Below are positions 1-39,269 of a stretch of 39,269 nucleotides of DNA, one piece after another. This stretch comes from Nitrospirota bacterium (GTDB lineage: Bacteria > Nitrospirota > Nitrospiria > SBBL01 > JAADHI01). The stretch covers positions 1-39,269 of the forward strand of contig JAJDBU010000035.1 in NCBI GenBank assembly GCA_029261195.1, read 5' to 3'. The translations under genes and the position numbers were made by a program. The first letter of the stretch is position 1, and every line of letters begins with the position of its first letter. Below the pieces are notes generated by a model. That model had not been told where the DNA came from. It made no database searches and saw only the letters and a list, made by a program, of their open reading frames with translations.

Positions 1-140
1 CTACAGGCTCAAACAAAGCAGCAAAAGAAAAAACAAAGAGAAGTAACAGGTAAAAGAGGAAAATGATTAAGTAAAGATCTCTAACCCAGGTGGCTCACCT
101 TTGCTCTGCCACACTGGTTCATTTTTACAATGCCATTGAC

Positions 141-342
141 ATGGAGACATCTGCAAGGGTAGTCTGCTATTTTTTTGTGGAGGAGAAGAGAATCAAACAA
201 AGATCAAGAGGGCTTCGGATATCTCGGAATACCGTCAGAACCGTGATTCAACGTGGAACCACAGCACACAGTTAGTTATAAGCGAGAAGATCCGCCTTGC
301 CGCAAGATGGAGGATTTTAAAGAAGAGCTGGGCGCAGCTTAG
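141..342 (+). pseudogene. IS21-type transposase (IstA-like) N-terminal relic, frameshifted
   Basis: From the ATG at 141 the frame reads a helix-turn-helix-like stretch ending in ISRNTVRTVIQRG, which resembles the start of IS21-family IstA transposases (typically ISRNTVRKVIRSG). It stops at 273-275. In the +1 frame from 274 the expected continuation appears (SYKREDPPCRKMEDFKEELG) and stops at 340-342. One frameshift and loss of everything downstream (DDE domain, IstB) make this a dead fragment. The family call rests on motif memory only, so it is moderately confident. Confidence 0.5.
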
Positions 343-509
343 ACCTGCAAATAATTGATGTGCATTGAATTGAAAAACTGGGGAGTCAGCTTATTGGTGA
401 TAAGAATGTTAAGGAATTTGCTTAGTGCATCAAGGACTTGTTGTATGGACTTCTGTGTTCCAAGTGATTTTTATAGGGTGAAAGATTTGCTGACAACTGC
501 AGCCTCTTT
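343..509. other. Intergenic, nothing recognised
   Basis: Short AT-rich stretch between the transposase relic and the convergent clpS-like gene. No ORF of substance, RNA gene or clear hairpin terminator was seen. It may be further decayed insertion-sequence DNA. Confidence 0.4.
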
Positions 510-809
510 CTAATTCCCTCGCAACACTTCAACAATCAAACTAATCTCACGCAGAATTGTGGCGACGCGTTCACATTTTTTTCGTGGGCCGCAATAACAG
601 ATGGCAAGACCCTCAAGATGAACCTTCATCATCACTTGGGTTGCAAGCGGAAGTCCGGCCCCGGTTGCTTTCTGAATTTGAAAAACAACTTCATCGCAAC
701 TATGCACTCCATCATTGAAGAGGATCACCTCCCAGGGAGTTTCCGCGTCTCCCTCCAATTGCTGAGTTGAGATTTCCTTGGTTTCTTGAAGCGTACCGGG
801 TGTCGTCAC
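510..809 (-). CDS. ClpS-like Clp protease adaptor
   Basis: This 99-residue protein resembles ClpS, the adaptor that binds N-degron substrates and delivers them to the ClpAP protease in the cytosol. Visible ClpS marks are WEVILFNDG (residues 26-34, equivalent to the family's V.L.NDD strand-turn) and the KVHLEGLAI segment (62-70), whose His64 matches the pocket histidine. The substrate-pocket Asp after Asn-Asp is replaced by Gly34, and the segment after His64 carries three unusual Cys (71, 73, 79). It is therefore a divergent paralog that may have different N-end specificity. The start is GTG, with an AGGG-type ribosome site 9 bases upstream. No clpA lies nearby. It follows the PDH E2 gene by about 50 bases on the same strand and could be co-transcribed with it. 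Confidence 0.75.
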   Translation of the reverse strand: MTTPGTLQETKEISTQQLEGDAETPWEVILFNDGVHSCDEVVFQIQKATGAGLPLATQVMMKVHLEGLAICYCGPRKKCERVATILREISLIVEVLRGN

Positions 810-859
810 TGTATTACCCTGTCAATCGCTTAGGACAAGGGGGAATCTCTCTCACAGAT

Positions 860-2137
860 CTACTTCCCTTCGACCAGCATCAAATCAGGGTCTTCAAGAT
901 GCTGAATAACAGTATTCATAAAACGAGCGGCTTCCGAACCATAGATCACGCGGTGATCAAAGGTCAGTGAGAGAGGCAGGATCTTTCTGATGACAATTTC
1001 TCCCGAGCGAACGACAGGGCGATCTTCTATTTTTCCGAGTCCCAGAATACCGACTTCCGGATAGTTGATGATCGGCGTGCCGTAAATGCCACCGATGACA
1101 CCATAGTTGCTCAGCGTAAAAGTCCCGCCTTTTAATTCGGAAAGTGCGATTTTTCGGGAAAAAGCCTTTTCGGTCAGCATCGCGATTTCCTGAGCCAGAT
1201 CCAGGATTGATTTTTGATCGGCATGCTTAATTACAAAGACCATCAGTCCATTCGGGGTATCGACGGCAATACCAAGATTGTAATACTTTTTCAGAATGAT
1301 CTCTTCCTTTGCTTCGTCAAGCGTGGCATTCAGGAAAGGAAAGGCCTTTAAACCTGCGACAAGTGACTTAATGATGAAGGGAAGGTAGGTGAGATTAAAA
1401 CCTTTCTCCTCCGCCAGATCTTTTTTATTTAATCGTACCTTCTCGAGCTTTGTGATATCGGCATCATCAACAAAGGTCACCGCAGCGACTTTAGCTGAAG
1501 ACTCGGAAACTCGCTTAGCCCCGCTCCGACGAACACCCCTGAAGGGAATGCGTTCCACCGGCCCGTGCGTTCTGATTTCACTGGGGCCCGCATCGGCCTT
1601 TCGGGTCGCGGCCTGCTCAACATCCTCTCGCAGAATGCGCCCTTCGGGACCGCTACCCACCAGGGAAAGCAGATCAAGCCCGAGGGCCTTTGCCCGTGCC
1701 CGAACAGAGGGAATGGCACGAATCCGGGCATGAGATGCTTCTTTGTCGGTGACAGCAGGAGCCGTTTTCTTAATCGTCGAATGAATCGGCAGTACAAATT
1801 CCTCCTCCGACTCCTTCAAAACCCCGACAACCGACCCGGCATCTTTCTTTTTTCCCGGTTTTTTTTCTGCTGTCGATTCGCTTTTTGACTCGGTCTCTTC
1901 TGTAGTCTCAATTGTGAACAATTCTGTACCGACCTCAATAATTTGGCCCGTTTCACCTTTCAGTGAAACGACCTTTCCAGAATAGGGTGAGGGTAGACTC
2001 ACCACCGCTTTATCGGTTTCAACTTCAATCACAGGCTGATCTTCCTTGACAAAATCTCCTACGCGGACGAGCCATGCCACGATCTCGCCTTCGGCGATAC
2101 CCTCCCCAACATCCGGAAATGTAAAGATTTTTTTCAT
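860..2137 (-). CDS. pdhC: 2-oxoacid dehydrogenase E2, dihydrolipoamide acyltransferase
   Basis: This is the core acyltransferase of the pyruvate (or branched-chain) dehydrogenase complex; it moves the acyl group from lipoyl-lysine to CoA. There is one N-terminal lipoyl domain (residues 1-77) with lipoylated Lys43 in VETDKAVV, then an Ala/Glu/Lys linker. A peripheral-subunit-binding domain lies at about 137-175 (IPSVRARAKALGLDL, GPEGRILREDV), followed by the catalytic domain from about 193. The C-terminal active-site motif, normally H-x-x-x-D-G, reads His395-Arg-Val-Ile-Tyr399-Gly, so the usual Asp is replaced by Tyr (codon 943-941, TAT). The rest of the catalytic domain looks normal in length. 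It is third in the operon, 3 bases after E1beta. No E3 (lipoamide dehydrogenase) gene is in the window. Confidence 0.92.
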   Translation of the reverse strand: MKKIFTFPDVGEGIAEGEIVAWLVRVGDFVKEDQPVIEVETDKAVVSLPSPYSGKVVSLKGETGQIIEVGTELFTIETTEETESKSESTAEKKPGKKKDAGSVVGVLKESEEEFVLPIHSTIKKTAPAVTDKEASHARIRAIPSVRARAKALGLDLLSLVGSGPEGRILREDVEQAATRKADAGPSEIRTHGPVERIPFRGVRRSGAKRVSESSAKVAAVTFVDDADITKLEKVRLNKKDLAEEKGFNLTYLPFIIKSLVAGLKAFPFLNATLDEAKEEIILKKYYNLGIAVDTPNGLMVFVIKHADQKSILDLAQEIAMLTEKAFSRKIALSELKGGTFTLSNYGVIGGIYGTPIINYPEVGILGLGKIEDRPVVRSGEIVIRKILPLSLTFDHRVIYGSEAARFMNTVIQHLEDPDLMLVEGK

Positions 2138-2140
2138 CTT

Positions 2141-3118
2141 TTAGAAGCTCAGCACCTTTTGAATCGCCTCAATGATTTGATCACAGCCGGGAAAATAATA
2201 CCGTTCCAGTTTCGGCAAGGGAACTCCCGTGTCAAATCCCGCCACTCGAACAATTGGGGACACAAGCGACAACAGAGCTTTCTCCGAAATTTGAGCCGCG
2301 ATCTCGGCCCCGACTCCACAGGTTAAGGCCGCCTCATGAATAATGACGGCACGACCGGTCTTTTCAACCGATTTCATGATCGTGTCGCTATCCAAGGGAG
2401 AAAGGGTTCTCAGATCAATGATATCGGTATATACGCCCTGCTCGGACATGATTGTCGCCGCACGCAAGGTCGGATGAAGCATGGCCCCCCAGGTAATCAG
2501 CGTCGCTTGATCCCCTTCAGCCACCAATCGGGCTTGACCTAAGGGAATGAGGACTTCCTCGTCCGGCACTTCCTCCTTGATTGCGCGATAGATCTTAGAG
2601 GGTTCCAGAAAGATGACGGGATCGGGATCTCTAAGGGAAGACAGCAAGAGTCCTTTGGCTTCAGCCGGTGTCGAGGGCACGACGACTTTCAATCCAGGTG
2701 TATGAACAAAAAAGGCCTCCGTACTTTCGGAGTGAAGTTCCGGAGCATGGATACCACCCCCATAGGGAGCACGAACCACGAGAGGACAGGTATAGCGACC
2801 CCGGCTTCGTGTCCGTAGCCTGGCGGCATGGCAAACCAACTGCTCCATCGCCCCGTAAAGAAAACCCATAAACTGAATTTCGGCTACCGGGTTTAAGCCA
2901 TAAGCCGCCATGCCAATCGCCGTTCCGATAATTGCCGATTCGGAAAGAGGGGTATCGACCACCCGGGACTCCCCAAACTTGTGGATCAGACCGTCGGTGG
3001 CCCGGAAAACCCCTCCGTCTTGGCCCACATCCTCCCCGATAATCACCATGTTCGGGTTCAGGTCCATCTCGTGAAAAAGAGCCTGATTGACGGCTTGGAC
3101 AAGATTAAGTTTGCTCAA
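2141..3118 (-). CDS. pdhB: 2-oxoacid dehydrogenase E1 component, beta subunit
   Basis: This 325-residue protein is the beta half of the heterotetrameric E1 that decarboxylates pyruvate (or a branched-chain 2-oxoacid) with thiamine diphosphate. The N-terminus has the family pattern ALFHEMDLNPNMVIIGEDVG, in which the Glu before Asp-Val-Gly activates thiamine. It also shows GGVFRATDGL, DTPLSESAIIGTAIGMA and the C-terminal transketolase domain (ITWGAMLHPTLRAA, IDLRTLSPLD). Length is typical. It overlaps the end of pdhA by 4 bases and precedes pdhC by 3, so the three genes are translationally coupled. Sequence alone does not separate pyruvate from branched-chain specificity. Confidence 0.93.
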   Translation of the reverse strand: MSKLNLVQAVNQALFHEMDLNPNMVIIGEDVGQDGGVFRATDGLIHKFGESRVVDTPLSESAIIGTAIGMAAYGLNPVAEIQFMGFLYGAMEQLVCHAARLRTRSRGRYTCPLVVRAPYGGGIHAPELHSESTEAFFVHTPGLKVVVPSTPAEAKGLLLSSLRDPDPVIFLEPSKIYRAIKEEVPDEEVLIPLGQARLVAEGDQATLITWGAMLHPTLRAATIMSEQGVYTDIIDLRTLSPLDSDTIMKSVEKTGRAVIIHEAALTCGVGAEIAAQISEKALLSLVSPIVRVAGFDTGVPLPKLERYYFPGCDQIIEAIQKVLSF

Positions 3119-4233
3119 TGCCTTGCCCCTTCCTGTTCTTTTTCGATGCGTCGCTTCAATTCCGCCCTCTGCTCAAGTAAGTCCTTCGGGAGGGTTTCAA
3201 AAAGGCTGTCAAACATTTGCAGGGGGTCATCCGGCCCGACAGATTCGTACTCCTCTACCGCTGTCGAAATACGTGCATTGACTTCCTGTTGAAGCGCTTC
3301 CTCATGAGATGTGGACCAGTCATAGGTCTTTTCCAAATAACGACGCAAACGGCGCATTGGGTCTTTTTCCTGCCACAGCGTCACTTCTTCTTCTGAGCGA
3401 TAACGGGAGGCATCGTCTGCGGTCGTATGGTCATTGAGCCGGTAAGTCAGACATTCGATAAAGGTCGGCCCCTCTCCTCGCCTGGCGCGTTCTAGGGCCT
3501 GCTTGACGACAAGGTAAACAGCGATGACATCGTTTCCATCGACCTGGATGCCGGGGAAACCGTAGGCAATCGCCTTTTGAGCAATCGTACTTGCAGCGGT
3601 CTGACGGGAGACCGGAATGGAAATGGCCCACTGATTATTTTGGCAAAGAAAGACCACCGGCAAACTGAAAACTCCGGCGAAGTTGAGGCCCTCGTGAAAG
3701 TCGCCCTTAGAGGTGGCGCCATCACCGAAAGTCGCCAGCACGGCAATCTTATCTTTTTTATACAAGGCAGCCCAGGCCGCACCGACAGCATGGGGAATGT
3801 GGGTGCCGACGGGAATTGCAATGGGAAAATCATTGTGTGCTTCGGGCACGACACTGCCTCGTTCATCACCCGACCAATACTGGTAGAGCGTTTTCATCGG
3901 AAGGCCTCGCAGGATAGACAAACCGCTTTCACGAAAGGCGGGAAAGAACCAGTCAGAAGACCTCAATGCTGCGGCACAACCGACCTGTATCGCCTCCTGT
4001 CCACAAATCGAGGCATAGGTGCCTAGCCGCCCCATGCGCTGGAGTTTCAGGGCTTTTTCATCAAAGCTTCGAATCAGAACCATCGACTCATAAAAGCCCT
4101 GAATTTCTTTTTTGGTAATTGATTCGGAAGGAGAGAGCAAAGGGGAAAGAAGAGACGAATCAAGCGTGCCGCACTCATCCAAGAGCTGAAACCATTCGAC
4201 CTTGAATTCCTCCAAAATCCGCTTCGGCATCAC
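3115..4233 (-). CDS. pdhA: 2-oxoacid dehydrogenase E1 component, alpha subunit
   Basis: This is the thiamine-diphosphate-binding alpha subunit of E1 (372 residues). The thiamine motif is clear: Gly170-Asp-Gly172 (TFGDGATSKGD) through Asn199-Asn200 (CQNNQWAIS). The regulatory-loop region YRLNDHTTADDASRYR is also present. GTG (4233) and ATG (4230) are adjacent starts behind an AAGGAG ribosome site. It is the first gene of the pdhABC operon, and its promoter must lie in 4234-4430, the divergent gap before the DUF4124 gene. The subunit layout (separate alpha and beta) is that of Gram-positive and cyanobacterial PDH and of BCKDH, unlike the single-chain AceE of enterics. Confidence 0.93.
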   Translation of the reverse strand: MMPKRILEEFKVEWFQLLDECGTLDSSLLSPLLSPSESITKKEIQGFYESMVLIRSFDEKALKLQRMGRLGTYASICGQEAIQVGCAAALRSSDWFFPAFRESGLSILRGLPMKTLYQYWSGDERGSVVPEAHNDFPIAIPVGTHIPHAVGAAWAALYKKDKIAVLATFGDGATSKGDFHEGLNFAGVFSLPVVFLCQNNQWAISIPVSRQTAASTIAQKAIAYGFPGIQVDGNDVIAVYLVVKQALERARRGEGPTFIECLTYRLNDHTTADDASRYRSEEEVTLWQEKDPMRRLRRYLEKTYDWSTSHEEALQQEVNARISTAVEEYESVGPDDPLQMFDSLFETLPKDLLEQRAELKRRIEKEQEGARH

Positions 4234-4430
4234 TCAGCGTCTCCTTGCAATTTAAGTTGAACTGAACCATTATAGCATATGTCAGGAACGCCTCCCTCAC
4301 TAGATCACGTCTGTATTCGATCTAAACCTTCCGGAAAATAACTGAGTTTAAACCAGTGGAAACAGTACCATTGATATCGGGCATCGCTCGTGAAGTTAAG
4401 CTTTTTAATAATAATTCCAATTAAAGTACT

Positions 4431-4715
4431 ATGACGGCTTTCTTTCCCTTTCTCCAAAGAACTACTTTCATCCTCACGATATGCCTCCTTGCGGCCTTGA
4501 AAACCCCAGTCAATGCCTCCGACTTTTACAAGTACCTGGATCATAAGGGCACTATTGTTTTTACAGAGAATTTTTTGGCTATTCCGCCGGAGTTGAGAAA
4601 CAAGGTTGAAAAAATCACAATGCCAGCCGGCACGTCGGATAGTCTCGGAGATTCCGTTGACAACTCCCACGGAAATACTGAAAAGAAACCGGAAGTCTTA
4701 GATAGTTTAGAATAA
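4431..4715 (+). CDS. Small exported DUF4124-domain protein
   Basis: This 94-residue protein has a Sec signal peptide: hydrophobic core at about residues 12-24, cleavage likely after VNA29. A short DUF4124-like segment follows (DFYKYLDHKGTIVFTENF, then IPPELRNKVEKI), the pattern of small periplasmic proteins usually recognised by a W/Y-x-D-x-x-G-x-x-x-F-T-D core. The C-terminal tail is polar and probably disordered. No enzymatic residues can be named and the function of the family is unknown. It stands alone, divergent from pdhA and convergent with the hemerythrin gene. A longer antisense ORF covers the same DNA, but this strand has the coherent signal peptide and domain. Confidence 0.7.
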   Translation: MTAFFPFLQRTTFILTICLLAALKTPVNASDFYKYLDHKGTIVFTENFLAIPPELRNKVEKITMPAGTSDSLGDSVDNSHGNTEKKPEVLDSLE

Positions 4716-4745
4716 TGAAAACAGGAATGATTTCGGGTTCATTTT

Positions 4746-5294
4746 TTACATCGCTTTGATCTTTTCAGCGACCTGTTTCTTTTCTTCAGGAGAAAGGGAG
4801 GCATCACAAATTTCAAACAGAATTTGATTTTCTTTACTTATATGGACACGAAGCAGATGTATCGCTTCATAACCGGATGCGGTCACCCCTCTCAAGCTCA
4901 GCTCTCTGTGCGTTCCGGAATGTTCACGCAATTCAGACACCAATGTTTTCCAGCCTCGAAAAACACGTCGAATCGTTTCATGCTCATTCAACATCACTTC
5001 GATCGGACCATGTTCGCTACCGATATATTCTGAAAGAACCGGAAACAGCGCTTCCTCCTCTTTTGCGAAATGTCGTCTGATATCCTCCTCAAGCGCAGTA
5101 ACCCCTTCTCGCAAACGAAGCTGCTCCCTTTCACTTCGCTCATTCTCAACATTCCAGGGCAAACTTTCGAGGTATTGCAAACTCCGCTCTAACATTTCCA
5201 AGTGAAGCAGAGTCATGTGGTGCTCATCCTTTAAGAGGAGTATCGGGTCATTCTGAGTGCTTATGTCATGCCTTATCTGAGCCTTCTCATTCAT
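4746..5294 (-). CDS. Hemerythrin HHE-domain protein
   Basis: This 182-residue protein of four predicted helices carries the His/Glu pattern of the hemerythrin-like HHE family. Candidate di-iron ligands are His25/His26 in LKDEHHMTLLHLE, the RRHFAKEEEALFP segment (about 74-85), the EHETIRRVF segment (about 104-112) and the RVHISKENQILFE segment (about 150-162). Such cytosolic proteins bind O2, NO or iron, or sense them; which applies here cannot be told. It is the last gene of a same-strand series that begins with the multicopper oxidase, about 54 bases after the CopD-like gene. A joint role in metal or oxygen handling is plausible but inferred. Confidence 0.85.
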   Translation of the reverse strand: MNEKAQIRHDISTQNDPILLLKDEHHMTLLHLEMLERSLQYLESLPWNVENERSEREQLRLREGVTALEEDIRRHFAKEEEALFPVLSEYIGSEHGPIEVMLNEHETIRRVFRGWKTLVSELREHSGTHRELSLRGVTASGYEAIHLLRVHISKENQILFEICDASLSPEEKKQVAEKIKAM

Positions 5295-5348
5295 TCAGAT
5301 GATCCCAATCAGGAAAGTTTTTATTGTAAATAAAACCCTGAAAACCGC

Positions 5349-5810
5349 CTAATATCCGTGGACAAGGAAGACCGCTGCCAGAACAACCAACAAGCCCAAA
5401 ACAAGATTCAGACGGGCGACCCAGCGAACCGTCTTTTGCAAAGCGTGCGGTCCTTGCCTCTGCCTACTGAGCGCAATGGACTTCGGTCCCAAGATAAAAT
5501 CGTGAATCAAAGTCAGCAACACAACAACAACAACTAAAAACAGCTTGAAAAACAAGCTTGTGCCATAGCTGCTTAAGGGTATACCGTTCATATAAAGGCG
5601 AAGCGCACCAGTCAGCACAAGCGCCCCTAAAGAATGCCAGCCACAAAACCTGAACCGCTTTCCGATCCGACTGATCAGCTCAAGTTTTTGCTTCTCAGGG
5701 AGTTCTGAGCCGGACAATGAGGGAATCAGTACAATCGAAAAAAACAGTGTGCCACCAATCCAAAACATTGCGGCAATCACATGAAACCAAGTCACAAATA
5801 CCTGTAACAC
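5349..5810 (-). CDS. CopD-like four-helix membrane protein
   Basis: This is a predicted inner-membrane protein with four hydrophobic segments. The first contains FHVIAAMFWIGGTLFF and the second FCGWHSLGALVLTGALRLY, matching the CopD/DUF-type copper-resistance membrane domain (His in helices 1 and 2). I place the start at the GTG at 5810 because AAAAGGGG lies four bases before it and translation enters the first helix at once (153 residues). The frame stays open upstream to a TTG at 5876 that has no ribosome site. Lying between a cupredoxin-like exported protein and a hemerythrin, and downstream of the multicopper oxidase, it may help with copper supply or quinone/heme redox. The function is inferred. 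Confidence 0.75.
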   Translation of the reverse strand: MLQVFVTWFHVIAAMFWIGGTLFFSIVLIPSLSGSELPEKQKLELISRIGKRFRFCGWHSLGALVLTGALRLYMNGIPLSSYGTSLFFKLFLVVVVVLLTLIHDFILGPKSIALSRQRQGPHALQKTVRWVARLNLVLGLLVVLAAVFLVHGY

Positions 5811-5822
5811 AGTACCCCTTTT
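5811..5822 (-). promoter_or_regulatory. Ribosome binding site deciding the CopD-like start
   Basis: On the minus strand AAAAGGGG (5822-5815) is followed by TACT and GTG at 5810-5808. No comparable site precedes the upstream TTG (5876) or ATG (5852), so the shorter protein is preferred. Confidence 0.6.
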
Positions 5823-5913
5823 CAGAACAGCTGATACAGGGCGATACCGCATAAAAGTTGGCCGACCGACCAACAAGGGGGGTTAATGCGGCACCGCCCA
5901 AAATCTAGTCATC

Positions 5914-6855
5914 TTAGTCGATAATAATCCGCTCTTCTCCTTCATGAAGTTTATGATCTTCCGGCGTAGCCGTATCCAAGCGGAAGCGGTCCTGTGATTC
6001 GTAGGTCGGTCGCCTTACCTCATTCCCGTCAAATGCAAAGTTCAGCCGGGACGTGCTCTTCGCCTTCACCGTAACGGTTTTCTCAAAGATCTTGAAGTGA
6101 GGGTGCCAGATGCTGACTTCATAGGTTCCAGGCGGGATGCCGTCGATTGTGTAGCTGCCGTCCTTCGCCGTTTTTGCATAATAAGGGTTATTCACCGCAA
6201 ATCCCCAGCTCTGCATGAATTCATGCATACCGCAGATCATCTGAGAAATCCGGCGACCTCTCGTAAAGTGAAGCACTCCGCCGCGAGGTTCAGTCGAAAT
6301 GGGCAGAGGGGTGTTCAGGATAATATTGCCCTTTTCGTTCTGATACACCTGGATATTGTGAACCACCGGGTCCCGGTTGATCATGTTCATCCGTTGGTTG
6401 TTATGGATGATGGCTACATTGGGATGTTCGTGGTGGAGTTGCCCTTCTTCATCAATTGAAAACTGCTCTTCGTCTGCAACATCGGCCGGGTGAAACATGC
6501 AATCGGTTGCGACAAATTCAGCCACAGTCGGATTGTAGGGTTTCCCTTTTTCGATTTTTTGAATCGAGACGACGGCCTCCCAAATCCCTCGATTGCCGTC
6601 CTTGCCGACGATAAATTCTTTCAGACGGACATTTCCCTGCCCGTCCGATATTTTTTTACAAAATGGACCAAAGGGATACTGAATCAAAACAAAAACCCGT
6701 GGCTCCGGGCTGGGTCCTTCCATACTGATTCTACCGCTAATCGTACCGCCATTACTTACGTCGATCTCTTCGTAAGCATTGGCCATAGGATGACCGCCTA
6801 TACCGACAAGCAAACTAACCAGCACTATACCGCCGAGCTGAAATATCTTTTTCAC
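5914..6855 (-). CDS. Exported cupredoxin-like protein with carboxypeptidase-regulatory-like domain
   Basis: This 313-residue protein has a Sec signal peptide (cleavage likely after MANA27). Residues 35-190 form a cupredoxin/plastocyanin-like region as found in proteins annotated 'methylamine utilization' or carboxypeptidase-regulatory-like. Possible copper ligands are His166 (DPVVHNIQV) and the cluster Cys208-x-x-His211-x-x-Met214 (ICGMHEFM). A beta-sandwich regulatory-like domain follows (YYAKTAKDGSYTIDGIPPGTYEVSIWHP). The start is GTG with an AAGAGG site. It lies just downstream of the multicopper oxidase but behind a terminator, so it is partly separate. A role as periplasmic electron acceptor or copper donor for the oxidase fits the context but is inferred; it contains no protease active site. 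Confidence 0.75.
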   Translation of the reverse strand: MKKIFQLGGIVLVSLLVGIGGHPMANAYEEIDVSNGGTISGRISMEGPSPEPRVFVLIQYPFGPFCKKISDGQGNVRLKEFIVGKDGNRGIWEAVVSIQKIEKGKPYNPTVAEFVATDCMFHPADVADEEQFSIDEEGQLHHEHPNVAIIHNNQRMNMINRDPVVHNIQVYQNEKGNIILNTPLPISTEPRGGVLHFTRGRRISQMICGMHEFMQSWGFAVNNPYYAKTAKDGSYTIDGIPPGTYEVSIWHPHFKIFEKTVTVKAKSTSRLNFAFDGNEVRRPTYESQDRFRLDTATPEDHKLHEGEERIIID

Positions 6856-6873
6856 GCCTCTTCTTCCCCCCTT

Positions 6874-6916
6874 AAAAAAAGTCGGGGCAGGGAAAATGAC
6901 TCTTCCCCTGCCCCGA
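6874..6916 (-). terminator. Rho-independent terminator after the multicopper oxidase gene
   Basis: An 11-bp perfect G/C-rich stem (arms 6882-6892 and 6906-6916, TCGGGGCAGGG paired with its complement) is followed on the minus strand by a run of seven T (6880-6874). It sits about 26 bases after the stop of the 1645-residue oxidase. Confidence 0.88.
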
Positions 6917-6941
6917 TTTCATTGACTATCTCACATCTTGA

Positions 6942-9900
6942 TTATTTCTCAAGCATCGAGACAGGTCCGGGCGCTTCTTCAAGCCCCGACAATACCTCAG
7001 GTGTCCCTGTTTCCGGGACATCTGCTGTTCTGCTGCCGGCACCACCGCCGGAATTCAGCGGAAGGATGGACTGGTTACCGGCCGGAAGGACTTTAAAGTA
7101 GCCCCACTGACCCGCAGCCGCATAAGGCAGTCTATGGTTCTGCCAGAGGTAGATGCCCGGCAGGGATGTTGGACCACCCGCAGAACTCACCTTGACATCA
7201 ATATGTTCAGCCGACCCGAACTCCTCAGAGGAGAACATGTCTGCACCACTCATGTTGATATCAATCGGCCATTCGTGCCCTTCGAGCGAGAACACCTGGT
7301 TCTGCTCGTTGAAGGCGCCGAAGACATGGATCCGAACCGGATCACCCGCGTGGGCCATGATCGTCGGTGTGACAGGGTCACCGCCGCCCGCGACACAAGG
7401 CTGGAACATGGTACCGAGTTCGCAACCGTTCTCCTCACGATACATCCAAGGCTCGATCCGGTAGTTTACTCCGGCCAAACCAGCGATCTGCTGGATGTAA
7501 GGCATGAAGGCCGTTCCGATGATGTTGTCCTCATCCTGGAAATAGAGGGCAAAATCACGATAGTCCGACTTTCCCGCACTCAGAGGAGAGCTACGGTCGA
7601 GGATCACGTCAGCTGCCCAGGCATTCCCCATGGAGATATCTGCTCCGGTGACCGGGTCGCGATATTTCGCGCCACGCGGTCCCACGATGATACCACCGAA
7701 GAGTCCATCCCGAGTGCTGTTCATGAAGTTACCCCAATCCCACACAACCGTTGACATCTCGCCAAATTCCGGCGGTGCGTAGAAGGTGTAGGTTTTGCTC
7801 TTGCCCGGGGCAACAGTCTGATCACCTTTGTTGTTTCCGACGTTCATGCCCTGGGAATCGTTCGGATCAAAGGCGAGCCCATCGGCTGCAAAGGAAGCAC
7901 GATGATCTTTCAGGTTGTTCCGGAGGTTAACCTTGATACAATCTCCGACATTGACACGCAGGGTCAGCGGGTGAGGCAAAGCGCCCGAAGCCACCTTGGA
8001 CATGTCACCTTCCAGCATGAAGATCTTACCTTCCGGGTTCGAGACCTGAAGTTTACGATCAAAATCCACCTCAATGACATCCGGTGCATTCGGATTGTAC
8101 TTCATGGCATGGTCGGTCGCCACGACGTTGAAGCGCTTGACCGCCGCATCAGCCGGACAGACGTTCTTCGCAGACTTCGGAATCACGCTATGACCTGGAA
8201 GCTTCTTAAGGTCAGAAGCTTCTTCATCAAGAACACGGAGAATCCCCCAGCTACCTTCACCCAAATGGGAAGGACGACCGTCATAATGAAGGTAGTCACC
8301 CGCCATTTTCTGCGCGCTACCTGCCGTTACGACGAAGTCATAGCGCTCTGCAATGCCGATATGATACTTGTTTTTATACTCAGCATCGCCGGCATAGCGT
8401 TCCGTCCGGAAGGGGTGTCCCGCCAGAGCCCATGTGTGGGATTCGTTCATCATCACATGTAGCATCCGGAAGACGACGGTGTCGCCAAGATAGGCACGAA
8501 CCAATGGCGTGCCTGGATCTTTCCCGTGCGCCTTCGATGAGAAGACAAGGGATGGATCGGGGTTGTTCTTCAGACGTTTCGCAATGGATTCCGCCTTGAA
8601 GAAGAAACCGCCGCCCGTGGTGTGCGTACCACCATTCAGATGCTTGACCGCAACATAGTCGAGATCATAAGGCATCTGGAAAAACAGCACCTGACCGGCA
8701 TCAATTGCAGCCCGTTTGGTCTGTCCCGGAGGATTCCCGTCTGTGACAACCTGGGCAGTATAGGGCACAGTATCATGCAGGAACTGGGCGATTTCACGGA
8801 AACTACCACTCTGACCGTAACCGACAGGCTCATTGCTATGAATATCCGCAATAGGACCCGAGCGGATTTCGTCACCCGTAATCGGGTCATGATAGGTTGA
8901 ACCGATCGGCTCAACAATCATGGCACCCACCGCACCATGCGGCCAGGTGGTACCACCCAGGGCATGGTCATGCCAGAAAACGGTCCCGACATCGGCATCC
9001 GCCCAGAGACGATAACGCACCCATTCGGTGGAGATGATTTCACCTGTCTTGTGAGCATGTTTCAGAGGCTCACTGAAAGTCAGGGTATCCACACCGCTTG
9101 CGGCATCGTGTTCGATCTTTCGGATCCAACGGACCTCAGAAGTTTCCACCTGATGCATACCGAGCATAATGTCGGTATTCACATGGAAAGGCACAGCGCC
9201 TTTACCCATCTTGAGCTTAATCTGGATAGCGCCGACCGTAGTGTCTTCGGTTTGAAGCGCGTTCATCGGTGCAGGAAGACCACGTTTCTCTTCCTTGCCC
9301 AGCATGGTGAAAGGGCGCATCGACTGATCATAGGAGAATCCGCTGATCACGCCGTCTGAGGCCTGGTTGTCGAACTGGATGAAATGAGGATGAATGTTGA
9401 TCTTGGACATCTGGAAGTTGGTCGGGTTGTTATCCACCCACTCACTCTTCAAGATGACGTCGAGGCAGTCATACACATTCAAACGGTAAACAAGAGGACG
9501 GGCTAGATCGGGATTCGCCCGAACTTTAGCAACGTCTTCATGCAGGACATAAATGGTTCCGTCCGGATCGACCACTCTGCTCTCTCCACCGATCGCGTCA
9601 TTCATGGTGATCGGGGTTTGAATAAAGTGGATGGTGTATTGTTTACGACCGGCACCCTCTGGACAAAGGCTCCAACGACCCTGCTCTCCCGGGCGAGCCG
9701 GTGAGGTGGTCTCTTCTCCCGGTGCACCGACACTACCTGGATCGGTAGAGGGCATACCGTGATTTTTGTCCATGTGAATCGGCTCTAACCACGGCGCGCC
9801 GCCGTGATGGCGTGCAAAAGGCACACGTTTGCCGAAATGAGGTTTGAAGTGCGGCCAGGAAATCTTTCCTGTCTTTTTTTCAAACAGGATCGGCGGACGT

Positions 9901-11879
9901 TTGCCCGGCATGGGAGAAACGTACTTCGGACTCGGGAACTGTCCCGTATCTTCCTTTTCACCCATAGCAGTCAAGCCGTCCCAGGTCCAATCCCAGACAC
10001 TGGCGTCATAGGCCAAAATCTGGCCTTTTTCGTCAGAGGTATGACCCGGTTCGCCCATCGGAGGCACCATCATGGTGACCCAGTCTTTGATGGAGATATC
10101 AGGAATTGGCTTCGACCAGTCTGATTTGTCTTTTGTGATGTTCCATTTCTTGTCAAACCAGTCCATGGTTTTGCCGACCAGTTTGTCAGAGGTCACGCCT
10201 GGCTCCATCCGGCCTTTACGATCCGGCAACTCCTGAAGCGGCACCATGGCATCGGTGCTGACAAATGGATAGTTCCCCGACTGGATGGTGTTATACACCC
10301 GCCAGTATCCCCACATGCCAGCCACATAGTGATGCGCCACATGGCAGTGGAAGAGAAAGTCTCCAGCCAACTGCTGACAGAGACCTGATCCGCACTCGGT
10401 CTGAAGGTCAAGCACTTCAGAAGGGGCGATCACTTCGACGTCAACACGGTCAGAAACGGTCCGGATGACGGGAAACTTCACCGGGTTGTCCCAGGCTGCG
10501 GTCAGGAGCTCTTCGCCCTTGCCGTCGGCCTTCGGTGAACGCAACCAACGGATGGATCCACCGTGGGGGTGATGACTGTGGAAGACCTCGCCGCCGCCGT
10601 GAACCAGGCGGAACTTGGCAGGATCACCCATGTAGGAACGCGGAATCGTCGTCGGCACATCTCCGAAGGTGTAGGAGCTGTAGGCCATCGACTCATCTTC
10701 CATGTGGAAATACTTCTCCTGCATGGCAAGGTTGTTGATGCCGAAAGGCTCTGAACGGAAGTTCATGGCCCGTGCAGAGGGACGATAGGCATCGGTGTTC
10801 GGATCACGCTGAGGAATCATCTCTCCATCCCGGTTCAGCGGACGGAAGGACTCATCGCCGACTTCGTGATAGACAAGGACAAACTCTCGGAAGTCCTTGG
10901 AAACCGGATTGATTTTGTCATCATAGGCGATCATCATCGCCCAGCCGCTCTGGGCTTCTTCACCCGTGATCGGGTTCAGATATAAGGCACCCATCGGTTC
11001 GACAATGAATGAGCCGATGAGGCCCAAGCTGCCCGGTTCACGACCGGCATGGCTGTGAAAGGATCTTGCGCCTTCCTGAGCATCCGGCTGGATGTACCAT
11101 TCAAAAACCTGGCTTTTTCCTGGATTCACATTCGCATCCGGATTAACCGAGGTGGCCGGCTGACCGGTACCCTGAATCACCATCTGGGAGCCATGGATGT
11201 GAAGACCTGCATCTTCTTCCTCAACTTCGTTACGGAAGGTAACGACCATACAGTCACCCTGGTTTCCACGAAGAACCAAGGGTGTAATCAGATCGGTCTG
11301 ATGACCGAGGCTGACTGCGCCAGGATTAAAACCGGGAGCCGAACGGGCCTCCTTGTTCAGACGCTCTTCTTCACGAATGGCCGGGATATCTTTAGTGATG
11401 GCATACATGTATCCCGGGTGAAAATCCAACCACTGGTTCAATGTGACTTCCACATTGATCGCAGTCACGTCAAGCGCTTTGACCGGCGCTCCGGCCGGGC
11501 AGCGGCCGCCAGCCGTCACAGATTCTCCGGCCCCTGTCGGGCCTAAGAACCAGCTTCGGTCCATCTGCTGCATGGCGCTTAAATCAGCGAACGGGCCGGT
11601 ATTTCCCGACTTCTCGGCATGTCCCTTGATCTCGCTCATCAAGGTGTCCATTGCCGCATCGACTTTCGCCGCACGTCCAGTCTGGCCTTCTTTTGTCTCT
11701 TCACGACGGATCTGGGCTTTTAACTTTGCCTTCCAGTCGGCGGAAGCAACCATGACGGCATCCGAATTTTTCGAATGATCGTGGTCATTACCACCGGCAG
11801 CTAAGGCCAAGCCCTGTGCCGAGAAGACCATTAAGAGAGCTGCAAGCCCCCTTAAAATGTATCTTCCTGTTTTCTCCAT
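6942..11879 (-). CDS. Giant exported multicopper oxidase (MofA/MnxG-like, putative metal oxidase)
   Basis: This 1645-residue exported oxidase has a signal peptide (KTGRYILRGLAALLMVFSAQ, then ALA/A). I use the ATG at 11879 (AAAGGGAGGG just upstream) rather than the in-frame ATG at 11945. All four classical multicopper-oxidase motifs are in the first third: His227-I-His229, His275-S-His277, His434-S-H-H-P-His439, and the T1 motif His511-Cys512-His513 with His517 and Met522. A second set of cupredoxin repeats keeps His830-P-His832 and His970-D-His972 but has a degenerate T1 end. A third set (about 1300-1600) has nearly lost the ligands (WDWGNF, LWQNHRLPYAAAGQWGYFKV). Size and His-rich repeat plan match bacterial Mn(II)/metal oxidases such as Leptothrix MofA. 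Such enzymes oxidise Mn(II), Fe(II) or related substrates outside the inner membrane with O2. Substrate is unproven. A strong terminator follows. Confidence 0.88.
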   Translation of the reverse strand: MEKTGRYILRGLAALLMVFSAQGLALAAGGNDHDHSKNSDAVMVASADWKAKLKAQIRREETKEGQTGRAAKVDAAMDTLMSEIKGHAEKSGNTGPFADLSAMQQMDRSWFLGPTGAGESVTAGGRCPAGAPVKALDVTAINVEVTLNQWLDFHPGYMYAITKDIPAIREEERLNKEARSAPGFNPGAVSLGHQTDLITPLVLRGNQGDCMVVTFRNEVEEEDAGLHIHGSQMVIQGTGQPATSVNPDANVNPGKSQVFEWYIQPDAQEGARSFHSHAGREPGSLGLIGSFIVEPMGALYLNPITGEEAQSGWAMMIAYDDKINPVSKDFREFVLVYHEVGDESFRPLNRDGEMIPQRDPNTDAYRPSARAMNFRSEPFGINNLAMQEKYFHMEDESMAYSSYTFGDVPTTIPRSYMGDPAKFRLVHGGGEVFHSHHPHGGSIRWLRSPKADGKGEELLTAAWDNPVKFPVIRTVSDRVDVEVIAPSEVLDLQTECGSGLCQQLAGDFLFHCHVAHHYVAGMWGYWRVYNTIQSGNYPFVSTDAMVPLQELPDRKGRMEPGVTSDKLVGKTMDWFDKKWNITKDKSDWSKPIPDISIKDWVTMMVPPMGEPGHTSDEKGQILAYDASVWDWTWDGLTAMGEKEDTGQFPSPKYVSPMPGKRPPILFEKKTGKISWPHFKPHFGKRVPFARHHGGAPWLEPIHMDKNHGMPSTDPGSVGAPGEETTSPARPGEQGRWSLCPEGAGRKQYTIHFIQTPITMNDAIGGESRVVDPDGTIYVLHEDVAKVRANPDLARPLVYRLNVYDCLDVILKSEWVDNNPTNFQMSKINIHPHFIQFDNQASDGVISGFSYDQSMRPFTMLGKEEKRGLPAPMNALQTEDTTVGAIQIKLKMGKGAVPFHVNTDIMLGMHQVETSEVRWIRKIEHDAASGVDTLTFSEPLKHAHKTGEIISTEWVRYRLWADADVGTVFWHDHALGGTTWPHGAVGAMIVEPIGSTYHDPITGDEIRSGPIADIHSNEPVGYGQSGSFREIAQFLHDTVPYTAQVVTDGNPPGQTKRAAIDAGQVLFFQMPYDLDYVAVKHLNGGTHTTGGGFFFKAESIAKRLKNNPDPSLVFSSKAHGKDPGTPLVRAYLGDTVVFRMLHVMMNESHTWALAGHPFRTERYAGDAEYKNKYHIGIAERYDFVVTAGSAQKMAGDYLHYDGRPSHLGEGSWGILRVLDEEASDLKKLPGHSVIPKSAKNVCPADAAVKRFNVVATDHAMKYNPNAPDVIEVDFDRKLQVSNPEGKIFMLEGDMSKVASGALPHPLTLRVNVGDCIKVNLRNNLKDHRASFAADGLAFDPNDSQGMNVGNNKGDQTVAPGKSKTYTFYAPPEFGEMSTVVWDWGNFMNSTRDGLFGGIIVGPRGAKYRDPVTGADISMGNAWAADVILDRSSPLSAGKSDYRDFALYFQDEDNIIGTAFMPYIQQIAGLAGVNYRIEPWMYREENGCELGTMFQPCVAGGGDPVTPTIMAHAGDPVRIHVFGAFNEQNQVFSLEGHEWPIDINMSGADMFSSEEFGSAEHIDVKVSSAGGPTSLPGIYLWQNHRLPYAAAGQWGYFKVLPAGNQSILPLNSGGGAGSRTADVPETGTPEVLSGLEEAPGPVSMLEK

Positions 11880-12271
11880 TATCCCTCCCTTTGTTGCCTG
11901 GTTTCTGAATTGTGCTGCTCTATTTTTGTCCAGGTGCTTCTCCATAAGTCTCTATTTCCTCTTTCTTCGCTGAAACACCTTTCTATCAAACCAAAGGCCT
12001 GATAAACATTAACGGGTGCTCCAAATCTCTATGGAGATGAGGCGGATAAAAGCAATCAACGTGCCAAAAAATACAAAGAGGAAAACCCTAATAAATTCAG
12101 CATGTTTTAAACATAAATCAGCGGAAAAAGCAGGACACCACAGAGCATACATGTCTAATCGTCTAAACAGATAGACATAATCGCTAGACACCCCTGTTAA
12201 ACAGTGGAGACAAGTTTTTGAGTTGAGGGGCCAGATAATATACCAAAAAGTGTTTTAGGGAAGGACAGTTC
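11880..12271. other. Long upstream region of the multicopper oxidase gene
   Basis: This 392-base gap lies between the Crp/Fnr-type gene and the oxidase, both on the minus strand. It holds the oxidase ribosome site (11883-11892), an in-frame upstream ATG at 11945 and a cluster of GTCTA/TAGAC half-sites. A 60-codon ORF at 12009-12191 has no recognisable features and probably is not a gene. The length suggests room for a regulated promoter or a 5' leader. Confidence 0.5.
12153..12189. promoter_or_regulatory. Clustered GTCTA/TAGAC half-sites, putative operator
   Basis: On the plus strand GTCTA occurs at 12153 and 12161, and its complement TAGAC at 12172 and 12185. The inner pair extends to ATGTCTA (12151-12157) facing TAGACAT (12172-12178). 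Four copies of one 5-mer within 37 bases, arranged as an inverted array upstream of the oxidase, look like a protein binding site. They do not match the TTGAT-N4-ATCAA Fnr box. The regulator is unknown. Confidence 0.35.
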
Positions 12272-12985
12272 TTATTTCTTGATGCGGGACAAACGAGCCT
12301 CGTCCAAGATACAGATATCTCGACCGTTTAAACGGATAATCTGCTCTTTTCTGAGGAAAGTCAGGAGGCGAACAACGGTCTCTTGCGTCACTCCGACCAT
12401 CTCTGCCAGTTCTTCTCGTTTTAAGGCAATTTTAATCACCCTGACACCATCCTCACTGATACCGTGATGACGGGCTAAATCAAGAAGGGTTTGTGCCAAG
12501 CGCTCAAGCGCACTCTTAAAGAGGAGTTGACTGCTACGCTCGCGCCCTTTTTCGACTTCTCTACTCAAGACAGAAATAAGCGCCCGGCTCAAACTCGGAT
12601 CTGATTTCAAGATGACCGAAAAATCTTCACGGGAAAATAAGCTCAGCTCTGAGCGCTCAAGCGCCACAGCAGATACAGCATGCCGGTTTGATGAAAACCC
12701 TCCCCCCTTATCGACCCAGTTTCCGGGTGAACAGACCTCCAGAATCTGCTGTTGGCCCGTCTGAGAAGATTGCACCAGCTTAAGACTACCTGAGCAGAGC
12801 AGGTAATGCGCATCACAGGAATTTCCTTCATAAAAAAGGGCTTGCCCTCTTTCATAGCGCTGGCCTTTTTTATAGGCCATCAAAAGCTCAATGCCCGTTT
12901 CACTCAGCAGACTGCAAAACGGGCCGGACGACCTGAAACCACAGGTCGCACAATCCGGAGGGGTAAATGTTTTCGAGATATCCAT
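12272..12985 (-). CDS. Crp/Fnr-family transcription regulator
   Basis: This 237-residue regulator has a cyclic-nucleotide-binding-like beta-barrel (about 30-140; KGQRYERGQALFYEGNSCD and GSLKLVQ) and a dimer helix. A C-terminal winged helix-turn-helix follows (KREELAEMVGVTQETVVRLL, about 188-207, then a wing ending in INGRD-like RLNGRDICIL). The N-terminus carries Cys12-x2-Cys15-x8-Cys24, reminiscent of Fnr-type Fe-S or other redox-sensing cysteines, though the spacing differs from E. coli FNR (C-x2-C-x5-C). It lies directly upstream of the giant oxidase on the same strand, so control of that gene by oxygen or redox state is an attractive but unproven idea. Confidence 0.88.
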   Translation of the reverse strand: MDISKTFTPPDCATCGFRSSGPFCSLLSETGIELLMAYKKGQRYERGQALFYEGNSCDAHYLLCSGSLKLVQSSQTGQQQILEVCSPGNWVDKGGGFSSNRHAVSAVALERSELSLFSREDFSVILKSDPSLSRALISVLSREVEKGRERSSQLLFKSALERLAQTLLDLARHHGISEDGVRVIKIALKREELAEMVGVTQETVVRLLTFLRKEQIIRLNGRDICILDEARLSRIKK

Positions 12986-13027
12986 GATACATTTCAGAGG
13001 AACGGCCTTCAGTCAGGCACAATTCAG

Positions 13028-13513
13028 TCAGCCGCAATCCCCTCCTAAACCCTGCATCTTTTCAATGGCATGGGGCAGGACAGGAAAAAGAATCTCAAAA
13101 TTTTCACGAACAGCCCTTGTGCTACCCGGAAAATTAACGATCAAGGTCTGTCCTCTCAAACCGGCAATGCCACGAGAGATCACGGCACGAGGATTGAGAC
13201 GATATCCTTCGACGCGCATGATTTCTCCAATTCCGGGTATCAGCGTATCAATCACATCCGCAGTGACACCCGGGGTGAGGTCACGTGGTGAAATACCGGT
13301 TCCACCCGTCGTTAAAATCAAATCGACCTTTACATCATCTGCAAAAGCGAGCAAAGCCTTGCGAATGGCTTCTTTCTCGTCAGGGATAATTTCATAGGCT
13401 CCCACCTTTGCAGGAAAACTGGCAACCAGTTCATGAAGCAGGCGACCACTGCCATCCTCCCGAAGCCCGGCAGCGCCCTTGTCACTAATCGTAATAATTC
13501 CGACCGTAAACAT
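13028..13513 (-). CDS. mog: MogA/MoaB-type molybdopterin adenylyltransferase
   Basis: This 161-residue protein belongs to the MogA/MoaB family, which adenylylates molybdopterin before metal insertion in molybdenum cofactor synthesis. It shows the N-terminal TVGIITISDKGAAG strand and the family signature LILTTGGTGISPRDLTPG (about 63-80), then LPGIGEIMR and ISRGIAGLRG. Full length. The ATG follows the ruvB stop at once (TAGATG), so the two genes are co-translated. Whether it is MogA or the paralog MoaB cannot be decided from sequence reading alone. Confidence 0.88.
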   Translation of the reverse strand: MFTVGIITISDKGAAGLREDGSGRLLHELVASFPAKVGAYEIIPDEKEAIRKALLAFADDVKVDLILTTGGTGISPRDLTPGVTADVIDTLIPGIGEIMRVEGYRLNPRAVISRGIAGLRGQTLIVNFPGSTRAVRENFEILFPVLPHAIEKMQGLGGDCG

Positions 13514-14554
13514 CTATCGACCGCCTTCCTGATAGAGAGTGCCTTGACCGGCGCCATTTTTTTTCAGACCAAAATGGCGATAGGCGGCTTCAGTTGCCAT
13601 ACGGCCTCGGGGTGTCCGATCCAGAAAGCCTTCTTGAATCAGGTAGGGCTCATAAACATCTTCCAGAGCCTCTTTTTCTTCCCCAACGGCTGTCGCCAGA
13701 GTTTCGACCCCGACCGGACCACCACCAAAATTGTTAATGATGAGCAGGAGCAACTTACGATCCAAGGCGTCAAAGCCCGCAGAATCGATCTCCATTTGAG
13801 TCAGCGCTTCCTGCGCAACCTCTTGGCTAATGACCCCGTCCGCTTTGACCTCGGCATAATCTCGAACTCGACGTAGTACCCGGTTGGCAATTCTGGGTGT
13901 GCCGCGCGTGCGCCGGGCGATTTCCAGGGCTGCCTCAGCAGTCACTTGTACATTGAAGATTTTGGCGGAGCGGAGGACAATCTGTTGAAGCTCCTCCGGA
14001 GTATAAAACGAAAGGCGGCTGATGACGCCAAAGCGGTCCCGAAGCGGTGAGGTGAGGAGACCGGCGCGAGTCGTCGCACCAACCAGGGTAAAACTTGGGA
14101 GATTCAGCTTCAAAGTCCGCGCCGAAGGCCCTTGGCCAATAATAATGTCGATCTGATAATCCTCCATCGCCGGGTAAAGAATTTCCTCAACCGTCGGATG
14201 AAGCCGGTGGATTTCATCAATAAAAAAGACATCGCCCTCTTGAAGGTTGCTCAAGATGGCGACGAGGTCTCCGGGACGTTCCACTGCCGGTCCGGAAGTC
14301 GCCTTAATATTCACCCCCATCTCACGAGCGATAATATTGGCGAGGGTGGTCTTGCCGAGGCCGGGAGGACCATAAAAAATAACATGGTCCAGCACCTCGC
14401 CCCGTTTTTTTGCCGCATCAATATAGATGCTGAGATTTTCTTTCACCTTCGACTGCCCGACATATTCATCAAGCGTCGATGGTCTCAGACTCGAATCGAC
14501 AGGCCCTTCTTCAGGTCTTGTCTCGGCAGACAAGACCCGTTCCTCCTCTTCCAT
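13514..14554 (-). CDS. ruvB: Holliday junction branch migration helicase RuvB
   Basis: This 346-residue AAA+ motor of the RuvABC resolvasome drives branch migration of Holliday junctions. It shows Walker [13 protein letters not shown] (about 60-71), Walker B FIDEIHRL, the sensor region [18 protein letters not shown], and a C-terminal winged helix ([17 protein letters not shown] ... FLDRTPRGR). Length and all motifs are typical. There is no strong ribosome site at the ATG. It is separated from the upstream envelope operon by a clear terminator (14579-14622); its own promoter was not identified. ruvA and ruvC are not in the window. Confidence 0.97.
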
Positions 14555-14578
14555 AATGTCGATGCCAAAACCAAGATC

Positions 14579-14622
14579 AAAAAAAACCGCCGGACACCAC
14601 CTGCTTCAGCTGATGTCCGGCG
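14579..14622 (-). terminator. Rho-independent terminator closing the envelope operon
   Basis: A perfect 9-bp stem (arms 14588-14596 and 14614-14622, CGCCGGACA with its complement) is followed on the minus strand by eight T (14586-14579). It lies about 90 bases after the beta-barrel gene and just before ruvB. Confidence 0.88.
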
Positions 14623-14708
14623 AAAGCACTATATAATACGATAGAGGATTCGGCCTTTCTTTTCCACTACCCTTTTGTCCCGCTGTTGGCATAAGGGATG
14701 TCAGAAGA

Positions 14709-16001
14709 TCAAAATTCAATCTTCACGCCGACGATGCCTTGGTTTCGGTCATATTCATAGCGGGGATCGGTCGTGTCCTGCTGAATCGAATCAATCTCTC
14801 CCCAAAGCACCCATTGCCGATATAAAGGCATTTCCCCTGAAAGTTTGAACTCAAGGGCATCATATTTTGTTTTCGGGAAGTTTTTATTATCAAACGCGAA
14901 AGTGTTCGGGTGCTTTCTTGTCCAGTAGGCGACACTCACCTTTAACCGTCGTTGTTGCTTGTCATTGTAGATTGCGCGAAGCTTATAAACGTTTCGGGTG
15001 AAATTCGAGTATCCCTGGAATTCGTCAGTTCGGGTCTGGTAATTGTAATCAAGGTAGACGGCCCAAAGAGGACTCAAGCGATTTTTCAAGGAAACGTCGA
15101 GTTCATGAAAGGTGTATTCCCGTGTCGGGTTAGGTGTGACTTGATCAACTCTCGGGATAGCAACCTTTTTTCCATCGACTTTTCTCCTGGCGATCCATAC
15201 ATCGTAATCGCGTATAAAATAATCGTAGCCAATTGTCAGTTTTGTCGGGCGGATGATCTGGACACTTACCTCAGCACCAATGCGATAGCGCTGATGGTCG
15301 AATTGATCGAAGGCCGTGGATTTGTAGTCGTAAGTTCGGGTTTCTGCGGTGATCGCGTATTCGAGCAGGGTCGTTCGGATGCTTAACTCAGTCTCCAGAC
15401 CATAAAAGAGGTAGTTATATCTCTCCCCAATAGGCAGACCAAGCGGTACACCATCCTGCTCCCCACTGTTAGTCAATTTTTCTTTGCCGGTATCCCGGTC
15501 ATAATAAGTTTTATTTTTTTGCTCTGCGATAGGGCCAATGTAAAACGTATATTTTTTCTTTTTAAGCTTTTTCAACAGAAATTCTAGGCCGGTTTTTAAA
15601 CTGACTTTATAGTCATCAGCATTCTCAAAGTCGGAATCCAGATACTTTCGCCCAGTGAGTTTGAACTTGCTGGTCCACTTATTGAGCTTCACTTTTTTGA
15701 GCCATGGAAATCTGCTTAATTTTATTTTACTTTCGGCCTTGAGTTTATACGGGACGAACAGGCCCGATTGGACTTTCGGAACCGTTGTTCCAGTTGTCCC
15801 ATCCAGTTCTTTCGGCGCAAATGGATCAAGATAACTTGTATCCGAAGACCGAAAAATATTGTCATCGTAACCCAAACCGGTTTCGACCTCAATGGAGTAT
15901 GCTTTCGCAAGAGCGCTTGTCTGTCCAAAGCCCAATAATATGCTCAGGAAGCCGAATAGTAAAAAAAGAAAGATTGCGGATGGTTTATGGATGTTGTTCA
16001 T
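14709..16001 (-). CDS. Outer-membrane beta-barrel protein
   Basis: This 430-residue protein has a Sec signal peptide (hydrophobic FLFLLFGFLSILLGFGQTS, cleavage near ALA). The mature part is made of alternating aromatic/polar strands typical of a beta-barrel (for example TLLEYAITAETRTYDYKST, LTIGYDYFIRDYDVW, WAVYLDYNYQTRTDEF) and ends in a terminal Phe (GVKIEF), the usual BAM recognition signal. It begins with the motif YSIEVETGLGYDDNIFRS, common in uncharacterised surface barrels. Start by ATG after TTAGGAG. It is the last gene of the four-gene operon, 9 bases after the TPR gene. It may be a pore or an envelope anchor for that system; no specific substrate is visible. Confidence 0.82.
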   Translation of the reverse strand: MNNIHKPSAIFLFLLFGFLSILLGFGQTSALAKAYSIEVETGLGYDDNIFRSSDTSYLDPFAPKELDGTTGTTVPKVQSGLFVPYKLKAESKIKLSRFPWLKKVKLNKWTSKFKLTGRKYLDSDFENADDYKVSLKTGLEFLLKKLKKKKYTFYIGPIAEQKNKTYYDRDTGKEKLTNSGEQDGVPLGLPIGERYNYLFYGLETELSIRTTLLEYAITAETRTYDYKSTAFDQFDHQRYRIGAEVSVQIIRPTKLTIGYDYFIRDYDVWIARRKVDGKKVAIPRVDQVTPNPTREYTFHELDVSLKNRLSPLWAVYLDYNYQTRTDEFQGYSNFTRNVYKLRAIYNDKQQRRLKVSVAYWTRKHPNTFAFDNKNFPKTKYDALEFKLSGEMPLYRQWVLWGEIDSIQQDTTDPRYEYDRNQGIVGVKIEF

Positions 16002-16010
16002 GATGGTCTC

Positions 16011-18131
16011 CTAATGGGTCTGTTTGGGTAGTTTTTTCAGTTCTCTGATGATTCTTTTGTTATCGGGGAAAAGGCCCTGAGCCTTTTCCAGGGTTTCCCT
16101 GGCCTTCTCAAACTGCTTCGACCTTCGGTAAACACGCCCCAACTCTAGATGCAACTTTACATCTTTGGCCTCTACGCTCAAGCCTCTTTTGAGCACCACG
16201 ATTGCCTCATCTGTTCTTTTGAGTCTCGCGAGTGTTCTTCCTAAAAGCCTGATTGCCTGAGTGTCTTCAGGATCCAGCTTGAGTATTGTTTTAAAGGCAT
16301 CCTCAGCCTCTTCCCTTTGCTTTCCTTTGAGATAGGCAAGGGCCAATTCGAGGCGCAACTTTACGTCGGCGGCATCCGCCGTCACCCCTTTTTCGAGGAC
16401 CTCTATGGCTTCATCTATTTTGTTTGATTGCGCAAGGGTTCGCCCGAGGAGTTTGAGTGCCCGCGTGTTTTCAGGGTCAAGCTTCAGCACTGTTCTAAAG
16501 GACTCCTCAGCCTGCTCCCCTTGCTCTGTTTTACGATAAGCGAGGGCTAGGTTAAACCAGCCCGGCGCATAGGTCTCATCTCGCTTCAACAATTCTTTGT
16601 ATTCGATGATGGCATTTTGATAATCCTCTTGTTGGGCATAGCGCACAGCCAGATTCAGTCGGGCCGCATTGTAATCGGCATTGATGGTCACGGCCTGTTT
16701 GAGGTAATGGATGGCTTGATCATTTTGGTTCTTGCGCGAGAACAGAATCCCAAGATTGTACATCGCTTGTTCATAAGCCGGTTTTTGCTCAATGGCTTTT
16801 AAAAAGGCGACTTCCGCTTGTTCAAAATTCTCCTCTCGAAGATAGCTTAGGCCGAGATTATAATGAGCTTCCGGCCACTGGCGTTGCCCTTGCAATGCGC
16901 TTTGGTAGGCAGAGGTCGCCGCAGCATTTTCGCCTCGTGCAGCGAAGACGAGACCTAAATTGTACGAGGCCGCGGGGTATCGGTTGTCCTTTAATTCAAT
17001 GGCCTTTTCATATTGCTCTATTGCTGTTTCATAATGATTTGAAGCAACGGCAATCCTGCCCAGATTGAAGTGGCTTTCGGCATGTTCCGGGTTCCGGTTG
17101 AGGATTTCCATGAACTGAGCCTCCGCTTCCCGACTCATCTTTTGATCCAGAAGCATGAGGCCCAAGTTGTAGCGGGCCTTTAAATATTCGGGTTGAAGAT
17201 CAATGGCCTTGCGATAGGCCTCTTCGGCCAAACGTTGATTATTATGGGAGGAATGCAGCAGACCCAGATGGACATAGGTCGGAGCATAATTCTCATCTAG
17301 TTTGATGATTTTTTCATATTCCGCCAGCGCGCGTGAGAGACCCTCCGGCGTCTTGGGCTCAAGAGAGGCTAGGCCAAAACGCGGTTTCAGATAGGCGGGT
17401 TTCAGGGAAATAGCGCGTTCAAAGTAGCGTCTTGCCTTTTTCAGAGCGCCCATATCGCGGGCAATCAGTCCCGCATTATGGAGGACTTTTGACTTTCGTC
17501 CCATCGCTCCCAGTTTGGATGTGGTCTCAAAAACAGCCAGAGCCTTTTTCAACTCGCCCAAGCGCTTGTAGGTGATGCCCAGATTGTAGTGCGATTCAAA
17601 ATGGAAGGGCAAAGCCCGCGTGGCAGATTCGTATTGCTCGGCAGCTTCAGCATAAAGGGATTTTTCTGAAAGAATGACCCCCTTATTAAAATAGGCCTTG
17701 GCATAAACAGGTTCGGTTTGAAGCGCTCGATTGAGCAGTGCCAGGGCATCATCTTTTTCTTCCGACAGGATCTTTAAAACAGCGAGATCATTTAAAACTC
17801 GGGAAGTGGCTTTCTTCGCCAGAAGGTCTTCAAGAATTTTTTTGGCCTCTTCCAGATTGCCTTCATCCACCTTTTGATAAGCCTTTGCATGTTCGGGATC
17901 AATTTGAGCCCCTGGACCCTCTTCTTTCGAGAAAGCAGGTCCGATTTCAAAGCCCTCATCATCTGAGTCGGTTTCGGAAAGATTATCTTCTATGGCAGAT
18001 TCCCGAATCACGATTACACGGACTTTATCGGCCTCAAAATTGGAGCGAAAATGCACCACGGCGATAAGCAGAACCACAATAAGCGGGGCCATCAGAATGG
18101 ACAAAAAACTTTCCCGGATAAAGGTCATCAT
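16011..18131 (-). CDS. Membrane-anchored tetratricopeptide-repeat protein
   Basis: This 706-residue protein has one N-terminal transmembrane helix (FLSILMAPLIVVLLIAVVHF, about residues 8-27) followed by an acidic linker and about 17 TPR units from residue 80 to the end. The repeats show the canonical pattern (for example KAYFNKGVILSEKSLYAEAAE, ESHYNLGITYKRLGELKKAL). With the N-terminal anchor the repeats probably face the periplasm, as a scaffold for protein partners. It overlaps the ATP-grasp gene by 4 bases and sits 9 bases before the beta-barrel gene, so all are co-expressed. No catalytic domain is seen. Confidence 0.88.
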   Translation of the reverse strand: MMTFIRESFLSILMAPLIVVLLIAVVHFRSNFEADKVRVIVIRESAIEDNLSETDSDDEGFEIGPAFSKEEGPGAQIDPEHAKAYQKVDEGNLEEAKKILEDLLAKKATSRVLNDLAVLKILSEEKDDALALLNRALQTEPVYAKAYFNKGVILSEKSLYAEAAEQYESATRALPFHFESHYNLGITYKRLGELKKALAVFETTSKLGAMGRKSKVLHNAGLIARDMGALKKARRYFERAISLKPAYLKPRFGLASLEPKTPEGLSRALAEYEKIIKLDENYAPTYVHLGLLHSSHNNQRLAEEAYRKAIDLQPEYLKARYNLGLMLLDQKMSREAEAQFMEILNRNPEHAESHFNLGRIAVASNHYETAIEQYEKAIELKDNRYPAASYNLGLVFAARGENAAATSAYQSALQGQRQWPEAHYNLGLSYLREENFEQAEVAFLKAIEQKPAYEQAMYNLGILFSRKNQNDQAIHYLKQAVTINADYNAARLNLAVRYAQQEDYQNAIIEYKELLKRDETYAPGWFNLALAYRKTEQGEQAEESFRTVLKLDPENTRALKLLGRTLAQSNKIDEAIEVLEKGVTADAADVKLRLELALAYLKGKQREEAEDAFKTILKLDPEDTQAIRLLGRTLARLKRTDEAIVVLKRGLSVEAKDVKLHLELGRVYRRSKQFEKARETLEKAQGLFPDNKRIIRELKKLPKQTH

Positions 18132-19042
18132 GACATCAGACTCCGAAGCGAAGGCCCATCCTCTAATATTTTTTTGAGCCCTCGTTGGTTGGCATTTTGT
18201 ATGGCGAGTCCGGGACGCACATTGATTTCAAGTAACACCGGTCCGCGTTCGGTCACGGCAATATCGACACCGAGATATTTTAAGGGGACGGCCTCTGCGG
18301 CCAGGCGGCTGATGCGGAGGATTTCCGTCCAATACGGGATGGCAACGTCAATCAGGGAATCTCCGCTGTCGGGGTGCTGCGTGATCTGTTGCCCATCCAG
18401 TACGGCGTAATTGGTGCGGCCCGTCTCAAGATCAATCCCGATACCGATGCCGCCCTGGTGGAGGTTGGCCTTTCCGTCCGATGCCTCCGTGGCAATCCTA
18501 ATCATGGCGAGCGCCGGTTCATTTTGGAACAGAATGACCCGGACATCGGCGAGCCCCAGAGGACTTAAGTTGATGACGTCGGGGTGCTGAATGAGTCTTT
18601 CTTCAACAACGGCCGTGTCATGTAGGTCATGGCAGAAGACGCCGAAAATGATATCGGAAAAGTGTTTTCTAAAAGAGGCGATATCATGGGTCTTGCCGCC
18701 CGGCCCGATCCACTGATTGCCCTTGCGCCCCACCACCACAATAATGCCGTTACCACCTGCGCCGCGTGAGGGTTTGATCACAAAATCATCATAAGGCGCG
18801 AGGTCCTGCTCCAGGTTCTGAAGCTCAAAAAAATAACGGTATGATTGATAGGTCTTCGGAGTCGGCACACCCGAATTTTTGAGAACCTCCTTTGTCTTAA
18901 GTTTGTCATCCGCCATAGGGAAATACCTTCGGGGGTTATGCGGATAAATGTAATGAAGGTTCCGCTCATTGATTCCCAGTATCCGCCTGGTTTTTCCAGT
19001 GGATTGGGTAATGGACTTGAAGTATTTTTTAAGTATATTCAT
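18128..19042 (-). CDS. RimK-related ATP-grasp ligase (alpha-L-glutamate ligase-like)
   Basis: This 304-residue cytosolic ATP-grasp enzyme belongs to the 'alpha-L-glutamate ligase-like' group related to RimK, which ligates amino acids to a peptide or small-molecule carboxylate using ATP. The ATP-binding part shows FVIKPSRGAGGNGIIVV (about 87-103); the Mg-binding end shows GPVLLEINVRPGLAIQNAN (about 266-284). The substrate is unknown. It starts directly after the stop of the transglutaminase-7TM gene and overlaps the TPR gene. Pairing of this ligase type with the 7TM transglutaminase-like protein is a known but functionally unsolved association; the retropepsin-like Zn-protease homolog often found with them is absent here. 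Confidence 0.88.
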   Translation of the reverse strand: MNILKKYFKSITQSTGKTRRILGINERNLHYIYPHNPRRYFPMADDKLKTKEVLKNSGVPTPKTYQSYRYFFELQNLEQDLAPYDDFVIKPSRGAGGNGIIVVVGRKGNQWIGPGGKTHDIASFRKHFSDIIFGVFCHDLHDTAVVEERLIQHPDVINLSPLGLADVRVILFQNEPALAMIRIATEASDGKANLHQGGIGIGIDLETGRTNYAVLDGQQITQHPDSGDSLIDVAIPYWTEILRISRLAAEAVPLKYLGVDIAVTERGPVLLEINVRPGLAIQNANQRGLKKILEDGPSLRSLMS

Positions 19043-20650
19043 CTATCCAACGGTTCCCGGCTGAGGTCTCTGGATGAGATCTTTAAAACGGAAGTATTCA
19101 AGGGCCCGGATACCAATCCATCTTCCGATCCAGAGATCCAGGGCAATGACAATCAGGAGGGATTCGGGAAAGACCAGGACGAAGCTTTGAAGAATGGTCG
19201 TTGCCATGGCGGCATAACAGAGGGAGACGGCCAGTAAGGTTGTGAACAGAATTTTAAATGCCGGGCCCGTGCCCTGTTCTGTTTGAATGATGACCAGACG
19301 TTCCGCCGTAATGGTTAGAATGGCAATCGGAAACAGGGTGATATGCGCCAGTTCAAAGAAGCCCGCGGCCACACTGGCCGCCGCAATCGTCATCATCAGC
19401 AGAATCACGGCGGTGAGCATGATCGCAAGCTTTGGGGTGTGAAGCAGCTTCAAACGGTCCAGCCCGGCGCTTAAGATGGCTATGATAATGATGATCACAG
19501 AAAACCCGAGGGTCCCCCACCAAAACCCGGTCTCCCGGGCGGCGGCGGCAATGAGGGCGGGTAGAAAGGTCCCGAAGGTTTCCAGTCCGATCACATTCCG
19601 GAGGATGGCCATGACCAAGACACCGAAGGGCAGCATCAGGATGATTTTCAGCAGGTTCTGGGAAATGCCAATCCGTTCAAAAAGAGCGTAGAGGTTGCCG
19701 GCATCAAAGATAGCCCCGCGACTGTCCGAAAGGCTCTCCTGCTGCGGGACCAAACGTCGCGTCATTTTATAGAGATATTGAAAGTTGATATTGGAGGTAT
19801 GTTTAAACATCACCAAATCCCCCGTATAGAACTTGATATAGTTTTCGGGCAGTTCGGCGAAGTGATTATTGATAGTATCGAAGGGGACCCAATGCCCATT
19901 CACATAGACCTCGACCCATTGGTGGGTGACCCGCTTTGAGCCCTGTTTCAGAATAAGCCCGCCGATCAAACGGGCGGGCATATTGAGTTTTCGCGCCATC
20001 GCCACGAAAAGACGACTCTTACCGTTACAACTGGCTTCTTCCAGTTTCAAGGCCGTCAGCGCATCGGTGTAGCCCGAGAAATCCTTGTTGGCCAGTTCCT
20101 CCTGAAGATAATGGTGAATCACTTTAAGGGATTCCAATATCGTTCTGTTTTTTTCGGGCAATAGAACATCCAGTTTTTTTGAGATCAGCGGATCATGAAC
20201 CTGAATGCCTTCTGTGGCGCTCAGAAAGGGGTTTAATGATTTAGGGTATCGGCGTGGGATCGCCATTTTTTCCGGAATCTCATATCGAAGCCGTTCTCCC
20301 TGAACCGAGAAGGTGTAAACAATATTCTTGCGTTCCGAGAGTTGCTCTGCATTCCAGTGCGCCACGCGGTTAAGCCCGTCTGCCTGAAGCGTCATAGCAA
20401 AGGCCTCTGAGGCATTTTGCTCGTCCGTGATCAGTTGACGGTCATTACTCGTGGGAAGATAGGTAGCGACATGGATGTCTTCGCCATGCCCATCGACCTG
20501 CATACTGATATTGACGCGGTAACTGACAACAGGCGCCAGAGCCGAAATCGGATATTCCAGCACAAAAAGTTTGTAGGCAATGAGCAGGGTCGGCACCAGG
20601 ACGACGAGGGCCAGTACCCACTTGTAAGCGATGCTAGAGTTATTTTTCAT
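19043..20650 (-). CDS. Transglutaminase-like domain fused to seven transmembrane helices
   Basis: This 535-residue inner-membrane protein has an N-terminal transmembrane anchor (about 11-30), a periplasmic domain with a transglutaminase-like fold (about 170-270), then seven hydrophobic helices (about 325-520). It carries the family signature around RNVIGLETFGTFLPALIAAA. Homologs are annotated as 'inactive transglutaminase fused to 7TM', yet here a full papain-like triad is visible: Cys208 (EEASCNGKS), His243 (VTHQWVEVY) and Asp258 (WVPFDTIN). It is first in the operon with the ATP-grasp ligase, the TPR protein and the beta-barrel, and its promoter should lie in 20651-20830. A role in cleaving or joining peptides outside the inner membrane is plausible but unproven. 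Confidence 0.87.
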   Translation of the reverse strand: MKNNSSIAYKWVLALVVLVPTLLIAYKLFVLEYPISALAPVVSYRVNISMQVDGHGEDIHVATYLPTSNDRQLITDEQNASEAFAMTLQADGLNRVAHWNAEQLSERKNIVYTFSVQGERLRYEIPEKMAIPRRYPKSLNPFLSATEGIQVHDPLISKKLDVLLPEKNRTILESLKVIHHYLQEELANKDFSGYTDALTALKLEEASCNGKSRLFVAMARKLNMPARLIGGLILKQGSKRVTHQWVEVYVNGHWVPFDTINNHFAELPENYIKFYTGDLVMFKHTSNINFQYLYKMTRRLVPQQESLSDSRGAIFDAGNLYALFERIGISQNLLKIILMLPFGVLVMAILRNVIGLETFGTFLPALIAAAARETGFWWGTLGFSVIIIIIAILSAGLDRLKLLHTPKLAIMLTAVILLMMTIAAASVAAGFFELAHITLFPIAILTITAERLVIIQTEQGTGPAFKILFTTLLAVSLCYAAMATTILQSFVLVFPESLLIVIALDLWIGRWIGIRALEYFRFKDLIQRPQPGTVG

Positions 20651-20995
20651 AAGTTGTGGCTCGCCTTATTCAATGTATGCTCCTCTCTCATGCCCTTTTT
20701 TTCTCCGATGAGGATGGTCTCATGGTAGTGTTTTCTTTCCCTCGAGTGATATGTTTTCACTGTCGAATGGTACTTAAATAGTGCATAAAAGGGCCGAGTT
20801 GCTATTCAACCCTGATTTTGTGCCGCCTATGAAAAACAGACCTCTTTTATTATACCTTAAGAATACGACGAAGAGGTCTTTTCATTCTGTACTGAAACCA
20901 CAATCTATGTATTTTTTTGCGGGTTTAACAGTGGAAAATCACAGATGATGACTCTTTGGATGCCTGACTCTGGAAAAATCAGATCAGATGAGACC
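20651..20995. other. Intergenic between the envelope operon and holB
   Basis: This gap holds the presumed promoter of the four-gene operon at its left part and a hairpin (20838-20879) that can stop transcription from holB. No coding sequence or RNA gene was recognised. Confidence 0.5.
20832..20879 (-). terminator. Probable terminator after holB
   Basis: A 9-bp stem (arms 20838-20846 and 20871-20879, AGACCTCTT with its complement) has a 24-base loop and is followed on the minus strand by a short T run (20836-20832). The large loop lowers confidence. On the plus strand it is also followed by TTTT, so it might act in both directions. Confidence 0.5.
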
Positions 20996-22024
20996 TCAGG
21001 ACGAGGCCTTGCGTTTCGTGTGAAGCTTCAGCAAGAGGGTTTCAAGGGAAAGCCTGCGATTGACATTTCGGATCTGCGCCCTCCGAACGGCCTGTAAGTC
21101 GGCTAGAAAACTTGAGATCTCATCAGAACGCATCGAATCCGCCCAGCCTTTCAAGGCTTTATATCGCCATGAATAAACCAGGTTTGAGGGATCCGCCTGG
21201 GCAGTGCCGGAAAAAGATTTAATGACAAGCACATCTCGAAACCAGGTAAAAAGATACACCAGCGCTGCTTCAAAGATTTCAATGTTTTTGGAAAACTTTT
21301 CGGCTGTCGAAAAGAGATCACCACTCGATATCAATTGATAACGCGCCTCGTCCATCTCCCGAGCGGTTTCAACTTCCAGTGAAAATGCCTCTGACAAGTT
21401 CCCATTGGCAAGCGCTGCCACAAGGCGTGCTTCTGACATCGCCCAGCCCTTTTTTTCAATCAGAATTGAAATCACCTGAGAAAGTGACAAAGGATGGAAG
21501 GGAACCAGCTGACAACGAGACAGGAGTGTTGGCGGTAGTGACGACGCTCTCGAAGCGATCAGGATCAAAATGGCGTAGGGCGGCGGTTCTTCAAGTGTTT
21601 TCAACAGGCTGTTGGCGGCAGCCTCATTCATCCTGTCTGCCTGATCAATCAAGACAATTGTTTTGGGTCCGTCAAAAGGCTTGATGACAATTTTAGACTG
21701 CATCTGACGAATTTGATCAATCTTAATCGTCTTTCCATCCGGCTCAATGATCGAGAGACCCGGGTGGTTAAGGTCTTTCAGTTTTCGGCAGGCGAGGCAG
21801 GTATTGCAGGGTTCTATCAGAACGCCGGGTTTTGCTGCAGTTTGCGATGGCGCTTTACTTCCCTGGCACAGCACCGCCTCTGCAAAAATTTCTGCGACCT
21901 GTCTTTTTCCGATGCCTTTTTCCCCGGAAAACAACAGGGATGGTGGTACAGCGTCATTCCTCAGGAAGGATTGCAGGATGCCGATGCTGCGGTTCTGTCC
22001 AATGATGTCACGAAAAAAAGGCAT
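20996..22024 (-). CDS. holB: DNA polymerase III delta-prime subunit
   Basis: This AAA+ clamp-loader subunit (342 residues from the chosen start) helps open the sliding clamp during replication. It shows an early box IGQNRSIGILQSFL, a P-loop (SGEKGIGKRQ), a Cys-rich zinc module (Cys-Gln-Gly ... CNTCLACRKL), DQADRMNEAAANSLLKTLEEPP (the delta-prime/gamma signature) and the sensor region LLSRCQLVPF. I take the ATG at 22024, which follows GAGAGGGG by four bases and gives the usual N-terminus MPFFRDIIGQ. The longer reading to 22078 would overlap tmk by 71 bases. With this start the overlap with tmk is 17 bases, so the pair is coupled. Confidence 0.9.
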   Translation of the reverse strand: MPFFRDIIGQNRSIGILQSFLRNDAVPPSLLFSGEKGIGKRQVAEIFAEAVLCQGSKAPSQTAAKPGVLIEPCNTCLACRKLKDLNHPGLSIIEPDGKTIKIDQIRQMQSKIVIKPFDGPKTIVLIDQADRMNEAAANSLLKTLEEPPPYAILILIASRASSLPPTLLSRCQLVPFHPLSLSQVISILIEKKGWAMSEARLVAALANGNLSEAFSLEVETAREMDEARYQLISSGDLFSTAEKFSKNIEIFEAALVYLFTWFRDVLVIKSFSGTAQADPSNLVYSWRYKALKGWADSMRSDEISSFLADLQAVRRAQIRNVNRRLSLETLLLKLHTKRKASS

Positions 22025-22634
22025 CGAACCCCTCTCGTATGTCAGACGCGACCTGCTCTTTTGACTGAGTTCCATCAATCAAAAAAATCCGTTTTGGATT
22101 TTCACGGACCAGTGCGGCATAGCCACGCTGCACCGCCTCATGGAAGCCAAATGCTTCTTTGTCCAGTCGATTTGACTTGCCCCGGTGGGCGACGCGGGCC
22201 AAACCCTCTGCAATTGGAATGTCGAGCAAAAAAGTGAGATCCGGCATGATACCCTGTGAGGCAAAGAGAGACATTTCAAGAATCGTGTCTTTCGGGAGCC
22301 CTCTGCCTTCTCCCTGATAAGCGATGCTCGCATCGGTAAATCGATCACAAAGAACGATCTGACCTGCGTCCAAAGCCGGAAGGATGATTTCTCTGACATG
22401 CTGGGCACGGCTTGCAAGCATGAGAAAAAGTTCCGCCTTTGCATCAATAATATGATCGCAGTCCGATTCCTCTAAAAGGAGTGTGCGGATACGATCGGCA
22501 AGTTGGGTGCCACCCGGTTCACGGGTTCGCACAAGAGAGTGGCCTTTTGCTTCCAGATTGTCTGCAAGCATGGCGAGGTGGGTTGATTTTCCACTCCCTT
22601 CTCCTCCTTCAAATGTAATCAGTCGTCCACGCAT
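22008..22634 (-). CDS. tmk: Thymidylate kinase
   Basis: This enzyme (208 residues) phosphorylates dTMP to dTDP for DNA synthesis. It shows the P-loop ITFEGGEGSGKSTHLA near the N-terminus, REPGGTQLADRIR, the DRFTDASIAYQGEGRGL segment (equivalent to the DRY/lid region) and LLDIPIAEGLARV. I choose the ATG at 22634 because it gives the family's typical N-terminus MRGRLITFEG; the TTG at 22664 is possible but has no ribosome site. tmk followed by holB is a common arrangement. The type I restriction operon starts divergently about 160 bases away. Confidence 0.95.
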   Translation of the reverse strand: MRGRLITFEGGEGSGKSTHLAMLADNLEAKGHSLVRTREPGGTQLADRIRTLLLEESDCDHIIDAKAELFLMLASRAQHVREIILPALDAGQIVLCDRFTDASIAYQGEGRGLPKDTILEMSLFASQGIMPDLTFLLDIPIAEGLARVAHRGKSNRLDKEAFGFHEAVQRGYAALVRENPKRIFLIDGTQSKEQVASDIREGFDAFFS

Positions 22635-22797
22635 AGCGGCAGCATCATAAAGTAGGTCTAGCAAATTTTCAACGCGTTTTTGAGGTTAGCACAGCCAGAC
22701 CGTCTAAGATTAAATTGTCTTTTTTGACCTGATTCGCTAACATCCGAAAACGCTTAAAGTCGCCATTTAGAACACCCTGAAATTCACAAGGACCTTC

Positions 22798-24258
22798 ATG
22801 TTTGAGCAAACCTTCAAAAATATCGACGACGTACTCCGGAAAGAGGCGGGTTGTACCACAGAGCTGGACTACACCGAGCAGACCTCCTGGATGCTCTTCC
22901 TTAAATATCTGGATGATTTGGAAGAGGAGCGGGCCATTGCGGCGGAGCTTGTCGGCAAGCCTTACGCCTTCATTATCGACAAAACCCACCACTGGTCTCG
23001 TTGGGCTGCACCTAAAAAATCCGACGGTCGTTTTGATCACGATGCCGCCTTAACGGGTGACGATCTTATCGACTATGTCAACGACACCCTGTTTCCCTAC
23101 CTGAAAGGCTTCAAGCAGCGGGCGTCTTCATCCGATACCATTGAATACAAAATCGGGGAAATTTTCAGCGAAATAAAAAACAAGTTCCAAAGCGGCTATT
23201 CCCTGCGTGATGCGCTCGAACTATTGGATCAGCTTCACTTCCGCTCACAAAAAGAGAAACACGAGCTTTCCCACCTTTACGAAAGTAAAATCAAAAACAT
23301 GGGCAACGCAGGGCGAAACGGCGGCGAATATTACACACCCCGCCCACTCATTCGCGCCATGATCCAAGTCACTAAACCCACTATTGGTGAAAGCATTTAC
23401 GACGGGGCCTGTGGCTCTGCCGGTTTTCTCTGCGAGTCTCACGATTATCTGCGCCACGGCAAAGACTCGGAACTGAGTACGACGCAACTCCACACCTTGC
23501 AAACAGCCACCTTCTACGGCAAAGAGAAAAAGAGCCTCGCTTATGTGATTGCGATTATGAACCTCATCTTGCACGGGGTTTCAGCACCCAATGTACTACA
23601 CACCAACACATTGGCGGAGAATCTGGCCGAGGTTCAGGAGAAAGATCGCTATGACATCATTCTCGCCAATCCCCCTTTTGGCGGGAAGGAGCGCAAGGAG
23701 ATTCAACAGAACTTCCCCATTAAAACAGGAGAGACCGCCTTTCTCTTCCTGCAACACTTCATCAAATATTTGAAGGCAGGCGGCAGGGCAGCCGTGGTCA
23801 TCAAGAATACTTTTCTTTCAAACTCTGATAATGCTTCAAAAGCGCTGCGTCAGGACTTGTTGGAAAGCTGTAATCTTTACACCGTGCTGGACTGCCCCGG
23901 AGGCACTTTCCTCGGTGCAGGAGTGAAGACCGTAGTGCTATTTTTTGAAAAAGGCGCACCGACAAGAAAGATCTGGTATTACCAGCTTGATCCCGGCAGA
24001 AACATGGGCAAGACCAATCCGCTGAATGATGATGACCTGAAAGAGTTTGTCTCGCTGCAAGCCAGCTATGCGGATACTGAAAAGTCGTGGATAGTTGACG
24101 GGGAGGAGATTGATAAAAACAGCTTTGATCTCTCGGTAAAAAATCCCAACAAAGCCGAAGAAGCACCGCTACGCGAACCACGAGAGATTCTCGCAGAGAT
24201 TTCGGCGCTGGATGTGGAGAGTGCGAAGGTCTTGGATGGGATTCGGGGGATGCTATGA
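22798..24258 (+). CDS. hsdM: Type I restriction-modification methyltransferase subunit
   Basis: This 486-residue N6-adenine methyltransferase subunit modifies the recognition site together with HsdS. It shows the N-terminal helical domain (YTEQTSWMLFLKYLDDLEEE), the cofactor motif SIYDGACGSAGFLCES (motif I) and the catalytic LANPPFGG (NPPF, motif IV), preceded by YYTPRPLIRAMI, the usual M-subunit signature. Full length. The ATG follows AAGGA by five bases. It overlaps hsdS by 4 bases and opens the operon, divergent from tmk. Confidence 0.96.
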   Translation: MFEQTFKNIDDVLRKEAGCTTELDYTEQTSWMLFLKYLDDLEEERAIAAELVGKPYAFIIDKTHHWSRWAAPKKSDGRFDHDAALTGDDLIDYVNDTLFPYLKGFKQRASSSDTIEYKIGEIFSEIKNKFQSGYSLRDALELLDQLHFRSQKEKHELSHLYESKIKNMGNAGRNGGEYYTPRPLIRAMIQVTKPTIGESIYDGACGSAGFLCESHDYLRHGKDSELSTTQLHTLQTATFYGKEKKSLAYVIAIMNLILHGVSAPNVLHTNTLAENLAEVQEKDRYDIILANPPFGGKERKEIQQNFPIKTGETAFLFLQHFIKYLKAGGRAAVVIKNTFLSNSDNASKALRQDLLESCNLYTVLDCPGGTFLGAGVKTVVLFFEKGAPTRKIWYYQLDPGRNMGKTNPLNDDDLKEFVSLQASYADTEKSWIVDGEEIDKNSFDLSVKNPNKAEEAPLREPREILAEISALDVESAKVLDGIRGML

Positions 24259-25472
24259 ATCCATTGCTGATTGGTTTTAACATTAGTGCATTGGGAGATG
24301 TTTGTAATCTGATTGGAGGTGGAACACCCTCAAAAAAAAATGATGATTTTTACAAGGGATATATTCCTTGGGCTACTGTCAGAGATATGAGAAAAGATGT
24401 AATAACTCAGACAGAGTTTAAGATTACTGAAGATGCGGTTAAAAAAAGCTCCACAAATATCATAAAGGCAGGAAATGTCGTTATAGCTACCCGTGTTGGA
24501 CTTGGAAAGGTGTGCATTGTCAATCAAGATACGGCGATTAACCAGGATCTGCGTGGGATTGTGCCAAAAAGTTCAGCTGTGCTTTCAGTGCGTTACTTGT
24601 TCTGGTGGCTTAAAAGTATAGCTCATTTTATCGAAGAAGAAGGAACTGGAGCAACGGTCAAAGGGGTTAAGTTGCCGTTTGTGAAATCGCTCCAAATTCC
24701 GCTCCCATCTCTCCCCGAACAAAAACGGATTGTCGCGATTCTGGATGAGGCCTTTGCGGGCATCAGCCAAGCGGTCGCCAATGCCGAGAAGAACATTGCC
24801 AACGCCCGTGAGTTGTTTGAAAGCTATCTCAACAATATCTTCACTCAGAAGGGCGAAGGGTGTAGAAAATTTAAAGTTGAAGAAGTATGTCAGTCAATAG
24901 TTGACTGTATTAACAAAACTGCGCCAAAGGTCGAAAGACCTACGCTATTCCAGATGATTCGAACCACAAATATTCGGTATGGACGTGTTAATCTAGATGT
25001 TGTCAAATACGTTTCAGAGGAGACATATCATGCATGGACTAGGCGTCAGGTTCCTAGACATGGTGATGTCTTGTTAACCCGTGAAGCACCCCTTGGGGAA
25101 GTGGGAATGCTACTTACTGATGATTTAGTATTCCTGGGACAACGGATTGTATCGTATAGAGCTGATCCAAAAGTGCTCAACAATAAATTCCTTCTTTACG
25201 CCTTTCAGTCATCCGATATTCAGCGTCAGATAAAAAAATTAGCTTCTGGGTCGACGGTTCAGCATATGAGGGTTCCTGATACAAAAAATCTCGAAATTAG
25301 TGTGCCTTCACTTTTGGAACAAACCCAAATCGTGAGTCAGTTGGTGATGTTGAAAGAAAAAGTTCAACGCCTCGAATCCATCTACAAACAAAAAATCACC
25401 GCCCTCGCTGAACTCAAACAGTCCATCCTGCAAAAGGCATTTACGGGTCAATTGACAATGGAAAAGGGATAA
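24255..25472 (+). CDS. hsdS: Type I restriction specificity subunit
   Basis: This 405-residue specificity subunit sets the bipartite DNA target. Two target-recognition domains (about 1-145 and 210-345) each end in a conserved coiled-coil spacer: LPSLPEQKRIVAILDEAFAGI after the first, SLLEQTQIVSQLVMLKEKVQ after the second, then LKQSILQKAFTGQL. Base composition in the recognition domains is more A/T-rich than in hsdM, usual for swapped specificity domains. It overlaps hsdM and the RhuM-Fic gene. The recognised sequence cannot be predicted here. Confidence 0.94.
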   Translation: MNPLLIGFNISALGDVCNLIGGGTPSKKNDDFYKGYIPWATVRDMRKDVITQTEFKITEDAVKKSSTNIIKAGNVVIATRVGLGKVCIVNQDTAINQDLRGIVPKSSAVLSVRYLFWWLKSIAHFIEEEGTGATVKGVKLPFVKSLQIPLPSLPEQKRIVAILDEAFAGISQAVANAEKNIANARELFESYLNNIFTQKGEGCRKFKVEEVCQSIVDCINKTAPKVERPTLFQMIRTTNIRYGRVNLDVVKYVSEETYHAWTRRQVPRHGDVLLTREAPLGEVGMLLTDDLVFLGQRIVSYRADPKVLNNKFLLYAFQSSDIQRQIKKLASGSTVQHMRVPDTKNLEISVPSLLEQTQIVSQLVMLKEKVQRLESIYKQKITALAELKQSILQKAFTGQLTMEKG

Positions 25473-26458
25473 TGAACAACGAAATTATTATCTATCAGAA
25501 AGAGGGGCAGGCCGTTGAGGTGCGCTTGGATTCAGTACGCGATACCGTGTGGCTTCGTCAGGAACAAATGAGCGAACTCTTCGGTCGTGAACGCTCTGTG
25601 ATCACAAAGCACCTGCGCAATATTTTCAAGGAGGGAGAGCTTGAAGCGGTTTCAGTATGTGCAAATTTTGCACATACTGCCGGAGATGGAAAAACCTATG
25701 AGGTGAAGCATTACAACCTCGATATCATTATTTCGGTAGGCTATCGAGTCAAGTCCGTGAAAGGAACCCGCTTCCGCCAGTGGGCGACCCGTATCTTACG
25801 GGAACATTTAACCCGAGGCTGGACACTCTCTCAACAACGATTTGAATCGAATGCCAGCGAGTTGGAGGCCGCATTAAGGCTTGTACAAAAAGCGGCACAA
25901 AGCCCGGACTTGCTCGCCGAGACAGGACGCGGACTGCTTGATATTGTCACCCGTTACGCCCAGACCTTTCTATTGCTACAACGCTACGATGAGGGATTGC
26001 TGAGTGAGCCGCACGCGCAAGCGGGAGGCGTTTTACAGACGGTCGATGAGGCTCGTACTGCGCTGGCACGATTGAAGGACGAACTCATCGCCCGTGGGGA
26101 AGCGACTGCACTATTTGCACAGGAACGCGAAGAGGGACTGGCCGCTCTGCTTGGCAATCTCAATCAGTCTGTTTTTGGCGAACCCGCCTATCCCAGCATT
26201 GAATCCAAGGCAGCTCATCTCCTTTATTTCGTGATCAAAAACCACCCCTTCTCCGATGGCAATAAACGTAGCGCAGCCTTTCTCTTTGTCGATTTTCTCA
26301 ATCGTAATTCCCGGCTACTGAATCGACAGGGAGCGCCGGTGATTAACGACATGGGCCTGGCAGCGCTGACACTACTGCTCGCAGAGTCCGATCCTAAAAA
26401 CAAAGAGACGATGATTCGACTCATCATGAATATGCTGGCACAGGGGAATGCCGAATGA
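25472..26458 (+). CDS. RhuM-domain protein fused to a Fic/Doc domain
   Basis: This 328-residue protein has two parts. The N-terminal half is a RhuM-family domain (VRDTVWLRQEQMSELFGRER, later YNLDIIISVGYRVKSVKGTRFRQWA). The C-terminal part is a Fic/Doc fold with an intact active-site motif HPFSDGNKR (about 258-266), which in active members transfers AMP or phosphate to target proteins. It lies inside the restriction operon, overlapping hsdS by one base and hsdR by four, so it is made together with the restriction enzyme. RhuM proteins do occur near type I systems, but the role is unknown. It may be a toxin or regulator that monitors the restriction system. No separate antitoxin gene is seen. 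Confidence 0.9.
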   Translation: MNNEIIIYQKEGQAVEVRLDSVRDTVWLRQEQMSELFGRERSVITKHLRNIFKEGELEAVSVCANFAHTAGDGKTYEVKHYNLDIIISVGYRVKSVKGTRFRQWATRILREHLTRGWTLSQQRFESNASELEAALRLVQKAAQSPDLLAETGRGLLDIVTRYAQTFLLLQRYDEGLLSEPHAQAGGVLQTVDEARTALARLKDELIARGEATALFAQEREEGLAALLGNLNQSVFGEPAYPSIESKAAHLLYFVIKNHPFSDGNKRSAAFLFVDFLNRNSRLLNRQGAPVINDMGLAALTLLLAESDPKNKETMIRLIMNMLAQGNAE

Positions 26459-28899
26459 ATCCTGACTTGAACGAAGCCGAAACCCGCGCTGAACTGATCG
26501 ACCCCGCCCTTGCCTCAGCAGGCTGGGGAAAGGTGGACGGCAGCCGTATCCGACGTGAAGTGATTGCACCCGGTCGGCTGCTTGGAGGCGGCAAACGAAG
26601 CAAACCCGACATTGCCGATTATGTGCTGATTTATCGGGGTCAGAAGCTGGCCGTCATCGAAGCCAAAAGAGTCCGTCTTCCTGTTACTGAGGGGCTTGCT
26701 CAGGCCAAACGCTACGCGACCAAATTACAAACCCGCTTTGCCTACGCCACCAACGGCTTAGGCATTTATCGTGTGGATATGGAAACAGGAGAAGAGGGTG
26801 ATGTCAGTGGCTATCCCTCCCCCGATGAACTGTGGGAAGGAACATTCTCAAAAAAAGACCCGGCAACAAGAGCCTGGCAAGACCGCTTTTCTGCTGTGCC
26901 TTTTGAAGATAAGAGTGGCACTTGGCAGGCCCGCTACTATCAGCACAATGCAATTACCAATACCCTGGATGCCATCGATCAAGGCAAGGACCGAATCTTA
27001 CTGACCCTGGCGACAGGCACAGGAAAAACAGCCATCGCCTTCCAGATCGCCTGGAAACTTTTTCACAGCCGATGGAACCTGACTGACTGGCGGAGAGGAC
27101 TTGAAGAAGGACAGAAGCCAAGCAGGAGGCCCCGCATCCTGTTTTTGGCCGACCGTAACATCCTGGCCGATCAGGCCTTCAACGAATTCAGCGCCTTTCC
27201 CGATGACGCACTCATACGCATCGACCCTCAGATCATTCGTAAGAAAGGCCGCGCACCCAAGAACGGCAGCATCTTCTTCACTATTTTTCAGACCTTTATG
27301 TCGGGCAGCGACGTGCATGGAAATCCCGTTCCCAGCTTTGGAGACTACCCTCCCGACTTCTTTGACTTCATCGTCATTGACGAGTGCCATCGCGGTGGGG
27401 CGAATGATGAGAGCAATTGGCGGGATATCATGGAGCACTTCTCGCCCGCGGTCCAACTCGGCTTAACCGCAACGCCCAAGCGACAAGGCAATATAGACAC
27501 CTACGCCTACTTTGGTGAGCCGGTCTATATTTACTCCCTCAAAGAAGGCATTACCGATGGTTATCTGAGCCCCTTCAAAGTCAAGCAGATCGCAACGACA
27601 TTGGATGACTATGTTTATACATCTGACGATCAAGTGATTGAAGGCGAGATTGAGGAAGGCAAGCGCTATGAGGAAGACGATTTTAACCGTGTGATTGAGA
27701 TTCCTGAACGTGAGGCCTATCGCGTCAAACTTTTTATGGAGATGATTGACCGGAACCAGAAAACCCTAGTCTTCTGTGCAAATCAGCCACATGCGCTCGC
27801 GGTGAGGGATCTCATCAACCAACACAAGTCTGGCAGCGATCCGAATTACTGTGTGCGCGTCACCGCGAATGATGGCAAAGAAGGCGAACGCTGGTTACGA
27901 GTGTTTCAGGATAATGAAAAAACCATCCCTACCATTCTGACTACTTCGCAAAAACTTTCAACGGGTGTTAATGCACGTAATATCCGCAATATCGTATTAA
28001 TGCGTCCTGTGAATACAATGATTGAGTTCAAACAAATTGTCGGTCGAGGCACCCGCCTGTACGACGGCAAAGACTATTTTACGATCTACGATTTTGTGAA
28101 AGCCTACGAACATTTCAACGACCCGGAGTGGGACGGTGAACCCTTAGAACCGGAACCCTGTGATCGCTGCGACAACTCCCCCTGTATTTGCGAAGTAACG
28201 CAACCCGAAACCTGTGCTGTGTGTGGAGAAGGCCCCTGTGTTTGCGAAAAAGAACCGCACAAGCCCTGTCCCAAATGCGGAGAGAACCCCTGCATCTGTA
28301 CGAAGCGCAGCACGGTGAAAGTCAAGCTGGCGGATGGCAAGGAACGCAGCATCCAAAGCATGACAGCAACGACATTTTGGAGCCCGGACGGCAAGCCCGT
28401 ATCCGCCGCCCAATTTATTGAGGCCCTCTTTGGTGAACTGCCAGAGCTATTTAAAGATGAAAGTGAATTGCGCACCCTGTGGAGCAAGCCCGATACCCGA
28501 AAGGCTTTACTCACCGGATTGGAAGAGAAGGGCTACGGCAAGGCCCAATTGGCCGAAGCGAAAATCATGATTAATGCCGAAAAAAGCGACCTCTTTGATG
28601 TGCTGGCTTATGTCGCTTTTGCTCTTCCGACCATCACCCGAAAAGAGCGGGTAGCCTGCCACAAGGAAGATATATTTCTTCATTATTCTGAAAAACAACA
28701 AGAATTTCTCGGCTTCGTTCTGGATCACTATGTGACTCAAGGCGTCCGTGAACTGGATCAAGAAAAACTCTCAGACTTACTGGAATTAAAATATCATTCC
28801 ATTGGGGATGCCGTGAAAAAGCTGGGCAGTGCCTCCGAAATACGGAAGGTGTTTATTGGATTTCAGAAACACTTATATCAGCTCAAACAAGCCGCCTAG
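26455..28899 (+). CDS. hsdR: Type I restriction endonuclease subunit (translocase-nuclease)
   Basis: This 814-residue motor subunit cuts unmodified DNA after ATP-driven translocation. It shows an N-terminal nuclease region (KPDIADYVLIYRGQKLAVIEAKR, the D...ExK pattern) and a superfamily 2 helicase with motif I LATGTGKTAIA, motif II VIDECHRGG, motif III LGLTATPKR and motif VI IVGRGTRL. Near the C-terminus (about 569-616) are three Cys-rich repeats of the form CxxCxxxPCxC that could bind zinc, as in EcoEI-like R subunits. Full length. The bioF gene begins 18 bases after its stop. Confidence 0.95.
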   Translation: MNPDLNEAETRAELIDPALASAGWGKVDGSRIRREVIAPGRLLGGGKRSKPDIADYVLIYRGQKLAVIEAKRVRLPVTEGLAQAKRYATKLQTRFAYATNGLGIYRVDMETGEEGDVSGYPSPDELWEGTFSKKDPATRAWQDRFSAVPFEDKSGTWQARYYQHNAITNTLDAIDQGKDRILLTLATGTGKTAIAFQIAWKLFHSRWNLTDWRRGLEEGQKPSRRPRILFLADRNILADQAFNEFSAFPDDALIRIDPQIIRKKGRAPKNGSIFFTIFQTFMSGSDVHGNPVPSFGDYPPDFFDFIVIDECHRGGANDESNWRDIMEHFSPAVQLGLTATPKRQGNIDTYAYFGEPVYIYSLKEGITDGYLSPFKVKQIATTLDDYVYTSDDQVIEGEIEEGKRYEEDDFNRVIEIPEREAYRVKLFMEMIDRNQKTLVFCANQPHALAVRDLINQHKSGSDPNYCVRVTANDGKEGERWLRVFQDNEKTIPTILTTSQKLSTGVNARNIRNIVLMRPVNTMIEFKQIVGRGTRLYDGKDYFTIYDFVKAYEHFNDPEWDGEPLEPEPCDRCDNSPCICEVTQPETCAVCGEGPCVCEKEPHKPCPKCGENPCICTKRSTVKVKLADGKERSIQSMTATTFWSPDGKPVSAAQFIEALFGELPELFKDESELRTLWSKPDTRKALLTGLEEKGYGKAQLAEAKIMINAEKSDLFDVLAYVAFALPTITRKERVACHKEDIFLHYSEKQQEFLGFVLDHYVTQGVRELDQEKLSDLLELKYHSIGDAVKKLGSASEIRKVFIGFQKHLYQLKQAA

Positions 28900-28917
28900 G
28901 AATTCTCTGATTAAGTC

Positions 28918-30084
28918 ATGAATAAAGAGGAGAAAGAACTCAAACGACTTCGAGAAGCCCAGCTCTTTCGATCCCTCCTTTCCATTGAGTCCTCACAGTC
29001 AACGACGGTCATGCTTGAGGGGAAGGAAGTTCTGCTCTTTTGCTCCAACAACTACCTCGGCCTGGCAAATCATCCGAAGCTTAAAAAAGCGGCGGCGGCA
29101 GCCATTGAAACCTGGGGGGTTGGCACAGGAGCATCCCGCCTGATCTCCGGCAATCTCGCACTTTTCAGACAGGTTGAAGAAAAACTGGCCGACTTGAAAG
29201 GGACCGAATCGGCCCTCGTCTTTAATTCGGGATATACCGCCAATATCGGAGCCATCGGAATTCTTGCGGGGAAGGGGGATCTAATTCTGGCCGACCGCCT
29301 GAATCATGCCAGTCTGATTGATGCCTGCCGTCTTTCCGGCGCCACTTTTCGCGTCTACCGCCACAAGGATATGTGTCAGCTTCAAAAACTGCTGGCCTCC
29401 CGAAAAACCGGACAAAAGGCCTTGATTCTGAGCGATGGCATTTTCAGCATGGATGGAGATATCGCCCCGCTTCCCGCTTTACTCAATTTGGCGGAAGTCT
29501 ATGATGCAACTGTCTATCTGGATGACGCCCATGCAACCGGTGTTCTCGGAATGCATGGTGGCGGCACCGCAGACCACTTTCAGATCTCAAGCAAACACCT
29601 GATTCAGATGGGTACCCTCAGCAAAGCCCTGGGTGGTTTTGGCGGTTTTATCGCCGGGAACAGCTGCCTGATCGACACACTCATCAACAAATCACGGCCT
29701 TTTATCTACACCACTGCTCTGCCGCCGAGCATTTTGGCAACGGCGCTTGCCGCACTCGAAGTCATTGAAGAGGAACCTGCTTTACGAAAGCGGCTTTGGG
29801 AAAACCAACGCTATTTAAGCAAGGGGCTTCGGCAACTCGGATTTGACACACTGGAAAGTGAGACGCCGATTCTCCCGATCCTAATCGGCGACAGCAAAAC
29901 AGCGATGGCCTTTTCCAAAGCACTACTTGAAAATGGCATCTATGTGTCCGCCATTCGTCCTCCAACCGTCCCTGCAGGCAGCGCCCGACTCCGAATCACC
30001 CTCATGGCGAATCATACAAAGCCACAGATTGACCGGCTACTTGAGGAATTATCTACAATTGGACATCGGCTGCAGATCATATAG
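28918..30084 (+). CDS. bioF: 8-amino-7-oxononanoate synthase
   Basis: This 388-residue PLP enzyme condenses pimeloyl-ACP (or -CoA) with alanine, the first ring-building step of biotin synthesis. It shows LFCSNNYLGLANHPKL, GTGASRLISGN, YLDDAHATGVLG and the PLP lysine at Lys236 in GTLSKALGG. Full length. No strong ribosome site or room for a promoter exists in the 18 bases after hsdR, so it may be read from the restriction operon or from a promoter inside hsdR. It is followed without gap by an SDR gene. bioA, bioB and bioC are not in the window. Confidence 0.95.
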   Translation: MNKEEKELKRLREAQLFRSLLSIESSQSTTVMLEGKEVLLFCSNNYLGLANHPKLKKAAAAAIETWGVGTGASRLISGNLALFRQVEEKLADLKGTESALVFNSGYTANIGAIGILAGKGDLILADRLNHASLIDACRLSGATFRVYRHKDMCQLQKLLASRKTGQKALILSDGIFSMDGDIAPLPALLNLAEVYDATVYLDDAHATGVLGMHGGGTADHFQISSKHLIQMGTLSKALGGFGGFIAGNSCLIDTLINKSRPFIYTTALPPSILATALAALEVIEEEPALRKRLWENQRYLSKGLRQLGFDTLESETPILPILIGDSKTAMAFSKALLENGIYVSAIRPPTVPAGSARLRITLMANHTKPQIDRLLEELSTIGHRLQII

Positions 30085-30807
30085 ATGCGGACAATTCTCA
30101 TTACAGGCGCGACCGGTGGTTTAGGACAGGCCCTTTGCAAATTTTTTTCAAAGTATGCCTGTCGCATCGCAGTGCATACTTACCGGAATCAAGCTCACGG
30201 AAAATATGTAGTTGAAACCCTTCGTGGTAATCATTGCGAAACAGCCCTCTACTCTGCCGACCTCAAAGATCCGTCCGAGGTGAAAAATATGTTTCGTGAA
30301 ATAAGGGAGAGCTGGGACAGCGTCGATCTACTCATCAATAATGCCGGGATGCGAAACGACCGCCTGTTACAAATGACAAAGGTGTCTGATTGGGACGAAG
30401 TCATTGCGGTAAATCTTTCGGGACCGTTCTACTGTATGCGTGAAGCCGGCGCCATGATGCAGCTTAAGGGAAGAGGACATATCATTAATATTTCCTCCCA
30501 AGCCGCATTCACTGGCCGCATCGGTCAGTCGTCCTACACGGCCGCAAAACGGGCTTTGATTGCTCTGACGCAAAGTACAGCCAGAGAGTGGGGGAGTACA
30601 GGCATTCAGGTGAATGCCGTCTGTCCGGGTTTTCTTCAAAGCCCGATGACAGAAGGACTAGAACCGGCACAGTCAGAAGAGATCATTTCAGGGAATGTGC
30701 TGGGCCGCCACTCGACATGCGAAGAGGTTGCCGAATTCATTCACCACCTTTCTGAAATGAAGCATGTTTCAGGACAAACATTTAATCTGGATAGCAGGAT
30801 TTCATGA
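30085..30807 (+). CDS. Short-chain dehydrogenase/reductase, FabG-like, in the biotin operon
   Basis: This 240-residue SDR has the NAD(P)-binding motif ITGATGGLG at the N-terminus, LINNAG, the catalytic Ser in NISSQAAF and the YTAAK Tyr-Lys pair, plus the C-terminal VNAVCPGFLQSPMTEG segment typical of 3-oxoacyl-ACP reductases. It begins directly after the bioF stop (TAGATG) and overlaps bioD by 4 bases, so it belongs to the biotin transcription unit. A dedicated ketoacyl reductase in pimelate-chain synthesis is the natural reading, but it is inferred. It could instead act on an unrelated keto compound. Confidence 0.88.
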   Translation: MRTILITGATGGLGQALCKFFSKYACRIAVHTYRNQAHGKYVVETLRGNHCETALYSADLKDPSEVKNMFREIRESWDSVDLLINNAGMRNDRLLQMTKVSDWDEVIAVNLSGPFYCMREAGAMMQLKGRGHIINISSQAAFTGRIGQSSYTAAKRALIALTQSTAREWGSTGIQVNAVCPGFLQSPMTEGLEPAQSEEIISGNVLGRHSTCEEVAEFIHHLSEMKHVSGQTFNLDSRIS

Positions 30808-31553
30808 TGGCGCATGCAGCGGCAGCAAAAGGCATTTTTATTACTGCGACAGATACAGGTGTTGGAAAAACAATGGTGGCCGGCGCAATCGCCAGACATC
30901 TCGTGGAAAAAGGCATCGACTGCGGCGTAATGAAGCCGATAGAAAGCGGTTGCCACAACGAAAAAGGCCGACTCATTCCCTCAGATGGCAGCTATCTCAA
31001 GGCGGCAGCGCGTTCCGAAGACCCGATTGACCTGATTAGCCCCTACCGCTTTGAGACGCCTCTGTCACCCTATGCCCTCACGATTCAGGAGAATGTAGAA
31101 GCGCTTGATTTAAAAAAAATTGCGGAAAAGTACCAAGGATTGGCCGAGAAACATCGTTTCATGATTGTTGAAGGCATGGGTGGTTTGATCGTGCCGCTGA
31201 CAGCCGAAGAGGCCTTGATTGACCTGATCCGGCTTTTGAAACTACCGGTCTTGCTAGTGGCACGAAGCGGACTGGGCACGCTTAATCACACCTTACTCAG
31301 TCTGCGCTACGGACAAAGCCTCGGCCTCACCTTTCTGGGCGTGGTCCTCAATCGCAGCTCATCCAGGCCAGAACCTTCCGAAGAGACCAATAGCATGATC
31401 CTTTCGGAACGGTGCACCGTTCCCGTCGTCGGTCCGCTTCCATATTTTAAACCGAGTGGCAATGGGGAAAAGCAAATTGAGCAAAGCGCCCAAGTGATTG
31501 CACAAAGTCACTCAATGCTGAGCTTGATTGAGAGACTTGCGCCAGGATCTTGA
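30804..31553 (+). CDS. bioD: Dethiobiotin synthetase
   Basis: This 249-residue ATP-dependent carboxylase closes the ureido ring of dethiobiotin. The P-loop is FITATDTGVGKTMVAG, with MKPIESG and VEGMGGLIVPL following; all are family hallmarks. ATG with tight overlap to the SDR gene. The next gene, def, starts about 50 bases after its stop. bioF-SDR-bioD suggests a biotin operon that lacks bioA and bioB locally. Confidence 0.95.
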   Translation: MMAHAAAAKGIFITATDTGVGKTMVAGAIARHLVEKGIDCGVMKPIESGCHNEKGRLIPSDGSYLKAAARSEDPIDLISPYRFETPLSPYALTIQENVEALDLKKIAEKYQGLAEKHRFMIVEGMGGLIVPLTAEEALIDLIRLLKLPVLLVARSGLGTLNHTLLSLRYGQSLGLTFLGVVLNRSSSRPEPSEETNSMILSERCTVPVVGPLPYFKPSGNGEKQIEQSAQVIAQSHSMLSLIERLAPGS

Positions 31554-31603
31554 GTAGAAAACAGCGGACAGGGTATACTCGCCGAAACCCAAATGGAGTC
31601 CTG

Positions 31604-32131
31604 ATGCCCTTGTTAGAGATATTAAAATATCCGGAAACACGTCTTTCTGAGCCATCCTTGTCGGTTACAGAAATTGACGGCGATCTGCAACAACAGATTG
31701 ATCGCATGATGGGGACGCTCTATGCCTCGGACGGTTTGGGTTTAGCTGCGCCACAGGTGGGCGATTTACGCGCCTTCTTCATCTATGACCTCAGTCCCTC
31801 GGAGGAGGTTGCACAAAAGGAAAAGGGTCCCGTTGTCCTGATCAATCCCGAAATCATTGAGATGGAAGGCTCAAAGGTTGAGGATGAAGGCTGCCTCTCA
31901 ATCCCCGGTTATTTTGAAAAGGTCAAACGCGCCTACCGCATCCAGGTTAAAGGCCTTGATCGCGAGGGCAAGGAGCTCCGAATCGAGAGAGAAGGCTTGT
32001 GCGCAAGACTCATCCAACATGAGATTGATCACCTGAACGGGGTCTTGATGCTCAGTCGAATCAGCAGTCTCAAACGAGGCATGTTTATCCGGAAGTTCAA
32101 AAAACAGAAGAGAAAAGCCACTTCGAAATAA
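31604..32131 (+). CDS. def: Peptide deformylase
   Basis: This metalloenzyme removes the formyl group from nascent N-terminal Met. All three motifs are present: GLGLAAPQVG, EGCLSIPG (metal Cys) and QHEIDHLNGV (HExxH). I use the ATG at 31604, 6 bases after a GGAG ribosome site, giving 175 residues with the usual N-terminus MPLLEILKYP. The frame stays open to a TTG at 31550. It is followed by fmt, the usual partner that makes the formyl-Met-tRNA. Confidence 0.95.
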   Translation: MPLLEILKYPETRLSEPSLSVTEIDGDLQQQIDRMMGTLYASDGLGLAAPQVGDLRAFFIYDLSPSEEVAQKEKGPVVLINPEIIEMEGSKVEDEGCLSIPGYFEKVKRAYRIQVKGLDREGKELRIEREGLCARLIQHEIDHLNGVLMLSRISSLKRGMFIRKFKKQKRKATSK

Positions 32132-32145
32132 GAAAGCGCTCCGCA

Positions 32146-33117
32146 ATGCCCCCTACAAAAAAGTCCGACAAAAAACTTCGTATTATCTTCATGGGCACTC
32201 CCGAATTTGCTCTGCCTTCTTTCGAGGCCCTTGCCAAAACCGAAGAACTGATTGCCGTCGTAACACAGCCGGATCGCCCAAAAGGACGTAAAGGCGCCTT
32301 AAGCCCTCCACCGATCAAAATGGCTGCGGCAACAATGGACCTTCCCGTTTTTCAACCGGAACGATTGAGAAAATCTCCGGAATTGATTGAAGCCTTGAGG
32401 CAATTGGCGCCGGATCTCATTATCGTTGTCGCCTTCGGACAAATCCTTCCTGCTGATGTGCTGGACATTCCGAAGCAGGGCTGTATCAATGTCCACAGCT
32501 CCCTGCTGCCGAAATATCGGGGAGCAGGGCCGATCCAATGGGCCATCATCCGGGGAGAACGCGAAACCGGCGTGACGACAATGCAAATGGATGCCGGAAT
32601 GGACACCGGACCCATCCTCTTAAAAAAGGCCGTTCCAATCGCCCCGCACGAAACCGCAGAAAGTCTTACGCTCAGACTGGCCGATGTCGGCGCAGAACTG
32701 CTGATTGAGACCTTACAGAGACTTAAGGAAGGCTCACTTAAGGCTCTGCCCCAGAACGACGCAGAAGCAAGCGCCGCACCTCTCTTGAAAAAGGAGGCGG
32801 GAAAGGTCTCTTGGGAGGAAGATGCCGAGGTAATTTATAACCGTTGGCGAGGGCTTTTCCCCTGGCCGGGCCTGACGACTTACTACGGCAATACACGCTG
32901 GAAAATTATTTCAGTGAAGCCCGGAACCGGAGAGAGTCCGTCTGGAGTCCCCGGAGAAATCCTGGACCTTTCAAAGCAGGGCCTTGAAGTTGCGACAGGC
33001 AAGGGCTCTCTCGTGATTGACTGCCTGCAAGTCGATGGAAAACGAAAAATGACACCGCGTGAATATGCCGCCGGCCATCCGATTACGATCGGCGCAGTTT
33101 TGAGAATAAAAGCTTAG
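32146..33117 (+). CDS. fmt: Methionyl-tRNA formyltransferase
   Basis: This 323-residue enzyme transfers a formyl group from 10-formyl-THF to initiator Met-tRNA. It shows IIFMGTPEFALPS near the start, the catalytic segment CINVHSSLLPKYRGAGPIQWA with GVTTMQMDAGMDTGPIL after it, and a C-terminal OB-type domain (PWPGLTTYY). Full length. It lies 14 bases after def, the standard def-fmt pair. The ATG at 32146 adds about 15 residues before the usual start; an internal ATG at 32191 is possible. Confidence 0.95.
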   Translation: MPPTKKSDKKLRIIFMGTPEFALPSFEALAKTEELIAVVTQPDRPKGRKGALSPPPIKMAAATMDLPVFQPERLRKSPELIEALRQLAPDLIIVVAFGQILPADVLDIPKQGCINVHSSLLPKYRGAGPIQWAIIRGERETGVTTMQMDAGMDTGPILLKKAVPIAPHETAESLTLRLADVGAELLIETLQRLKEGSLKALPQNDAEASAAPLLKKEAGKVSWEEDAEVIYNRWRGLFPWPGLTTYYGNTRWKIISVKPGTGESPSGVPGEILDLSKQGLEVATGKGSLVIDCLQVDGKRKMTPREYAAGHPITIGAVLRIKA

Positions 33118-33153
33118 TTGGATTTATTCGGCCTGCGCCGGAGAAAAAAAGAT

Positions 33154-33918
33154 CTATTTGAGTACCAGATCCGCGTACGACGCACTTGCCGTCTCTCCGG
33201 TATTGTCCGTGTCGGTCATGACGGCGATTCCGGAGATATTTGTCGGTTCTTCACCGAACAATTTTCGGTAATCCTCATATAGGTTTCTCTCCTCGCAACG
33301 CCATTTTCCCACTTGCTCCGTTCCGCTTTCGACTGCAAGCATCTGGGCGCGATCGGTATAGGCATTGTCGGCGGACTCTCCTTTCGGGAGACGGTTGGCC
33401 CAGACATAGTTTAAAGCCCCCTTCGGAGGGAATTCTCCATAGAGCGCCTTGTAGGTTTTAAATTTCGCCGACTCCCAAAAGGAGGCCTTTTCCGGGTCGA
33501 AACGAAAGGTCACATAAATCCTCGCGGCGTAATCGTCCCCGCTTTTTTTTGTGACATCCCCTTTTGTGATAATGTCATCGACCTTCCAGCACCAGGAAAT
33601 GCTTTGGTAGATTGTAGGATCAAGATCAAGCGGTCGAATGAGTCCGGAGGCGGAGGCCACGCTCGTAGCCTTGATCACGACCCGTCCCTCTTCATCTACA
33701 AGTTGGTACTTCGTGTGCTGCTCCACCTTGCGAAAAGTCAGTGGCTCCCAGCCTTTAGGCAAACCCCCTACCCCGGTTTCTGAACTCAATAGTTGCATTG
33801 GCTCGCCACCAAAGACCATTCCATCGTACATTGAAAAGAACAGGATGACGGTGAAAAGTAAAACGAGCGTATGTTTTTGTCCGGATGGATTATATCTAAT
33901 CATCAATGGCCTCATCAC
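33154..33918 (-). CDS. Exported DUF3047 protein
   Basis: This 254-residue protein has an N-terminal hydrophobic segment (HTLVLLFTVILFFSMYDGMVF) that serves as a signal or anchor. The mature part fits the DUF3047 pattern (SISWCWKVDDIITKGDVTKKSGDDYAARIYVTF, ending in MTDTDNTGETASASYADLVLK). The family is periplasmic, probably a beta-sandwich carbohydrate-binding-like fold, of unknown function. GTG/ATG starts lie right after an AGAGGAGG site. Downstream of rpmB on the same strand but behind its terminator, and convergent with fmt. Confidence 0.8.
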   Translation of the reverse strand: MMRPLMIRYNPSGQKHTLVLLFTVILFFSMYDGMVFGGEPMQLLSSETGVGGLPKGWEPLTFRKVEQHTKYQLVDEEGRVVIKATSVASASGLIRPLDLDPTIYQSISWCWKVDDIITKGDVTKKSGDDYAARIYVTFRFDPEKASFWESAKFKTYKALYGEFPPKGALNYVWANRLPKGESADNAYTDRAQMLAVESGTEQVGKWRCEERNLYEDYRKLFGEEPTNISGIAVMTDTDNTGETASASYADLVLK

Positions 33919-33947
33919 CCTCCTCTTGTGGTCATATTGGGTAAGAC

Positions 33948-33980
33948 AAAAAAAAGGGGCGAAAAAGAAAATTCGCCCCT
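33948..33980 (-). terminator. Rho-independent terminator after rpmB
   Basis: A perfect 9-bp stem (arms 33955-33963 and 33972-33980, AGGGGCGAA with its complement) with an 8-base loop is followed on the minus strand by a run of T (33955-33948). Confidence 0.88.
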
Positions 33981-34017
33981 GAAGAAGTCTAGCAGTGTTG
34001 TAGGGTATCTTGTTAAG

Positions 34018-34209
34018 TCAAACGGATTTAACAACCTTGCCTGACCGGATACACCGGGTGCAGACGCGAAGCCGTTTGATCGTTTTTCCAATCAGTGCGC
34101 GGACGTTCTGAAGGTTCGGATGAAAAACACGCTTGGTTCGATTTTTGGCGTGGCTGACGCGGTTTCCCGACTGACGCCGCTTTGCACATATATCACAGAC
34201 TCTGGCCAT
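34018..34209 (-). CDS. rpmB: 50S ribosomal protein L28
   Basis: This 63-residue L28 has the zinc-type cysteine pairs: Cys-x-x-Cys near the N-terminus ([10 protein letters not shown]) and in [10 protein letters not shown]. The usual core [19 protein letters not shown] is present. The ATG at 34209 gives the standard start MARVC; a preceding ATG at 34212 would add one Met. It is monocistronic, with a clear terminator and a divergent recG promoter region (34213-34336). Confidence 0.96.
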
Positions 34210-34336
34210 CATTTATCCTTAAAATTAATTCAAAATTGATTCAAAACAGCGGGAATGCTAACATGCCGCTCCATTAATGGCAAGCTTATTTGTCGTTATT
34301 TTCAAATCTTATCTCAGGCTAAAATGAGGTCCGACC

Positions 34337-36454
34337 TTGCTGAACACCCCTTTCCCCTGGCAAACAGCGATACAATATGTCAAAGGAGTCGGGCCTAACC
34401 GCGCCTTCCTGCTGGGCAAGCTGGACATTCAGACCCTGGCAGACCTGCTCTACTTCATCCCCTTTCGATACGAAGACCGCTCGCACTTGAAAAGGATTGC
34501 AGAAGTCCGTCCCGGAGAAATTGAAACCGTCGTCGGAGAGGTGATGGCGGTTTCACTCACAGAGACCTCCCGAAAACGCATGAAGATCGTAGACCTTGCT
34601 ATTTCCGATTCCACAGGCTTGCTCCACGCCAAATGGTTTAACCAGCCCTTCCTGAAGACCCTCTTTAAAAAGGGCGAAACGGTGATGCTGAGCGGTCGAG
34701 TCAAGAAAAACTTATACGGCGCTTATTCGCTCGACATGGAAAACCCGCAATATGAAAAGGTCGATCAAAACGAAGTCCAGCTTCATGTGGGCCGAATTGT
34801 TCCGGTCTACCATGAAACGAAAGGGATCACCGCCAAACAAATCCGAACCCTCATCAAACAAGCGCTTGATCGATACGGGGCAAACATCCCGGAGATCATG
34901 CCCACGACCATGCTTCAAAAATATCGCCTCTGTTCTTTGTCCGAGGCCATTCATGAAATCCATTTTCCTCCAGAGGGAAGCGATCTTGAGCGATTGAATG
35001 GAGGGACCAGCTCAGCCCATCGCCGACTGGCCTTTGACGAACTCTTCTTGTTAGAGATCGGCCTGGCTTTACGGCAACAAGGTATGACAAAAAAAGAGCA
35101 GGGCATCCGCTTCGATGTTTCAGAATCCCACCTTGCCCCCTTAAGGAAACTCATCCCCTTCCATCTAACCGGGGCGCAGGAGAGGGTGCTGGGCGAAATC
35201 AAAAAAGACCTGGCCTCTGCACACCCGATGCACCGGTTGATCCAGGGCGATGTCGGCTCGGGTAAAACCCTCATCGCCCTCATGAGTCTCTTGATTGCCA
35301 TTGCGAACGGTTATCAGGGGGCGATCATGGCACCCACAGAAATCCTTGCCGATCAGCACTATCTTTCTCTCAAGCCCTACCTCGAACAATTAGGAAAATC
35401 AACCGCTCTGCTCACAAGCGATATGAAAAAACGTGACAAAGATGCGGTACTGGAACAGATCTCATCTGGTCAGTCCGACCTAGTCATCGGGACACATGCC
35501 CTGATTGAAAAGGGGGTACAGTTCAAAAAACTCGGCCTCGTCGTCGTAGACGAACAGCACAAGTTCGGGGTACTGCAACGGGCAAAGCTCGTCACCAAGG
35601 GCAAGCAGGCCGATCTTTTGATCATGACCGCCACGCCTATTCCCCGCACACTCGCCATGACACTTTATGGTGATCTGAACATTTCCGTCGTGGATGAACT
35701 TCCCCCCGGTCGCTCGCCTATCGAAACGAAGCTCTATTACGTAAAGCAGAGAGACCGGGTTTATCGGCGCGTCGAAAAGGAACTGGCAAAGGGGCGGCAG
35801 GCCTTCGTGGTTTGTCCTCTGGTCGAAGAATCGGAAAAGCTTGACCTGAAGGCAGCCATTGAAGTCTTTGAGCATTTTAAATCCGAGGTCTTTCCTAATC
35901 GTAAAATTGGCCTGCTGCACGGGCGACTCAAGCGAGATGAAAAAGAGATGATTATGCGACAGTTCAAAGCGGCAGAGATAGACCTGCTCGTCGCAACTAC
36001 CGTCGTCGAAGTCGGGATCGACATTCCCAATGCAACGGTGATGGTCATTGAGCATGCCGAACGCTACGGGCTTTCTCAACTCCATCAACTTCGAGGCCGT
36101 GTGGGGCGGGGACGGGAGCAAAGTTCCTGCTTGATGATTGCGGAGTATGCGGTTTCAAAAGAGGGTAAACGGCGTCTTCAGGCCATGGTTCAAAGTGCCG
36201 ATGGCTTTAAAATTGCGGAAGAAGACCTCGCCATTCGTGGCCCCGGAGAATTTTTCGGCACCAAACAATCTGGGCTTCCACTGCTGAAAATCGCCAACCT
36301 CGTCCGTGATGCCTTAATGCTGGAAACCGCCAGAGCGGAAGCCTTTTCTTGCGTAGAACAGCATCCGGAACTGGGAGACAACGAAAGCCGCCCGATACGC
36401 GAGGAACTCGAAAGAAAATGGCAGGGTAAGCTGGAATGGTTAACGATTGCTTAA
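34337..36454 (+). CDS. recG: ATP-dependent DNA helicase RecG
   Basis: This 705-residue helicase remodels stalled forks and other branched DNA. It shows an N-terminal wedge/OB domain (YVKGVGPNRAFLLGKLDIQTLADLLYFIPFRYED), Walker A LIQGDVGSGKTLIA, DEQH box VVVDEQHKFGVLQR, TATPIPRTLAMTLYGDLN and motif VI LRGRVGRGREQSSC. Full length. The start is TTG at 34337 with GAGGT seven bases upstream, which fits better than any later ATG. Divergent from rpmB. Confidence 0.96.
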   Translation: MLNTPFPWQTAIQYVKGVGPNRAFLLGKLDIQTLADLLYFIPFRYEDRSHLKRIAEVRPGEIETVVGEVMAVSLTETSRKRMKIVDLAISDSTGLLHAKWFNQPFLKTLFKKGETVMLSGRVKKNLYGAYSLDMENPQYEKVDQNEVQLHVGRIVPVYHETKGITAKQIRTLIKQALDRYGANIPEIMPTTMLQKYRLCSLSEAIHEIHFPPEGSDLERLNGGTSSAHRRLAFDELFLLEIGLALRQQGMTKKEQGIRFDVSESHLAPLRKLIPFHLTGAQERVLGEIKKDLASAHPMHRLIQGDVGSGKTLIALMSLLIAIANGYQGAIMAPTEILADQHYLSLKPYLEQLGKSTALLTSDMKKRDKDAVLEQISSGQSDLVIGTHALIEKGVQFKKLGLVVVDEQHKFGVLQRAKLVTKGKQADLLIMTATPIPRTLAMTLYGDLNISVVDELPPGRSPIETKLYYVKQRDRVYRRVEKELAKGRQAFVVCPLVEESEKLDLKAAIEVFEHFKSEVFPNRKIGLLHGRLKRDEKEMIMRQFKAAEIDLLVATTVVEVGIDIPNATVMVIEHAERYGLSQLHQLRGRVGRGREQSSCLMIAEYAVSKEGKRRLQAMVQSADGFKIAEEDLAIRGPGEFFGTKQSGLPLLKIANLVRDALMLETARAEAFSCVEQHPELGDNESRPIREELERKWQGKLEWLTIA

Positions 36455-36507
36455 GGGCCGGAGGTTTGGAGGTTGCGTTTCTACCCGCTTAGTGCGGAAG
36501 GCCCTTA
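36452..36507. repeat. Inverted repeat at the end of recG
   Basis: TAAGGGCC at 36452-36459 (its first three bases are the recG stop codon) faces GGCCCTTA at 36500-36507, with a 40-base spacer. No T run follows, so it is not a convincing terminator. It may be a mark of a former insertion or just an RNA-stabilising stem. Confidence 0.35.
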
Positions 36508-36587
36508 TGAGCTGTGGGGAAGCTTCCTCCGGTAGCGGAAATCAGAATTGGACTTTGAGCGCCAAAGATTTGCAGAAAACTCGGTAA

Positions 36588-37002
36588 TTCTATGAAAGAA
36601 AAACATCCACAGGGCTATCTCTGCAAAACATAAAGATCAAAATCCAACAGCTCTCCATCAGTCGACAATGTAAGGCACTTGATCTCTGTCGATCATCTGC
36701 CTATCGGTTTCCAAGCCTGGTGAATGATGCTGAGCTTGAATTGATGGGAAAGATAGATGTACTCCACCTACGCCATCCCTTCAAGGAGTCCAGGCGCTTG
36801 CGTGATGATCTATGGGATGATTATGGTCTTCAAATCAATCGGAAACGCGTACAGCGATTGATGAGATTAATGGGAATACGTGCACTCTATCCAGGGGCCA
36901 AGACCACACGTCGGAACCTAAGCCACAAGATTTACCCCTATTTGTTGAGGGATTTAGAGATTAGCAAAGTGAGTCAGGTGTGGTGCACTGACATCACGTA
37001 CA
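36588..37002 (+). pseudogene. IS3-family transposase OrfB, 5' exon
   Basis: The open frame starts after a stop at 36585-36587 and has no ATG; the first GTG is at 36720. The protein reads LSISRQCKALDLCRSSAYRF, then LELMGKIDVLHLRHPF, INRKRVQRLMRLMGI and finally VWCTDITY, with the first Asp of the DDE triad in TDITY. This is the N-terminal half of IS150/IS3-type OrfB. OrfA and the left inverted repeat are missing. Translation is broken at 37002 by a group II intron; splicing would join TAC-A to TC-CCC-ATG at 38525 and restore Ile-Pro-Met. Confidence 0.85.
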
Positions 37003-37669
37003 GCGCGCCCATCTCTTGGAACCGTCTGGAAGGACGGTGCTGAGACATGAGCATGTTTGGAATACATTTGAATTTGCGCAAGGAGGCAGCAAAACAAATG
37101 TCCGCCTTTCGTTGCGGAAAGGCGTGAGCCGAAGCGGCGGTGACCCATCGTGCATTGATGGGGTGACGGAGCCCGTGGGAAATGGGGCGTGAGGCGAAGT
37201 CGTTAAGCCAAGATGCGCTCCTAGGCTTTAGTATTGGAAGCCCCCCGGAACACGAACCGATTCATCCGCGTCTGTGGGCTGAAATGTCGCCTCCACCTAC
37301 ACGGCTTAATAGGTGGACTACGGACTGGGACAGATAACAGGTAGGCATCTGTTCCACAAATGTCTATTGGAAATGTAAGTCAATAGGCAGGGTGCCACGG
37401 GGAGAACGTAACTAAGACCGTGGCGTCTGTAGCAACTTGCGGCAAGCAAGGGTAAAGACTGCGATCGGCAAGCTCACCAACACGTTTCAAGTCCGGCATG
37501 TGGACTGGGGAAGGTCTATCGAGATGTTAAGGGAATGCGACCCCGAAGGTCGATAGACTGGCGGAGTTCCCGTAGTAGTCTGAGACAGGGAAAGCCTGCT
37601 ACATGGCGAAGGGGAACAGTTCAAGGATTTGCTCAAAGACTAACTGACCTTAAGATGAGGTGAAGACCT

Positions 37670-38437
37670 TTGATCATCAGCGAAATGCAGAGCAAATTAG
37701 CAACATGGTCCTCGGAGGACAAAGGACGCAAGTTCGACCGTCTTCTTAGGATGATTGCGAATCGGTCCTGGTTGCAAGAGGCTGCCCGAGTGACACTGGC
37801 ATCTCGCGGTGCCCATACACCGGGTATAGACGGGGTAGACAAGGGAGTTATGGAGTTTGATATGGATAAAACCCATATGACCCACGTCAACGACGGGTTC
37901 ACCTTTCTGGGACACCGCATCATTCGTAAACGGGGGTCTAAGGGCACGATGCGCCCGATCACGACGATACCCAGGGATAAGTTCCGAAACTTTGCGCACA
38001 AACTGGTCAAAGAACTGTCTGGCAATTATAGCGAGAACAAGATTGAACAGGTCGAAAGTCTGAACCGTAAATTGGCGGCTTGGGCGAACTTTTACCAATT
38101 CACGGACTATACGGCGGTCATGTACGGGAAGCTGGATCGCATCATCTTCTGGAAGCTCGCGCACTGGCTGGCACGAAAGTACCGTACCGCGATTAAGAAA
38201 TTGGTACGTCGATGGGTTCGCCACACTCCCAATGGCAAGGCCCTTACATGGCTTTTGTTTGGAAAGAGCGGAAAAGGCAATCTTTGTGGAGTGGCGCTAC
38301 GACGATTAGTGACCAGTCGAAAATGCCAATTCCGGTGGCGGAATCCTGAAATCAATCCGTATATTCATCGGGAAAATGAAAGGAATACCGTCACCTCACG
38401 CTACCGTGATGTTGCAATGGCGATGAGCCATGCTTGA
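37670..38437 (+). pseudogene. Group II intron maturase/reverse transcriptase with internal deletion
   Basis: This 255-residue ORF begins like a full intron protein (QSKLATWSSEDKGRKFDRLL, GAHTPGIDGV). It then jumps in frame, near residue 63, to the end of the fingers/palm region and thumb (MDKTHMTHVNDGFTFLGHRI, IPRDKFRNFAHKLVKELSGN). The block with the YADD active site is absent, about 300 residues judged from full-length relatives recalled from memory. The maturase (X) part and the C-terminal portion (LVTSRKCQFRWRNPEINPYI) remain. The start is TTG after GAGGTGAAG. It cannot reverse-transcribe; it might still bind or help fold the intron RNA. Confidence 0.82.
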
Positions 38438-38442
38438 ATGGA

Positions 38443-38473
38443 GAGCCGTATGCGCTTGGCGCACGTATGCTTC
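38443..38473 (+). ncRNA. Group II intron domain V
   Basis: This 31-base hairpin begins GAGCCGTATGCG and ends CACGTATGCTTC, similar to the usual domain V but with one mismatch in the lower stem and a short loop. The catalytic AGC triad is intact. It is directly followed by domain VI and the 3' splice site. Confidence 0.75.
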
Positions 38474-38524
38474 GGAGAGGAGAAGCAGGGAAATAGTCCG
38501 ACTACGCCCTGCTTCTTACTCTAC

Positions 38525-38985
38525 TCCCCATGCGTAAGGGCTTTTTGTATCTAGTGGCCATTATGGACTGGTATTCCCGGAAAGTTCTTTCCTGGCGATT
38601 GTCCAACAGTTTGGATACAGAACCTTGCCTTGAAGCATTGGAGCAAGCCCTTGCTCAACATGGCAAAGCGGATATTTTCAACAGTGACCAGGGCTGCCAA
38701 TTTACCAGCGATGATTTTACTGGCATTCTTAAAGACAAGGGCATTCAGATCAGCATGGATGGAAAGGGGCGTTGGATAGATAACGTCTTTATTGAGCGGC
38801 TCTGGCGTAGCCTGAAATACGAGGAAGTTTATCTCAAGGCTTATGATACAGTCGCACAGGCAAAAGAGGGTATTGGTATTTGCTTATCGTTCTATAATCA
38901 AGACAGACGACATGACAGTCTGGACAGAATGACTCCCGATCAGGTTTACTATGACCTGCCATCGGGACTTACAAAGGAAGCATGA
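38525..38985 (+). pseudogene. IS3-family transposase OrfB, 3' exon
   Basis: This is the C-terminal half of the IS3/IS150 transposase. It reads on from the intron junction with RKGFLYLVAIMDWYSRKVLSWRL, has the second catalytic Asp in NSDQGCQFTS and the Glu in NVFIERLWRSLKYEEVYL, then DRRHDSLDRMTPDQVYYDL and a TGA. Together with the 5' exon all three DDE residues are present, so a spliced mRNA would code for a near-complete OrfB (about 290 residues). By itself the ATG at 38530 could give a 151-residue fragment of no use. Confidence 0.88.
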
Positions 38986-39047
38986 CTTTGACTCGGGATT
39001 TCACTTATAAAAAACTATTCTCTGTGTCACACTTGGGGTCCACCTCA

Positions 39048-39269
39048 CTCATCAATTCTATTTTTAAACCCCAATATATCTAAATAGGGCTTGCTGAAAA
39101 AAGTCAGGCCCGCTTACCCCTCAGAAGGAGCACAGCGATTTCGTGAGAAAAATTTCTCACGTTTTTCTGATCTGATCCTTCACTCATGTCACTCGGAAGC
39201 TCATAAGCGGCATCTTTTGTCCTATAAGCTGAGAAACCGTCTTCATGAGCAGGTTCAACAGCCTAAAAT
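39048..39269. other. Right edge: hairpin and possible end of another insertion sequence
   Basis: A near-perfect palindrome (CGTGAGAAA at 39142-39150 and TTTCTCACG at 39153-39161) is followed by GTTTTTCT-like bases and could terminate plus-strand transcription. The nearby GGGCTTGCTGAAAAAA (from 39089) resembles ends of some insertion sequences. No gene can be called before the window ends. Confidence 0.35.

Follow-up and report, generated by a model that had tools for sequence, protein, structure and literature searches.

A cluster of four closely packed genes in the genome of a Nitrospirota bacterium encodes an ATP-grasp ligase, predicted to be cytosolic, together with a predicted outer-membrane barrel. 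The cluster lies in a window of 39,269 nucleotides (the whole stretch of DNA that was analysed) from a genome assembly of 3.04 Mb. Its genes encode a 7TM protein with a periplasmic transglutaminase-like (TG) domain, the ligase, a TPR protein and the barrel (Table 1). Minus-strand packing of the four genes in front of a strong terminator, as described in an earlier sequence-only reading of this DNA, was upheld (spacings of 0, -4 and 9 bases). In folding computations the terminator hairpin had an energy of -29.9 kcal/mol (z -5.03) and was followed by U8; a simple hairpin scan missed it, probably through the loop limit of that scan. The unit is flanked by housekeeping genes, a DNA polymerase III delta' gene upstream and ruvB downstream, and is thus self-contained and insertion-like. 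The housekeeping genes are followed (window positions 22798-24258 onwards) by a gene resembling those of type I restriction-modification systems (DNA methyltransferase subunit) and by a run of plus-strand genes, as judged from translation only.

Table 1. Features of the four-gene unit and of the predicted catalytic site (window coordinates).
Feature	Position	Strand	Details
TG/7TM gene	19043..20650	minus	535 aa
ATP-grasp ligase gene	18128..19042	minus	304 aa; spacing 0 from TG/7TM gene
TPR gene	16011..18131	minus	706 aa; 4-base ATGA overlap with ligase gene
Barrel gene	14709..16001	minus	430 aa; 9 bases from TPR gene
Intrinsic terminator	14580..14623	minus	hairpin about 14623-14588; closes operon
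Predicted catalytic Cys208 codon	20027..20029	minus	motif EASCNGK
Predicted catalytic His243 codon	19922..19924	minus	motif HQW
Predicted catalytic Asp258 codon	19877..19879	minus	motif WVPFDT

The TG/7TM protein matches the Pfam families PF14402 (9.1e-47), PF01841 (1.1e-16) and PF14400 (1e-7), with 160 bits for the PF14402 membrane domain against a cut-off of 25. A TM helix at about aa 7-30 precedes a periplasmic beta-domain and a transglutaminase-like catalytic domain (together about aa 40-300), and the C-terminus is formed by the multi-helix PF14402 membrane domain. The top Foldseek match of the structure model (pLDDT 90.3) was 3isr, a putative cysteine protease (E 2.5e-14, target-normalised TM 0.73). 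Other cysteine peptidase/transglutaminase folds were also matched, among them, at low scores, pseudomurein endoisopeptidases. The Cys, His and Asp residues of the TG domain align with their counterparts in 3isr, and the protein thus has the Cys-His-Asp site in a TG fold that marks the active PF01841 type.

The sequence-only reading had placed this protein among the “inactive transglutaminase” proteins. That assignment proved wrong, since the protein belongs to a separate clade in which Cys208, His243 and Asp258 are kept. Across the window protein and the 44 variant proteins of the survey described below, the Cys is present in 45/45, a count to which selection contributed, as one of the two search patterns for the 44 loci (KL[GE]EASCN) includes this residue. 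It is also present in all members found without that pattern (the window protein, four from Nitrospirota and five from Pseudomonadota). The His (45/45) and Asp (42/45) lie outside both patterns. Three proteins, the deepest-branching of the variant, have Cys at the Asp position, and the same three loci are without a barrel. The catalytic Cys was found in none of 40 RloB proteins of the canonical RloABC type from Nitrospirota and Pseudomonadota. Given the intact triad and the TG fold, the domain is very probably catalytic; crosslinking, hydrolysis and deamidation are all reactions for which the triad could be used.

The ligase is RloC/RimK-like (PF14397, 1e-65). Its score with TIGR02291 (alpha-L-glutamate ligase-like; 1e-76) was 257.7 bits, below the cut-off of 314.2. 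Residues K90, E147, R168, N193, D260, E272 and N274 are invariant in 31 homologues, and the closest solved relatives are RimK, cyanophycin synthetase and the tubulin polyglutamylase TTLL7. The TPR protein matches TPR_1 (8e-72) and many other Pfam TPR models; an inner-membrane anchor with the motif RESF.PV... forms its N-terminus, and the TPR array lies outside the cytosol. This anchor is kept in most homologues, and proteins of the deepest branch have a lipobox-like or signal-like N terminus.

The product of the fourth gene has a Sec signal, 16 predicted strands and a C-terminal Phe. It was modelled as a closed 16-strand fold (mean pLDDT 87.5), as would be expected of an outer-membrane beta-barrel. 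The Foldseek PDB matches listed for this model were barrels only, AlgE, BcsC and porins included. From its sequence the protein could not be placed in any named family (no match in Pfam, NCBIfam or PDB sequences), and its homologues weakly match the OMP_b-brl, BBP2_2, MtrB_PioB, SlipAM and EpsL profiles. The trans-envelope topology proposed earlier for the four products fits the structure models and the signals.

Conservation of the unit was surveyed at two scales. Relatives of the TG/7TM protein were found in four of 396 Nitrospirota genomes (54-60% identical). A scan of approximately 85,000 species genomes yielded 44 loci, including the records of those four. They represent at least nine phyla: Nitrospirota, Pseudomonadota (gamma-, beta- and zeta-like), Myxococcota, Thermodesulfobacteriota, Campylobacterota, Spirochaetota, Bacteroidota, Rhodothermota and Candidatus Hydrogenedentota. 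Counted by hand, the ligase gene follows the TG gene in 42 of the 44 loci, the TPR gene comes next in all 40 loci whose contig extends far enough, and the barrel gene after it in 31 of the 36 testable loci, one of these barrels being a contig-end fragment. The intergenic distances are mostly small or overlapping. In most loci with sequence beyond the barrel gene the following gene is on the opposite strand, which indicates that the unit ends at the barrel. Among 296 Nitrospirota genomes, a profile of the barrel family matched 5/5 of those with the variant TG and 1/291 of the others, the latter weakly (Fisher p 3e-10), and the divergence of the four proteins proceeds in step (Spearman 0.63-0.79). 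The proposal that the TPR and barrel genes belong with the ligase/7TM pair is thus borne out, and the four genes almost certainly constitute a conserved unit. All 44 scan records (L064-L107) appear to be of metagenome or environmental origin. Groundwater, hydrothermal and iron-oxidising settings account for many of them, and uncultured lineages may be the main hosts of the variant system.

Departures from the arrangement were observed in several loci. Five testable loci are without a barrel gene, among them a Helicobacteraceae locus with nothing obvious in the barrel slot. In L103 (8076-9740), L105 (12549-14195) and L106 (12870-14516), from Rhodothermota, Hydrogenedentota and an unclassified bacterium, unrelated secreted proteins of about 550 aa occupy this slot, and one of them has a weak sortilin/Vps10 match. 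The TG proteins of these loci are the three with Cys at the position of the catalytic Asp, and in two of the three loci a large secreted CarboxypepD_reg repeat protein is encoded just upstream. In the spirochaete loci L101 (2146-3987), L102 (6136-7974) and L100, a protein with a TPR-like N terminus and a barrel-like C terminus, the barrel part being judged from sequence, is encoded directly upstream of the TG gene, and the one locus where the downstream region is visible has no separate barrel gene there. In six proteobacterial loci (L068:2459-4279, L079, L082, L085, L088 and L095) the gene directly upstream of the TG gene encodes a periplasmic TPR lipoprotein-like product of about 490-760 aa with repeats like DNAxYYxGRS, a candidate cargo or accessory protein. 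A fifth conserved operon gene was considered and rejected: an upstream TPR gene occurs in a minority, namely these six proteobacterial loci and, as the fusion, the three spirochaete loci, and is absent from the window.

The nearest characterized relative of the unit is RloABC. In Pseudomonas, osmotic tolerance, sensitivity to beta-lactams and biofilms all depend in some way on RloB and RloC. RloABC of Pseudomonas aeruginosa is the subject of hypoosmotic tolerance genetics (mBio 2025, PMC12239564); RloA cleaves polyglutamate in vitro, and deletion of rloB or rloC rescues the loss of rloA (PMC12239564). It follows from this rescue that RloB and RloC act together upstream of RloA, generating something that RloA removes. 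The ligase next to the window TG/7TM protein is RloC-like (PF14397), and the TG/7TM protein itself scored 173.6 bits with the NCBIfam RloB model NF052267, for which the cut-off is 900. In a phylogenetic tree the variant and canonical proteins lie on opposite sides of one branch with an SH-aLRT of 100.

The protease separates the two types as well. An RloA-like gene was present in the short flank of 29/30 canonical Pseudomonadota loci and of 0/45 variant loci (the window and the 44), an exclusion with p 1e-19 for loci that are not phylogenetically independent. The earlier remark that the protease is missing here was confirmed, none being encoded in the window. PF05618 proteins were detected in 14/44 variant genomes, always on another contig, and none in the other 30, whose assemblies may be incomplete. 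The idea that a protease is hidden elsewhere in the window locus was rejected, as the only PF05618 protein of the genome is RimB-like, judging from the lack of an evident signal sequence and from the adjoining rimK-like gene. The 7TM/TG gene is present as a single copy in every variant genome except one. The window genome has the active-TG variant only; in its congener and family members canonical RloB, accompanied by RloA and RloC, takes the place of this variant. The active-TG and canonical types are two separate architectures. A text search of the literature on these families retrieved no paper with this arrangement, within a scope that did not extend to most subscription papers or to Iyer et al. 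2009, reportedly the main earlier neighbourhood analysis of these ligases. Given that limited scope, we consider with moderate confidence that the arrangement is a previously undescribed relative of the Rlo stress-tolerance system.

A third architecture was encountered in two genomes of Pseudomonadota that scored weakly for PF14402; in these, a barrel, a TG-less 7TM protein and an ATP-grasp protein are encoded by overlapping genes. The same order was found in three more genomes from the family of one of those two, five genomes in total. The loci (L170:5155-7922, L171:4963-7958, L172, L173 and L175) are without protease or TPR genes, and L170 has a rimK-like gene immediately upstream. Barrels of the active-TG and barrel-7TM-ligase types match each other at the profile level (E 2e-6, probability 89.5). 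The barrel therefore accompanies the 7TM/ligase core repeatedly, whether or not TG, TPR and protease are also present. That two architectures join this core to an outer-membrane barrel points to the cell surface as the destination of the product, and the unit in this way suggests where the Rlo product goes.

We tentatively propose that the four proteins form one Rlo-like trans-envelope unit for export or display, and would put this full mechanism forward as possible rather than probable; the substrate, product, direction of transport, TG chemistry and protein contacts in it are those that we infer. As its family suggests, the cytosolic ligase would make an amide-linked amino-acid product, most likely glutamyl or poly-glutamyl, either free or on a carrier, and the 7TM protein may pass or present it across the inner membrane. 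The periplasmic TG domain would then cut or transfer the product, which is the job of RloA in canonical RloABC; such an exchange of chemistry would explain why the TG type and the protease never share a locus, as is observed. The TPR protein, anchored in the inner membrane, may bridge the periplasm to the 16-strand barrel, an architecture seen in the models, through which the product would be exported or displayed. A conserved cationic pore for polyglutamate passage was not supported: the net charge of the barrel varies between -17 and +20 among family members, which counts against a simple polyglutamate pore. We regard as doubtful the broader version of this proposal, namely a widespread Gram-negative pathway, encountered to date mostly in uncultured bacteria, in which a polyamino acid (e.g. 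poly-glutamate) made in the cytosol by the ATP-grasp ligase is exported or anchored at the surface via the dedicated 7TM/active-TG, TPR and barrel proteins, with RloABC and the barrel-7TM-ligase type as derived forms.

An accidental neighbourhood, in which the TPR and barrel genes are unrelated to the ligase/7TM pair, is extremely improbable and was rejected by the survey. Nothing speaks for it beyond a few barrel-less loci, whereas the gene order is kept across the phyla listed above despite strong sequence divergence, and the barrel co-occurs with the variant TG. The system may instead tag proteins, the ligase and TG domain modifying an envelope protein with amino acids or peptides. The target would be the barrel, the TPR protein or the upstream TPR lipoprotein of some genomes, with the barrel as substrate or platform and not exporter. 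RimK and TTLL-like enzymes, the nearest solved relatives of the ligase, glutamylate proteins (RimK/RpsF, PMC12239564), transglutaminases crosslink proteins, and the unrelated secreted protein in the barrel slot of three deep loci is easier to reconcile with a variable substrate than with a fixed pore. However, two architectures that differ in other respects both include the barrel, the TPR-plus-barrel layout resembles that of polymer exporters such as BcsC, and the ligase is predicted to be cytosolic, whereas the candidate substrates are secreted proteins, so that we judge tagging to be somewhat unlikely.

Quite improbable, in our estimate, is a homeostatic tether without export, in which the TPR protein and barrel would bridge the membranes and the TG domain would act on peptidoglycan stem peptides or periplasmic peptides and thereby adjust the wall under osmotic stress. 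Such a role would be in keeping with the cell-wall and hypoosmotic phenotypes of RloA mutants (PMC12239564), with the increase in vesicle production caused by disruption of an “inactive transglutaminase” gene in Shewanella (PMC12096838) and with the low-scoring resemblance of the TG model to pseudomurein endoisopeptidases, but it leaves a conserved large pore and a cytosolic ligase unexplained. The trans-envelope export or display unit remains our preferred reading.

Several known systems share parts of this arrangement. The Cap/Pgs system of Gram-positives, which makes and exports poly-gamma-glutamate, is comparable mainly in function and would have a similar outcome if the product of the window unit is polyglutamate; no CapA/B/C homologue was identified among the four genes. 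RimBK, which glutamylates ribosomal protein S6, shares the ATP-grasp ligase family with the window unit but is cytosolic and has no membrane parts, and a separate RimBK pair is encoded on another contig of the window genome. Slam/DUF560 translocators of surface lipoproteins likewise combine TPRs with a barrel. The window unit differs from them in having 16 rather than 14 strands, TPR and barrel as separate proteins and no consistent cargo gene; the SlipAM barrel profile did not match the window barrel, and matched only 2/31 homologues, below threshold, at E 0.009 or weaker. The polymer exporters BcsC, PgaA and AlgK/AlgE resemble the window unit in their periplasmic TPR scaffold and 16- to 18-strand barrel. 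Unlike them, the window unit has no glycosyltransferase, its synthetic enzyme being an ATP-grasp ligase, its TPR and barrel are encoded by separate genes, and no sequence relationship rises above threshold. What the window unit has in common with RloABC is a PF14402/PF14400 7TM protein that carries a TG-fold domain in the periplasm, beside an ATP-grasp ligase. RloABC alone has a separate secreted retropepsin-like protease, with a TG domain that is without the catalytic Cys; the window unit, from which the protease is absent, alone has an intact TG triad and the TPR and barrel genes. These differences point to a coherent clade across many phyla that is the intact counterpart of the “inactive transglutaminase” family; its active site, in place of the protease, offers one residue (C208) and one domain for probing the chemistry.
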